Positions 1-64,000 of a stretch of DNA of 64,000 nucleotides are shown here, piece after piece (the stretch's first letter is position 1; every line of letters starts with the position of its first letter). Under the pieces are notes generated by a model. The model made no database searches. It was not told the origin of the DNA and was given only the letters and a program-made list of their open reading frames with translations. Origin of the DNA: Halobaculum limi (GTDB lineage Archaea > Halobacteriota > Halobacteria > Halobacteriales > Haloferacaceae); assembly GCF_029490015.1 (NCBI RefSeq), contig NZ_CP120468.1, positions 248,001 to 312,000 of the forward strand. Reading direction: 5' to 3'. A program made the position numbers and the translations under genes.

Positions 1-1166
1 TCGGCCGCGTGCGGTCGCTGGCGGTCCCCGTGGTCGGGGACGTCTGCCTCGTCGACGGCCGAGGGCCAGATGAGTTCACGCTGCGGCGGGAGGACGCCCT
101 CCGGCCGGAAGCGCATAATGAGGATGATCAACGCGCCGACCGCAAGCAGGCGGAGTGGCCCGATGTCGAGCGTGATGAACTCGACGCTGTTGAGGAAGCG
201 CGTCCCTTCGCGGATGGCGATGACGACGAAGCCGCCGAACATCGCCCCCCGGTTGGAGCCACTCCCGCCGAGGATGACCGCGATCCACACGTAGAACGTG
301 TTGATCGGCTCGAAGTCGCCGGGGCTGACGAACAGGTTCAGGTGCGTGTAGAACACTCCCGCCAGCGCCATAATGACGCTGCCGAGAACGAACGACTGCA
401 TCTTGAACCCGTACGTGTTCTTGCCCAGTGCCTCCGCGAGGTCCTCGTCGCCGCGGATGGTCCGCAGGACGCGCCCCCACGGCGAGCGGTGTGCTCGCTG
501 GAGGATCAGGAACGTCACGCCGACGAACACGAACACGAGGCCGACGTTCAACAACGCCTGATAGAACGGTTGGTTCAACACGATGGGACTCCCCGGAATG
601 ATCTCGATCCGGAGACCGGGCATCGCCTGCGGGAACGTCGACAGCACGGGCCAGCCCTCGAAGAAGCCGGGAATCCCGCGCAGACCGGCGCTGCCGTTCG
701 TGTACTCACGTTCGTTCAGCACCACCAGCCTGACGACCTCCGCGAGGCCGAGCGAGGCGATGGCGAGGTAGTCCGCACGCAGTCGCAGCGTCGGAATGCC
801 GATGATCACCGCGACGACGGCCGCGAGCGCGAGGCCCACGACCAGTCCCAGTAGCGGATTGAGTCCGCCCGCGATGGGGGAGTTGTCGGCCGTCAACAGC
901 GCCGAGCCGTACGCGCCCAAGCCGAAGAACGCCGCCACGGAGAAGTTGATCAGCCCGGTGTACCCCCACTGGGCGTTCAGCCCGAACGACAGCAGGACGT
1001 ACATCCCGACCAGTCCGAGCAGGTACAGGAAGTACGTCGGCCCGAGGCCGCCGGTGACGAGACCGATGAACAGCAGGCCGAGCAAGCCGCCGATGAACGC
1101 GACGACGCCCTGTTCGGTACGTGTCAAGTCGGTGAACGACTCGCGCACGCCGCCGATGGCGCTCAC
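1..1166 (-). CDS. livM: Branched-chain amino acid ABC transporter permease LivM (3' end cut by window)
   Basis: This is the second membrane permease of a LivHMGFJ-type uptake system, forming the translocation pore with LivH. About 388 codons are in the window; the frame stays open to base 1, so only a short C-terminal piece is missing. It starts with GTG at 1166, sharing a GTGA overlap with the livH stop, which indicates translational coupling. The translation has about ten hydrophobic segments, the LivM-typical 'SFGLNAQWGYTGLINF' segment near residue 65, and the cytoplasmic ABC-contact loop around 'RTIRGDEDLAEALGKN'. The C-terminal tail is hydrophilic. The ATPase genes (livG, livF) would be expected just outside the window. 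Family membership is clear; the transported substrate (branched-chain amino acids, other amino acids or urea-like compounds) cannot be read from the sequence. Confidence 0.93.
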   Translation of the reverse strand, partial: MSAIGGVRESFTDLTRTEQGVVAFIGGLLGLLFIGLVTGGLGPTYFLYLLGLVGMYVLLSFGLNAQWGYTGLINFSVAAFFGLGAYGSALLTADNSPIAGGLNPLLGLVVGLALAAVVAVIIGIPTLRLRADYLAIASLGLAEVVRLVVLNEREYTNGSAGLRGIPGFFEGWPVLSTFPQAMPGLRIEIIPGSPIVLNQPFYQALLNVGLVFVFVGVTFLILQRAHRSPWGRVLRTIRGDEDLAEALGKNTYGFKMQSFVLGSVIMALAGVFYTHLNLFVSPGDFEPINTFYVWIAVILGGSGSNRGAMFGGFVVIAIREGTRFLNSVEFITLDIGPLRLLAVGALIILIMRFRPEGVLPPQRELIWPSAVDEADVPDHGDRQRPHAA

Positions 1167-2077
1167 GTTCCGGTCCCCCCGGCGATGCCGTTCGGCCGGA
1201 CGAGCAGCACAGCCACCATAATCACGAACGCGATGGCGTTGGCGTACTCGATGCCGATGGGAATGCCGATGTCAGTGAGGATGGGCGTCATCTGGTTGAT
1301 CATCCCGATGAGGAACCCGCCGAGCATCGCACCGTAGACGGAGCCGATACCGCCGAGGATGACGGCGGCGAACACGACCAGCAGGATGTTGAACCCCATC
1401 CGTGGGGAGATCTGGTTGTAGAGGCCGAGGAACACGCCCCCGGCACCCGCCAGGCCCGCGCCGATGACCCACGTCCACAGCGTGATGCGGTCGACGCGGA
1501 TCCCGCTGACGCGTGCCAGCGAGGGGTTGTCCGCGGTCGCACGCATCTTCCGGCCGAGGTCGGTGTACTGCAACAGCGTGTGCAGGCCGGCGACGAGAAT
1601 CGCCGCCGAGACGATGATCGCCACGTCGTGGAGCGTCATCCGAATACCGAACGGAATGAGCGCCTCGATGGGGCGGAGCACCTGGATGCCGAACTCGGTG
1701 AAGTCGCTGCCGAACTGGAACTGGATGATCGCGCGATACACGAACGCGACGCCGATGCTCGTGATGAGCATCCCGATGGAGTCGACCTCCAACGGTTCGT
1801 AGATGACCTTCTCGGTGATGACCGCGACGAGAGCGGCGACGGCGATGCCGACGACGAGTGCGAGGAAGAACCCGAGCGGAAGCCCGAGGAACCGCGCACC
1901 GAGGCCGCCGACGAACCCAAAGGTGACCAGCGCCGAGTACGCCCCCACGGTCATCGTGTCGCCGTGTGCGAAGTTGGCGAAGTCGGCGATGCTGTACACC
2001 AGCGACAGTCCGATGCTGGCGAGGACGATTATGCTGGAGAACACCAGCCCGTTCGCCATATATTCGAGGACTGACAT
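1163..2077 (-). CDS. livH: Branched-chain amino acid ABC transporter permease LivH
   Basis: A 304-residue inner permease of the same transporter. It has the usual LivH length and about eight hydrophobic segments. The LivH N-terminal signature 'YSIADFANFAHGDTMTVGAY' near residues 28-48 and the cytoplasmic EAA-like loop 'RATADNPSLARVSGI' around residues 178-192 are visible. The ATG at 2077 lies 5 nt after the binding-protein gene, and the stop overlaps the GTG of livM, so binding protein-livH-livM form one operon read leftwards. Substrate specificity is inferred only from the family. Confidence 0.95.
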   Translation of the reverse strand: MSVLEYMANGLVFSSIIVLASIGLSLVYSIADFANFAHGDTMTVGAYSALVTFGFVGGLGARFLGLPLGFFLALVVGIAVAALVAVITEKVIYEPLEVDSIGMLITSIGVAFVYRAIIQFQFGSDFTEFGIQVLRPIEALIPFGIRMTLHDVAIIVSAAILVAGLHTLLQYTDLGRKMRATADNPSLARVSGIRVDRITLWTWVIGAGLAGAGGVFLGLYNQISPRMGFNILLVVFAAVILGGIGSVYGAMLGGFLIGMINQMTPILTDIGIPIGIEYANAIAFVIMVAVLLVRPNGIAGGTGT

Positions 2078-2082
2078 CTACC

Positions 2083-3408
2083 TCAGCCTTCGATAGTTCC
2101 GGTCTGGACGTACTCGTGGTCTTGGACGGTCAGGATCTGCAAGAACCCGACCGGGTCACCGTTCTCGTCGAAGTCGATTGGGCCGGAGACGCCTTGATAG
2201 TCGATGTCCGACGCCGTTCCGTCGTCGCCGAGGACGTTCATCGCCTCCTCGAAGGTGAACACCTCCTCACCCTCGGGTCGGGTCACGTCGCGGACCGTCT
2301 CCTGCAGCGCCGCGCCGGTGAACTCGTCGGCCGTCGCGATGGACAGCGCCGCCGTGACGACACAGTCGTACGCGAACGCCGACCACGACGTCGGTGCCTC
2401 GCCGTACTCAGACTCGAACTCGCTGGCGAAGTTCTGGTAGTTCTCCTGGTCGATGGCCGCCGAGGGCGTCACGATCTTCATACTGTCGAGACTCCCCTCG
2501 GGCGTGTTGGCGAGGACGTCCGGCCCTGCGACGGAGTCGGCCCCGTAGAACTGCGCCTCGTAGCCGTTGGAGTACGCCTCCTGGGCCATCGTCGTGAATT
2601 CGGGCTGGTAGGTGATGAACAGCCACGCGTCCGCGCCGGAGTTGGCCATCCCCGACACCGTCGAGGAGTACGACGACTGCCCCTGGTCGTGGGGCTGGTC
2701 GTACGCGATTTCGCCGTCGAACGACTCGCGGAACGCCTCGGCGAGGCCCTGCCCGTAGTCGTTGTTCACCCACGCCATCGCCACAGAGTCGTAGCCGTCC
2801 TCGCTGACGATGTTCGCGAGCGCCGACGACTGCGTACTCCCGGTCGGCGACATCCGGAGAAGGCCGGGGAAGTTCGTGAGATCGGGGCTGGTAGAGTTCT
2901 GACTCAGTTGCACCACGTCGGTTCCCTGAATGACCGACTGGTAGATGGCCAGCGAGACGCCCGACCCGACCGCACCGATGAGGAACGGGACGCCGTCCTG
3001 ATTCACGAGTTTCTGCGCCGCGGAGACGCCCGCCTGTGACTCGGACTGCGAGTCCTCTTCGATGATCTCCAGTTCGCGCCCGCCGATGCCGACGTCGTTG
3101 ACAGCCGACAGCGCCAGTTCCTTCCCGCGTTGGTTGCGTTGGCCGAACGCCGACAGCGACCCCGTGAGGGAGTTGACCATCCCGATGGTGTACGGTCCGG
3201 AGTCGCCCCCGCTGTCGCCGCTCCCGCTGTCACTGTCACTTCCGTCGCTTCCGCCACCGTCGCCGCCGGACTCGGTGTCCGACTCGGTGGGTTCGTCGTC
3301 GGTCGTGCTCACACAGCCAGCGAGGCCGGCGAGGCCACCCAGCCCAGCCAGTCCCGATGCCTTCAGTACGTCACGCCGGTTCGGTCCGATCTCGTCATTC
3401 GATACCAT
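2083..3408 (-). CDS. livJ: ABC transporter substrate-binding protein, LivJ type, Tat lipoprotein
   Basis: A 441-residue extracellular solute receptor. The N-terminus has a twin-arginine motif (NRRDVLK, Arg11-Arg12), a hydrophobic stretch and a lipobox ending at Cys32 (LAGC), so it is probably Tat-exported and lipid-anchored, the common haloarchaeal solution. Residues 33-72 are a Ser/Gly/Asp-rich flexible linker, followed by a Peripla_BP_6 (LivJ) fold beginning 'YTIGMVNSLTGSLSAFGQ'. It is the first gene of the leftward operon with livH and livM, with a clear TATA element upstream. The ligand is not determinable from sequence; amino acids are the family default. Confidence 0.93.
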   Translation of the reverse strand: MVSNDEIGPNRRDVLKASGLAGLGGLAGLAGCVSTTDDEPTESDTESGGDGGGSDGSDSDSGSGDSGGDSGPYTIGMVNSLTGSLSAFGQRNQRGKELALSAVNDVGIGGRELEIIEEDSQSESQAGVSAAQKLVNQDGVPFLIGAVGSGVSLAIYQSVIQGTDVVQLSQNSTSPDLTNFPGLLRMSPTGSTQSSALANIVSEDGYDSVAMAWVNNDYGQGLAEAFRESFDGEIAYDQPHDQGQSSYSSTVSGMANSGADAWLFITYQPEFTTMAQEAYSNGYEAQFYGADSVAGPDVLANTPEGSLDSMKIVTPSAAIDQENYQNFASEFESEYGEAPTSWSAFAYDCVVTAALSIATADEFTGAALQETVRDVTRPEGEEVFTFEEAMNVLGDDGTASDIDYQGVSGPIDFDENGDPVGFLQILTVQDHEYVQTGTIEG

Positions 3409-3433
3409 GACTAACAGTACCTTTCGTCCACAA

Positions 3434-3447
3434 GTATATCCCTATAT
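3434..3447 (-). promoter_or_regulatory. TATA element of the liv operon
   Basis: On the minus strand two consecutive A/T-rich TATA-like hexamers (GATATA and GATATAC) lie 26-39 nt upstream of the binding-protein ATG. That spacing fits a haloarchaeal promoter with a leaderless or very short-leader transcript. The remaining spacer to the proline dehydrogenase gene (3448-3592) is unusually A/T-rich, and its own promoter must lie in it. Confidence 0.6.
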
Positions 3448-3592
3448 CCCGTCCCGACCATGGTCGGATTCGGGATGATCATTACTAGTGAATCCGCAGA
3501 CAGCGGGAACCTATTGGTATTTATCTGAATAAAAACGTATGAAAAATATGGTCGGGTGGCTCTATAGGTAGCCGGGATCCGGAGTCGACGCT

Positions 3593-4420
3593 ATGATACC
3601 GCCTATCGCGAGCAACTTCGTCGCGGGGGAGTCTCCAGGGGCCGCCCTGTCGCACGTCGAGGACCTGAATCGCCAGGGCGTCGGTGCCATCTTGAATCTC
3701 CTCGGGGAACATTACCACGAGCGTCCGGCCGCCGACGAGGACGCCGACGCGTACGTGTCGCTCGTCGAGGACCTCGCCGCACGCGACCTCGATGCGTGCG
3801 TGTCGGTCAAACCCTCACAGATCGGACTTGGCGTCTCTGACACCGCGTTCGAGGAGAACCTCGCGCGTATCGTGGATGCCGCCGAGTGCTTCGTCTGGAT
3901 CGATATGGAGGACCACGAGACGACCGACGTAACCCTCGACGCGTTCGAGCGCCACGCAGTCGAGACCGACGGCAACGTCGGCCTGTGCGTGCAGGCGAAC
4001 CTGAAGCGGACGCCCGACGACCTCGAACGACTCGCATCGCTGCCCGGAAAGATTCGGCTGGTGAAGGGCGCGTACGACGAACCGAAGTCCATCGCGCACA
4101 CGAAGAAGGCTCGCGTCGACGAGGCGTACCGCGACTGCCTGGAGTTCATGTTCCGGGAGTTCGACGACGGCGTCGCCGTCGGCAGCCACGACCCGAAGAT
4201 GATCGACTACGCGGCCGAGTTACACGCCGAGTACGGCACCGACTACGAGGTACAGATGCTGATGGGCGTCCGTGAGGAGGCGCAAGTGGAGTTGGCGGCC
4301 GACGGGGTCGAGGTGAACCAGTACATCCCGTACGGGTCGAAGTGGTTCCAGTACTTCTACCGTCGCGTCCGCGAACGCAAGGAGAACGCGCTGTTCGCGC
4401 TACGGGCGGTGCTCAGTTAG
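3593..4420 (+). CDS. Proline dehydrogenase (PRODH)
   Basis: A 275-residue monofunctional FAD-dependent proline dehydrogenase that oxidises L-proline to delta-1-pyrroline-5-carboxylate (P5C). Family motifs are in order: VKPSQIG (72-78), QANLKRT (134-140), RLVKGAY (155-161), QMLMG (221-225), YIPYG (244-248) and the substrate-binding arginine pair in YRRVRER (256-262). The length fits short archaeal and Gram-positive-type PRODH rather than bacterial PutA. It converges with the HTH_10 regulator, 5 nt between stops. A P5C-dehydrogenase-like ALDH is 0.8 kb further on, giving both steps from proline to glutamate. Confidence 0.93.
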   Translation: MIPPIASNFVAGESPGAALSHVEDLNRQGVGAILNLLGEHYHERPAADEDADAYVSLVEDLAARDLDACVSVKPSQIGLGVSDTAFEENLARIVDAAECFVWIDMEDHETTDVTLDAFERHAVETDGNVGLCVQANLKRTPDDLERLASLPGKIRLVKGAYDEPKSIAHTKKARVDEAYRDCLEFMFREFDDGVAVGSHDPKMIDYAAELHAEYGTDYEVQMLMGVREEAQVELAADGVEVNQYIPYGSKWFQYFYRRVRERKENALFALRAVLS

Positions 4421-4425
4421 GGCTC

Positions 4426-5139
4426 TTAGGGGTCGAGCAGTTTCGCCTCGGCTTTCCGCAGGTGCTCCAACAGCGTCGTCTTCGAGATGCCGATGCGGTC
4501 GGCCAGTTCTCTCGTCGAACACCCGCGAGGCCACTCGTAGTAGCCCGCCGCACGGGCCTCCTCGAACACCTCTCGCTGGGTCGGCGTCAGCGTGTCGAGT
4601 CGCTGTTCACGTTCAGAGCGAGTCGCGGGGCCGTCCGACGCGGTAATCGACACGACTGACACCTCCGCGCCGGCGTCCGCGCGGACGGCGTCGAGCGCCG
4701 TCTCCATCTCCGACCGCTCCCCGGTGAAGCACAACTGCCACTCCTCGCGCCCGTCCTCGATGCGGACGGGAGCGCTGTGGACGAAGCCGTGGCGCAACAG
4801 CGTCGGACAGACCATATCGTTGGGGTCGTACTCGAGGAAGAACTCGCGAACGACGTTGCCGGGGGCGTCGCGGGCGCGACCGAACCGCTCCTGGAGTTCG
4901 AGTATCTCACCGGCGTGTTCGGACGCGCGGATCGTCTCCAGCAGTTGCTCTACCTCCTCGTTCGTGTCGCCAAACGCCGTGAACAGTCCGTTGACCGACT
5001 CGGGAGCCATCTTCGGAGTGTCGTAGATAGCGTGGGCTAACACACCGCCTCCGGTCTGCTCGGTCGCCTCGATCGCCCAGCAGTTGGGGTGCCAGAGGTC
5101 GATCGTCAACCGTGTCCCGGCGTTCAGCGCTTGACTCAT
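4426..5139 (-). CDS. HTH_10 (bacterio-opsin-activator type) transcriptional regulator, probably of proline catabolism
   Basis: A 237-residue protein. The N-terminal two thirds resemble the sensing/BAT-associated region of haloarchaeal Bat-like regulators. The C-terminal HTH_10 domain starts near 'LTPTQREVFEEARAAGYYEWPRGCS' and contains the helix-turn-helix 'STRELADRIGISKTTLLEHLRKAE'. I chose ATG 5139 because a TATA box lies 25-30 nt upstream; a longer in-frame start at 5220 would read through that promoter. It sits between the two enzymes of proline oxidation, divergent from the dehydrogenase at 5264 and convergent with PRODH, so local control of proline use is a reasonable inference. A similar HTH_10 regulator, PutR, has been reported for proline catabolism in halophiles; orthology is not tested here. 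Confidence 0.85.
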   Translation of the reverse strand: MSQALNAGTRLTIDLWHPNCWAIEATEQTGGGVLAHAIYDTPKMAPESVNGLFTAFGDTNEEVEQLLETIRASEHAGEILELQERFGRARDAPGNVVREFFLEYDPNDMVCPTLLRHGFVHSAPVRIEDGREEWQLCFTGERSEMETALDAVRADAGAEVSVVSITASDGPATRSEREQRLDTLTPTQREVFEEARAAGYYEWPRGCSTRELADRIGISKTTLLEHLRKAEAKLLDP

Positions 5140-5163
5140 CGTCTGTCTCGTCACGGCCGACAC

Positions 5164-5169
5164 GTATAT
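5164..5169 (-). promoter_or_regulatory. TATA box of the HTH_10 regulator
   Basis: The minus strand reads ATATAC 25-30 nt upstream of the ATG at 5139, the position expected for a leaderless haloarchaeal transcript. The element lies in the 124-bp spacer shared with the divergent aldehyde dehydrogenase gene, so the regulator could act on both promoters. Confidence 0.55.
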
Positions 5170-5263
5170 GTGAATTGGTAGCACCACAGACTCGCCGGAC
5201 GATGGGGGCCACCCGACCATGGACGGTTCGGGAGTTAGGATACCGGGTGGTGGAATTCGATCT

Positions 5264-6784
5264 ATGTCGGAGACCTACCAGCATTACATCGACGGCGAGT
5301 GGACCGACGGCACCGGCGACGAGACGTTCGTCAGCCGAAACCCCGCCAACGGCGACGAACTGGGCGAGTTCCGTCGCGGCACCGAAGCCGACGTCGACCA
5401 CGCGGTCGCGGCCGCCGACGAGGCGTTCGAAGAGTGGAAGGAACTCTCGCACATCGACCGCGCAGAGTACCTCTGGGACATCTATCACGAACTCAAAGAG
5501 CGCCACGAGGAACTCGGCGAGGTCGTGACGATGGAGTGTGGCAAAGAGATCAGCGAGGGGAAAGCCGACGTGACCGAGGCGTGGCACATGGTCGAGTGGG
5601 CCGCCGGCGACGCCCGCCACCCGAAAGGTGACGTGATCCCCTCGGAGATTCCGAGCAAGGACGCCTACATGCGCCGGAAGCCGCGCGGCGTCGTCGGCTG
5701 TATCACGCCGTGGAACTTCCCGGTCGCCATCCCGTTCTGGCATATGGCCGTCGCCCTCGTTGAGGGGAACACGGTCGTGTTCAAGCCCGCCGAGCAGACG
5801 CCGTGGTGCGCGCAGATCCTCGCAGAGATGTTCGAGGACGCCGGCGTCCCGGACGGCGTGTTCAACATGGTGCAGGGCTTCGGCGACGCCGGCAACGCCA
5901 TCGTCGAGGACGACCGCGTCGACACCGTCCTGTTCACCGGCAGCGCCGAAGTCGGGCACAAGATCGCGAGCAAGGTCGGCGGCGAACCCGGCAAACTCGC
6001 GGCGTGTGAGATGGGCGGCAAGAACAACATCGTCGTCACCGAGCAGGCCGACCTCGACACCGCGGTCCACTCCGCGACGATGTCCTCCTTCAAGACGACC
6101 GGCCAGCGCTGTGTCTCCTCCGAGCGCATCGTCGTCCACGAGGACGTGTACGACGAGTTCAAAGAGCGGTTCGTCGCCAACGCACAGAACGTCGCCGTCG
6201 GCGACCCCCTCGACGAGGACACGTTCATGGGGCCGCTCATCGAAGAAGAGCACAAGGAGAAGGTCTCCGAGTACAACCAACTCGCGAAAGACGAAGGCGT
6301 GAACGTCCTCGTCGACCGCGAGGAACTCGACGACGACGAGATTCCCGACGGCCACGAGGACGGCCACTGGGTCGGACCGTTCGTCTACGAGGCGGACCCC
6401 CACGACGACCTCCGCTGCACGCACGAGGAGGTCTTCGGCCCGCACGTCGCCCTCCTGAAGTACAGCGGCGACATCGAGGACGCCGTCGATATCCACAACG
6501 ACACTGACTACGGCCTCGCCGGTGCGATCATCTCCGAGGACTACCGCCAGATCAACTACTTCCGCGACAACGCGGAGATCGGTCTCGCGTACGGCAACCT
6601 CCCGTGCATCGGCGCGGAAGTCCACCTGCCGTTCGGCGGCGTCAAGAAGTCCGGCAACGGCTACCCGTCGGCCCGCGAAGTCATCGAGGCCGTCACCGAG
6701 CGCACCGCGTGGACGCTCAACAACTCGAAGGACATCGAGATGGCACAGGGCCTCTCGGCGGACATCAAGACGAAAGAGGACTGA
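5264..6784 (+). CDS. NAD(P)-dependent aldehyde dehydrogenase, probable P5C dehydrogenase
   Basis: A 506-residue ALDH-superfamily enzyme. Visible motifs are PWNFP (149-153), the cofactor lysine loop KPAEQTP (174-180), the Rossmann FTGSAEVG (224-231), the general base Glu249 in CEMGGK and the nucleophile Cys283 in TTGQRCVSS. The C-terminal motif GNLPCIGAEVHLPFGGVKKSG matches the haloarchaeal ALDH group related to alpha-aminoadipic/P5C semialdehyde dehydrogenases. Its position with proline dehydrogenase and a regulator suggests it oxidises P5C/glutamate semialdehyde to glutamate. ATG 5264 matches the start of homology; an upstream in-frame ATG at 5219 would add an unrelated stretch. Superfamily certain; substrate inferred from context. 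Confidence 0.92.
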   Translation: MSETYQHYIDGEWTDGTGDETFVSRNPANGDELGEFRRGTEADVDHAVAAADEAFEEWKELSHIDRAEYLWDIYHELKERHEELGEVVTMECGKEISEGKADVTEAWHMVEWAAGDARHPKGDVIPSEIPSKDAYMRRKPRGVVGCITPWNFPVAIPFWHMAVALVEGNTVVFKPAEQTPWCAQILAEMFEDAGVPDGVFNMVQGFGDAGNAIVEDDRVDTVLFTGSAEVGHKIASKVGGEPGKLAACEMGGKNNIVVTEQADLDTAVHSATMSSFKTTGQRCVSSERIVVHEDVYDEFKERFVANAQNVAVGDPLDEDTFMGPLIEEEHKEKVSEYNQLAKDEGVNVLVDREELDDDEIPDGHEDGHWVGPFVYEADPHDDLRCTHEEVFGPHVALLKYSGDIEDAVDIHNDTDYGLAGAIISEDYRQINYFRDNAEIGLAYGNLPCIGAEVHLPFGGVKKSGNGYPSAREVIEAVTERTAWTLNNSKDIEMAQGLSADIKTKED

Positions 6785-6826
6785 GTCGCCGACTGTCGGT
6801 CGCGGTCGTGTCGTACCTGTCTACCG

Positions 6827-6832
6827 TTTTTT
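6827..6832 (+). terminator. Oligo-T terminator-like run after the aldehyde dehydrogenase
   Basis: Six consecutive T residues lie about 43 nt after the ALDH stop in otherwise GC-rich DNA, matching the oligo-T signals at which archaeal RNA polymerase commonly releases. No hairpin is needed and none is obvious. Confidence 0.4.
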
Positions 6833-6895
6833 CGCTGCATCCGAGTAGTCGACGCTCGCTCACAGCGCCAGCGAGACGCGTCACCCCGGCCCGAC

Positions 6896-7321
6896 TCACC
6901 GGAGTTCGAAGCGGTGGACCGGCCAGTCGGCTTCGTAGTCCAGCGCGGCCTCCCGCTGTTCTGCCGTCGGTTCCTGCACCGTGAGTTCGACCGGGTCGCC
7001 GATGGCGACGTCGGCGTAGTCGGCGTCCACGCGCCCGAGGAGGCGGCCGCCGTCAGCGAGTTCCACCACGGCGACCGTGTACGGCGCGTCCGCCGCGAAC
7101 GCAGGTGGTGCCGCGTGGACCTCCGTGTACGAGAAGATCGTCCCCTCCGGCGACTGCGGTTCGACGTCGACGGCGCGACTACCACAGGCGTAGCACGCTG
7201 GCCGCGGCGGCAACAAGATCTGCCCACAGTCCGCACAGACGCCGCCCAAGAGGTCGCCCTCCGCGAGGGCGTCGAAGAAGCCGGGGAGCGTCCGCGGGTC
7301 GCTCGCGTCGAGGTCGGTCAT
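6896..7321 (-). CDS. DUF35/OB-fold zinc-ribbon protein, partner of the adjacent thiolase
   Basis: A 141-residue protein of the rubredoxin-like zinc ribbon plus OB-fold (DUF35) family. Zinc ligands Cys29, Cys32, Cys43 and Cys46 are present, followed by the OB fold beginning 'GTIFSYTEVH'. In archaea these proteins pair with SCP2-type thiolases and in some lineages bridge thiolase to HMG-CoA synthase. Its ATG at 7321 overlaps the thiolase stop (ATGA), giving a coupled two-gene operon. It is likely a non-catalytic scaffold or CoA-intermediate channelling subunit. Confidence 0.9.
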   Translation of the reverse strand: MTDLDASDPRTLPGFFDALAEGDLLGGVCADCGQILLPPRPACYACGSRAVDVEPQSPEGTIFSYTEVHAAPPAFAADAPYTVAVVELADGGRLLGRVDADYADVAIGDPVELTVQEPTAEQREAALDYEADWPVHRFELR

Positions 7322-8490
7322 CGTGCCTCCTCCGCGGTGGTGAGCACGTGTCCAACAGTGACGGCGTCCGCGACGCCTCCCTCGTTGAGCAACAGGGCCG
7401 TCTCGGCCCCCTCGACCGCGCGGTCCCCCGCGGCACCCGTGAGTTGTTCGTACGCTTCCAACGCCTGCAAGAGTCCGGTCGCACCGATTGGATGCCCACG
7501 AGCCTTGAGTCCGCCGCTGGGACTCAGGTGCACGTCCGTCCACCCGTCGGCCCGCTCTGCGGGGTCCAGGTAGCTCTGATAGCCCATCCCCGCGGGAGCG
7601 AATCCGGCGGCCTCCGCGAGCAGCGCCTCACAGACGGTGAACGCGTCGTGGACCTCCGCGATGTCGACTGCGTCGGCGTCGATGCCTGCTTCGTCATAGG
7701 CAGTCTCGGCGGCGATGCGGGCGCCCGCGATGTCAGTCATATCCCGCTCGGCGACCGCGATGTTGTTCGCGGAGGCCCCGCTACCCGCGACGCGCACCTG
7801 CGGGCGGTCGAGGTCCTCGGCCAGTTCGGCGCTCGTCACGAGGACGGCCGCCGCGCCGTCTCCGACCGGCGCACAGTCGTAGAGTTTCAGCGGCGAGGCG
7901 ACGGGGTTAGACTCCAAGACCGTCGCCACGTCGATCTCTTTGGGGAACTGCGCCCGCGGATTGCGAGCGGCGTTGGCGTGGTTCTTCACCGCGATCTCGG
8001 CCAGATCGCGCTCCGTGGCGTCCGTCTCGTGGAGGTACCGCTGGGCCAGCAGTGCGTACTGGCTGGGCGCGGTGACGCCGGAGCGCTGCTCGATGGCGCG
8101 GTCGAACGCCGCCGACAGCGCGTCCGTCGCGCCGCTCGTACCGGCGGACGTCATCTTCTCGACGCCGCACGCGAGGACGGCCTCGTGGTCGCCGTTGCGG
8201 ACGTCTTTGACCGCGTGGCGCAACGCGAGCGCCCCCGCGGCGGCACACCCCTCGACGCGTTCGGCGGGGACGTGACGGAGACCGGCCCACTCGGCCAGGA
8301 GCGTCCCGTGCATAATCTGGTGTTCGTAGCTCTCCGACTGGTTGCCGACGTACACTGCCTCGACGAGTTCGGCAGGGTCGGGCAGTCCATCGAACGCCTC
8401 CGCGAGTGCGACCGAGAACAGGTCTCGACCCGGAAGGTCCGTGCGGCCGATCGGTGAGGCACCCACCGACGCGATGACTGGCTCTGACAT
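7318..8490 (-). CDS. Thiolase-family acyl-CoA acyltransferase (acetyl-CoA C-acetyltransferase type)
   Basis: A 390-residue thiolase fold enzyme of the archaeal/SCP2-like branch. Catalytic residues are recognisable: nucleophile Cys82 in VEGCAAAGA, His281 in HDAF and His333 in GGLKARGHPIGATG. It is directly followed by its DUF35 partner, the arrangement usual for archaeal thiolases acting on acetyl-CoA/acetoacetyl-CoA or longer 3-ketoacyl-CoA. No beta-oxidation or mevalonate genes flank it here, so biosynthetic versus degradative use cannot be decided. Confidence 0.9.
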   Translation of the reverse strand: MSEPVIASVGASPIGRTDLPGRDLFSVALAEAFDGLPDPAELVEAVYVGNQSESYEHQIMHGTLLAEWAGLRHVPAERVEGCAAAGALALRHAVKDVRNGDHEAVLACGVEKMTSAGTSGATDALSAAFDRAIEQRSGVTAPSQYALLAQRYLHETDATERDLAEIAVKNHANAARNPRAQFPKEIDVATVLESNPVASPLKLYDCAPVGDGAAAVLVTSAELAEDLDRPQVRVAGSGASANNIAVAERDMTDIAGARIAAETAYDEAGIDADAVDIAEVHDAFTVCEALLAEAAGFAPAGMGYQSYLDPAERADGWTDVHLSPSGGLKARGHPIGATGLLQALEAYEQLTGAAGDRAVEGAETALLLNEGGVADAVTVGHVLTTAEEAR

Positions 8491-8633
8491 TCGTGCCTCT
8501 GCGGTATCAGCGATGTTAGTTAACTATTGTCACGTTTAGTCGTCCTGACAGTCGAATCCTCACGCCTCGACTCGCCGCTCTCGACCGGGCGGCCTCCGCG
8601 TCACTTATTCGCCACGCCGACGCACGCCCGCGT

Positions 8634-9476
8634 ATGCCGACTATCGCCGAGAAGCGCGTGTTCACGCAGCGCGACGACGTGGTGCAGGTGCTCGTCGCCT
8701 CCTCGATGGGCGTCGCGAGCGTCTCGCTGTCGGGCGACATCGTCGGGGAGTTCGGGATCGAATATCGGTGTGCTGCCAGCGACGTGGCCGCCCGCGGCGA
8801 CGCGCTCGCGGTCGCTACCGACGACGACGTGCTGGTGGGAGCGTTCACACCGACCGGCCACGGCCCCGCAGTCGCCGTGAGCGTCACCGACAGCGAGGTG
8901 CTGGCGGTCGCACCTGACGGCACGGTGTCCACGCTCTCGGGTGAGGCGGCCGTCGGTGGCAACGCCAGCGACGACGCGCCGACGGGCGACGCCTGGACGA
9001 CGGTGGGCACGGTCGAAGAGCCACGACGGATGGACGGCCGGCTTATCGCCGCCGCCGACGGGGTGTACCGCCGGACAGACGACGGCCTCACCTACGCCGG
9101 CCTCGACGACGTGCGCGACGTGAGCGACAGGGGCGTACCACTCGCCGTCACCGACGAGGCGCTGTACACGCTCGGCAACGGGTGGATGCGCGACCTAGAT
9201 GCACCCGACGGCGAGTCGTTCGGGTGTGTCGTCGCCGACGCCGACGGCGACCGCGCACTCGCTGCGACGGAGACGACGGCGTACGAGCGAAACGACGCGA
9301 CGGGGACCGACTGGGTCGACCACGCCGAGCCTGGACTCGTCGACGCCGGGTTCGCGGGGCGACATCTCGTCGCCGTCACCGAATCGGGGGAGGCACGAGT
9401 GTACGCCGACGGCAACTGGCGCGGACGGATGCTCGGGCTGCCAGATGTGCAGGCGGTGGCCGTTCCCGGCGAGTAA
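8634..9476 (+). CDS. Haloarchaeal conserved beta-propeller-like protein
   Basis: A 280-residue protein without signal peptide or membrane segments. It consists of repeated short beta-strand motifs with alternating Asp/Gly turns, such as 'GVASVSLSGDIV', 'DGRLIAAADGVYRR' and 'GRHLVAVTESGEARVY', as in WD/Kelch-like propellers with poorly conserved blades. It resembles a conserved haloarchaeal family known to me as 'HVO_0234 family beta-propeller'; this assignment is from memory. No catalytic motif is visible. It is transcribed alone, divergent from the thiolase operon and convergent with a membrane-protein pair. Confidence 0.75.
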   Translation: MPTIAEKRVFTQRDDVVQVLVASSMGVASVSLSGDIVGEFGIEYRCAASDVAARGDALAVATDDDVLVGAFTPTGHGPAVAVSVTDSEVLAVAPDGTVSTLSGEAAVGGNASDDAPTGDAWTTVGTVEEPRRMDGRLIAAADGVYRRTDDGLTYAGLDDVRDVSDRGVPLAVTDEALYTLGNGWMRDLDAPDGESFGCVVADADGDRALAATETTAYERNDATGTDWVDHAEPGLVDAGFAGRHLVAVTESGEARVYADGNWRGRMLGLPDVQAVAVPGE

Positions 9477-9526
9477 GTGTCCGCCCACGCCGTGGTGTCG
9501 ATTACGTGGCAGGTCGGTCGGTTCCG

Positions 9527-10477
9527 CTAGCCTGTGTGAGAAGGAGTGGATGGGCCGGTCGACGCGTTGCCCGCAGACGGAGCCGCGACGGTGAGCGTCA
9601 CGTCGGCGTCGGCCGCGGCGGCCGGAACGTACACCGCGACGTCGAACGGTCGAGAAGCGGCGGCGACATAGGTTCCCAGCGGGACGTACGTGCGGTCGAT
9701 CCGACCGCCGTCGGCGCCGCGGAACGCGACCGCGAGTTCGACGTCGACCGCTTCACCCTCGTTCGTGATCCGACCGCGAAGCCGCGCCTCTCGACCACGC
9801 AGCGAGAGGACGTCGGCCTCGTCACCGTCCACGTCGTGGAAGGCGATATCCGTCAGGCGAAGGTGGGCGGCGGCGTCGCGGTCGATGTACCGGAACAGTC
9901 GCGCACCGATCTCGTCGATGATCGCCTCGGCTTCCGTGTCAGGTGCGAGCACCGTCACCGGGTTCAACGCCGCTCTGAGATCGCTGGCGACGACGCGGCG
10001 GTTCGCCCCGGTCGTCTTCAGTCGCCGGTACCCCTCGAGGAACGGGTCCATCTGCCGAGGGAACTCGCCGCCGAACGACGCCTGCAGCGCAGCCAACTCC
10101 TCGTCGAAGTCGAGCATCGGCGGGAGCGGTCGTCGGACGCCGGTGGTCGGCACCCACGGTGCAGGCTCATCGAGGGGTCGCGCGGCAGGCGTAGACCGGG
10201 GCTCGTCGAAGTAGCCCAAGAGATCGAGCGTGAGTCCGATCGCGACGCTGATCACCGTCACTGCGAGCACGGCGACCGTCAGCAGTTGGCCGACGGCTGA
10301 CGGCAGCGTGAACTGGAACAGGGCCACGAACATCACTGTCACCCCAGTGACTGTGAGGAGGAACGCGCCGAGGTTCGGTTCTGGGTCGGACGACTGCTCG
10401 GCGGTCACGTCCTCGTCGCGTTCGGTGGGAGAGCCAGCGTCGAAGGACGTCTCGACGTCGTCCTCAACGACACTCAT
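9527..10477 (-). CDS. Haloarchaeal membrane-anchored protein of unknown function
   Basis: A 316-residue protein with an acidic N-terminal tail (residues 1-35), two transmembrane segments at about 38-58 and 66-88, and a soluble C-terminal domain of mixed alpha/beta character. The last 100 residues look like a beta-rich, immunoglobulin-like domain ('ARLRGRITNEGEAVDVELAV'). The ATG at 10477 overlaps the stop of the upstream small membrane protein (ATGA), so the two are co-translated and may form a complex. I recognise no enzyme family. Confidence 0.75.
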   Translation of the reverse strand: MSVVEDDVETSFDAGSPTERDEDVTAEQSSDPEPNLGAFLLTVTGVTVMFVALFQFTLPSAVGQLLTVAVLAVTVISVAIGLTLDLLGYFDEPRSTPAARPLDEPAPWVPTTGVRRPLPPMLDFDEELAALQASFGGEFPRQMDPFLEGYRRLKTTGANRRVVASDLRAALNPVTVLAPDTEAEAIIDEIGARLFRYIDRDAAAHLRLTDIAFHDVDGDEADVLSLRGREARLRGRITNEGEAVDVELAVAFRGADGGRIDRTYVPLGTYVAAASRPFDVAVYVPAAAADADVTLTVAAPSAGNASTGPSTPSHTG

Positions 10478-10692
10478 CTGGCGGCCGCCCTCCGGGCGGC
10501 ACCATCGAGTACCTGCACGAGGTGGGATATCCACAGCCCCGCGGTGAGGCCGAACGTCGTGCCGACTGCGGCGATGCGAACCGACTCAGACAGTGGTGCG
10601 ACCGCCGCGAGCAGGCACACGAGACCGAACGTGATCATCAAGCCGTACTGGATGCGAGTACGACTGTCGAGCGAACGAATACGTCGAAACAT
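10474..10692 (-). CDS. Small two-helix membrane protein
   Basis: A 72-residue protein with two hydrophobic helices (about 17-36 and 41-60) and Arg-rich ends (MFRRIRSLDSRTR at the N-terminus, RRAAAR at the C-terminus), giving a hairpin with both ends inside. It is the first gene of a two-gene unit coupled by a 4-nt overlap to the larger membrane-anchored protein. Function unknown. Confidence 0.7.
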   Translation of the reverse strand: MFRRIRSLDSRTRIQYGLMITFGLVCLLAAVAPLSESVRIAAVGTTFGLTAGLWISHLVQVLDGAARRAAAR

Positions 10693-10870
10693 ACGCTAGT
10701 AGACACGTTGGCCACGGTATTGAACATCACTCTCACAGACGGTATACTGCCAGCATCCGGGGACATCGGTGGTTTTGAACGACCTCTGCCGTGGAGTGGG
10801 CGTCTGTGACCCGAACGCACGCGTCGCCCGAGTAGGAACGCGTTTGTATGCGGCCACGGGAACGACGTGT

Positions 10871-11722
10871 ATGATCGTACCCGGGTCCGCGTCGCAGGCG
10901 CTGTCGGCCGCGCTCGCCGACGAGACGGGTCGTGCGCTCGCCACGCCGGAGTACCACTGGTTCGCCGACGGCGAGGAACGCGCGTCCGTCGCAGACTACG
11001 AAGGCGAGTCGGCGGTCGTCGTCGCGACGACCGACTCCAACGACGCGTTCGTCGAACTGCTGCAGTTACAGGACGCCGTCCGCGAGGCCGGCGCGAGTGA
11101 GGTGACGACCGTCCTCCCGTACATGGGCTACGCCCGGCAGGACCGCGCGTTCGAACCGGGACAGCCAGTCTCCGCGCGAGCGATGGCGCAGGCCATCTCG
11201 ACGGGAACCGACCGCGTCGTACTCGTCACGCCGCACGAACCCGACGTGGCGGAGTTCTTCGACGTGCCCGTCGACGTCTTGGACGCCTCGCCGCTGCTCG
11301 CGGGGGCGCTCCCCACCGACCTGACGGACCCGCTGTTCCTCGGCCCCGACGAGTCCGCCGAGGGGCTCGCGGTCGCGGTGCGGGACGCCTACGGGGCGGG
11401 CGAGACGGACTTCTTCGAGAAGGAACGCGACTACGACACTGGCGAGGTGACCGTGACGCCGAGCGACGCGAGCGTCGCCGATCGGGACGTCGTCGTCGTC
11501 GACGACATCATCGCCACCGGGTCGACGATGAGCGAGGCCGTCGCGGCGCTCCACGACCGCGACCCCGCCGCAGTCTACACCGCCTGCGTCCACGGGATGC
11601 TCGCGGCCAACGCTCGGACGAAACTCGCCGCCGCGGGCGTGAAGCGTGTCCTCGCGACCGACACCATCGAGCGTGAGTGCAGCACCGTCTCGGTCGCACC
11701 GCTCGTGGCCGACTCGTTGTAA
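10871..11722 (+). CDS. prs: Ribose-phosphate pyrophosphokinase (PRPP synthetase)
   Basis: A 283-residue archaeal-type PRPP synthetase making 5-phosphoribosyl-1-diphosphate from ribose 5-phosphate and ATP for nucleotide, histidine and tryptophan synthesis. Key motifs are the start 'MIVPGSASQ', the ATP loop region 'YMGYARQDR', and the PRPP-binding loop 'VVVVDDIIATGSTM'. The length matches the compact archaeal class. ATG 10871 is preferred over a longer in-frame start at 10769 because homology begins at MIVPGS. It stands alone between membrane-protein genes on the other strand. Confidence 0.95.
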   Translation: MIVPGSASQALSAALADETGRALATPEYHWFADGEERASVADYEGESAVVVATTDSNDAFVELLQLQDAVREAGASEVTTVLPYMGYARQDRAFEPGQPVSARAMAQAISTGTDRVVLVTPHEPDVAEFFDVPVDVLDASPLLAGALPTDLTDPLFLGPDESAEGLAVAVRDAYGAGETDFFEKERDYDTGEVTVTPSDASVADRDVVVVDDIIATGSTMSEAVAALHDRDPAAVYTACVHGMLAANARTKLAAAGVKRVLATDTIERECSTVSVAPLVADSL

Positions 11723-11807
11723 GCGGGCGCGATGAGGGCGCTGTCGAGATCTGCGATCGATGACAGTGAGTTGTACACGTGGTGAATATCGGGTGTGTTG
11801 ACTGTAC

Positions 11808-11993
11808 CTACAAGAGACGTTTCGCGGTGAGATACGCCACCGCGACTGCAACCACACCACCAATTAGGAATCCAACGCCGGAGTCTAAAACAACGAATAG
11901 TGGGTATCCAACCCCGAAAAACGCGAATCCAGTAGCGGCGAGGAGGATCCGAACCTTCGTATCGATGATCGCCATCTCCTCGAATCGGCTCAT
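11808..11993 (-). CDS. Small two-helix membrane protein
   Basis: A 61-residue protein with a charged N-terminus (MSRFEEMAIIDTK) and two hydrophobic helices at about 15-35 and 38-56, ending in KRLL. It lies in a lower-GC pocket between prs and dabA. Amino-acid composition is membrane-protein-like rather than random, which supports a real gene. Function unknown. Confidence 0.6.
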   Translation of the reverse strand: MSRFEEMAIIDTKVRILLAATGFAFFGVGYPLFVVLDSGVGFLIGGVVAVAVAYLTAKRLL

Positions 11994-12134
11994 ACTCTCT
12001 GCTGATCGAGGCTCACAGATAGTACCTGGAGTTGGTCAGATCACCCTCACACGCACGTCGGACCAACGTTCGAGTAGTTCAACAGGAGCGATGCGGACTG
12101 CCCGCTCGAAGACGCTTCGAGGACCGCGTCGGAA

Positions 12135-14549
12135 TCAGTCGTCGGCGACCGTCGGCGCTTCGGCCGGCGACTCCTGCCGTGCGTCGACCTGCGGAGCCAT
12201 CGGCGACCACGTCAGTTCCTCCTCGTAGTGGAACGCGCGGTGCTCCTGCGTCGGGTCGACGACCGTCAGCGAGAGCCAGTCGTTGTCGAGCAACCGGGTC
12301 AGTTCCGCGTGGTCGGCTAAGATGTCGGTGACGCGGTCGACCGGCGCGTGGACGACCGTCGAGAGACGGAGTGGCTGGTGGTACGGCGTGTCGTCGTCAG
12401 CCATCAGCGACTGGAGCGGGAGGCCCGTCATCAGGTCCCCGCCGTTGCCCTGGTACACACCGACGTTCCCGACGGGGTTCTGCGTCACCTTCGACCCACT
12501 GCCGTAGACGGCGTTGTCGACCGTCGAGAAGTAGTACTGCGTGTTGATCCACTGGGTGACGACCATCGGTCCCGTGAGGATGGCTTCCAGCGCATCGCCG
12601 TCGGGGTCGGTCGAGTAGTCGTACGAGTGGAGGAACGCCCGCCCGTCGAGGTCGAGGTCGCTCGTCAGGCCGCGCGGCCCGATGACGAACCCGGCGTTGC
12701 CGGCCAGTCCCCACTCGGGGCGCGTCTCCGCCCAGTCGGCAGAGCGGCGTTTCGTCTCGCTGACGCCCGACGCGCCGGCAGCGCCCATCGCGTCGGCACG
12801 CTCGGCGGTCGCGCGTTCGCGGGCGGTGGCCAGATCCGCACGCAGTTGTTCAAGATCGTCCGCGTGGCTCTCGGGAACGTCGCCGTCGAACAGGTCGACC
12901 TCGTCGGTCGTCGTGTTGTGCTCGCCGGCGAGGAACACCGTGTCCTCGGGTACGTTGAAGCCGCGGTCGCGGAGGTCGGCTTTCACCGACTCGTCGTTAC
13001 AGATGGTCGCGAGGACGCGGGCGTTCGGGCCGCCGGGGTTGCCGGCACAGGCACCGCAGTCCAGACTCGAGTCGTAGGGGTTGTTCGCCGTCTCGCTGGC
13101 GTGGCCCGTGAAGACAACCAAGCGAGCGAACTCCGTCCACCCCATCAACTCGAAGGCGGTCGCGGCGTACTCGACTTGCTCCTCGTGGGTCAGTCCGACT
13201 GGGAGGTCGCCCGCGTACGTGTGTTGGTGGTGGACCAGTGGCGTACAGAACTCGTGGTCGTCGGCCACCGTGTCATCGGCGGCGTCGAGCAGCGCCGCGA
13301 CGCGGTCGGGGACGAGCGTCCGCGCCGCAAGCGCGAGTCCGTAGCCGCTCCCGGCGCTCTCGACGTAGCCGAAGGCGGTCGCGGGGTTGGTCTTCAGCGT
13401 CTCGACCACCTCACCCGCAGTCTCACGGAGGCGCGACCAGCGGTCGTGGCTCGCCTTTGCCTCCTCGTCGGTCGGCATCTCGGAGATGCGGTGTTGGGGG
13501 TCGAGGATCGGCGGACAGGCGTCGACCGACACCGGCGAGTCGTACCCCTGGTACTCCATCGGAATGCCGAAGAAACCGGCGTAGCCGTGCGTCTCGTAGT
13601 CGCTGGTATCCTCGACGTGGCGGCGGATGACCTCCGAGCGCGTGTCGATACAGAACACCAGTTGTGCGTCCGGGCGGCCCGCAGCGTCGCTGTCTGCGAG
13701 CGCCTCACTCTCGGCGGCGACGCTGTCGACGACCTCGCTGCGGTAACTCGCCTCCCACGCGCTCAAGAACGCCTCGGCGAGTTCGTCGGCGGGGTCGGCG
13801 TCCGCGCTGTCGGGGCCGGTCGACGGCTCGACGTCGACGCCGAACGCGTCGAGCAACGCAAGGCGGACGGCGAGGTACTCGGTCAGCGTGATGGGGTAGG
13901 TCGACTGCCACGCGCCGTCGTCGGCCGACCGCTGCTTGATGAAGCCGGTCCAGCCCGGAAGCGCGGCGAACTGCTCCTCGAAGATGGGCAGCCACTGACT
14001 CTCGGGGTACGACCCCAGCACGGACTCGATGGCCTCGACGGGTGACACCGGGAGGTCGGTGACGATGCCCTCGTCGGGAACCTGTCCGTCGTGGACGGCC
14101 ACCGACCGGAAGGCGCTGTAGAAGCCGTCGTCGCGGTTCGGCATCGCCCACTCCGCCCGGCCCTCGTCGAGGAACGCCGACAGCCACTTCGTCAGTACGT
14201 GGTCGACTCGTTCGGCGTCGGTGTCGGCGTCGGTCGGCGTCGACTCGACACCGGTGTCCATCTGCTCCAAGAGGTCGACAGGGTCGCCGTCGAAGCCGCG
14301 GTCGGCCAGTTCCGCGTCGAGTATCTCGGGGTCGATCTGACCGTCGTCGATCGCCGCCCGGAACGTCTCCGGCGTCGGGTAGCCGCGGCCGCCGAAGAGG
14401 TCGGCCGCCTGCGTGACGGCCTCGCCGAACGGTATGTCCTCGAAGCCGGACAGCGGGTTCGCTGTCACGAACGAGTGGACGGGCCAGACCGATCCGACCG
14501 TGGTCGCCGCGTTGTCGATACTGTCTTGGATAGTGTGTTCAGTGCTCAT
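12135..14549 (-). CDS. dabA: Inorganic carbon accumulation protein DabA (DUF2309)
   Basis: An 804-residue soluble subunit of the DAB complex, which hydrates CO2 to bicarbonate with a zinc centre resembling type II beta-carbonic anhydrase. The four zinc/catalytic residues known for bacterial DabA can be placed at Cys300 and Asp302 (FCIDTRSE) and His483 and Cys498 (FTGHASE...LDCGACAG). The His-to-Cys spacing of 15 equals that of the Halothiobacillus protein as I recall it. The N-terminus shows the family motif 'VWPVHSFVTANPLSGFED'. Its start overlaps the end of dabB by 11 nt, so the pair is one operon. Homology is strong; activity in this archaeon is inferred. Confidence 0.93.
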   Translation of the reverse strand: MSTEHTIQDSIDNAATTVGSVWPVHSFVTANPLSGFEDIPFGEAVTQAADLFGGRGYPTPETFRAAIDDGQIDPEILDAELADRGFDGDPVDLLEQMDTGVESTPTDADTDAERVDHVLTKWLSAFLDEGRAEWAMPNRDDGFYSAFRSVAVHDGQVPDEGIVTDLPVSPVEAIESVLGSYPESQWLPIFEEQFAALPGWTGFIKQRSADDGAWQSTYPITLTEYLAVRLALLDAFGVDVEPSTGPDSADADPADELAEAFLSAWEASYRSEVVDSVAAESEALADSDAAGRPDAQLVFCIDTRSEVIRRHVEDTSDYETHGYAGFFGIPMEYQGYDSPVSVDACPPILDPQHRISEMPTDEEAKASHDRWSRLRETAGEVVETLKTNPATAFGYVESAGSGYGLALAARTLVPDRVAALLDAADDTVADDHEFCTPLVHHQHTYAGDLPVGLTHEEQVEYAATAFELMGWTEFARLVVFTGHASETANNPYDSSLDCGACAGNPGGPNARVLATICNDESVKADLRDRGFNVPEDTVFLAGEHNTTTDEVDLFDGDVPESHADDLEQLRADLATARERATAERADAMGAAGASGVSETKRRSADWAETRPEWGLAGNAGFVIGPRGLTSDLDLDGRAFLHSYDYSTDPDGDALEAILTGPMVVTQWINTQYYFSTVDNAVYGSGSKVTQNPVGNVGVYQGNGGDLMTGLPLQSLMADDDTPYHQPLRLSTVVHAPVDRVTDILADHAELTRLLDNDWLSLTVVDPTQEHRAFHYEEELTWSPMAPQVDARQESPAEAPTVADD

Positions 14550-16023
14550 TGTACTCCTCCGTGCTGGTCAGCACGGTGCTGGAGGCGGGTTGACTCGCGT
14601 TCAACAGCGCGACGTAGAGGCGGTGACTCCGCTCGTGCAGTCCAGCCTCCATCGCGACGTACACCGCGAGGAAGCCGACGGCGACGACGACGTGGAGCGC
14701 GCTCAACTCCGCCGGTGCCGAGACGACCGGAAGCCCGGAGAGGACGCCGGAGATAGCCTGATAGACGAGTGCGTAGACGGTGAGGGCCGGGAGGAACGCC
14801 AGCGGGACCGCGGCGTAGCGTGCCGTCGCCGAAAGCGCGGTGCGTTCGACGACGCTGCGGGCCGCGTGCAGCGTCGTCAGCACGACGAACAGCGCGAGCA
14901 GAAGGCCGCTGTCGACGCTCGTTCCCTTCCCAGTGAGGAGTGCGAACAGCGCGCCGCCCGCGAGGCCAGTGACCACGACGACGGCGACGTCCGCGAACGT
15001 CGTCTCGTGGCGGTCACGTCCGGTCGGGGCCGTGCGCTCGACACGCCCGCCCGAACTCAGGAAGTAGTACGCCTTGTAGAAGCCGTGCAGGATGAGGTGC
15101 GTGATGGCGGCCCCGAAGAAGCCGAGGCCGGCCTGCATAATCATGAAGCCCATCTGCCCGACCGTCGAACAGCCCAGTTCGGACTTGATGTCCGACTGGA
15201 CGGACTTGAGCAGTTTCCCGAGGAGGGCGCTCACCGCACCGACGACGACGACACCGAGCATCAGGGTGGCGTCGACGGTCACGACCGGCGCGAAGCGGAC
15301 CAGCAGGATGCCGCCCGCGTTGACGAACCCCGCGTGCATCAGCGCCGAGGCGGGCGTCGGGGGGGTCATCGAGGAGAGCAACCAGGTGTGGAACGGGACG
15401 AGTGCGGACTGCATCATCGCAGCGAGGACGAGCGCCGCGGCGGCGATCAGCCACACCGGCCCGCCGAGGCCGTCTGCGGCCGCGGCGATTCCCGAGACGG
15501 TCGTCTCCCCGGTCGCCCACCACAGCGCCGTCAGCGCGACCCCGAGGAGCGCACTGCTGGCGAGGAAGTACCGGCGGGCGACGGCCCCAGCGGCCTGTGC
15601 TTGCGGCCAGCCGTCGACGACACCAATGAGTTTCGCCATCACGAGGCCCATCGCCAGCCACAGGAATCCGAACAGTGCGACGTGGTCGGCGGCGACGAGG
15701 CCCATCACGGCGAGCGTGAATCCGAAGACGCCGATGAAGAACCCAGTCTGGTAGGCGCTCCCGGCCAGATAGCGGCGAGAGTAGCTGTGGACGATACCGC
15801 TGAAGAAGGTGACCACCACCCACAACAACACGGTCAGGCCGTCGATGGCGGCCACACCGGGCACCTCCCACGCACCGTCGAGTCGGACTCGGGCGGCCAG
15901 GACGACGACGCTCGCGGCGAACAGCGACCACACGAGCCACGTTAGTACGGCGGGCACAGACGGCGAGTCGACCGTCGTGTCCGGAAGCGCTCCGACCGTT
16001 TGGTTCGAGGTGCGTCCTGACAT
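14539..16023 (-). CDS. dabB: DabB, NuoL/MrpD-type membrane subunit of the inorganic carbon transporter
   Basis: A 494-residue polytopic protein of the proton-conducting NuoL/MnhD family. It has about 13 hydrophobic segments and the antiporter-family signatures 'PFHTWLLSSMTPPTPASALMHAG' (conserved proton-channel loop) and 'ELGCSTVGQMGFM'. It is shorter than true NuoL and has no other complex I or Mrp genes beside it; dabA overlaps it, as in bacterial DAB operons. It should use the cation gradient to drive one-way CO2 hydration by DabA. It heads the operon. Confidence 0.92.
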   Translation of the reverse strand: MSGRTSNQTVGALPDTTVDSPSVPAVLTWLVWSLFAASVVVLAARVRLDGAWEVPGVAAIDGLTVLLWVVVTFFSGIVHSYSRRYLAGSAYQTGFFIGVFGFTLAVMGLVAADHVALFGFLWLAMGLVMAKLIGVVDGWPQAQAAGAVARRYFLASSALLGVALTALWWATGETTVSGIAAAADGLGGPVWLIAAAALVLAAMMQSALVPFHTWLLSSMTPPTPASALMHAGFVNAGGILLVRFAPVVTVDATLMLGVVVVGAVSALLGKLLKSVQSDIKSELGCSTVGQMGFMIMQAGLGFFGAAITHLILHGFYKAYYFLSSGGRVERTAPTGRDRHETTFADVAVVVVTGLAGGALFALLTGKGTSVDSGLLLALFVVLTTLHAARSVVERTALSATARYAAVPLAFLPALTVYALVYQAISGVLSGLPVVSAPAELSALHVVVAVGFLAVYVAMEAGLHERSHRLYVALLNASQPASSTVLTSTEEYNEH

Positions 16024-16309
16024 CGTTCACTTCGTCGTACGACCGTCCCGGCGACCGAGCCGATGTATCGGACCCGTTTTGGTCGTCTCTGAGTGCTTCA
16101 GAGAACGGAATGCGTATTAAATCTGCTTATCTTCACAAACTGTTCGCAATATTCGTATGAAAGAACATTATGTTTCTGCAGGTGCCAGTCGTGCGGGAGT
16201 CGGAGGCCGACGCGGCGCCGGTCGGCAGATCACGTTCGACACGGCGCTCCCGAATCGTTCGAAATCGCTGTTCAGGAAATCATATCGTTCTCGACGCTGG
16301 TGTGCCGGT
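16024..16309. promoter_or_regulatory. Divergent spacer between dabB and the amidohydrolase
   Basis: These 286 bases contain no convincing gene. The central part around 16108-16160 is A/T-rich. On the minus strand a TTTAATA-like element near 16112-16122 could be a promoter for dabBA with a leader of roughly 70 nt. On the plus strand A/T-rich stretches around 16128-16165 could serve the amidohydrolase. No palindrome long enough to call an operator was seen. Confidence 0.35.
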
Positions 16310-17323
16310 ATGGAAGAACTCTCGGGGACCGTGCTCGCCGGCCGGTCGTTCGACCCGATTCGCGGCCGCGTCGTCGTCGCAGACGGCCGGATCGAGGCGG
16401 TCGAAGAGACGGACACCACCTCGACCGACATCATCGTGCCAGCGTTCGTCAACGCGCACACTCACATCGGAGACTCCGTCGCGAAAGACGCGGCCGCCGG
16501 CCTGTCGCTCGACGAAGCGGTGGTCCCGCCGGACAGCCTGAAGCACAGACAGCTGGCGGCCGCCGACCGTTCTGAACTCGTGTCGGCGATGCGCCGGACG
16601 CTCCGATTGATGCGCCGAACCGGGACGGTCTCGTGTCTGGACTTCCGGGAGCAGGGCGTCGAAGGGGCACGCGCCCTCCGTGAGGCAGCGACGGCAGACG
16701 TCGCCGACGCGTTCATCCTTGGGAGCGGCGACCCGGCGGTCCTCGACGTCGCCGACGGCTACGGTGCCTCCGGCGCGAACGATGCCGACTTCGCCGACGA
16801 GCGTGCCGCGTGTGCCGAGCGTGGTGTCCCGTTCGCCATCCACGCGGGTGAACCGGACGCGACCGACATCCACCCGGCGCTCGACTACGATCCCGATCTG
16901 CTCGTCCACATGGTCCACGCACAGCAAGCGCACCTCGACCGCGTGGCAGAGCAGTCCGTTCCGATCGTCGCCTGCCCGCGGGCGAACGCGGTCCTCGACG
17001 TCGGGACGCCCCCAATTCGAGAGTTGGTGGACCACACCACCGTCGCACTCGGGACGGACAACGTGATGTTGAACCCCCCGTCGATGTTCCGGGAGATGTC
17101 GTACACGGTGACTCGGTTCGACGTGACCGCTCGGGAAGTGTTGCGGATGGCGACGACGGCTGGGGCCGAGATCGCCGGCCTCGACTGTGGCGTCATCGAA
17201 CCCGGTCGACGGGCGGCGCTTGTCGTCCTCGACGGCGATTCGGACAATCTGGCAGGTTCGGCCGACCCAGTCGAGGCGGTCGTCCGCCGGGCGACCGAAC
17301 TGGACGTAAAACGGGTCGTCTAG
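16310..17323 (+). CDS. Amidohydrolase-superfamily protein (cytosine-deaminase/ATZ-TRZ-like)
   Basis: A 337-residue metal-dependent hydrolase. The N-terminal metal motif is NAHTHIGD (His50, His52). Further metal-site candidates are His in 'FAIHAGE', His in 'VHMVHAQQAH' and Asp in 'ALGTDNVM', matching the amidohydrolase order HxH...H...H...D. The composite beta-sandwich at both ends is also typical. ATG 16310 begins at the recognised fold; an upstream in-frame extension is Arg/Ser-rich and looks non-coding. The substrate (a deaminated base or a cyclic amide) cannot be told. Its stop overlaps that of the convergent Lrp-like regulator by 4 nt. Confidence 0.88.
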   Translation: MEELSGTVLAGRSFDPIRGRVVVADGRIEAVEETDTTSTDIIVPAFVNAHTHIGDSVAKDAAAGLSLDEAVVPPDSLKHRQLAAADRSELVSAMRRTLRLMRRTGTVSCLDFREQGVEGARALREAATADVADAFILGSGDPAVLDVADGYGASGANDADFADERAACAERGVPFAIHAGEPDATDIHPALDYDPDLLVHMVHAQQAHLDRVAEQSVPIVACPRANAVLDVGTPPIRELVDHTTVALGTDNVMLNPPSMFREMSYTVTRFDVTAREVLRMATTAGAEIAGLDCGVIEPGRRAALVVLDGDSDNLAGSADPVEAVVRRATELDVKRVV

Positions 17324-17805
17324 GCGTCGTCGGATTCCGGGGCGCTCGCGTCGAACTTGCCGAACGGCGTCGTCTCGTGGGTGCGGACGAGGACCTCGTC
17401 GGCGACAGTGAGTCCCATATCGAGGAGTTCCTGTGCGATGGGCGTGATGTCGTCATCCGTCTCACCAACGGCGGTCACGAGGAGGTTCTGTTCGCCGGTG
17501 ACCAACTCCTGTACCGACACGACGCCGTCTATCTCCAGGATGTCTGGGATGATCTTGCCCCGTTCGGGGATCGACGCAGTACAGTACAGCAGCATTCGGA
17601 GCGGGTACCCGGACTTCTGGTAGTCGACGATGGCGCTGTACCCTTTGATCACATCGTCAGATTCGAGCCGCTGGATCCGCTTGCGGACCGTGCTGTCAGA
17701 GGTGCCGGTCCGTTCGGCGATGTCGCCTGAGGACATATTTCGAGCGTCTTCCTGAAGCGCGTACAGGATCGCTTTGTCTACGTCGTCGATCTCGTTGGAA
17801 GTCAT
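17320..17805 (-). CDS. Lrp/AsnC-family transcriptional regulator
   Basis: A 161-residue regulator. The N-terminal winged helix-turn-helix (about residues 6-55, 'DIAERTGTSDSTVRKRIQRLE') is followed by an AsnC/RAM ligand-binding domain ('DGVVSVQELVTGEQNLLVTAVG'). It ends in the short 'THETTPFGKF' tail seen in haloarchaeal Lrp proteins. It is convergent with the amidohydrolase. ATG 17805 was chosen because the in-frame extension to 17829 precedes the family start. Ligand and targets unknown. Confidence 0.9.
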   Translation of the reverse strand: MTSNEIDDVDKAILYALQEDARNMSSGDIAERTGTSDSTVRKRIQRLESDDVIKGYSAIVDYQKSGYPLRMLLYCTASIPERGKIIPDILEIDGVVSVQELVTGEQNLLVTAVGETDDDITPIAQELLDMGLTVADEVLVRTHETTPFGKFDASAPESDDA

Positions 17806-17892
17806 ACCGGCGTATCGGGACAAAGGCACTTTACCTTTTGATGTCAGCCGGACACCCGGTCACGGCACGGATGCCCCTCCAAGTGTTCGTCG

Positions 17893-18534
17893 CTACTGAC
17901 GCTCCAACTCGCGCTCGGTGAAGAAGCGGTCGACGACTCGGGCGGTTCCTCGCCGAATCGTCTCGCTGACCGTCGAGGTGTCCACGTCGAGTGCGTCGGC
18001 GACGTCTGCGAGTTTGGCCTGCCGGGGGACTTCGAAATAGCCCATCCGCCGAGCGACGGCGAGACACTCACGCTGTCGTGGAGTCAGCACCCCCGTCGGG
18101 TCGTCGCGGTGGACGACCGAGCGTAGGTCGTACCGCAGGTCGCTCGCGTCGAGGCGGTCACCGAACGCCTCGAACTCCGAGCGGGTCGCCGTCACCGCGA
18201 ACGCCATCTCGCCGTCGCGCACGTCGAGCGGGAACTCCGGCAACAGCGACGCCGACCCGAGGAACTCGAACAGTGAGCGGTCGGTCGTCTCGTACTTCGA
18301 GAGCGCTCGCTCCTCGTCGCAGTACAACAGGTCGTACGTGCGCACGTCCGAGTGGTCACGAATAGCCGCGACCACCGCCTGCGGGTCCGACGCGTACACC
18401 GCACCGAGTTCGAGCGACCGGTCACCGAGTGGGGCGGCGCTGAGGAGGCGAAGCGTGGCCTCGGGGAACGCGCGTGAGACCTCGCCGATCCAGCGGTCCT
18501 CGCCGAGCGTGAGGTGAAACTCCGCGCGGATCAT
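17893..18534 (-). CDS. HTH_10-domain (Bat-like) transcriptional regulator
   Basis: A 213-residue protein with a Bat-associated N-terminal alpha/beta region beginning 'MIRAEFHLTLGEDRWIGE' and a C-terminal HTH_10 domain ('LTPRQRECLAVARRMGYFEVPRQ', then 'LADVADALDVDTSTVSETIRR'). ATG 18534 matches the usual start of this family; upstream in-frame codons give an atypical sequence. It lacks a PAS or receiver domain, so it is the short type. No obvious local target is adjacent. Confidence 0.85.
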   Translation of the reverse strand: MIRAEFHLTLGEDRWIGEVSRAFPEATLRLLSAAPLGDRSLELGAVYASDPQAVVAAIRDHSDVRTYDLLYCDEERALSKYETTDRSLFEFLGSASLLPEFPLDVRDGEMAFAVTATRSEFEAFGDRLDASDLRYDLRSVVHRDDPTGVLTPRQRECLAVARRMGYFEVPRQAKLADVADALDVDTSTVSETIRRGTARVVDRFFTERELERQ

Positions 18535-18658
18535 CTCGCGTGCTCCCACCCCCTCGTCGCGACCGGTCGCCACATACCCGATTGCCGAGACGGGCGAGTA
18601 TAACGATACCTCCGGCGACTTCCACCGACCCACAGCAACTCGTTCAGTCGACGACTGC

Positions 18659-19105
18659 TCATCCGGTCGACCCGCGCCACAGTCGATACGAGTAGCCCGC
18701 ACCGACGGCGACAACGGCGATCAACAGCAGCAACACCACGAACGCGGCGTACCCGAATAGCGGATTCGCGTACGGCAGGATCACGTCTGCCGGGGGTTCG
18801 ACCGCCCACGGACTCACGTGGAAGAATACCAGCATCCCGGTTCCGAGCGTCATCACGACCGTCCAGTAGCGCGCACCCGCCCGCCCTGTCACAGAGAGCA
18901 GCAACCCCACAGCGACCAGCGGGTAGATCACGAGGCTGTACGTGAACGGCGTCACCTCGGGGGTAATCGGCCACCCGACGTGGTTACCGCGGATCACATG
19001 GTCAACGTGATGAGCCAATCCTAGCAGAGTCGCCACCGCGAACAGCAGATACGCCCGCGCCGGGAGCGTCCGCCCACGGCGTTCGGATGAGGGAGTGCGA
19101 TCCAC
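18659..19105 (-). CDS. Haloarchaeal membrane protein, four helices
   Basis: About 148 residues from a GTG at 19105. There are four hydrophobic helices (around residues 14-32, 50-68, 74-95 and 115-140) separated by short loops containing His/Asp residues (GLAHHVDHVIRGNH). The frame is open much further upstream, but only this part has membrane-protein composition, and the region above it is the divergent promoter of the HIT gene. The start is therefore uncertain. No family name can be given with confidence. Confidence 0.6.
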   Translation of the reverse strand: MDRTPSSERRGRTLPARAYLLFAVATLLGLAHHVDHVIRGNHVGWPITPEVTPFTYSLVIYPLVAVGLLLSVTGRAGARYWTVVMTLGTGMLVFFHVSPWAVEPPADVILPYANPLFGYAAFVVLLLLIAVVAVGAGYSYRLWRGSTG

Positions 19106-19264
19106 ACTCGCAGTTCGTCGCTCGCTGGGAAGCGAGTTTGCCCAACATCGTGGGTTGTCGTCTGCCCGACCGCGTGACCGACCCGACGGGTTCGCAGGGA
19201 GCCACACCGGCGACTGTCGAACTGTCCCGCAGTTTGAAGCGGGCGGGCGACACACCGAGTACGT

Positions 19265-19684
19265 ATGAGCGACGACTGCATCTTCTGTATGATCATCGCG
19301 GGCGACATCCCCGGTCGCATCGTGGCCGAGACCGACGACGCTCTCGCGTTCCTCGACGCGAACCCGATGGCCCGCGGGCACACGCTCGTCATCCCGAAGG
19401 CGCACCGCCAGCGCATCGCCGACCTCTCCCAAGAGGAGTCGCGGGCGGTGTTCGACCTGGTTCACGAACTGACGCCGCGCATCGAGAGCGCGGTCGAGGC
19501 CGACGCCCACACCGTCGGCATCAACGACGGCGAAGACGCCGGCCAGGAGGTGCCGCACGCACACGTCCACATCATCCCACGCTTCGAGGGCGACGGCGGC
19601 GGTCCCATCCACGTCGCCGCCGGTGAGCGTCCCGACCTGAGCGACGACGAACTGGACACCATCGCGAGCAACATCGGCGAGTAG
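19265..19684 (+). CDS. HIT-family nucleotide hydrolase/transferase
   Basis: A 139-residue histidine-triad protein. It begins with the family motif 'CIFCMIIAGDIPGRIV' (two Cys that may bind zinc) and has the catalytic triad HAHVHII near residue 99. It probably hydrolyses nucleoside phosphoramidates or Ap4A-like compounds. Length and motif order fit archaeal HIT proteins. A degraded second copy of its C-terminal part lies about 0.9 kb downstream at 20447-20557. Confidence 0.93.
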   Translation: MSDDCIFCMIIAGDIPGRIVAETDDALAFLDANPMARGHTLVIPKAHRQRIADLSQEESRAVFDLVHELTPRIESAVEADAHTVGINDGEDAGQEVPHAHVHIIPRFEGDGGGPIHVAAGERPDLSDDELDTIASNIGE

Positions 19685-19727
19685 TCGGGTGGGTGAGGCG
19701 GGCCGAACGGGCGAGCGATACCCGCGG

Positions 19728-20030
19728 TCACTCCCGGCGTGCGAGCACGACCGCATAGAGGATCGACCCCATCCCGATCAGTTCGACCCCGTTCCCCACG
19801 AGGGGGAGGAACACCGGGCCGGCGATCCGGGCGGTAAGCACCGTCGCGACGAAGTCGATGACCGTGAACGACGCGATGCCGAGAGCGAGGAACAGCATCG
19901 GACGGCTCCGGTTTCGGCGGTAGCCGTAGAACGCGAGTGCGACGACCACGAGTCCGACGGCCGAGGAAACCCACCACACGGCAGTTCCGATGAGTCTCCA
20001 CGTCTCCGACGGGAAGACGGGCGTGCTCAT
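19728..20030 (-). CDS. Small membrane protein co-transcribed with a winged-HTH regulator
   Basis: About 100 residues with three hydrophobic helices (around 15-36, 47-66 and 75-95) joined by a basic loop (YRRNRSRP). The ATG at 20030 overlaps the stop of the upstream winged-HTH gene by one base; an in-frame GTG at 20033 is equally possible and would give a GTGA overlap. Tight coupling suggests this membrane protein and the regulator act together, as in other haloarchaeal HTH/membrane-protein pairs. Function unknown. Confidence 0.7.
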   Translation of the reverse strand: MSTPVFPSETWRLIGTAVWWVSSAVGLVVVALAFYGYRRNRSRPMLFLALGIASFTVIDFVATVLTARIAGPVFLPLVGNGVELIGMGSILYAVVLARRE

Positions 20031-20407
20031 CACAGCCCCTCCCAGAGGTCGGTGAACGCGTCGGCGAACGACTGTGTCGCCGAGACGGTCTCGATTCGGA
20101 CCTCGAAGTCGCCGTCGTCGAGGCTGACGAGGAGTCGGTCGAGTTGCGATTCGTACTCTCTCGTGTGGTCGCCGTCGGCGTCCGGGCGGACGCGGGACGT
20201 GACGAGGTCGGACGACTCGAGTGCGTCGAGTCGGCGGTACACTGTCGAGACGGACATATCACACTGGTCGCTGAGTTCTGATGCGGTCATTGGCTCGTGG
20301 CTGGTGGCCGCGAGGAGCGACCGGGCGTACTCGTCGTCGAGGAGGGCGAACACGTCAGCAGGGGATGCTCCATCGGCCACACGTGCCTCCTGTCGTGGGA
20401 TAGTCAA
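20030..20407 (-). CDS. Winged helix-turn-helix (ArsR-like) transcriptional regulator
   Basis: A 125-residue protein with an ArsR/HTH_20-type winged helix: 'SPADVFALLDDEYARSLLAA' followed by recognition region 'MTASELSDQCDMSVSTVYRRLDALE' and the wing 'DLVTSRVRPDADGDHTREYES'. The C-terminal 45 residues form an acidic dimerisation tail. It is coupled to the downstream three-helix membrane protein. Effector unknown; no cysteine cluster for metals is present apart from a single Cys. Confidence 0.85.
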   Translation of the reverse strand: MTIPRQEARVADGASPADVFALLDDEYARSLLAATSHEPMTASELSDQCDMSVSTVYRRLDALESSDLVTSRVRPDADGDHTREYESQLDRLLVSLDDGDFEVRIETVSATQSFADAFTDLWEGL

Positions 20408-20446
20408 AAAACGACAGCAGGACTCGCTGGGTCAGCGAACGACCCC

Positions 20447-20557
20447 GAACGCGCCGACGTGGGCACTCATACCTTCGTTTTCAGGACAGCGAGGAAGTCA
20501 CACAGAACGTTCTCTCACGTGCACGTCCACATCGCCTTCGGATTCGAGGGCGACTGA
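20447..20557 (+). pseudogene. Degraded C-terminal fragment of a HIT-family gene
   Basis: The plus-strand translation reads ERADVGTHT then SHVHVHIAFGFEGD and a stop. This lines up with EADAHT...PHAHVHIIPRFEGD in the intact HIT gene at 19265-19684, including the HxHxH triad and the trailing FEGD, with near-equal spacing. DNA similarity is also visible over about 39 bp around the triad. No start or N-terminal half of a HIT protein precedes it. I read it as a relic of a second HIT copy; convergent chance similarity is less likely but not excluded. Confidence 0.45.
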
Positions 20558-20679
20558 GCCCGCACATCCGCGCCGCTACGAGCGGCCTGAAGTGGGTGAG
20601 TTCGAACACGCTTGCACAGAGACACAGGTAACGTACCGGTCTCACACTTCCAAAACAACAATCTCTCAGCCGAGAGGCA

Positions 20680-21633
20680 TCACCGGCGTTGTCGGTGGTC
20701 AACAGCCCGAGATGTCGCAGTTCTTGTCGGAGACGGACCAAAGTCGAAAATATACAGCAGGGTCACACACGTACTGAGCCCTGCAATCGCCGTAAGGAGC
20801 AATCCAGGGGGGTTGATGACAGCGGTTAGGTCGACTCCAGCGACTGTCAAACCGTGTTCAACTAGCCACGCGTTGAGTATCTCGCCATCACCCAGTTCTT
20901 CGCCAGGGAGGATGTCGAATGGACCGATGTAGATCACGTCAATCGCCGCTGCACTCAACAACCCGTAGAGCCGCCACTGGCTTTTCCACCAGGTTTCTGG
21001 GTCGGTCCGCGCCCCTGCCCACTGAATACTGACAAACAGCGGTAGCACGATGCCGACCACTGGCCCGGCAGCCACACTGAGGAAGTATCCAAGGTCGCTT
21101 CCGGCATATGCGGGCACTGTGACATAGAAGACCGGAATGACGCCACCGAAAACACCAGTGACGCCGTATCCGCGCCAGATGTTGCCTGCCGTCCCCTCGA
21201 AGCCAAACGTTCCGCCCGTGATTCCAAGGACTACGCCGTGGGCAACTTCGTGAAGAATCCTCGACGGAAAGAACCACACGTACAGACGAAAGAAGCCGAG
21301 TTCAGCGACCCCCGGAAGCAAGACCCGATAGTAGATCAGTTGCGCCACGTAAAAGCCGAGACTGGCTGGACGCCAGACAAACGATTGGGTGAGAGAGTTG
21401 ACAACCACCCAGTCAGTGTGTTCGATCAAGGGTAGTTGCCAGAGTCCACCAACGATGGGGAGGTCACGGGCCGTGTCTGGAAGATACTCATCGGGATCGG
21501 TAGCGCGGTGCCAGGATACATACCGCTCGCGCTTTGATGAGAGTCGAGTGAACACTCCCCGATGATCGAGTACGAGCACGCAGAGGTATCCACCGAAGAT
21601 TGCAATCGGATGGCTCGTGAGTAGTTCCATCAT
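20680..21633 (-). CDS. Divergent M50 (site-2-protease-like) membrane metallopeptidase
   Basis: A 317-residue polytopic protein that I place in the M50 intramembrane metalloprotease group by motif order. HEVAHG (128-133) gives the HExxH zinc ligands and glutamate. AAGPVVG (188-194) resembles the conserved AGPxxN element. FDILPGEELGDG (239-250) resembles the NxLPxxxxDG motif that supplies the third ligand, Asp249. Each lies in or beside a hydrophobic segment. The asparagine of AGPxxN is Gly here and the DG loop has one extra residue, so it is a remote member. Two adjacent ATGs (21633, 21630) are possible starts. The gene has lower GC than its neighbours and sits in a gene-poor stretch. The last 25 residues are polar and Arg-rich. 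Confidence 0.65.
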   Translation of the reverse strand: MMELLTSHPIAIFGGYLCVLVLDHRGVFTRLSSKRERYVSWHRATDPDEYLPDTARDLPIVGGLWQLPLIEHTDWVVVNSLTQSFVWRPASLGFYVAQLIYYRVLLPGVAELGFFRLYVWFFPSRILHEVAHGVVLGITGGTFGFEGTAGNIWRGYGVTGVFGGVIPVFYVTVPAYAGSDLGYFLSVAAGPVVGIVLPLFVSIQWAGARTDPETWWKSQWRLYGLLSAAAIDVIYIGPFDILPGEELGDGEILNAWLVEHGLTVAGVDLTAVINPPGLLLTAIAGLSTCVTLLYIFDFGPSPTRTATSRAVDHRQRR

Positions 21634-22649
21634 CCGGCGACCAGCCTCCGGAGCCGGACGCGCCCGGACCGATCCGGACACAGATTACGATCCCTCGCGT
21701 CCATCGGCTCTCGATTTCGTCACAGGGTAGAATAGTAGACTGGAGATAACCGAGTTGGCGCCTCAGTTACAGAGAATCGAGGAGAAAGCCCACGATTTTT
21801 AAGGCGTAAGGAGACCCTCACTGTCGAGGCAGGAGCGTCCGGCGGCCGTCGCCGATGCGCGGGGTCAAGAAGGTCAACTCGTACACCCGCGACAGCAGGT
21901 CGCTCGCGGCCGAATAGGGGTCAAAAGTGCTGGCTGAATATGAACTACACCGGCGTATATACGCGCCAAAGTCCGGTTATCGAGGAGTATGAGTGCTGGT
22001 GCCCAAACGGAGCAGTGAGGTGAAGGTCACGTCGAACGCTGGTGGGTGCGGTATCGACAGTATGCAGGCTCTTCCGTTCGATTTCGCCGCCTCAGCCCAC
22101 AGGATCTAGGGGTGTCGACCTCGCCACAGACGTACATAGCCGTACAGTAGAGGTAGAGTCCCTGAGACAGCCCTTTCTGCACGGGGTGCAGCGAGTTCGT
22201 GTGAAGGAAAGAACTGGATGAATCAGGACCTTCAGCGCTTCTATCGGCCAGCATCAGCGTATCCAGTGTCTCAGCCGTGGTGTTGTCGCCGACTGCCGAA
22301 ATCGCTGAACGGCCGGTACAGCCCCTATACAACCTCTAAACCGGGTTTATTGTATGTGCAGTCGATGTTAACAGGTGAGACTGCCTCGCCGTCCAAGTGC
22401 CCGAAACGGGCTGTTCGCGTCATCTACTCGCCGCCTACTCGCGACGCCCCCGCGGCCGCCGTACGATGGTAGCCGTATTCCCACAAGCGGATTTAGCCGA
22501 GATTCGTACCGTCTAATCTGACCTCTAATTTCGCCGATTTCGTCAGCCTTGACGCGTCTGTATGGGGTGTACGAATCGTCGGTTGGATCTCACCGTTACG
22601 CGGCCACTCGGAGTGGAACTGAGAAGATACTGCCCCGGTTTATTCCCGT
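21634..22649. other. About 1 kb without a convincing gene
   Basis: No open frame here has the acidic, GC3-rich character of the surrounding genes. The best candidate (22027-22332, minus, 101 codons) is rich in Cys, Ser and Arg and resembles no protein I know. Around 21780-21825 the sequence (gagaaagcccacgattttta) recalls the terminal region of IS200/IS605-type TnpB elements of haloarchaea, but no hairpin or transposase remains. The stretch may be a decayed mobile-element site lying next to the mcm 3' end. A/T-rich bits near 22330-22375 and 22485-22545 show no definite promoter. Confidence 0.4.
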
Positions 22650-25600
22650 TTATGTCGTGCGAACAAATCCTTGCTGAGGTTCATATATTTCACCGCGGGT
22701 GCGGAGTTTCTCCAGTTGCTGTTCGGCCTTTCCGGCGTCCATCCCGGCTTCGTCGGCACGTTCGAGGATCGCGTCGACAGGCGCACCGGGTTCGTCCTCG
22801 TACTCCTGGGCGATGGTCTCGATGAGGTCTTTGATGCCCTTGATGCGGTCGCGTTGGGTCTTCGACTGCCCGGTCTCGACCACGTCGGCGTCGAACTGCC
22901 CCGTCTCGGGGTCGACGCCGATGTCCTGCAGACACGAGCGAACGATCTCGATGACGCGCGTGGCGTCCTCCTCCTCGACGGTGTCGGAGAGACGGACACG
23001 GGCGCTCGCCTCCGAGAGACGGACGAGCGCCTCCAGTTTCCGGGCGGTGACGGGGACGGGTGCGTCCTCGTCAGCGCCCTTCGCCCGGAGGTCGACGTAG
23101 AAGTCGCGGATGGCCGCCCGCGCCTCGTCGGTCATCGTCGGGAAGCAGTTGCGCTTCGAGTAGGCGATGTACTTCCGGAGCAGTTCCGCGTCGATGACGG
23201 GTGCGACCTCTTGGGTTACCTCGTCGACCTGTTCTTGCGTGAAGTTCGAGGTCGACATCTGCTCTCGTTGGGTGTTCAGTTCACCCGCATAGTTCGTCGT
23301 CAGGATGTGGTCGGCCAGTTTCGCGTCGTGGTCGGGGTCGGGACTGTCGGTGACGGTGAAGATGAGGTCGAACCGCGAGATGAGCGCGGGTTCTAAGTCG
23401 ATCTGTTCGCCGATTGGTTCGTACTGGTCGAAGCGCCCGTACTTCGGGTTCGCGGCGCCGAGCAGCGAACACCGCGACTTCAGCGTGGCGTTGATCCCCG
23501 CCTTCGAGACGCTGATCTGCTGTTGTTCGAGCGCCTCGTGCATCGCAGAGCGGTCCTCGGAGTTGTGGACGACCATCCCGTTTGCGATGAAGTTGTGCGT
23601 TCCCTCGACAGTGAGGTCGTAGACATGTCCGTCTTCATCGGGGAAGACCTCATCAGTGGCCACAGACTCGACACGCTTGATCCTTCGACAGAGGACATCA
23701 CACCCAGTTAGGTCTGCCTGTCTGTTATCAGCAATGACGCCACCGTCACTCGCGGTTGGCGGAACCGAACGCGGGACGTATGCACAATCACCCTTAGTGA
23801 GTTTGGACGCTGCGCGCTCAACGCGCTCTCCGTCTTCTCGGATGAAGAACGGGTGATCCTCCGTGGAAGTGAGCTGGTCGCCATTCTCGAGCGTCACCTT
23901 CGTGAGCGACGATGGGGCTTCGTACTCGTGGACCGCAGTGACCGATCGCTGCACAATCTGTCCATCGTCAGTCATCGTCCAGGCGTCGAGGCCAACGTCG
24001 CGGATAGTCCGCCCGTTCGACAGTGGCTCGACAGATCCGTCTTCAGCCGCTTCCTTCGCGATTTCACCAATCCGTCGGATCTGACCGTCACCGAGGTGCA
24101 CGAGCGTATCGCCCGTTACACACCGCATCTTGTCCAACTCGTCGACCGCCGCGATGCCTTTGTCCGCGAGAACGAGCGCACCGGCTTCCAGTGTCCACTG
24201 CTGGCCGTCGCCGAAGTCGTCGCGAACCGCAGCGGCGGTGTTGTGAGTAACGAGGCCGTTTCCGGCGAAGTTGTGCGTCTCGGGGACCGTCAGGTCGAAC
24301 ACCTCCTGCTCGCCGACATCGGTCACGTCTGTGACGCGGTCCCATCGGAGATCGGCGTCGACGGCTTCCCGAACAGCGGATTCCGCCTCACCCAGATCCA
24401 CATTATCGAGGATCTGTCGTGCTCGTCCGCGGCCGGGGTTGTCACCGTGGGTAACGTTTGTGTGGTATGCGCCACCTGCGCCGTCAGTCGCGACGAGTGC
24501 CGACCCGACAGGGATCGTTTCCTCGCGACGGGTCGCGTCGCCTGTGATCTGGTCCAGTGCCGCGGCTTTCTCGTCGACCTCGAAGCCAATAGCGTCCGCG
24601 TACCGCTCAATGTTCGCGCCGTACAGTTCGACAAAGTGCTGGACGTGCTTCGACTCAATGGTGTGTCCGTTGTCGAGTTCGTACGTCCCGCGGCGGTCAC
24701 GCTCACGGCGGCGAGCGCGGATGTTGTACGTCTCCAGCATCAACTGGATCTGTTCGGCTAATCGCTCGCTGATCGTCGAGATGAGAACACTCGAACCGCC
24801 ATTCTCGCGGACCGACACTGCCCCGTCGGCGTCCATCAACCCGCGGAGGAACGCATCCGCGTGGGCCGCAGTAGTGAGTTCGGGTGCGAGTTCTAGGTCG
24901 GCTTTCGGCGTCTGCATCCCCGCGTTGGCAAACAGCCGTGCGATCGTTGCACTTCCGACTCTAATAGATGGGACGCGACCCTCCTGCCGCTCGATTTCGG
25001 GGCGTTTGTCGAACTTCGCCGCGAAGATATCACGCGCACGCTCCAACAGCGCCTCGTTTCCGTTGGAGATCCGGACCATTCCGCGGTTGCCACCGCGTCG
25101 ATCCAGCGAGATATCCCCATCTCCGAACACGAGCCCGAGGAGGTACATTAGGTCCTGGTCAAACGTCTCCGGGAGCGTGATGCTGTCCCCGTGCCGTATC
25201 ATCAGCCGGTCGAACGCAACATCTTCGCGGGTTAACTCGACTGAATCGAGAATTCGATCGAGTTTCGCGAGCGGGACGTGTCGATTGCGGAGAGAATCGT
25301 AGATAAAATCTTCCGAGAGGTCGAGTGCGGCCGCCGCGGCACGAAGGTGTCCAAAGCGATCACAAAGCGCGTTACGAAGCAGTTCCACGGACTCGTCGGC
25401 CAAATCCACCTTCTCAGTGGTGAGTTCGAGGAACGACCTGACGGAGACCTCGCTCCGGTCGAGATCACGGTACCTCGGGACGGCAACGTGCTGTCCCGGT
25501 TCGATGTCGGAGACGGCGACCCACTCCAGGCCGTTCGCCCCACACGTCAACACCGGCGTGTTCTCCGAGGCCGTGAGTGACTTGCCGTGAGCGGTTTCGA

Positions 25601-27413
25601 TCCGGCGGCACGGCTTCTCCGGCATCCGCCAGACGTGAGAGGACTCGCGGTTGACCATCGTTCCCGCGTCCCTGTCGAACGTCTGGAGCCCTACACGCTT
25701 CGTCGCACTCGTCTCTTCGGAGACGGGGATGGGGTGTTCCGTCGTTGCGAGGTCGCGGACCTCACGCAGGCCGTCTTCAGTGTGGATCAGCGTGTCGCCG
25801 GTGACACAGAGACCGGCACTCGACGAACCCTTGCCGGACGTATACACAGAACGCGGCGCGATGTTCCGGATGTACGAGAGCATCTGGGAGTTGTGGGAGA
25901 CGAGTCCGTTCGAGACGTAGCTGTGCGTCCCTTCGACTTCGAGGTCGTACACCCACTCCTCGGCAGGTTCGACGCGTTCGAGGGACTCGATAGCATCCCA
26001 CGCAACCACAGAGGCAGACGGCACAGCACGTGTCGATGCAGCACCACCATCGGTTGCAGCGGCGGCGGCCGCAGCGACCGGCGTCCCCACCGAGAGTTCG
26101 TCGGCACGAACCGCGTGAGGTCCACCAGCACCGCGAACGAACAGCGGGTGCGACGGCGTCACCTCTAGTTCCCGCCCGCTGTTCGTCCGGATACGGAGCA
26201 TTTCCTCGGGCGCCTCGCGCTTCCAGACTTTCGTTGCTTGCCGCGGTTCGATATCTCCGTTCGGTCTGAGCGACGGTACCGAGAAGTCGGCGTCGTCCCA
26301 CACCCCGTCGTCCACCGGCTTCGGGTCGTCAAGATTCGACTCGACCAACTCACGGATCGGCACGTCACGTCCGTCCGCGAGTGTCACCCGCGTATCTCCG
26401 TCGACGCACTTCCCCGTCCCGGGGTCCCCGATCAACAGCATATGCAAGTCGCCCCGAATCCGCGACCCGTCTGGGAGGTGCTTCGTGACCCCGGAGAACA
26501 ACTGGAGGATCATCGAGAGTTTCTCCTGGTCGTAGCCGTAGATAGAGGGCGCGACGGAGGCGACCATCTCCTCGTAGATGTCGTCGTGGGTGGACAGTTC
26601 GAGGATCTCCTGTTTGTCCTCGTCGGTGATGTCCATATCCTCGAACTCCTCGTCTTCGATGACGACCGACACCCCCTCCATATACGGGTCGAACACGGTC
26701 GTCTTCTCTTGGCCGGAGGTGACCTGCTCCATCTCCAGACGCCCGACGACGGTGACGTGGTCACCCGGCGTCACATTCCCGCAGACGTCGTCTTCGAGGT
26801 TCACGTCGATTGACTGTGGCGTCTCGCCGCCGCGGAGTCCCTCGGGCGACTCCTGCACCCGCAACTGCTGTGAGTCGATGAACTTCGACTCTTTGTTGTT
26901 GACGCGGAACGGCCCCTGCCGCTCACAGCCCTGACACTCGTGGGGTTCCTGGAAGCCAGAGTCGTTCTGCGGGATGTACGTCATCGTCCCGCAGCGCTGG
27001 CACTCGAAGGCGGCCTCAACGATCTTCGGGCGCACGTCGGTCGCCTTGCGGACGATGCCCTGCACCGCGACCATCGACCCGATGTGGTCGTCGCTGACGC
27101 GGATGCCGCGGATGTCGAGCGTGCTCTCGCGCGGGAGGTTGCGCAGGCGGACGTGCGCCTGCCCCAGCGAGATGTCGACTGGGAGGTCGTACGTGCGAAG
27201 CGCCTCCTCGGCGACGTCTTGCATCTGTCCGGGGCGGTTGAGATACCGCTCGGCCAGATCCGGGTCGTAGGTGTAGAGGTCGTCGTATTCGAGGTACAGC
27301 GAACGCTGTTCCTTCGGGTACTTCTGTGCGAGACGCGCGATGTCGTCCGCGTAGTAAGTCCGATAGAAACTGAGGAACTCGTCGACGTCCTGTCCCTCGG
27401 CGGCCTGACTCAT
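22650..27413 (-). CDS. mcm: MCM replicative DNA helicase containing three inteins
   Basis: A 1587-residue precursor of the archaeal MCM helicase, which unwinds DNA at the replication fork as a hexamer. Removing the inteins gives a 704-residue protein, normal for haloarchaea. The N-terminal domain has a zinc finger (Cys138, Cys141, Cys160, Cys163) and OB fold. The AAA+ core carries Walker A GDPGTGK-S (329 onward), the SSAGL segment and Walker B VDELDKMR. Further conserved parts are 'GAANPKYGRFD' (sensor 1 area) and 'LISRFDLIF' (arginine finger). A C-terminal winged helix ends the protein. All three inteins interrupt the AAA+ domain exactly at conserved ATPase motifs, so the enzyme must be inactive until spliced. 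Gene stands alone; ATG 27413 starts MSQAAEGQD. Confidence 0.97.
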   Translation of the reverse strand: MSQAAEGQDVDEFLSFYRTYYADDIARLAQKYPKEQRSLYLEYDDLYTYDPDLAERYLNRPGQMQDVAEEALRTYDLPVDISLGQAHVRLRNLPRESTLDIRGIRVSDDHIGSMVAVQGIVRKATDVRPKIVEAAFECQRCGTMTYIPQNDSGFQEPHECQGCERQGPFRVNNKESKFIDSQQLRVQESPEGLRGGETPQSIDVNLEDDVCGNVTPGDHVTVVGRLEMEQVTSGQEKTTVFDPYMEGVSVVIEDEEFEDMDITDEDKQEILELSTHDDIYEEMVASVAPSIYGYDQEKLSMILQLFSGVTKHLPDGSRIRGDLHMLLIGDPGTGKCVDGDTRVTLADGRDVPIRELVESNLDDPKPVDDGVWDDADFSVPSLRPNGDIEPRQATKVWKREAPEEMLRIRTNSGRELEVTPSHPLFVRGAGGPHAVRADELSVGTPVAAAAAAATDGGAASTRAVPSASVVAWDAIESLERVEPAEEWVYDLEVEGTHSYVSNGLVSHNSQMLSYIRNIAPRSVYTSGKGSSSAGLCVTGDTLIHTEDGLREVRDLATTEHPIPVSEETSATKRVGLQTFDRDAGTMVNRESSHVWRMPEKPCRRIETAHGKSLTASENTPVLTCGANGLEWVAVSDIEPGQHVAVPRYRDLDRSEVSVRSFLELTTEKVDLADESVELLRNALCDRFGHLRAAAAALDLSEDFIYDSLRNRHVPLAKLDRILDSVELTREDVAFDRLMIRHGDSITLPETFDQDLMYLLGLVFGDGDISLDRRGGNRGMVRISNGNEALLERARDIFAAKFDKRPEIERQEGRVPSIRVGSATIARLFANAGMQTPKADLELAPELTTAAHADAFLRGLMDADGAVSVRENGGSSVLISTISERLAEQIQLMLETYNIRARRRERDRRGTYELDNGHTIESKHVQHFVELYGANIERYADAIGFEVDEKAAALDQITGDATRREETIPVGSALVATDGAGGAYHTNVTHGDNPGRGRARQILDNVDLGEAESAVREAVDADLRWDRVTDVTDVGEQEVFDLTVPETHNFAGNGLVTHNTAAAVRDDFGDGQQWTLEAGALVLADKGIAAVDELDKMRCVTGDTLVHLGDGQIRRIGEIAKEAAEDGSVEPLSNGRTIRDVGLDAWTMTDDGQIVQRSVTAVHEYEAPSSLTKVTLENGDQLTSTEDHPFFIREDGERVERAASKLTKGDCAYVPRSVPPTASDGGVIADNRQADLTGCDVLCRRIKRVESVATDEVFPDEDGHVYDLTVEGTHNFIANGMVVHNSEDRSAMHEALEQQQISVSKAGINATLKSRCSLLGAANPKYGRFDQYEPIGEQIDLEPALISRFDLIFTVTDSPDPDHDAKLADHILTTNYAGELNTQREQMSTSNFTQEQVDEVTQEVAPVIDAELLRKYIAYSKRNCFPTMTDEARAAIRDFYVDLRAKGADEDAPVPVTARKLEALVRLSEASARVRLSDTVEEEDATRVIEIVRSCLQDIGVDPETGQFDADVVETGQSKTQRDRIKGIKDLIETIAQEYEDEPGAPVDAILERADEAGMDAGKAEQQLEKLRTRGEIYEPQQGFVRTT
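23562..24122 (-). other. Intein 3 of MCM (mini-intein after Walker B)
   Basis: Precursor residues 1098-1284 (187 aa), inserted directly after DELDKMR and before Ser1285. It begins CVTGDTLVHLGDGQ (Cys1098), contains block B STEDHPFF (1183-1190), and ends 'VYDLTVEGTHNFIANGMVVHN' with Asn1284. No LAGLIDADG helices are present, so it is a splicing-only mini-intein. Its first seven residues equal those of intein 2, and the C-terminal blocks of both are very similar. Confidence 0.93.
24240..25808 (-). other. Intein 2 of MCM with LAGLIDADG homing endonuclease
   Basis: Precursor residues 536-1058 (523 aa), inserted after GSSSAGL and before the extein Thr1059. It starts CVTGDTLIHTEDG with Cys536. A block-B-like region is near 'SLTASENTPVLT', and it ends 'VFDLTVPETHNFAGNGLVTHN'. 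Two LAGLIDADG-like helices, LLGLVFGDGDI (758-768) and LRGLMDADGAV (856-866), with acidic catalytic residues present, indicate an endonuclease domain that could be active. This is the only full-length intein of the three. Confidence 0.94.
25890..26408 (-). other. Intein 1 of MCM (mini-intein in Walker A)
   Basis: Precursor residues 336-508 (173 aa). It begins with CVDGDTRVTLADG (block A, nucleophile Cys336), has block B TPSHPLF (419-425) and ends with block F 'EWVYDLEVEGTHSYVSNG' and block G VSHN (Asn508), followed by Ser509 as the +1 nucleophile. It splits GDPGTGK from S of the ATP-binding P-loop. It has no LAGLIDADG motifs; the 60-75 residue gap between splicing halves is a low-complexity Ala-rich linker, so the homing endonuclease has been lost. 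Confidence 0.93.
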
Positions 27414-27500
27414 TACACAGAGGTAGTTGCCTCTTCGGGTAAGAACTGTCGCCTCCGAGTGGAAGTGGTCGACCTCGTTTGCGACACCGCCGAGTGTGCC

Positions 27501-28217
27501 CTACGCCGCCACCGCGCTCCCGAAGTGGCGACGCCGTGCCTCCCGGGTGCCGACGGCGAGGAGGACACCCCCGACGAGCGCCAGCAGGCCGGCTTCGGCG
27601 GTCGGCGCAACGCCGCCGATGACCCCCCACCCTGCCGCGACGCCGCCGACGAACCCCATCTGCACGACGAGCACCGCGACGAGGGCGTACCGACGGCCGG
27701 TGTCGGCGTACAGCGACCCGACGGCGGCCGTCTCGGCGGCAGCGTGCCCGGCGACGACGATGGCGCCCGCCAGTCCGAGTGCCGCGTCGGCGGCGTAGAC
27801 GGTGGCGAGGACGACGCCTTCGAGGCCACGGTGGAGCGTCACGGCCCCCAGTGCGGCGTCCGCACAGCTACCGCAGTCGGTGATCCCAACACCGCGGGCG
27901 AGATAACTGACGCTGACACCGACCGTGAGGCCAACGAGGGCCACTGCCGTCGCCCGCGTGACGGCCAACGCCAGCGCTGCGGCGCCGAGCGCGAACACGA
28001 GCATCGGGAGCGCTGCCCGCCCCACGGCCCACGGAACCCGGCCGTAAGCGATCAAGACAACCCCGCCGCCGAGTAGACTGACGAGGACGACGCCCGCGAC
28101 GACGACTAGGAGAGAGAGACCCGTCGCGTCGGCGGGTACGCCGTGGGCGGACGCGGGTGTCGACAGAAGAGTGACACCGAACGCAGCGACGGCCGCGCGT
28201 CGGATGATCGATCTCAT
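27501..28217 (-). CDS. ZIP-like metal transporter family membrane protein with N-terminal signal
   Basis: A 238-residue protein. Residues 1-24 form a signal peptide or first helix ending ASAHG, followed by about seven hydrophobic segments. Two motifs match the metal site of ZIP transporters: HRGLEG (129-134), equivalent to HNxxEG of ZIP helix 4, and HAAAE (158-162), equivalent to HExxxE/HxxxE of helix 5. Their 29-residue spacing is that of ZIP proteins. A CGSC pair (115-118) lies just before. The ATG at 28217 overlaps the ferredoxin stop (ATGA), so it is third in the operon methanethiol oxidase-ferredoxin-ZIP-like. The ZIP call rests on motifs only; metal and direction are unknown. Confidence 0.65.
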   Translation of the reverse strand: MRSIIRRAAVAAFGVTLLSTPASAHGVPADATGLSLLVVVAGVVLVSLLGGGVVLIAYGRVPWAVGRAALPMLVFALGAAALALAVTRATAVALVGLTVGVSVSYLARGVGITDCGSCADAALGAVTLHRGLEGVVLATVYAADAALGLAGAIVVAGHAAAETAAVGSLYADTGRRYALVAVLVVQMGFVGGVAAGWGVIGGVAPTAEAGLLALVGGVLLAVGTREARRRHFGSAVAA

Positions 28218-28531
28218 TTCCACGGGTTCGGCACGAGGTCGGCCTGTATCTCCGCGCCCACTTCGATTCGGCAATCGGAGCGCGGTTCGGCCACACACAG
28301 CAGGACGTACCCGTCCCGTCGATGGCGGGGCTTCAACCCTCGTGGGCGGTCGATATGGACGAGGTCACCCTCCAGCAGGCGGCCGGTGCAGGTGGCGCAG
28401 GCCCCGTACAGACACCCGTAGGGGACGCCGAGGCCCGCACGCTCGGCCGCGTCGATGACCGTCTCGGTCTCCCGAACCTCGACGGTCTCCTCCCGGCCGT
28501 CACGCCACTCCAGGGTGATCTCGTGGGGCAT
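28214..28531 (-). CDS. 2Fe-2S ferredoxin (plant/[halo]bacterial type)
   Basis: A 105-residue [2Fe-2S] ferredoxin. The cluster motif is GCLYGACATC (Cys40, Cys45, Cys48) with the fourth Cys in 'VLLCVAEP' near residue 79, the standard CX4CX2C...C pattern. It lies 6 nt after the methanethiol-oxidase-like gene and overlaps the ZIP-like gene. It is shorter than the abundant haloarchaeal ferredoxin and lacks its inserted acidic domain, so it is more likely a dedicated electron carrier for this operon. Confidence 0.92.
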   Translation of the reverse strand: MPHEITLEWRDGREETVEVRETETVIDAAERAGLGVPYGCLYGACATCTGRLLEGDLVHIDRPRGLKPRHRRDGYVLLCVAEPRSDCRIEVGAEIQADLVPNPWK

Positions 28532-28537
28532 CGGCGA

Positions 28538-29941
28538 CTACTGCCAGACGTCGCTCGTACAGTCGCCGCCGGGCCAGCGAATCTCGTGGGCGCGGGCCGG
28601 ACCGCCGGGGGCGTCGCCGAAGTCGACGACGAACTCCTCGTCGAGTTCCATCCGTCCCTCCTCGGGGTAGACGTCCGCCTTCAGCATCAGCGATCCCTCC
28701 TCGCCCATCTCGGGGTAGAACTGGTTGTCCCACGTGGAGAACAGGGAGGTGGTCCAGTAGAGGCGGCGCCCGTCGCGCGAAAGCTGGAGCATCTGTGGGG
28801 CGCCACGGATGTCGTGATCACCGACCGTCTGTCGGTCGCCGAAGTTGCCGCCGGCCCACACTTGGTCTACTAGCCGGGGGTTCCCCGTGTCGCTGACGTC
28901 GTACATCCGCACGTCGCCGTGGAGCCAGTTCGAGAAGAACAGATACTGGTCGTCGAGCGAGAGGAGGAGGTCCGTCACGAGGCCGGGAACCGGCATATCC
29001 CAGTCGGGATGCTCGCGGTCCTCGATGTCGATGACTTTCTCCCAGTCCCAGTTGCCGTCGGCGTCCTCCCAGAAGCGGAGGATGTTCGAGGAGAGCGCGG
29101 CGCCGACGTACCCCTCCGTCTCCTCGGGGTTGTGGGGCATCCGGACTTCCAGCGGGATCAGCCCCTCCTCACCGAAGGTGAGAGACTGGCGGTGTTCTTT
29201 GGTCTCCCAGTCCCAGATGTGGATGCTGTCACCGTACTTCCCGGCTTCGACGTCTTCCATATCGAAGCCCGGGTAGTACGTCTCGGGGGCGGCCCACTCG
29301 CTGGAGATCATCACTCCGTGACGGGGCTGATACCAGTAGTCGTAGTTCATCTCCATCGCGCCGCTGTCGGCCTCCCAGTGGCCGTCGATGGAGAAGTCGT
29401 CCTGGTCGAGTTGGAGGAAGCCACCGGGGAGTTCGCCGTCGGCGTTGCCGAGCATACTGATGACGATCTTCCCTTCGGGAACGCAGTGGACCGTGTGTGG
29501 CGCCGAGAGGTCGTGTTCGAACACCTCCTCGGGCTCGATCACGTGCTCGATCTCCGGATTGCGCGGGTCGGCGGCGTCGATGATGTGGATCCGGGAGGAG
29601 CGTTGCCCCGGGACGATCAGGTGGTCTCGGGTGAGTCCCTCGGCGTGACACGAGGACGAACAGGTGTTCCAGCCGAAGTGGTGGAGTTCGTCACCCTTGT
29701 TCGGCATCTCGACGGTGTCGATCAACTCCGCGTAGGTGTCGGAGTCGGGGTCGACGTCCACGACGCCGACGAAGTCGGGGCCGTCCACGTCCATCCCGAC
29801 TCGGAGTGACATCACGAAGGCGGTCTTCTCGCGTTCGGATTCGGTGCGCATCGCCGCCGGTGTCGGATATCCCGGCCCCTCGACCTCGTGGTGCTCGTGG
29901 CCGTGTGCGTCGGCCGTATGATCGTGGTCGTCAGTACTCAT
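28538..29941 (-). CDS. Selenium-binding protein family (SBP56), probable methanethiol oxidase
   Basis: A 467-residue SBP56-family beta-propeller. Members in bacteria (MtoX) and human SELENBP1 oxidise methanethiol to formaldehyde, H2O2 and sulfide with a copper centre. Visible signatures are HHFGWN (87-92), the CSSSCH motif (94-99), 'SAPHTVHCVPEGKIVISMLG', 'VRMPHNPE' and 'LFFSNWLHGDVRMYD'. The N-terminus is His-rich (HDHTADAHGHEHHE), possibly metal-binding. Unlike bacterial MtoX it shows no signal peptide. First gene of the operon with ferredoxin and a ZIP-like protein; a TATA box lies upstream. Confidence 0.92.
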   Translation of the reverse strand: MSTDDHDHTADAHGHEHHEVEGPGYPTPAAMRTESEREKTAFVMSLRVGMDVDGPDFVGVVDVDPDSDTYAELIDTVEMPNKGDELHHFGWNTCSSSCHAEGLTRDHLIVPGQRSSRIHIIDAADPRNPEIEHVIEPEEVFEHDLSAPHTVHCVPEGKIVISMLGNADGELPGGFLQLDQDDFSIDGHWEADSGAMEMNYDYWYQPRHGVMISSEWAAPETYYPGFDMEDVEAGKYGDSIHIWDWETKEHRQSLTFGEEGLIPLEVRMPHNPEETEGYVGAALSSNILRFWEDADGNWDWEKVIDIEDREHPDWDMPVPGLVTDLLLSLDDQYLFFSNWLHGDVRMYDVSDTGNPRLVDQVWAGGNFGDRQTVGDHDIRGAPQMLQLSRDGRRLYWTTSLFSTWDNQFYPEMGEEGSLMLKADVYPEEGRMELDEEFVVDFGDAPGGPARAHEIRWPGGDCTSDVWQ

Positions 29942-30310
29942 TGGCCTACCGACACGAACGCGTCGATTGTTAATAATTATCTAGGTGGTTTATCGTCGGC
30001 CTGTTCCGAGTCGGAACGGTGGAAGCGAGTACCCATTTGAGTACTGCCAAGGGGGACTACTGGTTCGTGTGTGGCAGTGCAGATACGCCACGGTGTGTCC
30101 CCCCAACCGAGTTCATACTGATCGGTCCGCCGCTGTGGTGACTGCCAAGCACGCCGCTTCGGAGGGGAACTGAACGCTGTCACTCACTTCTCAACGAGAG
30201 GCCCGGAAGGCGTACTATCCCGGACCAGCCCGGAGGGCCGGCGGTTTGCTGAATCGATGGAGGAAATGTGTGAAGCGTTTCGAGGTGTGCACAAGAATTA
30301 AAATTGAGAG
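29942..30310. other. Spacer between the SBP56 operon and the PD-(D/E)XK-like gene
   Basis: About 370 bases with no convincing gene. Besides the promoter above, there is a possible hairpin with stem ACTGCCA/TGGCAGT (around 30043-30079), and ACTGCCA recurs near 30141. The end next to the nuclease-like gene is A/T-rich (around 30290-30310) and could terminate its transcript. No copy of the tRNA-Pro 3' end is present here. Confidence 0.4.
29971..29980 (-). promoter_or_regulatory. TATA box of the SBP56-ferredoxin-ZIP operon
   Basis: An A/T-only decamer (minus strand ATAATTATTA) lies 30-39 nt upstream of the ATG at 29941, in otherwise GC-rich DNA. Position and sequence fit a haloarchaeal core promoter. 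Confidence 0.55.
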
Positions 30311-31126
30311 CTATTCGGAGACATCGGGCCATCGCTCGTCGAATTCGTATTCCTCGGCCCAGTTGATGTCCCGGTTCCACTGATTGGGAGCTTCTACCCG
30401 AAGTGAAATAGCCGTGTTATATTCGTCTCGCTGAACGAGATAGAGCGTGTTGAGTTCCGTCGAATAAACCAATACGAGATCAATCGCTTCAGGCCCTTTA
30501 AGTCTACATTTCGGGTCGAACCGAAGACGCCCCTCATTCACCATACCGTGCTCAACCGCGGCCCTGTATTGGGTGCCGTCGTCAGCTTCGAGCAATAACT
30601 GATACGCCTCTTCCGTGACCGGTTCGTGGAGCGTGATTCCTCGTTCACTAAGCATTTCCACGACAATAGAGAGGTTGTCCGGAGACCCGAAAGCATCGTC
30701 TAGGGGCCAGTTCCGGTCAAATTCGTATTCACTCGCCCAGTTGATATTCCTGTGTCGCTGGGACGGCTCCGCAGTCCTGAGAAACATATTAGATCCGACT
30801 TCTGCCTCAGGGACGAGATACATCGAGCCGAGTTCGTGGCAGTACACGATGAACAAATCCACATCACCATCATACGGCTTGTACGTGTTTCCGCTGGCAT
30901 TCGTATGCTGTGAGACACCACGAAAGTTGATCCCGTCATCACGGTGAGACCCGGTTTTTACCTGTAGCGTCCAGAGTTCCTGGGCGGCCTCCACGATGAG
31001 GTCATACCGCTCGTTGTCACCGACTGGTTTTGAGACGGGGATTCCGCGCCGCTTCAACTCCGCAACGACAACAGCTTCGGTGTAATCCTCCTTCCGATGA
31101 CTCGGCATCTCGTCCAGTGAACGCAT
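30311..31126 (-). CDS. PD-(D/E)XK nuclease-like protein with two tandem domain copies
   Basis: A 271-residue protein of the group I intron/PDDEXK_5-like endonuclease fold. The first copy has Glu17, then YDLIVE with Asp42 and LQVKTG with Gln55 and Lys57, a recognisable E...D...QxK active site. After it, residues 89-140 (DLFIVYCHELGSMYLVP to INWASEYEFDRNWP) recur at 216-267 (DLVLVYSTELNTLYLVQ to INWAEEYEFDERWP), so the domain is duplicated. The second copy keeps the fold but lacks the DxnQVK residues. Codon use is less GC-rich than in neighbouring genes, and the gene sits beside tRNA-Pro, which hints at acquisition. Met7 is an alternative start. Substrate unknown. Confidence 0.8.
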   Translation of the reverse strand: MRSLDEMPSHRKEDYTEAVVVAELKRRGIPVSKPVGDNERYDLIVEAAQELWTLQVKTGSHRDDGINFRGVSQHTNASGNTYKPYDGDVDLFIVYCHELGSMYLVPEAEVGSNMFLRTAEPSQRHRNINWASEYEFDRNWPLDDAFGSPDNLSIVVEMLSERGITLHEPVTEEAYQLLLEADDGTQYRAAVEHGMVNEGRLRFDPKCRLKGPEAIDLVLVYSTELNTLYLVQRDEYNTAISLRVEAPNQWNRDINWAEEYEFDERWPDVSE

Positions 31127-31181
31127 ACGCTTGCTGGGTCGCTATCGTATTTCAACGCTCGTTACGCCGCAGAGAATTGAG

Positions 31182-31252
31182 TGGGACCGCCCGGATTCGA
31201 ACCGGGGTCACTGGCACCCAAGGCCAGGAGTATACCACTAACCCACGGTCCC
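31182..31252 (-). tRNA. tRNA-Pro (anticodon UGG)
   Basis: The minus strand folds into a full cloverleaf. The 7-bp acceptor GGGACCG/CGGTCCC is perfect, with discriminator A. The anticodon stem CTGGC/GCCAG encloses loop CTTGGGT with anticodon TGG. The T arm is CCCGG-TTCGAAT-CCGGG. CCA is not encoded and no intron is present. It decodes CCA and related proline codons. Confidence 0.95.
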
Positions 31253-31278
31253 GTACACACTCGTCCCGTCCGAACGGG

Positions 31279-31284
31279 TATAAA
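31279..31284 (-). promoter_or_regulatory. TATA box of tRNA-Pro
   Basis: The minus strand reads TTTATA 27-32 nt upstream of the mature tRNA 5' end, the standard archaeal promoter position. Confidence 0.6.
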
Positions 31285-31305
31285 CCGTTCCGTTCGCGGT
31301 CGCCG

Positions 31306-33162
31306 TCACATCCCGAGGCCGAACACGATGGGGACGCCGAGCGTCGTGACGACAGCGAACACCGCTTGTAGCGGCGCACCAACCCGCACGTAGTCGGTGA
31401 AGCGGTAGCCGCCGGGCCCGTACACGAACAGGTTGGTCTGGTAGCCGACGGGCGTCATAAACGCCGTACTCGCCGCGAACGTCACAGCCATCGCGAACGC
31501 CAGCGGATTCGCGCCGAGTGTGGCGGCCACCTGCAACGCGACCGGGATCATCAACACGACGCTGGCGTTGTTCGAGATGACGTTCGTCAACAGGGCGGTG
31601 ACGACGTAGAACGCCCCGAGCAACACCAGCGGTGGGAGAACGGTCGACCCTGCGACGACGGCGTCTGCGATCAGCGAGGCGGTCCCCGACGACTGCATTG
31701 CGATGCCCAGCGGAATGACGCCCGCCAGCAGGAAGATGACGTCCCACTCGACGGCGTCGTACACCTCGCCGGGCTTGAGACAGCCAGTGACGACCATCGC
31801 GAGTGCGCCCGCCAGCGCCGAGACGACGATGGGGACGACGTTGAGTGCGGCGAGGCCGACCGCCAACGCGACGATGGCGACGGCGACGCCCGTCTTCGAC
31901 TGGCGGTAGTCGTGACGTTCGATCTCCTGTGCGAGGATGAAGTTGCGGTTGGCGTCGAGGCGTTCGACGGAGACCTCGCTGGCCTGTACGAGCAACGTGT
32001 CACCCACGCGGAGGGGGATGCGATCCATCCGCTGGCGGACCAACTCGCCCCCACGACGGAGCGCGAGGACGGTCGCGTCGTAGCGCTGGCGGAAACTCGC
32101 GGACGCCAGCGACTCACCGACCAGCGACGACCCCGGCGCGACGACGACCTCGACGAGGTTCTGCCCCCTGTCGGCCGCCTCCAGTTCCGCCTCGTCGACC
32201 ACCTCAGGGATGAGGTCTAGCCCCTCCACGTCGAGGAGTTCGACGAGCGTCGCGCGGTCGGTGCGCATCGCGAACAGGTCGCCCGCTTTGATCTCTTTTT
32301 GTCCGAGTGGTTCGAGGAACACCTGATCGCCGCGAACCAACTGGACGATGTCCACGTCGAAGTCCGTCTCGACGAGTGCGGATTCGACGCGCTGACCCAC
32401 CAGCGGCGAGTCTTCGCGGACGACGACCTCGGTGAGGTAGTCGGCCATCTCGAACTCCTCGGTGAGGTCGACGCGGGGTTTGATTCGGGCGGGCGTGAGC
32501 CACCGACCGACCGTCATCAGGTAGATGGATCCGACGACCAACAGCACAGCGCCCAGTGGGAGGAACTCGAACATACCGAACTGCCGGGCGACCTCCGGCG
32601 GTGCGAGCGTGGCGTACAGGTCCGACGCGAGGATGTTCGTCGACGTGCCGATGAGCGTGAGCGTCCCGCCGAACATCGACGCGTAACTCAGCGGGAGTAG
32701 GAGTTTCGACGGCGACGTGTGACTCCGCTCGGCCAAGTCCGTCACCATCGGGAGGAGGATGGCGACGGCGGCGGTGTTGTTGATGATGCCGGAGACGGGG
32801 CCGACGATGCCGATAGTCGCGCCGAGTTGCTTCGTCTCGTCGCCGCGAGTGATCCGCGCGATGAGCGTGCCGAGTCGCTGGACGATGCCCGTCATCCGCA
32901 CGCCCTCCGAGAGGACGAACATCGCGAGGACCGTCAGCGTCGCGGGGTTGGCGAACCCCGACAGCCCCTGCTCGACGGTCACCAGTTCGAACGGAGCCAC
33001 GAGTAGTCCGAGGTCGGCGAACACGGCCGAAACCGGCTCCGCGAGCAACAGACTGACCAAGATTCCGAGCGCCGTGATGTCGACGGGAACCGGTTCGGTG
33101 ACGAACAAGACGAGCGCCACGAGGATCACGGCGGCAACGAACAGAACCTCGGGCGTGAACAC
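31306..33162 (-). CDS. SLC13/ArsB-type permease with two TrkA-C (RCK_C) domains
   Basis: About 618 residues of an ion-transporter-superfamily membrane protein. N-terminal helices include the SLC13-like 'GTLTLIGTSTNILASD', and a matching second half has 'NNASVVLMIPVA' and 'MTPVGYQTNLFVYGPGGYRF'. Between them lie two RCK_C domains ('REDSPLVGQRVESALVE' and 'APGSSLVGESLASASF'), the arrangement of the YfbS/SLC13-TrkA group that moves sodium with dicarboxylate, sulfate or similar anions. The start is uncertain: GTG 33162 begins at the first helix, a TTG lies at 33189, and the frame is open to 33243. Substrate unknown. Confidence 0.88.
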   Translation of the reverse strand: MFTPEVLFVAAVILVALVLFVTEPVPVDITALGILVSLLLAEPVSAVFADLGLLVAPFELVTVEQGLSGFANPATLTVLAMFVLSEGVRMTGIVQRLGTLIARITRGDETKQLGATIGIVGPVSGIINNTAAVAILLPMVTDLAERSHTSPSKLLLPLSYASMFGGTLTLIGTSTNILASDLYATLAPPEVARQFGMFEFLPLGAVLLVVGSIYLMTVGRWLTPARIKPRVDLTEEFEMADYLTEVVVREDSPLVGQRVESALVETDFDVDIVQLVRGDQVFLEPLGQKEIKAGDLFAMRTDRATLVELLDVEGLDLIPEVVDEAELEAADRGQNLVEVVVAPGSSLVGESLASASFRQRYDATVLALRRGGELVRQRMDRIPLRVGDTLLVQASEVSVERLDANRNFILAQEIERHDYRQSKTGVAVAIVALAVGLAALNVVPIVVSALAGALAMVVTGCLKPGEVYDAVEWDVIFLLAGVIPLGIAMQSSGTASLIADAVVAGSTVLPPLVLLGAFYVVTALLTNVISNNASVVLMIPVALQVAATLGANPLAFAMAVTFAASTAFMTPVGYQTNLFVYGPGGYRFTDYVRVGAPLQAVFAVVTTLGVPIVFGLGM

Positions 33163-33302
33163 GGCGAAGTCGATGCCCCCTGACGCCAAAAGGGTGCGGG
33201 GATCGGAGCGACGGCCCCGGATCGGGACGCTGCCGACACACACGTTGGTCGTCGCGTGGAACCGTCAGGGAGGTTATCCACGTCGAGACCGTACTCGTAC
33301 AG

Positions 33303-33902
33303 ATGGCAGATGACAAGCAGGGCCGAGACAAGCAGTCCCACGATGCAGAGAACAGACGACGAAACCGCGAGCTAGCGATGGAGTTGGAACGAGGAGACGA
33401 GTCGGAGCCGCCGATCCCGGACGATACCTTGGAGGAGATCGAAGCGGACCTACAGACGATCGCGTTTCCCGCGACGGGCGCGACTATCGTCGCGGCAGTC
33501 GGCGACCGCGAGGTCGAGTCGACCGACGGGACGTACACCGTCTCGGAGTTGCTCCCGGAGACAGACCACGAGACGTTCGACGCTCCCACGGCGGTGCGCA
33601 TCCGGATCCAGCGACCGACGGTCGCCACCGCGATGAAGCGAGTCGTGGAGGCCACGAACGCACTCCCCGAGGCGACGCTCGAGGGGTTACAGTGGGACGC
33701 GTACGAGCGGACCTTCCGAGAGCTCGCGGCGATCGACGCCGTCGACGAAGACGAGGGGATCCGAGTGATCGCCGACTGGATCGTCGAGCAGATCCGCGAC
33801 GACCGCGCTCTCCCGGGGTCACGAGCGGTTCGCAGGGAGGCGGCGGCGTTCTGTCGGGGCAACGGGTACGAGGTCCGGAACGACGAGTGGCTGGGCGTCT
33901 GA
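33303..33902 (+). CDS. Haloarchaeal conserved protein (DUF5789-like)
   Basis: A 199-residue cytosolic acidic protein. The N-terminal 35 residues are highly charged (DDKQGRDKQSHDAENRRRNRELAMEL). A compact domain follows with 'LQTIAFPATGATIVAAVGDREVES' and 'YTVSELLPETDHETFDAPTAVR', which I associate with the haloarchaeal DUF5789 family from memory. The C-terminal third is helical. No catalytic motif, signal or membrane helix. Divergent from the SLC13 gene. Confidence 0.7.
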   Translation: MADDKQGRDKQSHDAENRRRNRELAMELERGDESEPPIPDDTLEEIEADLQTIAFPATGATIVAAVGDREVESTDGTYTVSELLPETDHETFDAPTAVRIRIQRPTVATAMKRVVEATNALPEATLEGLQWDAYERTFRELAAIDAVDEDEGIRVIADWIVEQIRDDRALPGSRAVRREAAAFCRGNGYEVRNDEWLGV

Positions 33903-33956
33903 ACGGCCGCGACTCCGACGTGTGGGGGCGACTGCACCGCCGACCGGACGTCGGTG

Positions 33957-34373
33957 TCAGTCTCGCCCGAGGTACTCGTCGAGTTCCCGCTCGATGATGT
34001 CCGTGACGCGCTCGGCGTACGTCCACAGCGCCGCGTTGATCCGCTCTTCGGTCCGGTCGTCGAGGTCGTCGACGCCGCGGAGAACCGAGTCTCTCGTCAC
34101 CTGAGGGTGGTAGACGCAGACGATCCCCAGGGAGTCGGACGCCGGTCCAGAGCTGTCGGCGTGGACGCCGTACTGGTCGGTTCCCCAGACGCCGTCGCCG
34201 CCGTGGCGTTCCAACAGGGAGTCGACCGCGTCGAGCAGTCGGAGTTCCTCCGTCGAGAGGATCGGATCGTCGCCTTCGAACAGTTCGGTGTACGCCTCGC
34301 TGCGAGCGGAGGTCGTCCATCCGTCGAGTTGGGAGCGAACCTCGTGTACGAGTTGCCGGTCTGCTTCGTCCAT
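33957..34373 (-). CDS. Haloarchaeal conserved hypothetical protein
   Basis: A 138-residue soluble acidic protein, mostly helical, with the segments 'TEELRLLDAVDSLLERHGGDGVW' and 'SLGIVCVYHPQVTRDSVLRGVDDLDDRTEERIN'. The C-terminal 40 residues are amphipathic helix. The composition and frame quality are those of an expressed haloarchaeal protein. I do not recognise a function and no neighbour suggests one. Confidence 0.65.
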   Translation of the reverse strand: MDEADRQLVHEVRSQLDGWTTSARSEAYTELFEGDDPILSTEELRLLDAVDSLLERHGGDGVWGTDQYGVHADSSGPASDSLGIVCVYHPQVTRDSVLRGVDDLDDRTEERINAALWTYAERVTDIIERELDEYLGRD

Positions 34374-34524
34374 TCAATACTGTTGTTCGCCAGTGACAAT
34401 CAACGTGGTGCCGACTCGTGCCGTCGGGACGACATCACCGGACACGCCGGGACCGCCGGGCACGTTCCCGGCGACGGCTCAAAACGATCCGTACAGTTAT
34501 GAAATTAGTCCGTCACAAACCGGT

Positions 34525-34788
34525 ATGGCCTCGCTCGTTCGGTCCGCCCACGTCCGCTACCCGCTCGCTCTCGTCGCCCTCGTCGTCGGTGTGGTCCTCC
34601 TCCGGGGCGTCGCGAACGCCGCCGTCTCTTCGGTCGTCGACAGCGGCGTTCCCGCGTGGCTCCCTGCGTTCGGAACCATCGGGCAGACCGTGTCGGTGTA
34701 CCTCCTCGCGCTCAACATCGCCCTCATCGTCGGCGTCCCTGCGGCGGCGTACCTCCTCGGCTACCGACACGGCCGCCGCGTCGACTGA
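34525..34788 (+). CDS. Small two-helix membrane protein
   Basis: An 87-residue protein with two strong hydrophobic helices (about 11-29 and 53-78) and a basic C-terminus (YRHGRRVD). ATG 34525 is preferred over in-frame upstream codons because those overlap, on the opposite strand, the preceding gene. Function unknown. It is convergent with the helicase. Confidence 0.65.
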   Translation: MASLVRSAHVRYPLALVALVVGVVLLRGVANAAVSSVVDSGVPAWLPAFGTIGQTVSVYLLALNIALIVGVPAAAYLLGYRHGRRVD

Positions 34789-34833
34789 CGCGGGCGGTAC
34801 TGTTCGCCGTCGGACCGTCGCGGTCGTCCTGCC

Positions 34834-36873
34834 CTACATCTCCTCGTTCTCCGCGAGTTCCATGTCCGCGACGATGTCGTACGGATGGTGGTCCTTGCGG
34901 ATACCGTCGAGGATGCGGAAGGCGTCGTCGGGCGCGAGGAAGTGCGTGGCGACGGCGCGTCCCAGCGGCGTCGGCGAGAGGCCGTCGATGAACTCCCACT
35001 CCAGCAGTTTGCCGACGGCGTGGGTGGTCGGCACCTCGCCGATCATCCGGTCGTTGAGTTTCTTCGCACCTTTGCCCGCGACGACGACGTTCGCCAGCGT
35101 CTCCTCGGCGGCGGAGGAAGTGTCGTACACCGTCGTCACGTCCTCCATCTCGCCTTTCAGGAGTTTGAACGCCGTCTCGTCTTCCGTGCCCTCCATCGAG
35201 GAGTGGTAACTGGCGTCGGGTTCGACGAGGACGTACACTTTCCCCTCGTCGTGGTAGTCGGGGCGCCCGGCGCGGCCGAGCATCTGCTCGAACTCCTGGA
35301 CCGAGAGCCACTCGATTCCCATCGCCAGCGTGTCGAAGATGACCTGCGAGGCAGGGAAGTCCACACCGGCCGCGAGAGCGGCGGTCGTGACGACCGCGGC
35401 CAGATCCTGATTACCGAACTGCCGTTCGACAGTCTTGCGGCGTTTGTAGTCGAGACCAGCGTGGTACGGCGCGGAGTCGTACTCCAGTTTCCGCGAGATT
35501 TCGTGACAGCGCCGCCGGGAGTTGGTGAAGATGATCGTCTGCCCGCGATATCCCTTCGAGGACTTGGTGTCGAACTCCCGCTTCACCAGGCGCTTTTCGA
35601 TCTTCACCTTCTCGCGGGCGTCGGCGAAGGTGACGTGGCGTTCGATGGGGACAGGTCGCTCCTCGAACTCGATGAGTTTCGCGCCTAGTCGCTGGCCGAG
35701 GAACTCGGGGTTGCCGACGGTTGCCGAGAGGTACACCCACTGCGCAGGCGACCCGCGGTCTTCGGTGTAGTGTTTCAGCCGAGAGATCATCCCGTCGAGG
35801 CGGTGGCCCCGCTCGGGTTCTTTCAGCGTGTGGACCTCGTCGATGACGACCGTGCCGATGTCGCCCATGTCCTTGCCGGTGCGGAGGGCGTGGTCGATCC
35901 CCTCGTAGGTCCCGACGATGATGTCGGCGTTCGGGTCGAAGCGGTTGCCGTCGTCGTTGATGCGCGAGGCCCCGACCCGGATGGTCACGTCGAGGACGTC
36001 GCCGTAGCGCTCCTCGAAGTCCTCGTGTTTCTGGTTCGCGAGCGCGACGAGGGGAACGAGAAACAGCATCTTCCCGTTGCCGTTGAGTGCGTTGTTGACG
36101 CCCGCGAGTTCGCCCACGAGCGTCTTCCCGGTCGCCGTTGCCGAGACGACGAGTTGGTCGTCGCCGTCGAAGAGACCGTTGCGCACCGAGAGGCTCTGCA
36201 CGGGCAGGAGTTCGTCGAAGCGCCCCTCCACCCGTTCTTGGAGGGCGGGATGGAGGTTCAGCGAGTTCGTCGGGACGGCGTCGATTTCGTCGGTCGTCGC
36301 CGAGATGGTGTCGAACTTCGTGAGGTCGGGGTCGAGGTTCCCCTGCAAGAGGTTCGTGATTCGCTCCAAGTCCTGGACCTCGAACAGGAGGTCTTCCAAC
36401 CGCTCGCGGGCGTTGCCGGTGAACTGGCCCTTGTACGACAGTTCCCGGTCGAGTTCCCGCTTCGCGCAGTCTGCGCAGATGAAGTCGCGGTCGGCCTTCA
36501 CGGCTGTCTCGCTGGTGACCGGCGAGTAGCGCCCGGCGTTCGCGCAGTAGCGGCAGGTGCGCACCTGTTTGGCGTCGAGTTGGTACGCCGACAGCATCGA
36601 CTGGAGGCGGTCGCGAGCGTGCGCGTTCGTCTGCTCGGAGATGCGGATGCGGCGGGCCGACCGCGCCAACTCGACGAACTGGTCGGGTTGGCGTGGCTCC
36701 TCGCCGCCCTTGCGCTTGACGCGGAAGCGGCGCGGGCGCGGCCCGGCGTCCGTCTCCTTGAGTTCGAGGACGCCGTGCAGCACCCGCGAGCCGTCGCGTT
36801 CGACGACGACGGTGAAGTCCTCGTCGCGTTCGTGGAGGAACAGGGTCTCGACCTGCGGGAGTTGTTCGGACAC
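34834..36873 (-). CDS. Superfamily 2 DEAD/DEAH-box (Ski2/Hel308-like) helicase with zinc finger
   Basis: A 679-residue ATP-dependent helicase. The N-terminal 100 residues form a haloarchaea-specific domain. A zinc finger follows (Cys107, Cys110, Cys133, Cys136). The RecA1 domain has Q-like 'LLPVQSLSVRNG', Walker A SATATGKT (244-251), DEVH (345-348) and SAT (motif III). RecA2 has 'TIIFTNSRRRCHEIS', 'TTAALAAGVDFPA' and QMLGRAGRPDY (motif VI). The Hel308-like ratchet is much reduced, so this is a distinct archaeal Ski2-like group. A role in DNA or RNA repair or processing is family inference. It stands alone. Confidence 0.92.
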   Translation of the reverse strand: MSEQLPQVETLFLHERDEDFTVVVERDGSRVLHGVLELKETDAGPRPRRFRVKRKGGEEPRQPDQFVELARSARRIRISEQTNAHARDRLQSMLSAYQLDAKQVRTCRYCANAGRYSPVTSETAVKADRDFICADCAKRELDRELSYKGQFTGNARERLEDLLFEVQDLERITNLLQGNLDPDLTKFDTISATTDEIDAVPTNSLNLHPALQERVEGRFDELLPVQSLSVRNGLFDGDDQLVVSATATGKTLVGELAGVNNALNGNGKMLFLVPLVALANQKHEDFEERYGDVLDVTIRVGASRINDDGNRFDPNADIIVGTYEGIDHALRTGKDMGDIGTVVIDEVHTLKEPERGHRLDGMISRLKHYTEDRGSPAQWVYLSATVGNPEFLGQRLGAKLIEFEERPVPIERHVTFADAREKVKIEKRLVKREFDTKSSKGYRGQTIIFTNSRRRCHEISRKLEYDSAPYHAGLDYKRRKTVERQFGNQDLAAVVTTAALAAGVDFPASQVIFDTLAMGIEWLSVQEFEQMLGRAGRPDYHDEGKVYVLVEPDASYHSSMEGTEDETAFKLLKGEMEDVTTVYDTSSAAEETLANVVVAGKGAKKLNDRMIGEVPTTHAVGKLLEWEFIDGLSPTPLGRAVATHFLAPDDAFRILDGIRKDHHPYDIVADMELAENEEM

Positions 36874-36978
36874 GGTGTTCGGTTGCCTCCGCGTACGCGG
36901 ATGCGGTATTTCAGGGATTCGGCTTCCGCGTCCGACGGGCGTCGATCCCGTCAGTCGGGCGACTCGTCCTCGGACTGG

Positions 36979-37383
36979 CTACTCGTCGTCCAGAACGTGG
37001 ATGGTGTCGTCGCCGTTCGGTACGACACAGATGAACGCACCCGGTTCGTCGCCGTCGTTGCGGTACCAGTGGGGGACGCCCGCGGGGATGAGGAGGGCGT
37101 CGCCCGCGGTGACAGTGTGTTCTTCGCCGTCGATTCCGACGGTGTACTCGCCCGCGAGGACGTACTGCTCGTGTTCCACCTCGTTGGTGTGGTTGGGAAC
37201 TCGTGCGCCAGGGGCGAGTTCGAACCGCCGCATCGCGAAGTGTGGTGCACCGTCAGACTCGTCGAGGAGGACGCCTTTCGACATCCCCTCACCCGCGTCT
37301 ACGGTGCCCATCGACAGGTCCGACCCACGCTTGACGACCGGTTCCGGGCCGTCTGTCGCCGTCGCGTTCTCGGTGTCGCTCAT
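36979..37383 (-). CDS. Cupin-domain protein
   Basis: A 134-residue single-domain cupin. Motif 1 is 'PNHTNEVEHEQYVLAGEY' with metal-ligand His65, His71 and Glu72 candidates. Motif 2 is 'DALLIPAGVPHWYRN' with His near 108. Small cupins of this kind are metal-binding isomerases, dioxygenases or sensors; this one has no neighbour that hints at a substrate. ATG 37383 was chosen as the start of an ordinary acidic N-terminus; the frame is open further but not protein-like. Divergent from the M50 protease. Confidence 0.88.
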   Translation of the reverse strand: MSDTENATATDGPEPVVKRGSDLSMGTVDAGEGMSKGVLLDESDGAPHFAMRRFELAPGARVPNHTNEVEHEQYVLAGEYTVGIDGEEHTVTAGDALLIPAGVPHWYRNDGDEPGAFICVVPNGDDTIHVLDDE

Positions 37384-37468
37384 ACCGGCACATCGCGGTG
37401 GCGGAAAATAAGTCCCGTCGCTCGGATCGGTGGCCGGGTTTATACCCTGTGGGCGACTATCCGAGGGT

Positions 37469-38653
37469 ATGCGAGGCATCCGTGTCGGTCGCGTTGCCGG
37501 CATCCCGATCCAGTTGAACTGGACGTTCCTGCTGGTGCTCCCGCTGTTCGCGTACCTGATCGGTAGCCAGGTCGGTGAGTTCTCCGGGATCGTCGGGCAG
37601 ACGTTCGGCGTCGCCATCCCCGCAGACGCGCTGACCGCGGGGGCAGTCCCGTGGGTCCTCGGTACCGTCGCCGCCGTCGGCCTGTTCGTCTCGGTCCTCC
37701 TCCACGAGTTCGGACACTCGCTGACCGCGATGCACTACGGCTACGCCATCAAGGGGATCACACTGTGGCTGTTCGGCGGCGTCGCCCAGTTCGAGGAGAT
37801 GCCCGAGGACTGGAAACAAGAGTTCACCATCGCGATTATGGGGCCGGCAGTGTCCGTCGCGCTGGGCCTCATCGCGTACGTCGTGTTCGTTGCGGTGCCG
37901 CTCCCGCCGACCGTCGCGTTCGTCGTCGGCTACCTCGCCTTGATGAACCTCGTCCTCGCGGCGTTCAACCTCCTCCCCGGCTTCCCGATGGACGGCGGGC
38001 GCGTGCTTCGGGCGTTGTTAGCGCGGAACCGACCGCACGCGCGGGCGACCCAGATTGCCGCCGAAGTCGGCAAGGTGTTCGCGTTTATGCTCGGCCTGTT
38101 CGGCCTGTTCAACGGCAACTGGCTCACCGTGGGGCTGGCGTTCTTCATCTACATCGCTGCCTCCAGTGAGTCCCAGCAGACGACGATGAAGGCGGCGTTC
38201 CAGGGCGTCACCGTCGACGACGTGATGACGCCGCGCGACCGCCTGAGCGTCGTCGACCCCGACGCCAGCGTGGCGCAGTTGATGGAGCGGATGTTCCGCG
38301 AACGGCACACGGGCTACCCCGTCGTCGACCGCGGGTCGCTCGTCGGGATGGTCACGCTGGAGGACGCACAGAACGTCCGCGAGGTCGAACGCGACGCCTA
38401 CACCGTCGGCGACGTGATGGAGACGGATATCGCGAGCGTCACGCCCGACGCGGACGCGCTCGACGCCCTCCAGATGATGCAACAGCGTGGCGTCGGTCGG
38501 TTGGCCGTGATCAATCAGGAGGGCGAACTCGCGGGGCTCGTCTCGCGGAGCGACCTCATGACCGCGTTCAATATCATCCAACAGGGCGGCCGCGACTCGC
38601 TGGGGATCAGCGACGCGAGCAGGCTTCCCGACGTGGGCGGACGCGGTATCTGA
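37469..38653 (+). CDS. Site-2 protease family (M50) with C-terminal CBS pair
   Basis: A 394-residue intramembrane metalloprotease of the SpoIVFB/archaeal S2P-CBS group. Zinc motif HEFGH is at 79-83 and the third-ligand motif NLLPGFPMDGGR at 167-178, within six predicted helices. Two CBS domains follow (about 245-300 and 310-370; 'VDDVMTPRD', 'VGDVMETDI', 'GVGRLAVIN'), which usually sense adenine nucleotides. It would cleave membrane-anchored regulators inside the bilayer; the substrate is unknown. ATG 37469 fits the family start 'RGIRVGRVAGIPI'. Confidence 0.94.
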   Translation: MRGIRVGRVAGIPIQLNWTFLLVLPLFAYLIGSQVGEFSGIVGQTFGVAIPADALTAGAVPWVLGTVAAVGLFVSVLLHEFGHSLTAMHYGYAIKGITLWLFGGVAQFEEMPEDWKQEFTIAIMGPAVSVALGLIAYVVFVAVPLPPTVAFVVGYLALMNLVLAAFNLLPGFPMDGGRVLRALLARNRPHARATQIAAEVGKVFAFMLGLFGLFNGNWLTVGLAFFIYIAASSESQQTTMKAAFQGVTVDDVMTPRDRLSVVDPDASVAQLMERMFRERHTGYPVVDRGSLVGMVTLEDAQNVREVERDAYTVGDVMETDIASVTPDADALDALQMMQQRGVGRLAVINQEGELAGLVSRSDLMTAFNIIQQGGRDSLGISDASRLPDVGGRGI

Positions 38654-38747
38654 GCGGCGATCCGGACTCGTACGACCCAAAAAGTGAGCTGACGCGTTCG
38701 ACCGAAGAACAGACTCGTGAGTGGTCGCCGAGACGACCGGAGCAAAG

Positions 38748-38821
38748 GTCCAGGTGCGAGAATTGAACCCGCGTCTCAGCCTCCACAAGGCTGAAGGATA
38801 GTCCACTACCCCAACCCGGAC
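38748..38821 (-). tRNA. tRNA-His (anticodon GUG) with encoded G-1
   Basis: The minus strand gives a complete cloverleaf. The acceptor TCCGGGT pairs with ACCTGGA (one G-T), and an extra 5' G-1 (base 38821) faces C73 (base 38748), the histidine identity pair. Anticodon stem CAGCC/GGCTG encloses TTGTGGA with anticodon GTG. The T arm is GCGGG-TTCAATT-CTCGC. CCA is not encoded and there is no intron. A TATA-like stretch lies about 30-39 nt upstream. Confidence 0.95.
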
Positions 38822-38988
38822 ACGCATCCACAGGTAGCCCGGTGTGAGTGAAATACGTTACGACTCCGCCGGGGCGGGTGCGTGCCAGCCTCACGCACGA
38901 CGCCGGACACGGAAGCACCCGACCCATCGTCACCGCCACGGCGTGACCGTCGCGTTTTTCTCGTCGGATCCGCTATCGACGGGTAGCA

Positions 38989-39444
38989 GTGGCCATCACG
39001 GACAAGATCTACCTGAAGAACCACCGGCAGATCGCCTCCCAACTCGACGCCAACATCCCGAAGGGCGCGTTCACGGGGGCGACGCTGGATCTCGTGTTCT
39101 CGGGCGACGGCCTGTCGGAACTCGACGAGGCGACCCGCGACCGGGTGTTGGAGTTCGCCGAGGACTTCCTCGACTGTGGGTGTGACGACGCTCCCTACTG
39201 CGGCCACCCGGAGCGGAAGTTCATCCGCTACCTGCTGGAACTGCGGGCGCAGGGACTGGGCCCCGATGCTATCGTCGACGTGATGGGCGACGACTATATG
39301 CTGTACGCGTACCCCGGCGACGTGCTCTCGTTTCTCGACGACGCGGTGCGCACGCTAGAGGCGGTCGAGTCGCTCGCGAGCGTCGAGGGCGATCAAGAAG
39401 CCCAACGCCGGGCACGAGAAGCACACGACGAGTTAGCGCGGTAG
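38989..39444 (+). CDS. Haloarchaeal conserved protein with Cys/His cluster (DUF5814-like)
   Basis: A 151-residue cytosolic protein from a GTG at 38989. A conserved core 'DKIYLKNHRQIASQL' leads to the cluster DCGCDDAPYCGHPE (Cys62, Cys64, Cys70, His72), a possible metal site. The segment 'FIRYLLELRAQGLGPDAIVDVMGDDYMLYAYPGDVLSFLDDAVRTLE' follows in two pieces of helix. I recall this as a highly conserved archaeal DUF (DUF5814), sometimes linked with helicases; that name is from memory. No known enzyme motif. Confidence 0.78.
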   Translation: MAITDKIYLKNHRQIASQLDANIPKGAFTGATLDLVFSGDGLSELDEATRDRVLEFAEDFLDCGCDDAPYCGHPERKFIRYLLELRAQGLGPDAIVDVMGDDYMLYAYPGDVLSFLDDAVRTLEAVESLASVEGDQEAQRRAREAHDELAR

Positions 39445-39580
39445 CGCGAAGTTACCGGCAGGGTAATGTGTCGTGTCCAGTCGACACAACGGTGAATTCG
39501 CGTTAATCGGCGTTGATCGGAGTTCACGACGCTCGGCGTTCATACTGACGCGAGTCCACGGGAGATCCGTGATCGAATCG

Positions 39581-39829
39581 ATGAGCCCCACCGGATCGAA
39601 CGAGGACCCTCCCGTGAGCCAGCGTGTCGTCGAACGCGTCGCCGCCGCCGAGGACGTCGACCCCGTCGAGTTAGATGCGCGACTGCAAGACGCGATCGAC
39701 ACTGAAGCCCTGGATGCGCTCATCGCACGGGGTTCGTCAGCGCCGACGGTCAAGTTCGTGTTCTGTGACTACCGGATCGTCGTCGACGGCGGCGAACCGG
39801 TGACCGTCGCCGTCGACAGTGAGGAGTGA
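39581..39829 (+). CDS. HalOD1 (halobacterial output domain 1) protein
   Basis: An 82-residue single HalOD1 domain: 'VSQRVVERVAAAEDVDPVELDARLQ', then 'LDALIARGS' and 'VKFVFCDYRIVVDGGEPVTV'. In haloarchaea this domain is a stand-alone or C-terminal output module of signalling proteins; its biochemical action is not established. ATG 39581 starts just before the domain; the upstream frame has no matching sequence. Confidence 0.82.
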   Translation: MSPTGSNEDPPVSQRVVERVAAAEDVDPVELDARLQDAIDTEALDALIARGSSAPTVKFVFCDYRIVVDGGEPVTVAVDSEE

Positions 39830-39869
39830 CCGTCCGCCGGTTTCGGTCGAATCACTCACTGTCAGCCGA

Positions 39870-40067
39870 TCAGTCGAATGTGCGGCCGGAGAGTCGCGCG
39901 ACGGCGTAGCCGATGGCGACACCGATCCAGACGACGAACAGATCGGAGTCGACGCTGACGACACCGAACAGCGCGAGGTAGTTGAGTGCGAGAAAGGCGA
40001 CGAATCCGAGGACGAGCGCGACGAACACCAGCGCCACGTCCCGCCGCCACGAATTACTCGCGGTCAC
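39870..40067 (-). CDS. Small two-helix membrane protein
   Basis: A 65-residue protein with two hydrophobic helices (about 10-34 and 41-59), a basic N-terminus (SNSWRRD) and a short polar C-terminus (SGRTFD). Many haloarchaeal genomes carry such small membrane proteins. Function unknown. It follows the ribbon-helix-helix gene on the same strand after 33 nt and may share its transcript. Confidence 0.65.
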   Translation of the reverse strand: MTASNSWRRDVALVFVALVLGFVAFLALNYLALFGVVSVDSDLFVVWIGVAIGYAVARLSGRTFD

Positions 40068-40100
40068 GAGGAGTCACCATACGGGTAGTTGTGTGCCGAC

Positions 40101-40508
40101 TCAGCCGAGTTGATACGGCTCGTCGTCGTCGTGGCTGCCGTCGAGGTCCTCGAGAAAAACGACTTCATCGGTGCCCTCGTCGTTCTCCAACTGGTCTTGT
40201 AAGAACGTCACGTACGCCTTGTACTCGTCCAGTTGCTCGCGGAGGTGTTCGGCCTCCAGTTCCAGCCGTTCGTGCTCTCGGACGAAGCTCTTGGGCACCT
40301 CGACGGTCGGCGGGAACGACTCGCCGTCGGCGTCCTCGACGCGGTGTTCGGGGACGACCTCTACTTGCCCGTCGTGGGCGACGAGGGTGTCGACGTAATC
40401 GCGGAACACCGCCGACAGCGACAGGTCACGTTCGTCGGCAATCTCCCGCAGCGCCTCGAAGGCGTCCTCGTTGACACGGAAGGAGACGGTCTTGTTCTTA
40501 CTCCCCAT
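40101..40508 (-). CDS. Ribbon-helix-helix (CopG-like) DNA-binding protein
   Basis: A 135-residue protein. The N-terminal RHH fold is 'NKTVSFRVNEDAFEALREIADERDLSLSAVFRDYVD' in two pieces of strand and helices. A middle segment is Pro/Glu-rich, and residues 80-118 are a heptad-like coiled coil ('LELEAEHLREQLDEYKAYVTFLQDQLE'). The acidic tail ends PYQLG. It should bind DNA as a dimer or higher oligomer; no toxin partner is adjacent, so it is not evidently an antitoxin. TTA-free, GC-rich codon use like its neighbours. Confidence 0.85.
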   Translation of the reverse strand: MGSKNKTVSFRVNEDAFEALREIADERDLSLSAVFRDYVDTLVAHDGQVEVVPEHRVEDADGESFPPTVEVPKSFVREHERLELEAEHLREQLDEYKAYVTFLQDQLENDEGTDEVVFLEDLDGSHDDDEPYQLG

Positions 40509-40657
40509 TGTCGGCTACTCGTCGTCGTCGCCACTTAATCGTTCGTCAGACACTCACACGGCTCCGGCGAAAAAACGGAGGGTGGGAAAACGGGGAATTG
40601 GGGAAATCCGCGGTGGGGGAACGCGCTCAAGGCGCGTCGACTACGACGGCGCCAGCC

Positions 40658-41257
40658 TCAGACGGGCGCTTCGCCTTCGAGTTCGTCGGCGTCGTCGAGC
40701 GACTGCAGCGCCGCGACGGCGGCGTCGCGGTACTCCTCGACGGGCAGGTCGTACTGCTCGCGGGCCATCCGCGCGTACTCGTTGCCCTCGTCGTCGAACG
40801 CCTCGATGCGGTCGAGCGTCCGGGCCGCGGTCTCGGCGACCCAGCGGTCGCGGGTGGCGGCGTCGACGGTCGTGATGGACTCCGGGCGGACGGAGACGTT
40901 CACGTTACCGTCGTCCGTCTCGTACGTCCGTGGCTTGCCGACGACGGCGACGTAGGCGGGCGGCTCCAGTTCGCGGAGGGCGCTCGCGGCCTCCGGCTGG
41001 TACTGCCCGGCGTAGGTGAAGAACGTCCCCGTCGGGTCGACGATGCGGCCGCGCCAGTACTCGCTGTCCTCGCCGACGTCCTCCTTCTCGGTGAGCGTCC
41101 CGACGATGAACACGCGGTTGGCGCGTTCGCCCGTCGGCAACAGGAGGTACAGGGGGGCCCGGTCGTCGTCGGACTCCTTGAACGTGTAGCTGGCGTCGTT
41201 GTACTCGGTCGCGAAGACGCGGCGTGCGACCTCTCGGGTGAGGGTGTTCTGGCTCAT
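40658..41257 (-). CDS. RPA-associated protein (COG3390 family)
   Basis: A 199-residue OB-fold protein of the RPAP family that works with haloarchaeal RPA in DNA repair and survival of damage. It begins 'TLTREVARRVFATEYNDASYTF', and the OB-fold strands are 'NRVFIVGTLTEKEDVG' and 'YWRGRIVDPTGTFFTYAG'. Its ATG overlaps the TAA of the RPA gene by one base, the usual rpa-rpap coupling. By partner length it corresponds best to RPAP3 of Haloferax. Confidence 0.92.
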   Translation of the reverse strand: MSQNTLTREVARRVFATEYNDASYTFKESDDDRAPLYLLLPTGERANRVFIVGTLTEKEDVGEDSEYWRGRIVDPTGTFFTYAGQYQPEAASALRELEPPAYVAVVGKPRTYETDDGNVNVSVRPESITTVDAATRDRWVAETAARTLDRIEAFDDEGNEYARMAREQYDLPVEEYRDAAVAALQSLDDADELEGEAPV

Positions 41258-42195
41258 TACAGGGACCTCGCGCGGATCAGCAGCGATTCAGCATCGACCG
41301 TGTCGTCGGTGCCGGACAGTTCTTCGAACTCGTCGGCCAACACGTAGCGGCCGAACGTCGGGCCGCGCACGCGGTAGTAGCGCCCGACGATGTCGTCGGC
41401 CATCTCCTCGGCCACGACGGTCGTGTCGAGGGCATCCTGCGCCATCTGTTTGGCCTCGTCGAGACCGATGCCGGTGAGTTCGGCGGTCGCCTCCTCGTTG
41501 AAGATGACCTCTTGGACGGCGTCGCCGTCGTCGAGGACGGCCTTGATGCGCAGGTCGAACTCGCCGTCGACCTGGCCGTGTTCGCTACACCGACCGTTCT
41601 GGAGGACGCGCGTGCAGTCGTCTTCGGGACACCGCTTGATGAGGCCCGACCCGGACTGGATGTCGACGAGGGCGCCTTCGACCTCGTCGGAGTCGTCGCC
41701 GACTTCGATGTCCTCGTCGAGTTCGGTGATGGTCGTCGTCCGGTTGAGTTTCACCGAGTAGTTGCCCTGGTACTCGTCGGTGACGACGTTCGAGAGGGCG
41801 TAACTCGTTCCCTCCTCGAGTGCTTCGAGTTCACTCGTCGAAAACGAGACGAACTTGATGGTGCCCGACTCGTCGCCGAGCAGACCCACCTGTGCGATGG
41901 AGTCGTGGTTGGGGTCCCACAGGTCGGCCACCTTGACGCGGAGGTCGACCCACTGTTCGTCCTCGTCGATGTCGCCGACGAGCAGCTCCTGTGCGCCGCC
42001 GGAGCCGATCTCGTCGCGTTCGAGGCCCGCCTCGTCGAGGTAGGCGTTGACGACGCTGCGGCGTGCCTCGTCGACGGGGACGCGGTACTCGTTCACCAGC
42101 GAGGCGAGGCGCTCCTCGACGTCCTCGACGGTGATGTCCAGATGGTCTGAAAACTGCTCGTGTATCTCTTCCGCGTGGGTTTGCAAGTCTGCCAT
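41257..42195 (-). CDS. Replication protein A (single-stranded DNA-binding protein, Rpa3-like)
   Basis: A 312-residue ssDNA-binding protein. Residues 1-60 are helical; a single OB fold spans about 70-165 ('LLVGDIDEDEQWVDLRVKV'); a zinc finger follows with Cys189, Cys194, Cys203 and His206 (CPEDDC...GRCSEHG); a second partial OB-like region lies after 210. A one-OB-plus-zinc-finger layout with a downstream RPAP matches Haloferax Rpa3 rather than the longer Rpa1. ATG 42195 starts 'MADLQTHAEEI'. Confidence 0.92.
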   Translation of the reverse strand: MADLQTHAEEIHEQFSDHLDITVEDVEERLASLVNEYRVPVDEARRSVVNAYLDEAGLERDEIGSGGAQELLVGDIDEDEQWVDLRVKVADLWDPNHDSIAQVGLLGDESGTIKFVSFSTSELEALEEGTSYALSNVVTDEYQGNYSVKLNRTTTITELDEDIEVGDDSDEVEGALVDIQSGSGLIKRCPEDDCTRVLQNGRCSEHGQVDGEFDLRIKAVLDDGDAVQEVIFNEEATAELTGIGLDEAKQMAQDALDTTVVAEEMADDIVGRYYRVRGPTFGRYVLADEFEELSGTDDTVDAESLLIRARSL

Positions 42196-42382
42196 AGTTC
42201 TCCTGCCTCCGGGTATGTGTTCAGTGGGAGGCACACGGCGATTGGTTCGGAGTGGTATTTAGTGTTACGTGACCAGGGTGAAAGTGAAACCGTGCGCCGG
42301 CATACGGGCCGCCGATTCGGGCGTCAGACGTGCCGATCACCGGACCCAACGGACTGATACGCCGGGCGCACGCAGTACCCGT

Positions 42383-42682
42383 ATGGGATTGGGCGACAAG
42401 TTCCGTCGCGTCCTCCACCAGCAGGCCCGGAAGGTTGGGCGCGAGTACGCCCGGAGCAAGCGCGCGTACCGCGAGGGCCGCGAGTGGGGCGAGAACCGCG
42501 CCGACACCTTCGACCTGCCCACCGACGAGGAGGACCGCGCCCGCATCGTCTGTCGCCGTCACGTCGAGAAGCGACGGGTTGCGGTCAACGCAGACGGAGA
42601 GCCAGCGTGTTTTGAGGAGGGACATCCCGACTGCGAGGGGTGTGCGGAAGACGTGCGAGAGGGGCGCGTCCAGACGTGGTGA
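42383..42682 (+). CDS. Haloarchaeal conserved small protein with Cys motif (DUF7091-like)
   Basis: A 99-residue basic-acidic protein. The N-terminus is Arg/Lys-rich helix ('FRRVLHQQARKVGREYARSKRAYREGREWG'). The C-terminal part 'EDRARIVCRRHVEKRRVAVNADGEPACFEEGHPDCEGCAEDVREGRVQTW' in pieces shows Cys/His residues (Cys, Cys, His, Cys, Cys) that could bind a metal. It resembles a conserved haloarchaeal family recalled as DUF7091. Function unknown. Its stop codon lies at the start of the first copy of the repeat in the next spacer. Confidence 0.75.
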   Translation: MGLGDKFRRVLHQQARKVGREYARSKRAYREGREWGENRADTFDLPTDEEDRARIVCRRHVEKRRVAVNADGEPACFEEGHPDCEGCAEDVREGRVQTW

Positions 42683-42932
42683 GCGCGGTCGAGTGAGTGA
42701 GCGGAGCGAACGAACGAGACCGCGGATAGCGAACGGGGAGCGAAGCGACCCGTGAGCAAAGCGAGACGCGAGCGAGCGCCTCGGCAGGACGGTGGCGCGC
42801 TTGCGGGCGCGACGCCCAGAAGATGAGCGCGGTCGAGTGAGTGAGCGGAGCGAACGAACGAGACCGCGGACAGCCGGCGGCGAGGTCTCCGTGCCGAGCC
42901 GCCCAGAACGTGAGCGCAGTCGAACGAACGTG
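42681..42932 (+). repeat. Repeat cluster: two identical 46-bp copies and a partial third
   Basis: A 46-bp sequence starting gagcgcggtcgagtgagtga and ending cgagaccgcgga occurs identically at 42681-42726 and 42825-42870, with a shortened, diverged copy at 42911-42932. Each is preceded by a variant of 'ccagaacg'. The ends CGCGGTC and GACCGCG are inverted complements. The rest of the 42683-43000 spacer is Arg-codon-like, Gly/Ala-poor GAGCGA-rich sequence with no gene. A related element with the same ends lies at 62960-62986. Confidence 0.75.
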
Positions 42933-43000
42933 ATCCCTACCCACCGGCGGGCGACCGCAAACGCCCGACCGCTTTTGCCGCCCGGCCGCGTTCGCTCGGT

Positions 43001-44038
43001 ATGACCCGCCCCGTCGTCGCTGTCGTCCTCGCCGGCGGCACCGGAACCCGCCTGTACCCCGCCTCACGCAGCGACCGGCCCAAGCAGTTCCTCTCGCTCG
43101 GTGAGGGCGACGAGAGCCTCCTCTCGCGCACCGTCGAGCGCACGGGCTTCGCGGACACGACGCTCGTCGCCACCCGTTCGGCGTTCGCCGACGAGATACC
43201 CGAGCACGCACCCGACGCCGAGGTAGTCGTCGAACCAGCGGGGAAGGACACCGGCCCGGCCATCGTGTACGCGACCCACCGCGCCCGCGAAGCCGTCGAC
43301 GGCGACCCGGTCGTCGTCGTTCTCCCAGCCGACCACCACGTCCCTGACGGCGACGCCTTCGAGCGGACGATGGCCCGCGGCGCACGCGTCGCCGCCGAGT
43401 CCGGCCGCCTCGTCGCCTTCGGCGTCGAACCGACCCGTCCCGCCACCGGCTACGGGTACATCGAAGCCGGCACCGCCCGCGGCGTCGGCGACGGCGCATA
43501 TCGGGAACTCGCGGCGTTCCACGAGAAACCCGACGCGGAGGCGGCCGCCGACTACGTCGACGCGGGGTACTACTGGAACGCAGGCATCTTCGCGTGGACG
43601 CCCAAGGCGCTCGTCCGTGAGACGCGCGAGACGCCGTTAGAACCGCTCGTCGCCGAACTGGAATCGGCCGACCCGGACCCCGATGCCGGATTCGACGCCG
43701 TCGACCCCGTCAGCATCGACTACGCCGTGATGGAGCGTGCCGAGCGTGCGGCGGTCGTGCCCGCCGACTTCGCGTGGGACGACCTGGGCGCGTGGGACGC
43801 CCTCGACCGCGTACTCGACGCCGACGCCGAGGGCAACGTCGTGACCGGGGCAAGCGACGTGCTGTCCGTCGACGCCGCCGACAACGTCGTCGCCAGCGAC
43901 GGCGCACACGTCTCGCTGGTCGGCGTCGAAGATCTGTGCGTCGTCGCCTACGACGACCGGGTGCTGGTCGTCCCGAAGGCGGAAGCACAGCGGGTCCGCG
44001 ACGTAGTGGGTCGGTTGAAAGCGTCCGACGACTTCTGA
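43001..44038 (+). CDS. Mannose-1-phosphate guanylyltransferase-type sugar nucleotidyltransferase
   Basis: A 345-residue nucleotidyltransferase. The N-terminal nucleotide motif is LAGGTGTRLYPASR-DRPKQFL, followed by 'VLPADHHV', 'GYGYIEAG' and 'YYWNAGIFAW', all ManC/GMP signatures. It makes GDP-mannose (or a similar NDP-sugar) for glycans or glycoproteins. The isomerase domain of long ManC proteins is absent, so it is monofunctional. No glycosyltransferase genes flank it, and it is convergent with the SDR gene. Confidence 0.92.
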   Translation: MTRPVVAVVLAGGTGTRLYPASRSDRPKQFLSLGEGDESLLSRTVERTGFADTTLVATRSAFADEIPEHAPDAEVVVEPAGKDTGPAIVYATHRAREAVDGDPVVVVLPADHHVPDGDAFERTMARGARVAAESGRLVAFGVEPTRPATGYGYIEAGTARGVGDGAYRELAAFHEKPDAEAAADYVDAGYYWNAGIFAWTPKALVRETRETPLEPLVAELESADPDPDAGFDAVDPVSIDYAVMERAERAAVVPADFAWDDLGAWDALDRVLDADAEGNVVTGASDVLSVDAADNVVASDGAHVSLVGVEDLCVVAYDDRVLVVPKAEAQRVRDVVGRLKASDDF

Positions 44039-44065
44039 CCGGCAGTCGCCGTTGCTGTCAGCGGC

Positions 44066-44848
44066 TTACGAGTTGAGCGTGCCGCCGTCGACCGGCAGGG
44101 CCGCCCCGTTGACGAACGACGCCCGCTCGGACGCGAGGAACGCGACCACGTCACCCAGTTCTTGTGGGTCGCCGATGCGGTCCAACGGGATGTCGGCCGC
44201 CCAGTCCGCGAGGCCTTCCTCGTAGGTGTCGTACGCGCCGCGGTCGATGGCGTCCTCGACCAACTCCTCGATGCGAGCGGTCTCGTGTGCGCCCGGGAGG
44301 ACGGCGTTCGCCCGCACGTCGGGTGCCCACTCCCGCGAGAGAGTCTTCACGAGACCGATGACAGTCCGCCGGACGGCGTTCGAGAGGACGAGGCCGTCGA
44401 TGGCCTCTCGGACGGAGGTGGAGGTGATGCACGTCACCGTCCCAGCGTCGCTGTCGGTGAGGTGGGGCCGTGCCTCCCGGAGCGTCCAGACGGCGCTCAT
44501 CACGAGCGTGTCGAACGCGCCGCGCCACTGGTCGTCGCTCGTCTCGTCGAACGTGCCCGGCGGGACGCCGCCGGCGCTCGTGACGACGTGGTCGAGGCCG
44601 CCGAACGCCTCGACGGTCGCGTCCACGAGCGCCGCCACGTCGTCGCGGTCCGTCACGTCGGCTTCCACCGCGAGAACGTCGCCCGGCGCGTCCGCGAGCG
44701 ACGACTCGGCATCAGCGAGGCGGTCGGGTGTGCGTCCACAGACGACGACGTTCGCCCCCTCAGCCGCCAGCGACGACGCCGTCGCGAAGCCGAGGCCGCT
44801 CGAACTCGCCGTCACCAGTGCCGTGTCGCCGTCGAGTCGCAGGTCCAT
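44066..44848 (-). CDS. Short-chain dehydrogenase/reductase family protein lacking the catalytic Tyr
   Basis: A 260-residue Rossmann-fold SDR. The cofactor motif is TASSSGLGFA (19-28 region), with 'NVVVCGRTPDRL' and 'TSAGG' (in place of NNAG). The Ser of 'ITSTSV' is kept, but the expected YxxxK reads SNAVRRTVIGLVK, so Tyr is missing while the Lys-like position remains. Such SDRs form a known divergent subgroup. It may bind nucleotide and act with another general acid, or be non-catalytic. ATG 44848 starts 'MDLRLDGDTAL'. Confidence 0.85.
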   Translation of the reverse strand: MDLRLDGDTALVTASSSGLGFATASSLAAEGANVVVCGRTPDRLADAESSLADAPGDVLAVEADVTDRDDVAALVDATVEAFGGLDHVVTSAGGVPPGTFDETSDDQWRGAFDTLVMSAVWTLREARPHLTDSDAGTVTCITSTSVREAIDGLVLSNAVRRTVIGLVKTLSREWAPDVRANAVLPGAHETARIEELVEDAIDRGAYDTYEEGLADWAADIPLDRIGDPQELGDVVAFLASERASFVNGAALPVDGGTLNS

Positions 44849-44926
44849 ACTGTGGTCTGCGCACGAGTGAGACAAAAAGTCGGGCGAGCCGGCAGACCGT
44901 GCGGGAAGCGGGCGAGTCGACCGCTG

Positions 44927-45427
44927 TTACTCGGAGCGACGCACGCGCACCGCGCCCGTGCTGGTGATGCCGATGAGGATGGGCGCGACGACCTCACGAC
45001 CCTGCACCGCGCCGCCAGCGTCGTCGCTGACGAGTTTCATCAGGTCGGGTGCGGTGTGATTCACCTTCACCTCGGCGTCGTCACAGGCGTCGTACACGCG
45101 GTCGGGAACGTCGTAGAGGTCGGTCCCGGCGGCGATCTCGATCCTGACAGGAGCCGACAGCGCCTCCGCGAACGCGACCGTCTCTCGGGCTTTCTCGACG
45201 TTGTCGCGGGCCGACGACTCGACGCTGGAGACGTTCGCGCGCGAGGTGCCGAGCAACTCCGCGATGTCGGCCTGTCGAACGTTGCGCTCGCGGAGCGCCA
45301 GTACCTCCGCCTGTCGACGGGTCAGGACGCTCCGGGCGGCGTCGAAGCCGGCACGGTCGAGTAACTCTGCGACGTCGATCGCCTCGTCGTCGCCCCCGTC
45401 GACACCACCGCTCCGCTCGGGAACCAT
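44927..45427 (-). CDS. Tfx-family DNA-binding protein
   Basis: A 166-residue archaeal transcription factor. The N-terminal HTH is 'LTRRQAEVLALRERNVRQADIAELLGTSRANVSSVESSARDNVEKA' seen in segments (residues 35-80). The C-terminal domain 'PVRIEIAAGTDLYDVPDRVYDACDDA' and 'KLVSDDAGGAVQGREVVAPILIGITSTG' is Tfx-specific. Tfx was first described as binding the fmd operon in methanogens; halophile targets are unknown. It carries an acidic extra N-terminus of about 30 residues. Confidence 0.92.
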   Translation of the reverse strand: MVPERSGGVDGGDDEAIDVAELLDRAGFDAARSVLTRRQAEVLALRERNVRQADIAELLGTSRANVSSVESSARDNVEKARETVAFAEALSAPVRIEIAAGTDLYDVPDRVYDACDDAEVKVNHTAPDLMKLVSDDAGGAVQGREVVAPILIGITSTGAVRVRRSE

Positions 45428-45502
45428 ACCGAGTACTCACACCCGGGTACACAAAAAGCATAGTACGGACTGTCCATCCGCGACCCCCGGAGGGAGTCGA
45501 CC

Positions 45503-45958
45503 TTACGAGCCCCAGAAGTTGTCGCGCGACCCGAGTCGCTCGCGGCGGGTCGCCGGGCCGTCCTCGGACGACCGCTCCTCGTCGGCGCCCTCCGCGCTCT
45601 CCTCGTCGGCCTCGTCCGGGTCGTCGGGGAGGCGTTCGATCACCTTCTTCGCTTTCGCGTGGTTCTGTTTCACGCGGTCGATGCGGACGACCGCCCGCGC
45701 GGGCGGCAGAAGGCCGTCGACCATCACGATGAAGCCGTCCTCGGTTCGACCGACGCCGGCACCACTCTCGTGGATGTCGTCGACCTCAACGACGACCTCT
45801 TCGCCGGGCTTCACCGGCTGCTGTTTCAGGTCCGAGATGGGCATATCGTACTCGTTGCACCACTCTGCGCCGCCGCGATTGCCGTAGTGTTGACACCCCA
45901 TCCCCTGGATCCGTTCGGAGAACCGGGGGCAGTCATCCGCAAGTGGACAGTCCGCCAT
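45503..45958 (-). CDS. TRAM-domain protein with N-terminal Cys/His zinc-binding region
   Basis: A 151-residue protein. The N-terminal part has Cys4, Cys10, Cys22, His24 and Cys34 (MADCPLADDCPRF, GMGCQHYGN, EWCNEYD), likely a zinc site. A TRAM domain (about 50-110) follows: 'PVKPGEEVVVEVDDIHESGAGVGRTEDGFIVMVDG'. The C-terminal 40 residues are acidic and probably disordered. TRAM proteins bind RNA and act as archaeal RNA chaperones or tRNA-modification partners. ATG 45958 chosen as the family start MADCP. Confidence 0.9.
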   Translation of the reverse strand: MADCPLADDCPRFSERIQGMGCQHYGNRGGAEWCNEYDMPISDLKQQPVKPGEEVVVEVDDIHESGAGVGRTEDGFIVMVDGLLPPARAVVRIDRVKQNHAKAKKVIERLPDDPDEADEESAEGADEERSSEDGPATRRERLGSRDNFWGS

Positions 45959-46081
45959 AGGCGGGGCTACCCCCGGCACGGTCTAAACGCTTCCGTCTAT
46001 CCCGATTCCACGTCGACGGCGGAGCGGGCGACCGATCCGACTCGCCGAGGGGCTTTTCGTCGGCCCACCCGTACGGCGGTC

Positions 46082-46768
46082 GTGAACCGTCGCGCCCCGG
46101 AACTGGCGTTGCTCACCGGCTTCCTGCTCGCACTCCCCATCGGGGCGTTCGCGCTGTGGGCGACCGGCGACGTGACGCGGTCGCTGCTCACCGGCGTCGG
46201 CCTGTTGTACCCGTTCGCGGTGTACGCCGTCTACCACGACGACGATCCGACGACGGTGCTGCCGACCCGTGCGGTCGCAGTCGCCGGGACGCTCGTCGGT
46301 CTGATCCTCGTCGGAGACGCCGTCGTGACTGCGAGCGGCGACGTCGCGGCCGCGACGCTCCGTGGGACGTTCTTCGGCCTCCTCGTCGCCGCACCGGCGT
46401 GGGCGTACGCCGTCGCGTACACCCCGGCGCGACGGCTCCCGGACGGCAGACGGTCGCTGCTCGTCGGCGGCGTCGCGGGCGCGGTGCTGTTGCTCGCTGG
46501 CGTCGGCCTTGGCAGTCCGTTCGGCGCGGCCGCAGCGCTGCTCGTGTGGGTGGCGAGCGCGCTTGCGGCCCGGAGCGCCGGCTTCTACGCGACCGAAGAC
46601 ACCCGACTCGGCGCAGTCGGCGTTGGCGTCGTCCTCGGCCTCGCGGTGTTGTTCGCGGCGCTTGTGAGCGGTCGCGTCTCCGCAACGGCGGTCGTCTCGG
46701 CAGTTGCGCTCGCGCTCGCACCCGCCGTCTACTACGGCCTCACGGTCGAGACGGCCTCCTTCGAGTGA
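46082..46768 (+). CDS. Haloarchaeal polytopic membrane protein
   Basis: A 228-residue protein from a GTG at 46082 (the frame is open upstream, but the extension overlaps the TRAM gene on the other strand). About seven hydrophobic helices are separated by short loops such as 'YHDDDPTTVLPTRA' and 'YTPARRLPDGRRS'. No motif for transport or catalysis is seen. A haloarchaea-specific family of unknown role is the most likely answer. Confidence 0.7.
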   Translation: MNRRAPELALLTGFLLALPIGAFALWATGDVTRSLLTGVGLLYPFAVYAVYHDDDPTTVLPTRAVAVAGTLVGLILVGDAVVTASGDVAAATLRGTFFGLLVAAPAWAYAVAYTPARRLPDGRRSLLVGGVAGAVLLLAGVGLGSPFGAAAALLVWVASALAARSAGFYATEDTRLGAVGVGVVLGLAVLFAALVSGRVSATAVVSAVALALAPAVYYGLTVETASFE

Positions 46769-46960
46769 CCGACACCGACGCGTCGCTGGCGGTGGTGCTG
46801 ACAGGCGGCCCTGCTCGCGGCGACGCGTCGACTGACACCGTGCTCAGCGACGCCCGCGACACGCCGTCGGGCCGCACACCCGCGTCCCGGCGTGCCGTCT
46901 CGGGTGGTCGATAGCCGTCGCTGGTTCCGGTATCGCACTTGAACCCTCACCCGTCGCCCG

Positions 46961-47431
46961 CTACAGAAACTCGGCGACGTCCGAGTACCACATATCGTGG
47001 TGGTCGACCCGGTCGACACGGTCGGCGATGTCGACGGCGATGGCGTGCCAGCAGCGTTCGTCCGCGTTGGAGGTGTCGAGATTGTACGTGGCGTCCTGAC
47101 AGTCACAGCCGCCGTCCTCGATGATGTGTTCGGTACGGTAGCCGACGACGACGGTGAAGTCGCGATAGCGTTTCACGCGACCCTCGGCGACCGCCTCGAT
47201 GGCGCGGCGGCCGCGGTCGCCGTGGAGGTCGATGATGCGCGCGACGATAGGCGGCTTCAGTTCGCCCGTCGTCGCGAGGGCGGCCCGCCAGTCCTCCGTC
47301 GCGAGGGCGGCGAGGTCGGCCGCGTCGAGAGCGTCGCCGGACTGGTCAGGGGAGCCGTCGTCCGTGTCGCCGGAGCAGTCGCTTTTCGCCGTCGGCGTCG
47401 GATCGGATGCGCCGCCCTCGCCACGCGTCAC
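46961..47431 (-). CDS. SWIM-type zinc-finger protein
   Basis: About 156 residues from a GTG at 47431. The C-terminal half has the SWIM pattern CxC...CxH: 'GGCDCQDATYNL' then 'ERCWHAIAVDIADRVD'. Before it lies 'EDWRAALATTGELKPPIVARIIDLHGDRG'. The N-terminal 40 residues are acidic, Thr/Ser/Asp-rich. SWIM domains mediate DNA or protein binding; in archaea they occur in small stand-alone proteins like this one. The reading frame extends far upstream but there it is only the antisense of trm1. Divergent from trm1. Confidence 0.75.
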   Translation of the reverse strand: MTRGEGGASDPTPTAKSDCSGDTDDGSPDQSGDALDAADLAALATEDWRAALATTGELKPPIVARIIDLHGDRGRRAIEAVAEGRVKRYRDFTVVVGYRTEHIIEDGGCDCQDATYNLDTSNADERCWHAIAVDIADRVDRVDHHDMWYSDVAEFL

Positions 47432-47578
47432 ATCGCGGGCTTGGCGTGGCCGTGGCAAAACGCTTCGGACGACGGACGGCGGACGCGAGAGACGACTGCC
47501 GAGTGAGAGCGGCGAGGCGTGGGCGACCCGACCGATTCCACGCCCGTTAACTTCGGGCGCAGTCCAGTTCGGGTAACG

Positions 47579-48694
47579 ATGGAGGTCACAGAGGGCGGCG
47601 TCACCGTCGAGGTCGAGGACGCGCGCGACGGTGCGAGCGAGGGCCGCGCCGACGAGGTGTTCTACAACCCGAAGATGGAGTTGAACCGCGACGTTACCGT
47701 CGCCGTCCTGCGTGCGTACGCCGACCACGAACCCCGCGCGGAGACGTACTTCGACGCGATGGCCGCCTCGGGCGTCCGTGCGACTCGCGCGGCCGCCGAA
47801 GGGTGGGACGTGACTGCCGCCGACATCGACGCCGACGCAGTGGAGCTCGCGGCTCGCAACCTCGCGCCGTACGACGGCGAGGCGGTCGAGGGCGACGCGA
47901 ACGCCCTGCTCCACGAGGGCTTCTTCGACGTGGTCGACGTCGACCCGTACGGGTCGCCGATGCCGTTCGTCGACAGCGCGGTCGCCGGAACGCGCAACCT
48001 CCTGTGTGTCACCGCGACCGACACCGCGCCGCTGTGTGGCGCGCACTTCGAGGCGGGCGTCCGCCGCTACGACACCCTCCCACGAAACACGGAGTACCAC
48101 CCCGAGATGGGCCTGCGCGTGTTGATCGGTGCGCTGGTTCGACGTGCCGCGACTCGCGACAAGGCCGCCCTCCCGGTCTGCTCGCACGTCTCTCGCCACT
48201 ACGCGCGGACGTACCTCGAACTGGAGGCGAACGCGACGGACGCGACGGCGACGCTGGAGAACTTGGGCTTCGTCCACCACTGTCAGGACTGCCTCGAACG
48301 CGACCACGAGTACGGCCGTCTCCCCGACGCTCCCGAGTCGTGTCCGTACTGCGACTCCGCCCGCGTCGTCACCGCCGGCCCCATCTGGCTGGGTCCAATC
48401 GCGGATGCCGACTTCGCCGAGGCCGTCGGCGACGCTGTCAGCGACGATATGGGGACCGCGCGACGGGCACGCGAGATGCTCGATACCATCGCGGGCGAAC
48501 TCGACACGCCGACCCACTACGACCAACACCGCCTGTGCAAGCAGTGGGGCCGCCCAGCCGTCGGAATGGACGAGTTCGTCGAGACACTTCGCGAGGCGGG
48601 CTACGAGTCGTCACACGCCCACTACTCCGGGACAGCGTTCAAGACGGAGGCCACGGTCGAGCAGATGCGCGAGGCGACCGCCGACCTCGCGTGA
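47579..48694 (+). CDS. trm1: tRNA (guanine(26)-N2)-dimethyltransferase Trm1
   Basis: A 371-residue SAM-dependent enzyme that forms N2,N2-dimethylguanosine at position 26 of tRNA. It begins '[15 protein letters not shown]', followed by the methyltransferase core '[15 protein letters not shown]', the catalytic VDVDPYGSP motif (about 119-127) and the family-specific '[17 protein letters not shown]'. A C-terminal zinc site CQDC...CPYC lies about residues 239-262. The length is standard for archaeal Trm1. ATG 47579 selected by homology start. Confidence 0.95.
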
Positions 48695-48766
48695 GCGTCG
48701 GAAATCGCCCGCCTGGCCGCCGATACGACCCGTGTGCTTTTCTTCTATCTGTGAGAACATATCCGC

Positions 48767-50149
48767 GTGCCAACGGACCCCGACACGACCGACGCTGACA
48801 GCGCCCTCCGGCAGACGGTCGCGGCCGCCCGCCGCGTCGCCAACGTGATCAGCGACCGAAACGTCACGTTCCTCGCCGCTAGCGTCGCGTACTACGCGTT
48901 CATCTCGCTGTTTCCCGCCGCCGTGTTGGCCCTCGTCGTCGCCGTCGCCGTCGGCGGCCCGCAACTCGCGCAGGCGGTCATCGACGCGAGCGCCGGCGTC
49001 CTCACCGAGACGGGCCAAGAGGTGTTGGTGACCGCCCTCGTCGACGGACCCGGACAAGGGTCGGTGACGCTCATCAGTCTCCCACTGACGCTGTGGGGCG
49101 CATTGAAGGTACTTCGCGGCCTCGACATCGCGTTCTCGGTCGTGTACGGCACCGACGACGATACGGGGATTGTCGATCAGCTGAAAGACTCGCTCACCGT
49201 CGTCACGAGCATCACAGTCAGCCTCGTCGCGATGGTTGCCGTCGGGACGGTCGTTACCGCTGTCGAGGTGAGCATCGTCGCCAGAGTCGTCGGACTGGTC
49301 GCGTTGCCGGCGTTGCTCACGGTCGCGTTCCTTCCGATGTACTACGTGTTTCCGGACATCGACCTCACGGTTCGAGAGGTGGTTCCCGGAGCAGTGTTCG
49401 CCGGCGTCGGATGGACGCTCCTGCAGGTCGCGTTCCAGTCGTACGTCGAGTTCCAGGCGGCGCGCGGCGGCGGACAGGCGGCCCTCTACGGCGCCATCGG
49501 CGCGGTGCTCCTCCTCGTGACGTTCCTGTACTTCGGTGCAGTGCTCGTCCTCGTGGGAGCCGTCGTCAACGCCGTCCTCGGCGGCCATCACGGCAGCGAG
49601 GACGGAGGCGTCCGGACCGACGGCAGGGGCGGCGGCGATGGTCGCGGTGGTGATTCGGACCGCGAGCGCCGACCGACAGACGGCAGAGACCGGCAGGGTA
49701 AAGGGAGGGACGCGCGTGCGAAGGGACGAATGAGCGGCGAGACCGAAGGCACCGACGCGGCCGCGAGCGACGAAGAGGACGACGGCCGTCCGGCACCAGA
49801 CATCGAGGAACTGGACGAACGCGTGGCCGAACTCCGCGCCGACCTCGACGCCTTCGACGACCGTACGGTGAAGAAGCCGGCGTTGGAGGCGGAGTTGAAG
49901 CGGTACGTCCGCGGTCGAATGCGTCGCGGACACGCACGCGGGTGGGGACCGTATCTCGTCCTCCTGTACGGGACGGTGATGACGCTCGGGGCGTTCTACT
50001 TCCTCGACGGCTGGGTCGCCATCGCCGCGATGCTCGTGTTGTTCCTCTCGACACTCGGCCTCTACACGCTGTTCGTCCTCGTGGGCGTGGGACTCAACGT
50101 CGTCGAGGTGCCCTGGAAGGCGCTCGACGCCGTTCGAGACCGCCGCTGA
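48767..50149 (+). CDS. YihY/BrkB-family membrane protein fused to a second two-helix membrane domain
   Basis: A 460-residue protein starting at GTG 48767. Residues 25-280 are a YihY/BrkB domain with six helices and the family motif 'DRNVTFLAASVAYYAFISLFPAAV' near its start. Residues 281-345 are a charged, repetitive Gly/Arg/Asp-rich linker, probably disordered. A short coiled-coil-like stretch ('IEELDERVAELRADLDAFDD') and a domain with two further helices (about 398-455) complete it. The C-terminal module resembles small haloarchaeal membrane proteins, so this looks like a gene fusion. BrkB was once called ribonuclease BN, but no nuclease residues are seen. Function unknown. Confidence 0.88.
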   Translation: MPTDPDTTDADSALRQTVAAARRVANVISDRNVTFLAASVAYYAFISLFPAAVLALVVAVAVGGPQLAQAVIDASAGVLTETGQEVLVTALVDGPGQGSVTLISLPLTLWGALKVLRGLDIAFSVVYGTDDDTGIVDQLKDSLTVVTSITVSLVAMVAVGTVVTAVEVSIVARVVGLVALPALLTVAFLPMYYVFPDIDLTVREVVPGAVFAGVGWTLLQVAFQSYVEFQAARGGGQAALYGAIGAVLLLVTFLYFGAVLVLVGAVVNAVLGGHHGSEDGGVRTDGRGGGDGRGGDSDRERRPTDGRDRQGKGRDARAKGRMSGETEGTDAAASDEEDDGRPAPDIEELDERVAELRADLDAFDDRTVKKPALEAELKRYVRGRMRRGHARGWGPYLVLLYGTVMTLGAFYFLDGWVAIAAMLVLFLSTLGLYTLFVLVGVGLNVVEVPWKALDAVRDRR

Positions 50150-50175
50150 CGTCCACGCTCACACCCACCGCTACT

Positions 50176-51192
50176 ATGTCCACACACGGCCTGCTCGATG
50201 CGCCGCTCGCCGTCCCCGAGTGGCTCACCGTCGTCGCCGCCCTCCTCACCCAGTTGGGTGACGCCTGGTTCCTGTATCTCGGCCTCGGCTTGCTGTACTG
50301 GCTTGGCGACCGTCGACTCGCAGCCAACCCGCGCGCGGTCGGCGCGACGCTCGTCGCCGTCGGCCTCGGCGCACTCGCCATCACGACCGGTCTCAAGAGC
50401 CTGTTCGCGTTCGCTCGCCCACCGGGTGCGGCGTCTGCGACCGCGCCGTTGTGGATCCCGGCGGTTGCACACGACACGTTCGTCAGCGCCGCCACCGGCG
50501 ACGGCTTCGCGTTCCCCTCGGGCCACGCTATCGGCGCGACGATGGTGTACGGCGGCCTCGCGACGTTCCTCGACGTGTGGACGCGCAGAACGCGCATCCG
50601 TGTCGCGACCGTCCTGATAACCGTCGTCGCCGCGACGCGCGTCGTTCTCGGGGTCCACTACGTCGTCGACGTGCTGGCGGGCGTCGCCGTCGGCGTCGCT
50701 GGCCTCGTAGCGTTCCAACGGGTCGCTCGCTCGGGCTTTCGACCCAAGCCGGACCGGGCGTTCTTCTTCGCGGGCGTCCTCGGCGTCGTCGCCGCCGCTA
50801 TCGCCGCCGCTGGCGGTCACGGAACGGAAGTGGTCGAGGCGGGCATCGCCATCGGCGGCGGCTTCGGTGGCTACGCAGTCTGGCGCGTCCGTGGCACCGA
50901 GACCGCACCGGTGAGTGCGCTCGACACCGTCGGCGGTCTCGCGATGATGGCCGTCCTGTTCGGGAGCGCCTACGGCGTCGCCACGACGGGCCTCCCGTAC
51001 GTCTTCGGCGTCGTCCCCGACACGACGCCGTTCCGTCTGCTCGCGGTCGTCCCGCTGACGTTCGCCGCCGTCGCACTCATCGTCGCGTGGCCGACGGTCG
51101 TCAGCAGGGTGCGCGAGACGCGAGCGCCCGAGGAAGAACCCATCGAGGACCTCATCACCGAGGCGGAACCGAACGCCGACGACGGCGAGTGA
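50176..51192 (+). CDS. PAP2-superfamily membrane phosphatase
   Basis: A 338-residue membrane protein with the three PAP2 phosphatase motifs: KSLFAFARP (KX6RP), PSGH, and TRVVLGVHYVVDVLAG (SRxxxxxHxxxD with Thr for Ser). Nine or so helices, with three to four extra helices after the PAP2 core. It likely dephosphorylates an isoprenoid or lipid phosphate or pyrophosphate at the membrane. It follows the BrkB-type gene after 26 nt on the same strand and probably shares its transcript. Confidence 0.9.
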   Translation: MSTHGLLDAPLAVPEWLTVVAALLTQLGDAWFLYLGLGLLYWLGDRRLAANPRAVGATLVAVGLGALAITTGLKSLFAFARPPGAASATAPLWIPAVAHDTFVSAATGDGFAFPSGHAIGATMVYGGLATFLDVWTRRTRIRVATVLITVVAATRVVLGVHYVVDVLAGVAVGVAGLVAFQRVARSGFRPKPDRAFFFAGVLGVVAAAIAAAGGHGTEVVEAGIAIGGGFGGYAVWRVRGTETAPVSALDTVGGLAMMAVLFGSAYGVATTGLPYVFGVVPDTTPFRLLAVVPLTFAAVALIVAWPTVVSRVRETRAPEEEPIEDLITEAEPNADDGE

Positions 51193-51287
51193 GGCGTCGG
51201 TCGGTCGTCACGCGACGATCCGGGAGTCCCAACTCGTGAGTCCGTCAGCGACGGCTCCCGGCAGGAGCGACGATGGAGCGACGACGC

Positions 51288-51353
51288 GACGAAGGCACGA
51301 CGAAGGCACGACGAAGGCACGACGAAGGCACGACGAAGACACGACGAAGACAC
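51288..51353 (+). repeat. Six-copy 11-bp tandem repeat
   Basis: Four perfect copies of gacgaaggcac are followed by two of gacgaagacac, with partial units at both ends. It lies in the 243-bp spacer between the convergent PAP2 and glnA genes, where no gene is present. An 11-bp unit is not a multiple of 3, so it is not an in-frame protein repeat. The rest of the spacer (51193-51287, 51354-51435) shows nothing else. Confidence 0.9.
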
Positions 51354-51435
51354 GACGACGGCCGTCGCTCGACGCGGTGAAAGATGAGAGAAGTCGGAGG
51401 TGGTCGGCGAGCGAGCGTGGGAGTCGGACAGCGCC

Positions 51436-52815
51436 TCAGAACGTCTCGAGGTAGCGGTCGAGTTCCCACTGCGAGACGTCGACGCGGTAGTCGTCGTACT
51501 CCGCGGTCTTCGCCTCGATGAACTTCTCGGCGACGTGGTCGCCGAGTGCGTCGAGGACGACTTCGTCGCCTTCGAGGGCGTCGAGTGCCTCGCCGAGGTT
51601 CGACGGGAGCGTGGAGATGCCGTACTCCTCGCGCTTGGCCTCGTCGAACTCGTAGATGTTCTCGCGGACCGGGTCGTCACATTCGAGTTCGCGCTCGATG
51701 CCGTCGAGGCCGGCGTGAATGAGCGCGGCGAACGCGAGATACGGATTACAGGACGGGTCGGGGAAGCGCGCCTCGATACGCGAGGCGGCCGGAACGCGTG
51801 CGGCCGGCTTGCGGATGAGCGCCGAGCGGTTCCGGTCGGACCAGGCGACGTAGACGGGTGCCTCGTAGCCGGGGACGAGCCGCTTGTAGGAGTTCACCGT
51901 CGGGTTCGTCACCGCGGCGAGTGCCTCGGCGTGGTCGAGGATGCCAGCGGTGAACTGCTTGGCCGTCTCCGAGAGGTTGAACTCGTCGTCGTCGTCGTGG
52001 AAGGCGTTCTCGCCGTCCTCGGTGAACAGCGAGATGTGGGTGTGCATCCCCGAGCCGTTGATGCGCGGGATTGGCTTGGGCATGAACGTCGCGTGGAGGT
52101 CGTGCTGGGCGGCGATGGCCCGGACGACCGTGCGGAAGGTGCCGACGTTGTCGGCCGTCGAGAGGGCGTCGTCGTACTCGAAGTTGATCTCGTGTTGGCC
52201 CTCGGCGACCTCGTGGTGGGACGCTTCGATCTCGAAGCCCATGTCTTCCAGGCCGTAGATGATGTCGCGGCGGACGTCGCTGGCGAGGTCCTTCGGCGCG
52301 AGGTCGAAGTAGCCGCCGGCGTCGTTCGTCTTCGTCGTCGCGCGGCCGTCCTCGTCCTCCTCGAACAGGAAGAACTCCGGTTCGGGCGCGGCGTTGACTT
52401 CGTAGCCCATCTCCGAGGCACGCTCGAGTGCGTTCTTCAGCACACGACGGGGGTCGCCCTCGAACGGTTCGCCCGTCGAGGTGTCGATCACGTCACAGAT
52501 GAGGCGAGCAGCGCCACCTGCTCCCTCCTCGCGAGTCCGCCACGGGAGGACAGCGAACGTCTCGGGGTCGGGCTTGAGCCGCATGTCGGACTCCTGAATC
52601 CGAACGAAGCCGTTGATCGAGGAGCCGTCGAAGTAGATACCCTCCGTGAACGCCTTCTCCGCCTGCGTCGCGGGAACGGAGACGTTCTTGACTGTGCCGA
52701 GAATGTCCGTAAACTGCAGACGGAGGAAGTCGATCTCTTTCTCGTCGATCTCGTCGAGAACGTCCTGTTCGACCGCGCTCAATCCGCCGTCAGGCTTGGT
52801 ATTTCCGTCCGTCAT
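51436..52815 (-). CDS. glnA: Glutamine synthetase, type I
   Basis: A 459-residue GSI enzyme that makes glutamine from glutamate, ammonia and ATP as a dodecamer. Motifs include the N-terminal '[14 protein letters not shown]', the latch '[10 protein letters not shown]', metal ligands in 'PEPEFFLF', the '[10 protein letters not shown]' loop, '[17 protein letters not shown]' and '[16 protein letters not shown]' near the active site. The adenylylation motif NLYxLP is not preserved ([10 protein letters not shown]), consistent with archaeal-type control by other means. A divergent Lrp gene lies upstream, and a TATA box lies 32-37 nt before the ATG. Confidence 0.97.
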
Positions 52816-52846
52816 ATTGTAGGCGTTTCCTCAAACACACTCCCAG

Positions 52847-52852
52847 TATATA
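52847..52852 (-). promoter_or_regulatory. TATA box of glnA
   Basis: TATATA on the minus strand lies 32-37 nt upstream of the glnA start, in the 126-bp spacer between glnA and the divergent lrp gene. Control of both genes by the Lrp protein through this spacer is plausible but no operator is defined by sequence alone. Confidence 0.6.
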
Positions 52853-52941
52853 GACGTTAGCGGTCGGTGCAATTTCCCCTCGATACTGAATCGACTGGAC
52901 AATCGTCAAATTCTAAACCCCCGAGGCCGTCGTCGGGTGTA

Positions 52942-53400
52942 ATGACGTACGAAAATCTCGATGCCAGGCTCGTCAACTCGCTGTTAGGTAACGGGCGTGC
53001 AAGCCTCCGGTCGCTCGGTGAGGAACTCGACGTGTCGGTAACGACCGTCTCGAACCACCTCCGCGACTTGGAAGACGAGGGCGTCATCGAGGGGTACACG
53101 CCGCGGGTGAACTACGACCGCCTCGGCTACGACGTGACCGCCATCGTCCAGTTGAAAGTCGAGGGGAGTGCGCTGCCGGACATCGTCGACCGCCTGCGCG
53201 AGCAGAAACAGATGGTCTCGGTGTACGAGGTCACCGGCGACTACGACGTCATCGCCATCGGCAAGTTCCACGACACCGACGAGATGAACGAGGGGATCAA
53301 GGGACTGCTCGCGGACCAAGACATCCGCGAGACGAACACCTCGGTCGTCCTCAACACCGTCGTCGAGAACGCACAGTTCGACCTCGACACCGAAGAGTAA
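52942..53400 (+). CDS. lrp: Lrp/AsnC-family regulator, divergent from glnA
   Basis: A 152-residue protein with an N-terminal wHTH ('[29 protein letters not shown]', about 20-50) and an AsnC/RAM domain ('[20 protein letters not shown]'). It probably forms dimers to octamers that sense an amino acid. Position next to glnA agrees with the reported link of Lrp and glutamine synthetase in haloarchaea such as Haloferax mediterranei. ATG 52942 starts '[11 protein letters not shown]'. Confidence 0.92.
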
Positions 53401-53454
53401 CCGTCGACTGTCGCTGTTGTACGGGAGTGATAAGCGGAGGGTCGACCGACGCAG

Positions 53455-53607
53455 TTAGACCATAAACTCGGTCACGTCTTCCATGTCCGTCCGACAGAAC
53501 GGACAACGGTACCGTGTCGAGAAGCCGCCGGACTGTGCCGTCGTCTTCGCTTCGAGTTCGTGCATCCCGATGTGACGACCACAGTCAGGACAGTTCACTT
53601 TGGGCAC
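53455..53607 (-). CDS. Small CxxC zinc-finger protein (50 aa)
   Basis: A 50-residue protein from a GTG at 53607, with two CxxC knuckles: VNCPDCGRHIG and YRCPFCRTDMED. The sequence between is 'MHELEAKTTAQSGGFSTR'. It ends VTEFMV followed by TAA. This pattern (CPxCG-like pairs in a tiny protein) is a typical haloarchaeal small zinc-finger protein; some have regulatory roles in Haloferax. An A/T-rich stretch (53622-53640) just upstream could be its promoter. Confidence 0.85.
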   Translation of the reverse strand: MPKVNCPDCGRHIGMHELEAKTTAQSGGFSTRYRCPFCRTDMEDVTEFMV

Positions 53608-53812
53608 GGCTAGCACGCAGGAATATGTCATAATAAATCCCCGTGCCGCTACGGCGAAGGGAAGATATTAGTTCATCCATTTCCGTGAGGGTTTCTCGAC
53701 GGGTTGACGACGCCGTCAGCGGCACGAATTTCGGTGGGGGTGGAAGTGGCACGCACGGCTGCAGCGTCGAGACAGTCGTCGTCTCAGTCGGTCGCTGCGA
53801 GCGGTTCGTCGA

Positions 53813-54904
53813 CTACGCCTCTTCGAACCCGTCTTCGAACCGGAAGGTTCCGTTCCGCTGGACGACCTCACCATCGAGTTCGATGACCGAATCCTCGCTC
53901 ATGTCGACGATCATGTCGACGTGTTCGGCCGACTCGTTCACTTCGTTGTCGTCGCCGACCGTCTCGGGGTACGCGGCGCCGACGGCCATATGGACGGTGT
54001 CGCCCATCTTCTCGTCGAACAGCATATTGTACGTGAACCGGTCGATGGCGCGGTTCATCCCGATGCCGAGTTCGCCCAAGTAGCGTGCACCCTCGTCGGT
54101 GTCGAACACACCTTCGAGCACCTCCTCGTTGCGTTCGGCCGAGAACGACTCGACGCGGCCGTCCTCGAACGTGAGGCGGACGCCCTCGATCTCGCGGCCC
54201 TGTCGGTACAGCGGCAGGTCGAAGTGGACCTCGCCGTTCACGCTGTCTTTGACTGGCGTGGTGAATATCTCGCCGCCGGGGAGGTTCGCCTTCCCGTCGT
54301 CGTTGAGGGCGACGTTACCCGCGACGGACATCGTGACGTCCGTCTCCTCGCCCGAGCGAATGCGCACCTCCTCGGCGTCGTTCACCAACTCAACCATCTG
54401 CTGTTGGAACTCGTGTTGCTCCTCCCAGTCGAGGCTCACCGCGTCGTACACGAAGTTCTCGTACTCCTCGGTGCTCATCCCGGCCAGTTGCGCGTGGCCC
54501 TGCGTCGGGAACTGCGTGAGACACCACGTCTTCGAGAGGCGTTCCTGCGTCACCTGTCGGGTCGCGCGGTTGAACGCGGCGGTCGTCTCGGGGTCGACGT
54601 CGGCCTTCTCGGAGACGTTGCCGCCGCTTCTGGCGATGACGAACGCGTCCGTCTCCTCGTAGAGGGCGAGCTCGTGACTCGGCAACTCGAAGTCGTCGTC
54701 GTGAGCGCGGAGGTACGCGCGGGCGGCACGCTGGGAGTTGTTGAGGTACACCGGGTTCGCGCCGATGTCGCCGGCGTACTCGTGAAGGGCGACCGCGAGG
54801 TCCTCGGCCTCGGCGGGCATGTGGATGACGAGGTTGTCGCCTTCCTCCAGTTCGATGGAGTGGTCGACGATAGTCTCTGCGTGTTCGCGGATACGTGGGT
54901 CCAT
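53813..54904 (-). CDS. M29-family aminopeptidase
   Basis: A 363-residue thermophilic-type metallo-aminopeptidase. It starts 'MDPRIREHAETIVDHSIELEEGDNLVIHMP', and metal-site and substrate regions can be seen at 'GGEIFTTPVKDSVNGEVHFDLP', 'FSAERNEEVLEGVF', 'LGELGIGMNRAI', and 'TVHMAVGAAYPETVG' followed by 'HVDMIVDM'. It removes N-terminal residues of peptides in the cytosol with Zn or Co. ATG 54904 chosen over an upstream in-frame codon at 54955. Downstream gene of nothing obvious; 72 nt separate it from the MazG-like gene. Confidence 0.93.
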   Translation of the reverse strand: MDPRIREHAETIVDHSIELEEGDNLVIHMPAEAEDLAVALHEYAGDIGANPVYLNNSQRAARAYLRAHDDDFELPSHELALYEETDAFVIARSGGNVSEKADVDPETTAAFNRATRQVTQERLSKTWCLTQFPTQGHAQLAGMSTEEYENFVYDAVSLDWEEQHEFQQQMVELVNDAEEVRIRSGEETDVTMSVAGNVALNDDGKANLPGGEIFTTPVKDSVNGEVHFDLPLYRQGREIEGVRLTFEDGRVESFSAERNEEVLEGVFDTDEGARYLGELGIGMNRAIDRFTYNMLFDEKMGDTVHMAVGAAYPETVGDDNEVNESAEHVDMIVDMSEDSVIELDGEVVQRNGTFRFEDGFEEA

Positions 54905-54979
54905 ACCACGCCGGTGGTGGGCCGACGTGTAGGCGGTTTCGGTCTCGGTGGTCACGACGGCCCGACCGCCTCGTACCGA

Positions 54980-55327
54980 CTACGCGTCGGGGTCGACGCG
55001 TTCCAACACCACGCCGTCGTCGAACGCACCACGGTCGGCCGCCTTCTCCCGACGGAGGCGGCCGACTCGCTCCCGGTCACGACAGTCGAGGAGAGCGTCG
55101 AGCACCGCCACGCAGTCGGCGAGTTCGGCGTCGACCGACTCCGCCGGGTCCTCGCGTGCCGCACGCGCTTCCTCTGCCTCCTCGACCAGTTTCTGGAGGA
55201 GGTACCGCTGGAGTTCCTCGCCGTCGACGACCCTGGTGACGGGCATCTCACCGCTCTCACAAATCACCGCCGGGATGTCGTCGCGAACGAGTTTGTCGTA
55301 CTCGGTGGTGGCGTCGTCACCAGCCAT
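54980..55327 (-). CDS. MazG-like nucleotide pyrophosphohydrolase (PRA-PH fold)
   Basis: A 115-residue protein. The signature 'YDKLVRDDIPAVI' (10-22) and the helical metal-binding motif 'KLVEEAEEARAAREDP...VDAELADCVAVLDALL' (ExxE...ExxD) mark the all-alpha NTP pyrophosphatase fold. It probably cleans up non-canonical nucleotides. It is not the histidine-pathway HisE. The stop of the next gene upstream (55333) is only 5 nt away, so it is co-transcribed with the preceding small protein and probably alaS. Confidence 0.87.
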   Translation of the reverse strand: MAGDDATTEYDKLVRDDIPAVICESGEMPVTRVVDGEELQRYLLQKLVEEAEEARAAREDPAESVDAELADCVAVLDALLDCRDRERVGRLRREKAADRGAFDDGVVLERVDPDA

Positions 55328-55332
55328 AGTGA

Positions 55333-55620
55333 CTACGGGCCGCCGTAGCCCTGTTCGGTCGCCCATTCCCGCAGCGACGCGTACACGTCGTCGCGGTCGT
55401 CACGGTCGCCGCTGTCGAGAACCTCGTACCGGCCTTCCTCGCGGTCTTCGACGATGGCGAACGACCGCTCCTCCGTCGTCAGAAGGATAGCCGGGACGAC
55501 CTCCGTCCCGGACCGCTGTGCGATCACCTCGTGGTGTGCCTCAACGATGCGCTCGGACTCGGTGAGGCTCCGAACCTCCGCCGCCGACAGCGGGTACGGC
55601 AGCGAGTCGATGATCGACAT
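55333..55620 (-). CDS. Haloarchaeal conserved small protein
   Basis: A 95-residue soluble protein: 'MSIIDSLPYPLSAAEVRSLTESERIVEAHHEVIAQ' in pieces, then beta-rich 'VPAILLTTEERSFAIVEDREEGRYEVLDSGD' and a C-terminal helix ending QGYGGP. It starts 7 nt after the alaS stop and lies 5 nt before the MazG-like gene, so it sits in one operon with both. Function unknown. Confidence 0.7.
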   Translation of the reverse strand: MSIIDSLPYPLSAAEVRSLTESERIVEAHHEVIAQRSGTEVVPAILLTTEERSFAIVEDREEGRYEVLDSGDRDDRDDVYASLREWATEQGYGGP

Positions 55621-55627
55621 CGACGGC

Positions 55628-58396
55628 TCAGGCCTCGAGTTTCTGCCGGAGGACGTCCGGCGCAGCCTCGAGGGCGTCGTCGAGGGCGTCCACGTCGGGG
55701 CCGCCGCCCTGCGCGAAGTCCGGCGGGCCGCCGCCGCCGCCGCCGACGCGAGCGGCGAGTTCGCCGACGACCTCACCGGCGTTGACGCCGACGCCGTCGG
55801 GGACGCCGACGACGAAGGTGGCCGCGCCGCCCGCACCCGACCCGAGGACGGCGATACGGCCGTCTTCGACGTGGGCGTTGGCGGTGGCGCGGAGTTCGTC
55901 GCTGTCGGCGTCCATCCGCTGGACGACCGCGACGGCGTCGCCGATTTCGACCTCCTCGCCGCCCTCGGCGGCGCGCAGTTCCGCGAGTTCCTCCTTCAGG
56001 CGGTCGATGGTCTTGCCGCGTTCCTTCCACTCCGTGAAGAAGCGCTCTGCCGTCTCGGGCACCTCTTGTGGGTCCACGTCGAGGACAGCGCCGGCGTCGT
56101 AGAGGGCGTCCTCGGTGCGGTGGGTGGCGTCGATGGCCGCCTCGCCCGCCGCGAACACGAGTCGTTCGACGCCGTCCTGCACCGGTTCCGCCTTCAGCAG
56201 TTTGATCGTGCCGATGTCGCCGGTCCGCGCGACGTGCGTCCCACCGCAGGCTTGCACGTCGTCGCCGACGCGGATGAGGCGAATCTGCTCGCCCGGCGGG
56301 ATGCCACCCTGGTACAGGTCGAAGCCGTGTTCCGACTCCGCCTCGTGGCGGTCGGGCCACTCCTGTTTCACGGGGAGGTTCTGCCGGACGAGGTCGTTCG
56401 CCACGTGCTCGATGGCTTTCACCTGTTCACGACTGACGCGTTCGTAGTGGGCCACGTCCAGCCGAGACGACTGGATGCCCTTCTGTGCGCCCGCCTGTCG
56501 GACGTGGTCGCCGAGCACCTGCCGGGCGGCGTAGCCGACGATGTGGGTGGCGGTGTGGTGGCGCATCAGCCGACGGCGACGTTCGGTGTCGATCTGACCA
56601 CGGACGAACTCGCCTTTGCCGGGGTCTTCGTCCGTGCGGTGGAGGACCACGTCGCCGTCGAGTTGGACGTCTTCGACTTCGACGGTCGCGTCGTCCGTCG
56701 ACAGCGTCCCGCGGTCTGCTGGCTGCCCCCCGCCTTCGGGGTAGAACATCGTCTGGTCGAGCACCACGTCGTAGCCGTCCTCACGCTCGAACACGTCGAG
56801 GACGACCGCCTCGAACTCCGTGCGCTCCTGGTCGTCGTAGTAGAGTCGCTCCGTCGCGGGGAGGTCGGCGAGTCGCTCGTCGGCCCCCTCGCCACGGTCG
56901 AACGCCTGCGCGGAGTCGTGTCGCGAGGCGACCAAGCCGTAGAAGTCGTCGGGCACGTCGACGCTCGCGCCGCGGTCGGCGGCGATGTCTTCGACCATAT
57001 CTGGCTGGATACCGTGGGAGTCGTACAGTTCGATGAGGTCTTCGACCGGAATCGGCTCGCCGGTGCCGGCGTACTCGTCGGCGAGCGCCTCTACCTTGCG
57101 ACCGCCGCGTTCGAGCGTCTCGCGGTACTTCTCGACCTCGGTGCGCACCATGTCGCGGATGGTGTCGCGGTTCTCGTAGCCGAGGCGGTCCGCCTGCATG
57201 TCCACCAACTCGTCGAGCGGGGCGTCCACGCCGACCTCGTCGACGAGCCGTTTCGTCCGCCGGAGGACCATCCGGGCGAGATAGCCCGTGCCGACGTTCG
57301 AGGGCACGATCTCGTCGCCGAACATGTACGCGAGCGTCCGGCAGTGGTCGGCGATGGCGTAGATGCTCTCGAGTGGCTCCAGCAGGGCGGTGAGGTCGTC
57401 CGTGTCGACGCCGAGTTTGTCCGCGATGTTGTCGCGGGCGGCCTCGATGTCTTCGGCCTCGTCGATGTCGAGGTGGCCCGCCAGCGTCGAGGCGCGGCGC
57501 ACCAGGTCTTCTTCCTCGTCGCTGAGGTCGATCCCAGCGTTCGTCTTGAGGAAGTTGATCATCTCGGGGTAGACGGCCTCGTAGACGGTCGGCGTCCCCT
57601 GGCTCATCCACGTCCACCGCTCCAGGCCGTACCCGGTGTCGACGATGTACGTGTCCATCTCCGAGTACGTGTTGCCGTCTTTGAGTTCATACTCGCCGTC
57701 GGGGTCCTGCTCTAAGGACATGAAGACGAGCGTCGCCAGTTCCGCTCCCTTGTAGATGACCTCGATTGCGGGACCGGCGTTGCCGCCGCCGACCCACGGG
57801 TCTTCGATGTAGGTGATCTCAGACAGATCCGCGCCGAGTTCTTCGAACAGTCCGTCACACAGGCGGACGGTCTCGTCTTTCCAGTAGACTTCTCCCGAGT
57901 ACGCGTACTTGTCGCCGACCTCCTCTTTGGCGTTGAACGCGTGGTGGGCCATCATCTCGAACGCCATCGTGTGGCGGCCGGTCTTGCCCACGTTGTCGAT
58001 GTCCTGCATCCGGATACACGGCTGCGAGATGGTGAGTGGGTTTGCCGGCGGCGGCGTCTCTCCGGAGGTGACCAGCGGCTGGAAGTCGTAGATGGACGCC
58101 TGCGTCAGGAGGACGTCGTCGCGCCAGCGGTTGGCCGCGACCGGGTACGGCGCGATTCGCTCGTGGCCGTTGGCCTCGAAGTACGAGAGAAACGCCTCGC
58201 GCATCTCTTCGAGCGTGTACGGCTCGTCGAAGCCAGGTTCGCCGATGAACGAGTAGTCCTCACACGGCGGTTCGCCGCACAGTTCCCGGTCCTCGTCGCG
58301 GGTCCAGAAGTGTGCACCACAGGAGGGACACTCCCGTCGCGAGAACCCCTCCTCCTCGAAATACTCGAGGCGGTACTCGGCAGTAAGGTCGCTCAT
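55628..58396 (-). CDS. alaS: Alanyl-tRNA synthetase (archaeal type)
   Basis: A 922-residue class II synthetase. An archaeal N-terminal extension with a zinc finger (Cys21, Cys24 ... Cys37, Cys42: '[13 protein letters not shown]', '[10 protein letters not shown]') precedes the catalytic core ('[20 protein letters not shown]', '[19 protein letters not shown]'). The editing domain has HxxxH in '[12 protein letters not shown]' and the CGGTH motif. The C-terminal DHHA1-like domain is Gly-rich ('[15 protein letters not shown]'). The length is normal for archaea. It is the first gene of the unit with the two small genes that follow. Confidence 0.97.
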
Positions 58397-58499
58397 TACC
58401 AGATTCTGCCCCGTCGCCGTGCAAAAGGGTTCCGGGCCGCGCTCGCGACAGCACGCCCCCGTTACAATTAAATGAGGGAGCGACTACGTATCGGCAGAA

Positions 58500-61265
58500 A
58501 TGGCGGACTCTGTCGCGGAGCCGTCCTGTCTCGTCCTCATCGTGACCGAGGACGAACGGGCGGTTCCCGACGGACTCACTCGGTCGATCCTCGATGCACT
58601 CGGGGACAGTGCCGCCGAGACCGTCGGGCCAGCGTCGCTCGCGGAGCGGTTCGAGCGACCGCGTCGCCCCGACGCGATCCTCCTCGTCGACGAGCCGCCG
58701 ATAGCCGACGAGACGCGAGCGATGCTCGCGGCCACACAGGTCCCGGTCGTCGTGTACGCGGCGACCGAACCGCCGGCAACCGACCAGTTCGTCGACGGCT
58801 ACGTCGACAGCGGGAGCGCCCCCGCGCAGGTTGCCAAAGAGATCGAACGTGCCCACGAGGGCGAGACGCGACGACAACTCCGGGCGGCGCGACAGCGCGT
58901 GACGGAACTGCACGCGGGGGCCGCAGAGATCGCCGCCGCCGATGACGTTGCGGAACTGTTCGACGAGGCAGTCGAAGTCGCACAGCGAGTGCTCTCGTTC
59001 GACCACTGTGGCATCGCGGTCAACAAGGGGGCGGAGATGGTGGTACAGGCGCGGTCGGAGACCGTCGACTGGCTTCGCACTCGCGTCCCGGTCGACGAGT
59101 CGCTCGGCGGGCGTGCGTTCCTTCGCAACGAGACCATCCACGTCGACGACGTGTCGACACACGAGTTGTACGGTGACGACGCCAACGGCTCCGGCATCTC
59201 CGTCCCCTTCGGCGACGACGGCGTCTTCCAAGCCGTCTCGAAGCGCCCGAACGCGTTCGACGAGACGGACAGAGAGTTGGCGGAACTGCTCGCGACGCAC
59301 GTCGGGCAGGCGTACGAGCGCCTGCGGACGGAGGCGGACCTGTCGCGGCGCGAGCGGGTGCTGACCGAACTTCACAAGGCCGCACCCAGACTCGTCGACG
59401 CCGACTCGGAGGACGAACTGTTCGAGTTGACCGTCGAGATTGCACAGCGAGTGTTGGCGTTCGACCGGTCGTGCGTGTACACCGTCGACGACGACCGCTT
59501 CCGGCGACGGGCCACCTCTGACACGACGCTGCCTGCCGAACTCCCGCGAGACTTCGGCGTGATGGAGGCCACCCACACTGACGGGCAGTCGTTCGTCGTC
59601 GACGACATCGCGAGCGACGACGTCGCAGAGTCGTACGACGGGGCCTCGAAGTCGCTCGTGTCGGTCCCGTTCGCTGACGGCGCCGTCTTTCAGGCCGTCA
59701 CCGACGCCGTCAGTCAGTTCGACCACCACGACCTCGAATCCGCGGAACTGCTGACCTCGTACGCGACGGTGACCCACGAGCGCATCCAGTCGGAGGCCGA
59801 GGTGCGGGAGGCACGCCGCGTCACCGAACGACTCCACGACGCTGCCACCGACCTCGCGACGGCCGACGACGAACGGGCGCTCATCCAGCGTGCGATGACC
59901 GCCGCACAGGACGTGCTCTCGTTCGACAAGTCGACGTTCACGATGCGACAGGGCGACAAACTCGTGCCGACGGTCGACTCCGAGGGGAGTCCACCGAACA
60001 GTTCCCGCCCGATGGACATCGACGAGGGCGTCGCCGGGCAGACGTACCAGACGGGAGAGTCCACGCTCATCCACGACGTGCGCGACCACGAGACGGCCGA
60101 ACCGGTCCGCGCGGAGTACCGATCCGGACTCTCGGTTCCCGTCGGCGACCTCGGGGTGTTTCAGGCCGTCGCGACCGAACCGGAGGCGTTCACCCAAAGT
60201 GACCTCAACAACGCGGAGTTGCTGATGACCCACGTCGCCGTCTCGCTCGAACGACTGCGAACCGAGGTGGACCTCCGCGCCGAACACGACCGCCTGTCGG
60301 CGCTGTTCGAGAACGTTCCCGACGCGGCCATCTCCTTCGAGTTGGTCAACGGTGACCCCGTCGTCCGGTCGTACAACTCGGCGTTCGACGAGACGTTCGG
60401 CTTCGGCGAGACGGTCGTCGGCGAGTCCATCGACGACTACATCGTCCCCGACGCCGACCGACGGGAGGCGAGCGAACTGAACGAACGCCTCCGCAACGGC
60501 GAGAGCGTCCGGCAAGAGTGCCGTCGCCGCACCGCCGACGGCGTTCGCGACTTCCTGATGTACGTCGTTCCACTCGAAGCCGGGGCCGAGAACGTCGGCG
60601 GCTACGCTATCTACTCGGACATCAGCGAGCGGAAAGAGCGCGAGCGAGCGCTCCAGCGGCAGAACGAACGCCTCGACGAGTTCGCGAGCGTCGTCTCACA
60701 CGACCTCCGCAACCCCATCTCCATCGCCGAGGGCTACATCGAGTTGGTACGTGAGACGGGCGAGATGGAACATCTCGACACCGTCGCCGACGCCGTCGAA
60801 CGGATGCGCCATCTCGTCGACGACTTACTCAGACTCGCCCGCGAGGGCCGGGTCGTCGGCGAGACGGAACTGGTCGACTTGGCCGAGACCGCTCGCGGCG
60901 CGTGGGGCATCGTCGACACCGCGGACGCGACGCTGTCGACAGAAGCGGGCGACATCGACGCGGACCCCGAGCGTCTCGGCGAACTCCTGCAGAACCTCTT
61001 TCGAAACAGCATCGAACACGGCGGCGACGACGTCCACGTCACGGTCGAACCGACGGCGCGCGGGTTCGCCGTGAGCGACGACGGCCCCGGAGTCGACCCG
61101 GAGGATCGGTTGTCCGTGTTCGACGTGGGCGTCTCGACGGCGGAGGACGGAACCGGCTTCGGCCTCGCCATCGTCCGTCGCATCGCAGACGCCCACGAGT
61201 GGTCGGTGACGCTGACCGACAGCGAGGCGGGCGGCGCACGCTTCGAGTTCGTCACCGCCGTTTGA
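58500..61265 (+). CDS. Multi-GAF/PAS sensor histidine kinase
   Basis: A 921-residue soluble kinase. Residues 1-125 resemble a degenerate receiver domain ('DAILLVDEPPIADETRAMLAATQVPVVVYAA' in pieces; the phospho-acceptor Asp pocket is altered). Three GAF domains follow (about 140-275, 290-425, 435-575), each opening with a near-repeat 'A..VLSFDxxxF' (FDHCGIAV, FDRSCVYTV, FDKSTFTM). A PAS domain (about 590-695), HisKA with His734 in SHDLRNPI and HATPase_c (NLFRNSIEHGG, DDGPGVDPEDR, GFGLAIVRRIA) complete it. No membrane helix, so it senses a cytoplasmic signal. No response regulator is adjacent. Confidence 0.93.
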   Translation: MADSVAEPSCLVLIVTEDERAVPDGLTRSILDALGDSAAETVGPASLAERFERPRRPDAILLVDEPPIADETRAMLAATQVPVVVYAATEPPATDQFVDGYVDSGSAPAQVAKEIERAHEGETRRQLRAARQRVTELHAGAAEIAAADDVAELFDEAVEVAQRVLSFDHCGIAVNKGAEMVVQARSETVDWLRTRVPVDESLGGRAFLRNETIHVDDVSTHELYGDDANGSGISVPFGDDGVFQAVSKRPNAFDETDRELAELLATHVGQAYERLRTEADLSRRERVLTELHKAAPRLVDADSEDELFELTVEIAQRVLAFDRSCVYTVDDDRFRRRATSDTTLPAELPRDFGVMEATHTDGQSFVVDDIASDDVAESYDGASKSLVSVPFADGAVFQAVTDAVSQFDHHDLESAELLTSYATVTHERIQSEAEVREARRVTERLHDAATDLATADDERALIQRAMTAAQDVLSFDKSTFTMRQGDKLVPTVDSEGSPPNSSRPMDIDEGVAGQTYQTGESTLIHDVRDHETAEPVRAEYRSGLSVPVGDLGVFQAVATEPEAFTQSDLNNAELLMTHVAVSLERLRTEVDLRAEHDRLSALFENVPDAAISFELVNGDPVVRSYNSAFDETFGFGETVVGESIDDYIVPDADRREASELNERLRNGESVRQECRRRTADGVRDFLMYVVPLEAGAENVGGYAIYSDISERKERERALQRQNERLDEFASVVSHDLRNPISIAEGYIELVRETGEMEHLDTVADAVERMRHLVDDLLRLAREGRVVGETELVDLAETARGAWGIVDTADATLSTEAGDIDADPERLGELLQNLFRNSIEHGGDDVHVTVEPTARGFAVSDDGPGVDPEDRLSVFDVGVSTAEDGTGFGLAIVRRIADAHEWSVTLTDSEAGGARFEFVTAV

Positions 61266-61324
61266 GACACCAGTTCACGCCCGAATCAGGCGGCGTGGCC
61301 CACCGCAGGCCGCCACAGCGTGGC

Positions 61325-61849
61325 TCAGTTGAGTACGAGGAACTGGTAGTTCAGCACCGTCGCGAAACTCACCCACGCGAGATACGGCACCAGCAGCGCC
61401 GCCGCGCGGCGGTCGACGCGAGCGAACGCGACGACCGTGCCCGTCAACAAGACGACGAGGACGGCGATGATGCCGAGGGCGACGCCGATCTGTTGGAACT
61501 GGAAGAACGCGGGCGTCCACGCGACGTTGAACGCGAACTGGAGGACGAACGCGCCGAAGGCGACCCGTCGCTCGGGCGAGGCGTCGGCGCGGACGAGCAA
61601 CCAGACGGCCGCGCCCGTGAGCGTGAACAGCGTCGTCCAGACGACGCCGAACAGCCACGGCGGCGGGTACAGCGCTGGCTTGGTCAGCGCCTCGAACCAC
61701 GCGGAGTCGGGCCCGCCGAGGACGGCGGGCACCCCGCCGACGACGTTGACGGCGAGGACGAGCGCAGCGAGGCCGAGGAGGCCGTCGAGGCGGTCGTCGA
61801 GTCCAGCGAGCGGCCCGCGACTGTCGAGTGAAGCGGCTGAATCGGTCAC
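61325..61849 (-). CDS. TspO/MBR (tryptophan-rich sensory) family protein
   Basis: A 174-residue membrane protein with five helices. Family motifs are 'WFEALTKPALYPPPWLFGVVWTTLFTL' seen in two pieces, 'QFAFNVAWTPAFF' and 'LLVPYLAWVSFATVLNY'. TspO binds porphyrins and other tetrapyrroles and is involved in stress or light regulation in bacteria. The N-terminal 20 residues are a polar extension. Next gene on the same strand is 52 nt upstream, probably independent. Confidence 0.93.
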   Translation of the reverse strand: MTDSAASLDSRGPLAGLDDRLDGLLGLAALVLAVNVVGGVPAVLGGPDSAWFEALTKPALYPPPWLFGVVWTTLFTLTGAAVWLLVRADASPERRVAFGAFVLQFAFNVAWTPAFFQFQQIGVALGIIAVLVVLLTGTVVAFARVDRRAAALLVPYLAWVSFATVLNYQFLVLN

Positions 61850-61901
61850 GGAGGAACGTACGCTCGCTGACGTGATAACCTCGCGGGGAACGCTCGGCCG
61901 C

Positions 61902-62927
61902 TCAGGCCTCGCCGACGGCCGCCTCGATTCGCGAGAGCCCTTCGGTCACGTCGTCGGCGTCGACGTCGAGGTGGGTACACAGCCGGCAGGTGTACTCGCC
62001 GAACGCGTGGAATTTCACGCCGTGCTCCTTGCACGCGGCGGAGAGTTCCTCGCCGGTCAGCCCCGCGGCCTCGCTGTTCACCATCACGATGTTCGTGTCG
62101 GGGGCGGGCGCAGAGAGACCCTCGATGTCGTTCAACCCCTCGGCGAGTGCGGCGGCGTTTGCGTGGTCGTCGGCGAGTCGCTCGACGTTCTCTAAGGCGA
62201 GGAGGCCGGGCGCGGCGATCATTCCCGCCTGCCGCATCGCGCCGCCGAACAGTTTGCGGATGCGACGCGCGCGGTCGACGAACTCCTGCGGGCCGGCGAC
62301 GATGGACCCGACTGGTGCGCCAAGCCCCTTCGAGAGACAGAACATCACCGTGTCCACCTCGGCGGTCATCTCCGCGGGGTCAACGTCGCGGGCGACGCAG
62401 GCGTTGAGGAAGCGCGCGCCGTCGAGGTGGACCGGCACGTCGAGGTCGTGCGCGGCGTCGGCGGCCGCGTCGATGTCAGCCTTGGGGACGGCGATGCCGC
62501 CGCGGGAATTGTGCGTGTTCTCCAGACAGAGGAGGCCGGTGCCGGGCCGGTGGAGGTCCTCCTCGACGTAGCCCTCGCGCACTTGCTCGGGCGTGGGGAC
62601 CGCACGCTCGCCGCAGTCGAGGATACGTGGCTGGACCGACGACAACTGCGCGATGCCGCCGAGTTCCCACTTGTAGATGTGCGCCTGTTCGTCACAGAGC
62701 AACTCCTGCCCGCGGTCGGTGTGGGTCCGGATGGCGACCTGGTTGCCCATCGTCCCCGAGGGGACGTACAGCGCCGCCTCCATCCCGACGAGGTCCGCGG
62801 CGCGGCGTTCGAGTTCGTTGATCGTCGGGTCGTCTTGGTACACGTCGTCGCCCACCTCGGCGTCGCGGGCGGCGTCGCGCATCTCGTCGCTCGGTCGCGT
62901 GACCGTGTCCGAACGGAAGTCGATCAT
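61902..62927 (-). CDS. Threonine aldolase-type PLP enzyme (low specificity)
   Basis: A 341-residue fold-type I PLP enzyme of the L-threonine/allo-threonine aldolase family. It begins 'MIDFRSDTVTRPSDEMRDAA', with 'VGDDVYQDDPTINELE', the PLP-stacking 'HIYKWELGGIAQLS', 'CLENTHNSRGG', Asp in 'HLDGARFLNA', and the Schiff-base Lys in 'FCLSKGLGAPVGS'. It splits threonine to glycine and acetaldehyde or acts in reverse. ATG 62927 fits; the upstream frame to 62975 is not family-like. Confidence 0.94.
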   Translation of the reverse strand: MIDFRSDTVTRPSDEMRDAARDAEVGDDVYQDDPTINELERRAADLVGMEAALYVPSGTMGNQVAIRTHTDRGQELLCDEQAHIYKWELGGIAQLSSVQPRILDCGERAVPTPEQVREGYVEEDLHRPGTGLLCLENTHNSRGGIAVPKADIDAAADAAHDLDVPVHLDGARFLNACVARDVDPAEMTAEVDTVMFCLSKGLGAPVGSIVAGPQEFVDRARRIRKLFGGAMRQAGMIAAPGLLALENVERLADDHANAAALAEGLNDIEGLSAPAPDTNIVMVNSEAAGLTGEELSAACKEHGVKFHAFGEYTCRLCTHLDVDADDVTEGLSRIEAAVGEA

Positions 62928-62959
62928 GGAGTCAGCGTCGTCGTCCCGGCTGAAATAGG

Positions 62960-63110
62960 GCGCGGTCGAACGCAAGCGAGACCGCGAGGTGAACGGTAAA
63001 CGGAGCGAGCCGTGAGCGGCGCGCGGTCGCGAGGCCGACGACCGAAGCAGGGAGGCCCCGCGACGCGCGGGAGACGAAGCGACCCGCGAGCGATCCCGGG
63101 GATTGACGCC
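62960..63110. repeat. GAGCGA-rich spacer with palindromic ends
   Basis: Just upstream of the threonine aldolase gene, 62960-62986 reads gcgcggtcgaacgcaagcga and then gaccgcg, sharing inverted ends (CGCGGTC/GACCGCG) with the 46-bp repeat at 42.7 kb. The following 120 bases continue in similar GAGCG/GCGAGC sequence with variants of the same words ('gcgcggtcgcgag', 'gaagcgacccgcgagcga'). No gene is present. It appears to be the same class of dispersed intergenic element. Confidence 0.5.
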
Positions 63111-63132
63111 ACGCGCCCACCAATCGTCTGGC

Positions 63133-63921
63133 GTGCCGTACGCGACGAACGGAGACGTGGACCTGTACTACGAGGTGGACGGCGAGGGGCGCGACGCACA
63201 CGACGTGGACGCCGTCGTCTGCTGCGGCGAGATCGGATACGGCCCGTGGCAGTGGGGGTGGCAACACGCCGCTATCGCTGGGCCCTACCGCACGGTCGTC
63301 CCGGCGACTCGCGGAACCGCCGACTCCGACGCCCAACCCGGCCCCTACACGGTCGGCCAACTCGCCGCCGACCTCGACGCCGTCCTCGCGGACGCGGGGA
63401 TCGACAAGTGCCACGCCGTCGGCGTCGGCCTCGGCGGGATGGTCGCCCTGCACGCGGCGCTGCACTCTCAGCGCATCCGGAACCTCGCGCTCGTTGGAAC
63501 GTCTGCATACGGAGGAGGGCTCGATCCGGACCCGCTGTGGGCCGATCCCGGCGACCCCGCCGCGTTGGAGTCGTCGCTGCGGGCGACGCTCACCGACGAC
63601 TTCCTCGACACCCAACCTGACCTCGTCTCGCGAGTCGTCGAGTGGCGGGCGAACGAGGACGCCGACCGCGAGGCGTGGGAGGCGACCCGAGCGGCCGTCC
63701 GCGAGTTCGACGTGTCCAACCGCCTGTACGAGATTACGAACGAGACGCTCGTCCTCCACGGCCGCGAGGACGTGGTCTGCCCGCCGACGAAGGGGGAGGA
63801 ACTCGCCGAGGGCCTGCCGCGCGGGGAGTTCGTCGGTATCGAGGATGCCGCACACCTCGCGACCATCGAGGCGAGTCGGGAAGTGAACGACCGCATTCTC
63901 GACTTCTTCGCCGAGGAGTGA
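63133..63921 (+). CDS. Alpha/beta-hydrolase fold protein with Gly in place of the nucleophile Ser
   Basis: A 262-residue protein from a GTG at 63133. The fold is clear: 'GDVDLYYEVDGEG', oxyanion-region 'VCCGEIGYGPWQWGW', a catalytic-acid strand 'ETLVLHGREDVVCPP' and C-terminal His in 'EDAAHLATIEAS'. But the nucleophile elbow, normally GxSxGG, reads GVGLGG (97-102) with Gly99 where Ser should be. The codon is ggc, so no simple misread gives Ser. It may be a non-hydrolytic member or use another mechanism. Ends 79 bases before the window edge; nothing else is seen there. Confidence 0.85.
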   Translation: MPYATNGDVDLYYEVDGEGRDAHDVDAVVCCGEIGYGPWQWGWQHAAIAGPYRTVVPATRGTADSDAQPGPYTVGQLAADLDAVLADAGIDKCHAVGVGLGGMVALHAALHSQRIRNLALVGTSAYGGGLDPDPLWADPGDPAALESSLRATLTDDFLDTQPDLVSRVVEWRANEDADREAWEATRAAVREFDVSNRLYEITNETLVLHGREDVVCPPTKGEELAEGLPRGEFVGIEDAAHLATIEASREVNDRILDFFAEE

Positions 63922-64000
63922 GCGGCAGGCTACGACGCAACCGGCCGCGTCACGGACGGCGACGGAACTCGGCGGTGGCGCAATCCCTTTGTCCGCGAGC

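Follow-up and report, generated by a model that had tools for sequence, protein, structure and literature searches.

A three-gene operon of Halobaculum limi encodes an SBP56-family enzyme, a 2Fe-2S ferredoxin and a membrane protein, here named MEM, whose predicted fold is that of a ZIP metal transporter, and relatives of MEM recur in haloarchaea beside two unrelated families of copper enzyme, SBP56 and copper amine oxidase (CuAO). The window analysed is a 64,000-nucleotide stretch of contig NZ_CP120468.1, and the features referred to below, in window coordinates, are as follows:

29942 to 30060, minus strand: region upstream of the SBP56 gene with an AT-rich stretch (GATAATTATTAACAA), putative promoter
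28538 to 29941, minus strand: SBP56 / methanethiol-oxidase-like enzyme, 467 aa (Pfam SBP56)
28532 to 28537, minus strand: 6-nt gap between the SBP56 and ferredoxin genes
28214 to 28531, minus strand: plant-type 2Fe-2S ferredoxin, 105 aa (Fer2)
28214 to 28217, minus strand: ATGA stop/start overlap of the ferredoxin and MEM genes
27501 to 28217, minus strand: MEM, ZIP-like membrane protein, 238 aa (AlphaFold model, alignment)
27816 to 27833, minus strand: HRGLEG in TM4 of MEM; H129 and E133 correspond to BbZIP H177 and E181 (M1), and R130 replaces N178 (M2)
27732 to 27746, minus strand: HAAAE in TM5 of MEM; H158 and E162 correspond to BbZIP Q207 and E211 (M1), and A159 replaces D208 (M2)

The three tightly coupled genes described in an earlier note on this DNA are all present, with the 6-nt gap and the ATGA overlap; the overlap suggests coupled translation of ferredoxin and MEM, and the AT-rich stretch is a possible promoter of the operon. 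Since the operon is flanked downstream by an MCM helicase gene and upstream by a PD-(D/E)XK nuclease (PDDEXK_5) and a CitMHS transporter, the unit consists of these three genes only. The MCM replicative helicase gene itself (22650-27413, minus strand, 1587 aa) is intein-interrupted, with three Intein_splicing stretches and one LAGLIDADG domain.

The enzyme scores 644.6 bits (E 1e-193) against Pfam SBP56 (PF05694), above the gathering score of 34 bits, and aligns over its full length with 2ECE from Sulfolobus tokodaii. Its copper-site residues, found by motif, are H87, H88, H149, H152 and H452, together with D201 and E265. It has been reported that the His pairs and acidic residues of human SELENBP1 matter by mutagenesis, and that the activity of the human and worm SBP56 enzymes is restored by Cu only (PMC10362175); equivalents of SELENBP1 H73, H74, H137, H140, D189 and E252, matched by motif, are present in the window protein. 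The Pfam score and the copper-site residues thus agree with the SBP56 assignment made earlier. Bacterial MtoX contains Cu and is periplasmic (PMC5739008), whereas no signal peptide was found in the window SBP56, the hydropathy maximum over its first 45 residues being -0.67, which bears out the contrast with MtoX that had been drawn before. In common with bacterial MtoX and human SELENBP1, the window enzyme has a full-length Pfam SBP56 domain and the copper-site motifs (His-His, HxxHC and the C-terminal His); unlike MtoX, it lacks a signal peptide, scores low against the NCBIfam MtoX equivalog model (130 bits, below the cut-off of 650) and has a ferredoxin neighbour in place of SCO1/SenC and MauG. 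The His-rich N-terminus pointed out in the earlier note is real but not special to this module; it was rejected as a mark of MEM-linked SBP56, as it occurs generally in haloarchaeal SBP56 proteins with or without MEM.

No Pfam or NCBIfam model, Pfam Zip (PF02535) included, matches MEM, and searching the PDB sequences directly with its profile gave nothing meaningful. Its AlphaFold model, built from a 36-sequence alignment, has a pLDDT of 86, and in a Foldseek search of the PDB ranks 1-8 are all BbZIP, with probability 1.00 for the best three; the TM-scores are modest (best 0.45), and E 0.001 was reached by none. The earlier suggestion of a ZIP-like protein, tested here through the predicted structure, is therefore borne out by a fold related to BbZIP. 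In hhalign, the MEM profile matches genuine haloarchaeal ZIPs at 91.8% (E 7.6e-7) in an alignment that spans TM4-TM7 and ends before TM8, and a ZIP-free MEM profile pulls out genuine ZIPs among weak whole-genome matches. The predicted topology is a signal-peptide-like N-terminal helix followed by seven TM helices, and therefore the eighth ZIP helix, TM8, would be missing.

HRGLEG starts at MEM residue 129 and HAAAE at residue 158, which confirms both the motifs and the 29-residue spacing noted before; the corresponding motifs of the haloarchaeal ZIP L106 (HNFIDG...HEIPQE) are equally far apart. L106 itself had come up as a MEM-like match, was recognised as a true ZIP and was excluded before alignment. 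With the BbZIP ligand positions used for mapping (PMC9873690), the M1 positions H129, E133, H158 and E162 are invariant in the 36-sequence alignment, while the M2 ligands are gone, N178 being replaced by Arg or Gln and D208 by Ala or other residues. The metal site claimed earlier is thus half conserved, with M1 kept and M2 lost. For BbZIP, the authentic transport site has been identified as M1, whereas disruption of M2 lowers zinc transport only modestly (PMC11549095). A His directly after the predicted signal peptide of MEM is nearly invariant, and is invariant in the 36-row alignment. On the strength of the model and the alignment, MEM is a divergent ZIP that has kept M1 and lost M2 and the last helix; because TM8 and M2 are missing, its transport may be altered or lost. 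It shares with the ZIP (Zrt/Irt-like, SLC39) transporters, including BbZIP and haloarchaeal ZupT/GufA, the fold, the TM4/TM5 motif positions and the four M1 ligand positions, but differs from them in having no Pfam Zip match, no M2 ligands and no TM8, and in having a predicted signal peptide followed by the nearly invariant His. With the bacterial copper importers CopD/YcnJ and CcoA, MEM would share the proposed role of bringing copper to the cytosol; by annotation those proteins belong to other families (CopC-CopD and MFS), and the convincing fold matches of MEM are to ZIPs only.

A search of 391 haloarchaeal genomes with the MEM profile gave 51 matches of at least 500 bp in 43 genomes, 36 of them adjoining SBP56; a search of genome contigs with the single MEM sequence had found only three loci. 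After more genomes were added, 66 haloarchaeal MEM loci were classed. SBP56 lies within 426 bp in 46 of the 66, on the same strand in all 46 and with MEM downstream in 45; this linkage is far beyond chance, and the gene order is not unique to one genome. Another 12 loci belong to clusters of CuAO, P-II and an ammonium transporter (Amt), and eight have neither SBP56 nor a CuAO cluster. Outside Halobacteria, a search of the phylum in all six frames turned up no MEM except one weak partial match, and there was no match in the plasmid collection. MEM is not obligatory, because most SBP56-bearing genomes (100 of 136, about three quarters) and most CuAO loci are without a linked MEM.

Haloterrigena sp. 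H1 (G454) carries a window-type SBP56-ferredoxin-MEM unit and, in addition, an SBP56-MEM unit that has no ferredoxin; these two different versions suggest transfer as a unit. In genus g46, one genome (G432) keeps MEM, SBP56 and ferredoxin, with a helicase gene on one side and a PHA-type cluster on the other, its MEM having E162D and no N-terminal His; the same place in G058 and G167 is without SBP56 and ferredoxin and holds a MEM remnant that lacks the H129 and E133 residues. This loss, one event only, would fit with MEM serving SBP56. Loci L153 and L154 were considered as intermediates and rejected as decayed copies.

The contexts of the orphan MEM genes (MATE, MoeA, DUF7405) reveal no common partner. 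Four loci of genus g69 (L101, L104, L179, L180) form a MEM subclade that has HQxxEG where other MEMs have HRxxEG, and in which a conserved MATE-family gene always lies within a few kb and neither SBP56 nor copper amine oxidase is nearby. At L107:4721-8170 and L108:2530-8656, the orphan MEM adjoins a membrane protein of about 430 aa with a signal peptide, no Pfam match and the N-terminus ...SAHGG; a DUF7405/Dyp-like protein is near in both, and at L108 there is in addition a DUF7350/iron-transport protein in the vicinity.

The second partner of MEM, CuAO, is found in three separate parts of the MEM tree: with the second copy of Haloplanus, with a pair in G334, and in a different family with G422 (L181). 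Well-supported branches require at least two origins, so that the association arose in at least two, probably three, lineages. Genome G334 has no SBP56 and three MEM copies, with a CuAO no further than about 4 kb from each; one of the 12 CuAO-cluster loci, L177, ends at a contig end, and only P-II and Amt are visible there. The other CuAO loci checked have neither MEM nor P-II/Amt. The MEM-linked CuAOs have no signal peptide and keep the NYDY cofactor motif, and since SBP56 and the linked CuAOs are both copper enzymes without signal peptides, a cytosolic copper enzyme is predicted to be common to both kinds of MEM partner. A copper link had already been guessed at for the window operon; the second copper-enzyme partner adds evidence for it, with copper still a presumed cargo of MEM. 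A recurrent cluster of CuAO, ammonium transporter, P-II and MEM is seen at L064, L066-L070, L072, L176 and L181, with a TrmB-type regulator adjoining in several, and suggests use of amine nitrogen coupled to ammonium handling. Because these clusters also carry Amt and P-II, copper is not the sole possible link between MEM and CuAO.

The ferredoxin matches Fer2 with E 2e-17 and scores 72 bits against TIGR02008, below the cut-off of 81.15 bits. Its cluster cysteines are C40, C45, C48 and C79 (Cx4CxxC...C pattern), of which the first three are kept in 63/63 SBP56-linked ferredoxins and C79 in 62/63. In a phylogeny built from 79 SBP56 sequences, whose loci include the 30 best-scoring SBP56 matches and are not a random sample, a ferredoxin lies beside SBP56 in 62 of the 79, always on the same strand (62/62) and downstream in 61/62. 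Its presence was scored by a frame-by-frame profile search, as the gene caller had merged overlapping frames; this search overturned the impression that the ferredoxin is absent in many loci and left one loss, within a 17-sequence SBP56 clade whose members all carry MEM. All 34 of the SBP56 loci without MEM have the ferredoxin, and 17 of the 79 have MEM without ferredoxin, while MEM itself was gained or lost about eight times on the same tree. Since 62 of 79 loci carry the ferredoxin with one loss, it is, on this phylogenetic evidence, the older and more constant partner of SBP56, and MEM is optional. The gene order recurs, but the idea of a self-contained module is not supported in the sense of a fixed set, since ferredoxin and MEM can be separated, as the 34 loci with ferredoxin only and the 17 with MEM only indicate. 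In one Haloplanus genome, a broken second SBP56-ferredoxin pair (L178:3044-4929) lies next to an intact SBP56-ferredoxin-MEM unit.

The explanation preferred here, to which we give about even credence, is that MEM imports copper for the neighbouring enzyme, that the ferredoxin is the redox partner of SBP56, and that SBP56 oxidises methanethiol or a related thiol. In the cytosolic SBP56, the oxidation of methanethiol, or of a small thiol related to it, would take place at the copper site; the ferredoxin would be a dedicated partner, which may either accept electrons from thiol oxidation or keep the copper reduced. MEM would act as a ZIP-superfamily carrier with the M1 site only (two His and two Glu) and would move copper inward across the membrane, and this copper would go to the cytosolic copper enzyme encoded alongside, SBP56 in most loci and CuAO in others. 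The analysis shows the operon layout, the family assignments, the ZIP fold, the conserved M1 site and the recurring linkage with two unrelated families of copper enzyme; methanethiol as the substrate, copper as the cargo, its inward movement and electron transfer by way of the ferredoxin are proposals. The modest TM-scores, the missing TM8 and M2, the eight MEM loci with neither partner, the SBP56 and CuAO loci that do without MEM, the Amt and P-II genes of the CuAO clusters and the altered MEM of G432 speak against this explanation.

Other readings of MEM were weighed against copper import. Amine oxidases release hydrogen peroxide and an aldehyde, and because these are products of methanethiol oxidase as well as of copper amine oxidase, detoxification, not copper, could be the need shared by the partners, with MEM importing manganese or iron for hydrogen peroxide defence. 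The products of SELENBP1 do include H2O2 and formaldehyde (PMC10362175), and a DUF7405 protein weakly similar to Dyp peroxidases adjoins the orphan MEMs L107 and L108 or lies close to them. However, neither catalase nor superoxide dismutase is among the recurring neighbours examined, and copper is the direct cofactor of both partner enzymes; we regard the peroxide-defence role as unlikely. An M1 site of His and Glu, as in MEM, is the usual ligand set of Zn/Fe/Mn carriers, and together with the ZIP fold it would suit an ordinary broad-range divalent ZIP, for zinc and other metals, merely sitting in these operons; this is rather unlikely, since separate bona fide ZIPs occur in 20/20 genomes of the relatives, and MEM lacks the M2 of those ZIPs and has copper enzymes of two kinds as its linked partners.

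The replacement of an M2 ligand by Arg or Gln, the missing TM8 and the nearly invariant His with which the mature protein is predicted to begin might instead describe a protein that no longer transports and serves as a membrane anchor, a sensor or a copper-handing protein derived from a ZIP; we consider this improbable, since none of the four M1 ligands varies among the 36 aligned sequences, as expected for a working transport site. Supply of iron by MEM for the 2Fe-2S cluster of the ferredoxin, suggested by the adjacent, translationally coupled genes of the window, is contradicted by the distribution of genes across loci, with 17 SBP56-MEM loci without ferredoxin, 34 ferredoxin loci without MEM, and CuAO-linked MEM loci without a ferredoxin of their own, and it was rejected as extremely improbable. 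The linkage is clustered on the trees, as chance or shared ancestry of gene order with no functional link would have it, but MEM pairs at 25-35% identity stay linked while flanking genes change, G454 has two different versions of the unit, and MEM was gained or lost about eight times on the SBP56 tree, which leaves very little room for such an account.

The nearest known counterpart is the bacterial mtoX operon, in which mtoX is found with SCO1/senC and mauG in Hyphomicrobium and Ruegeria (PMC5739008). The haloarchaeal operon appears to follow the same logic, with a putatively thiol-oxidising SBP56, a presumed copper supply and a redox protein; it differs in having a ZIP-like protein and a 2Fe-2S ferredoxin, neither of them related to SCO1 or MauG, and an SBP56 predicted to be cytosolic, not periplasmic. 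SCO1/SenC and MauG are absent next to the window operon, where the neighbours are MCM, PDDEXK_5 and CitMHS. By analogy, the operon may correspond, in the cytosol, to the methanethiol-oxidase operon of bacteria, unrelated proteins having taken over the roles of copper supply and redox partner. A literature search for haloarchaea with selenium-binding protein or with copper amine oxidase found no paper, and the near-universal ferredoxin partner of haloarchaeal SBP56 was not found described in the literature searched.

For the biology of the family, copper uptake in archaea is an old gap. A 2008 survey of copper importers found none in archaea (PMC2147054), and a 2022 survey of Haloferax mediterranei gave only CopD and non-specific ZupT-type candidates for copper uptake (PMC9240420). 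We propose tentatively, at somewhat less than an even chance, that MEM is the founder of an archaeal copper-import family, a seven-helix, single-M1 derivative of ZIP that would load cytosolic SBP56 and CuAO, and that haloarchaeal SBP56 would be wired to its own ferredoxin and would not be a simple oxidase. MEM thus gives a concrete and testable candidate gene for a copper importer, tied to two unrelated copper enzymes.
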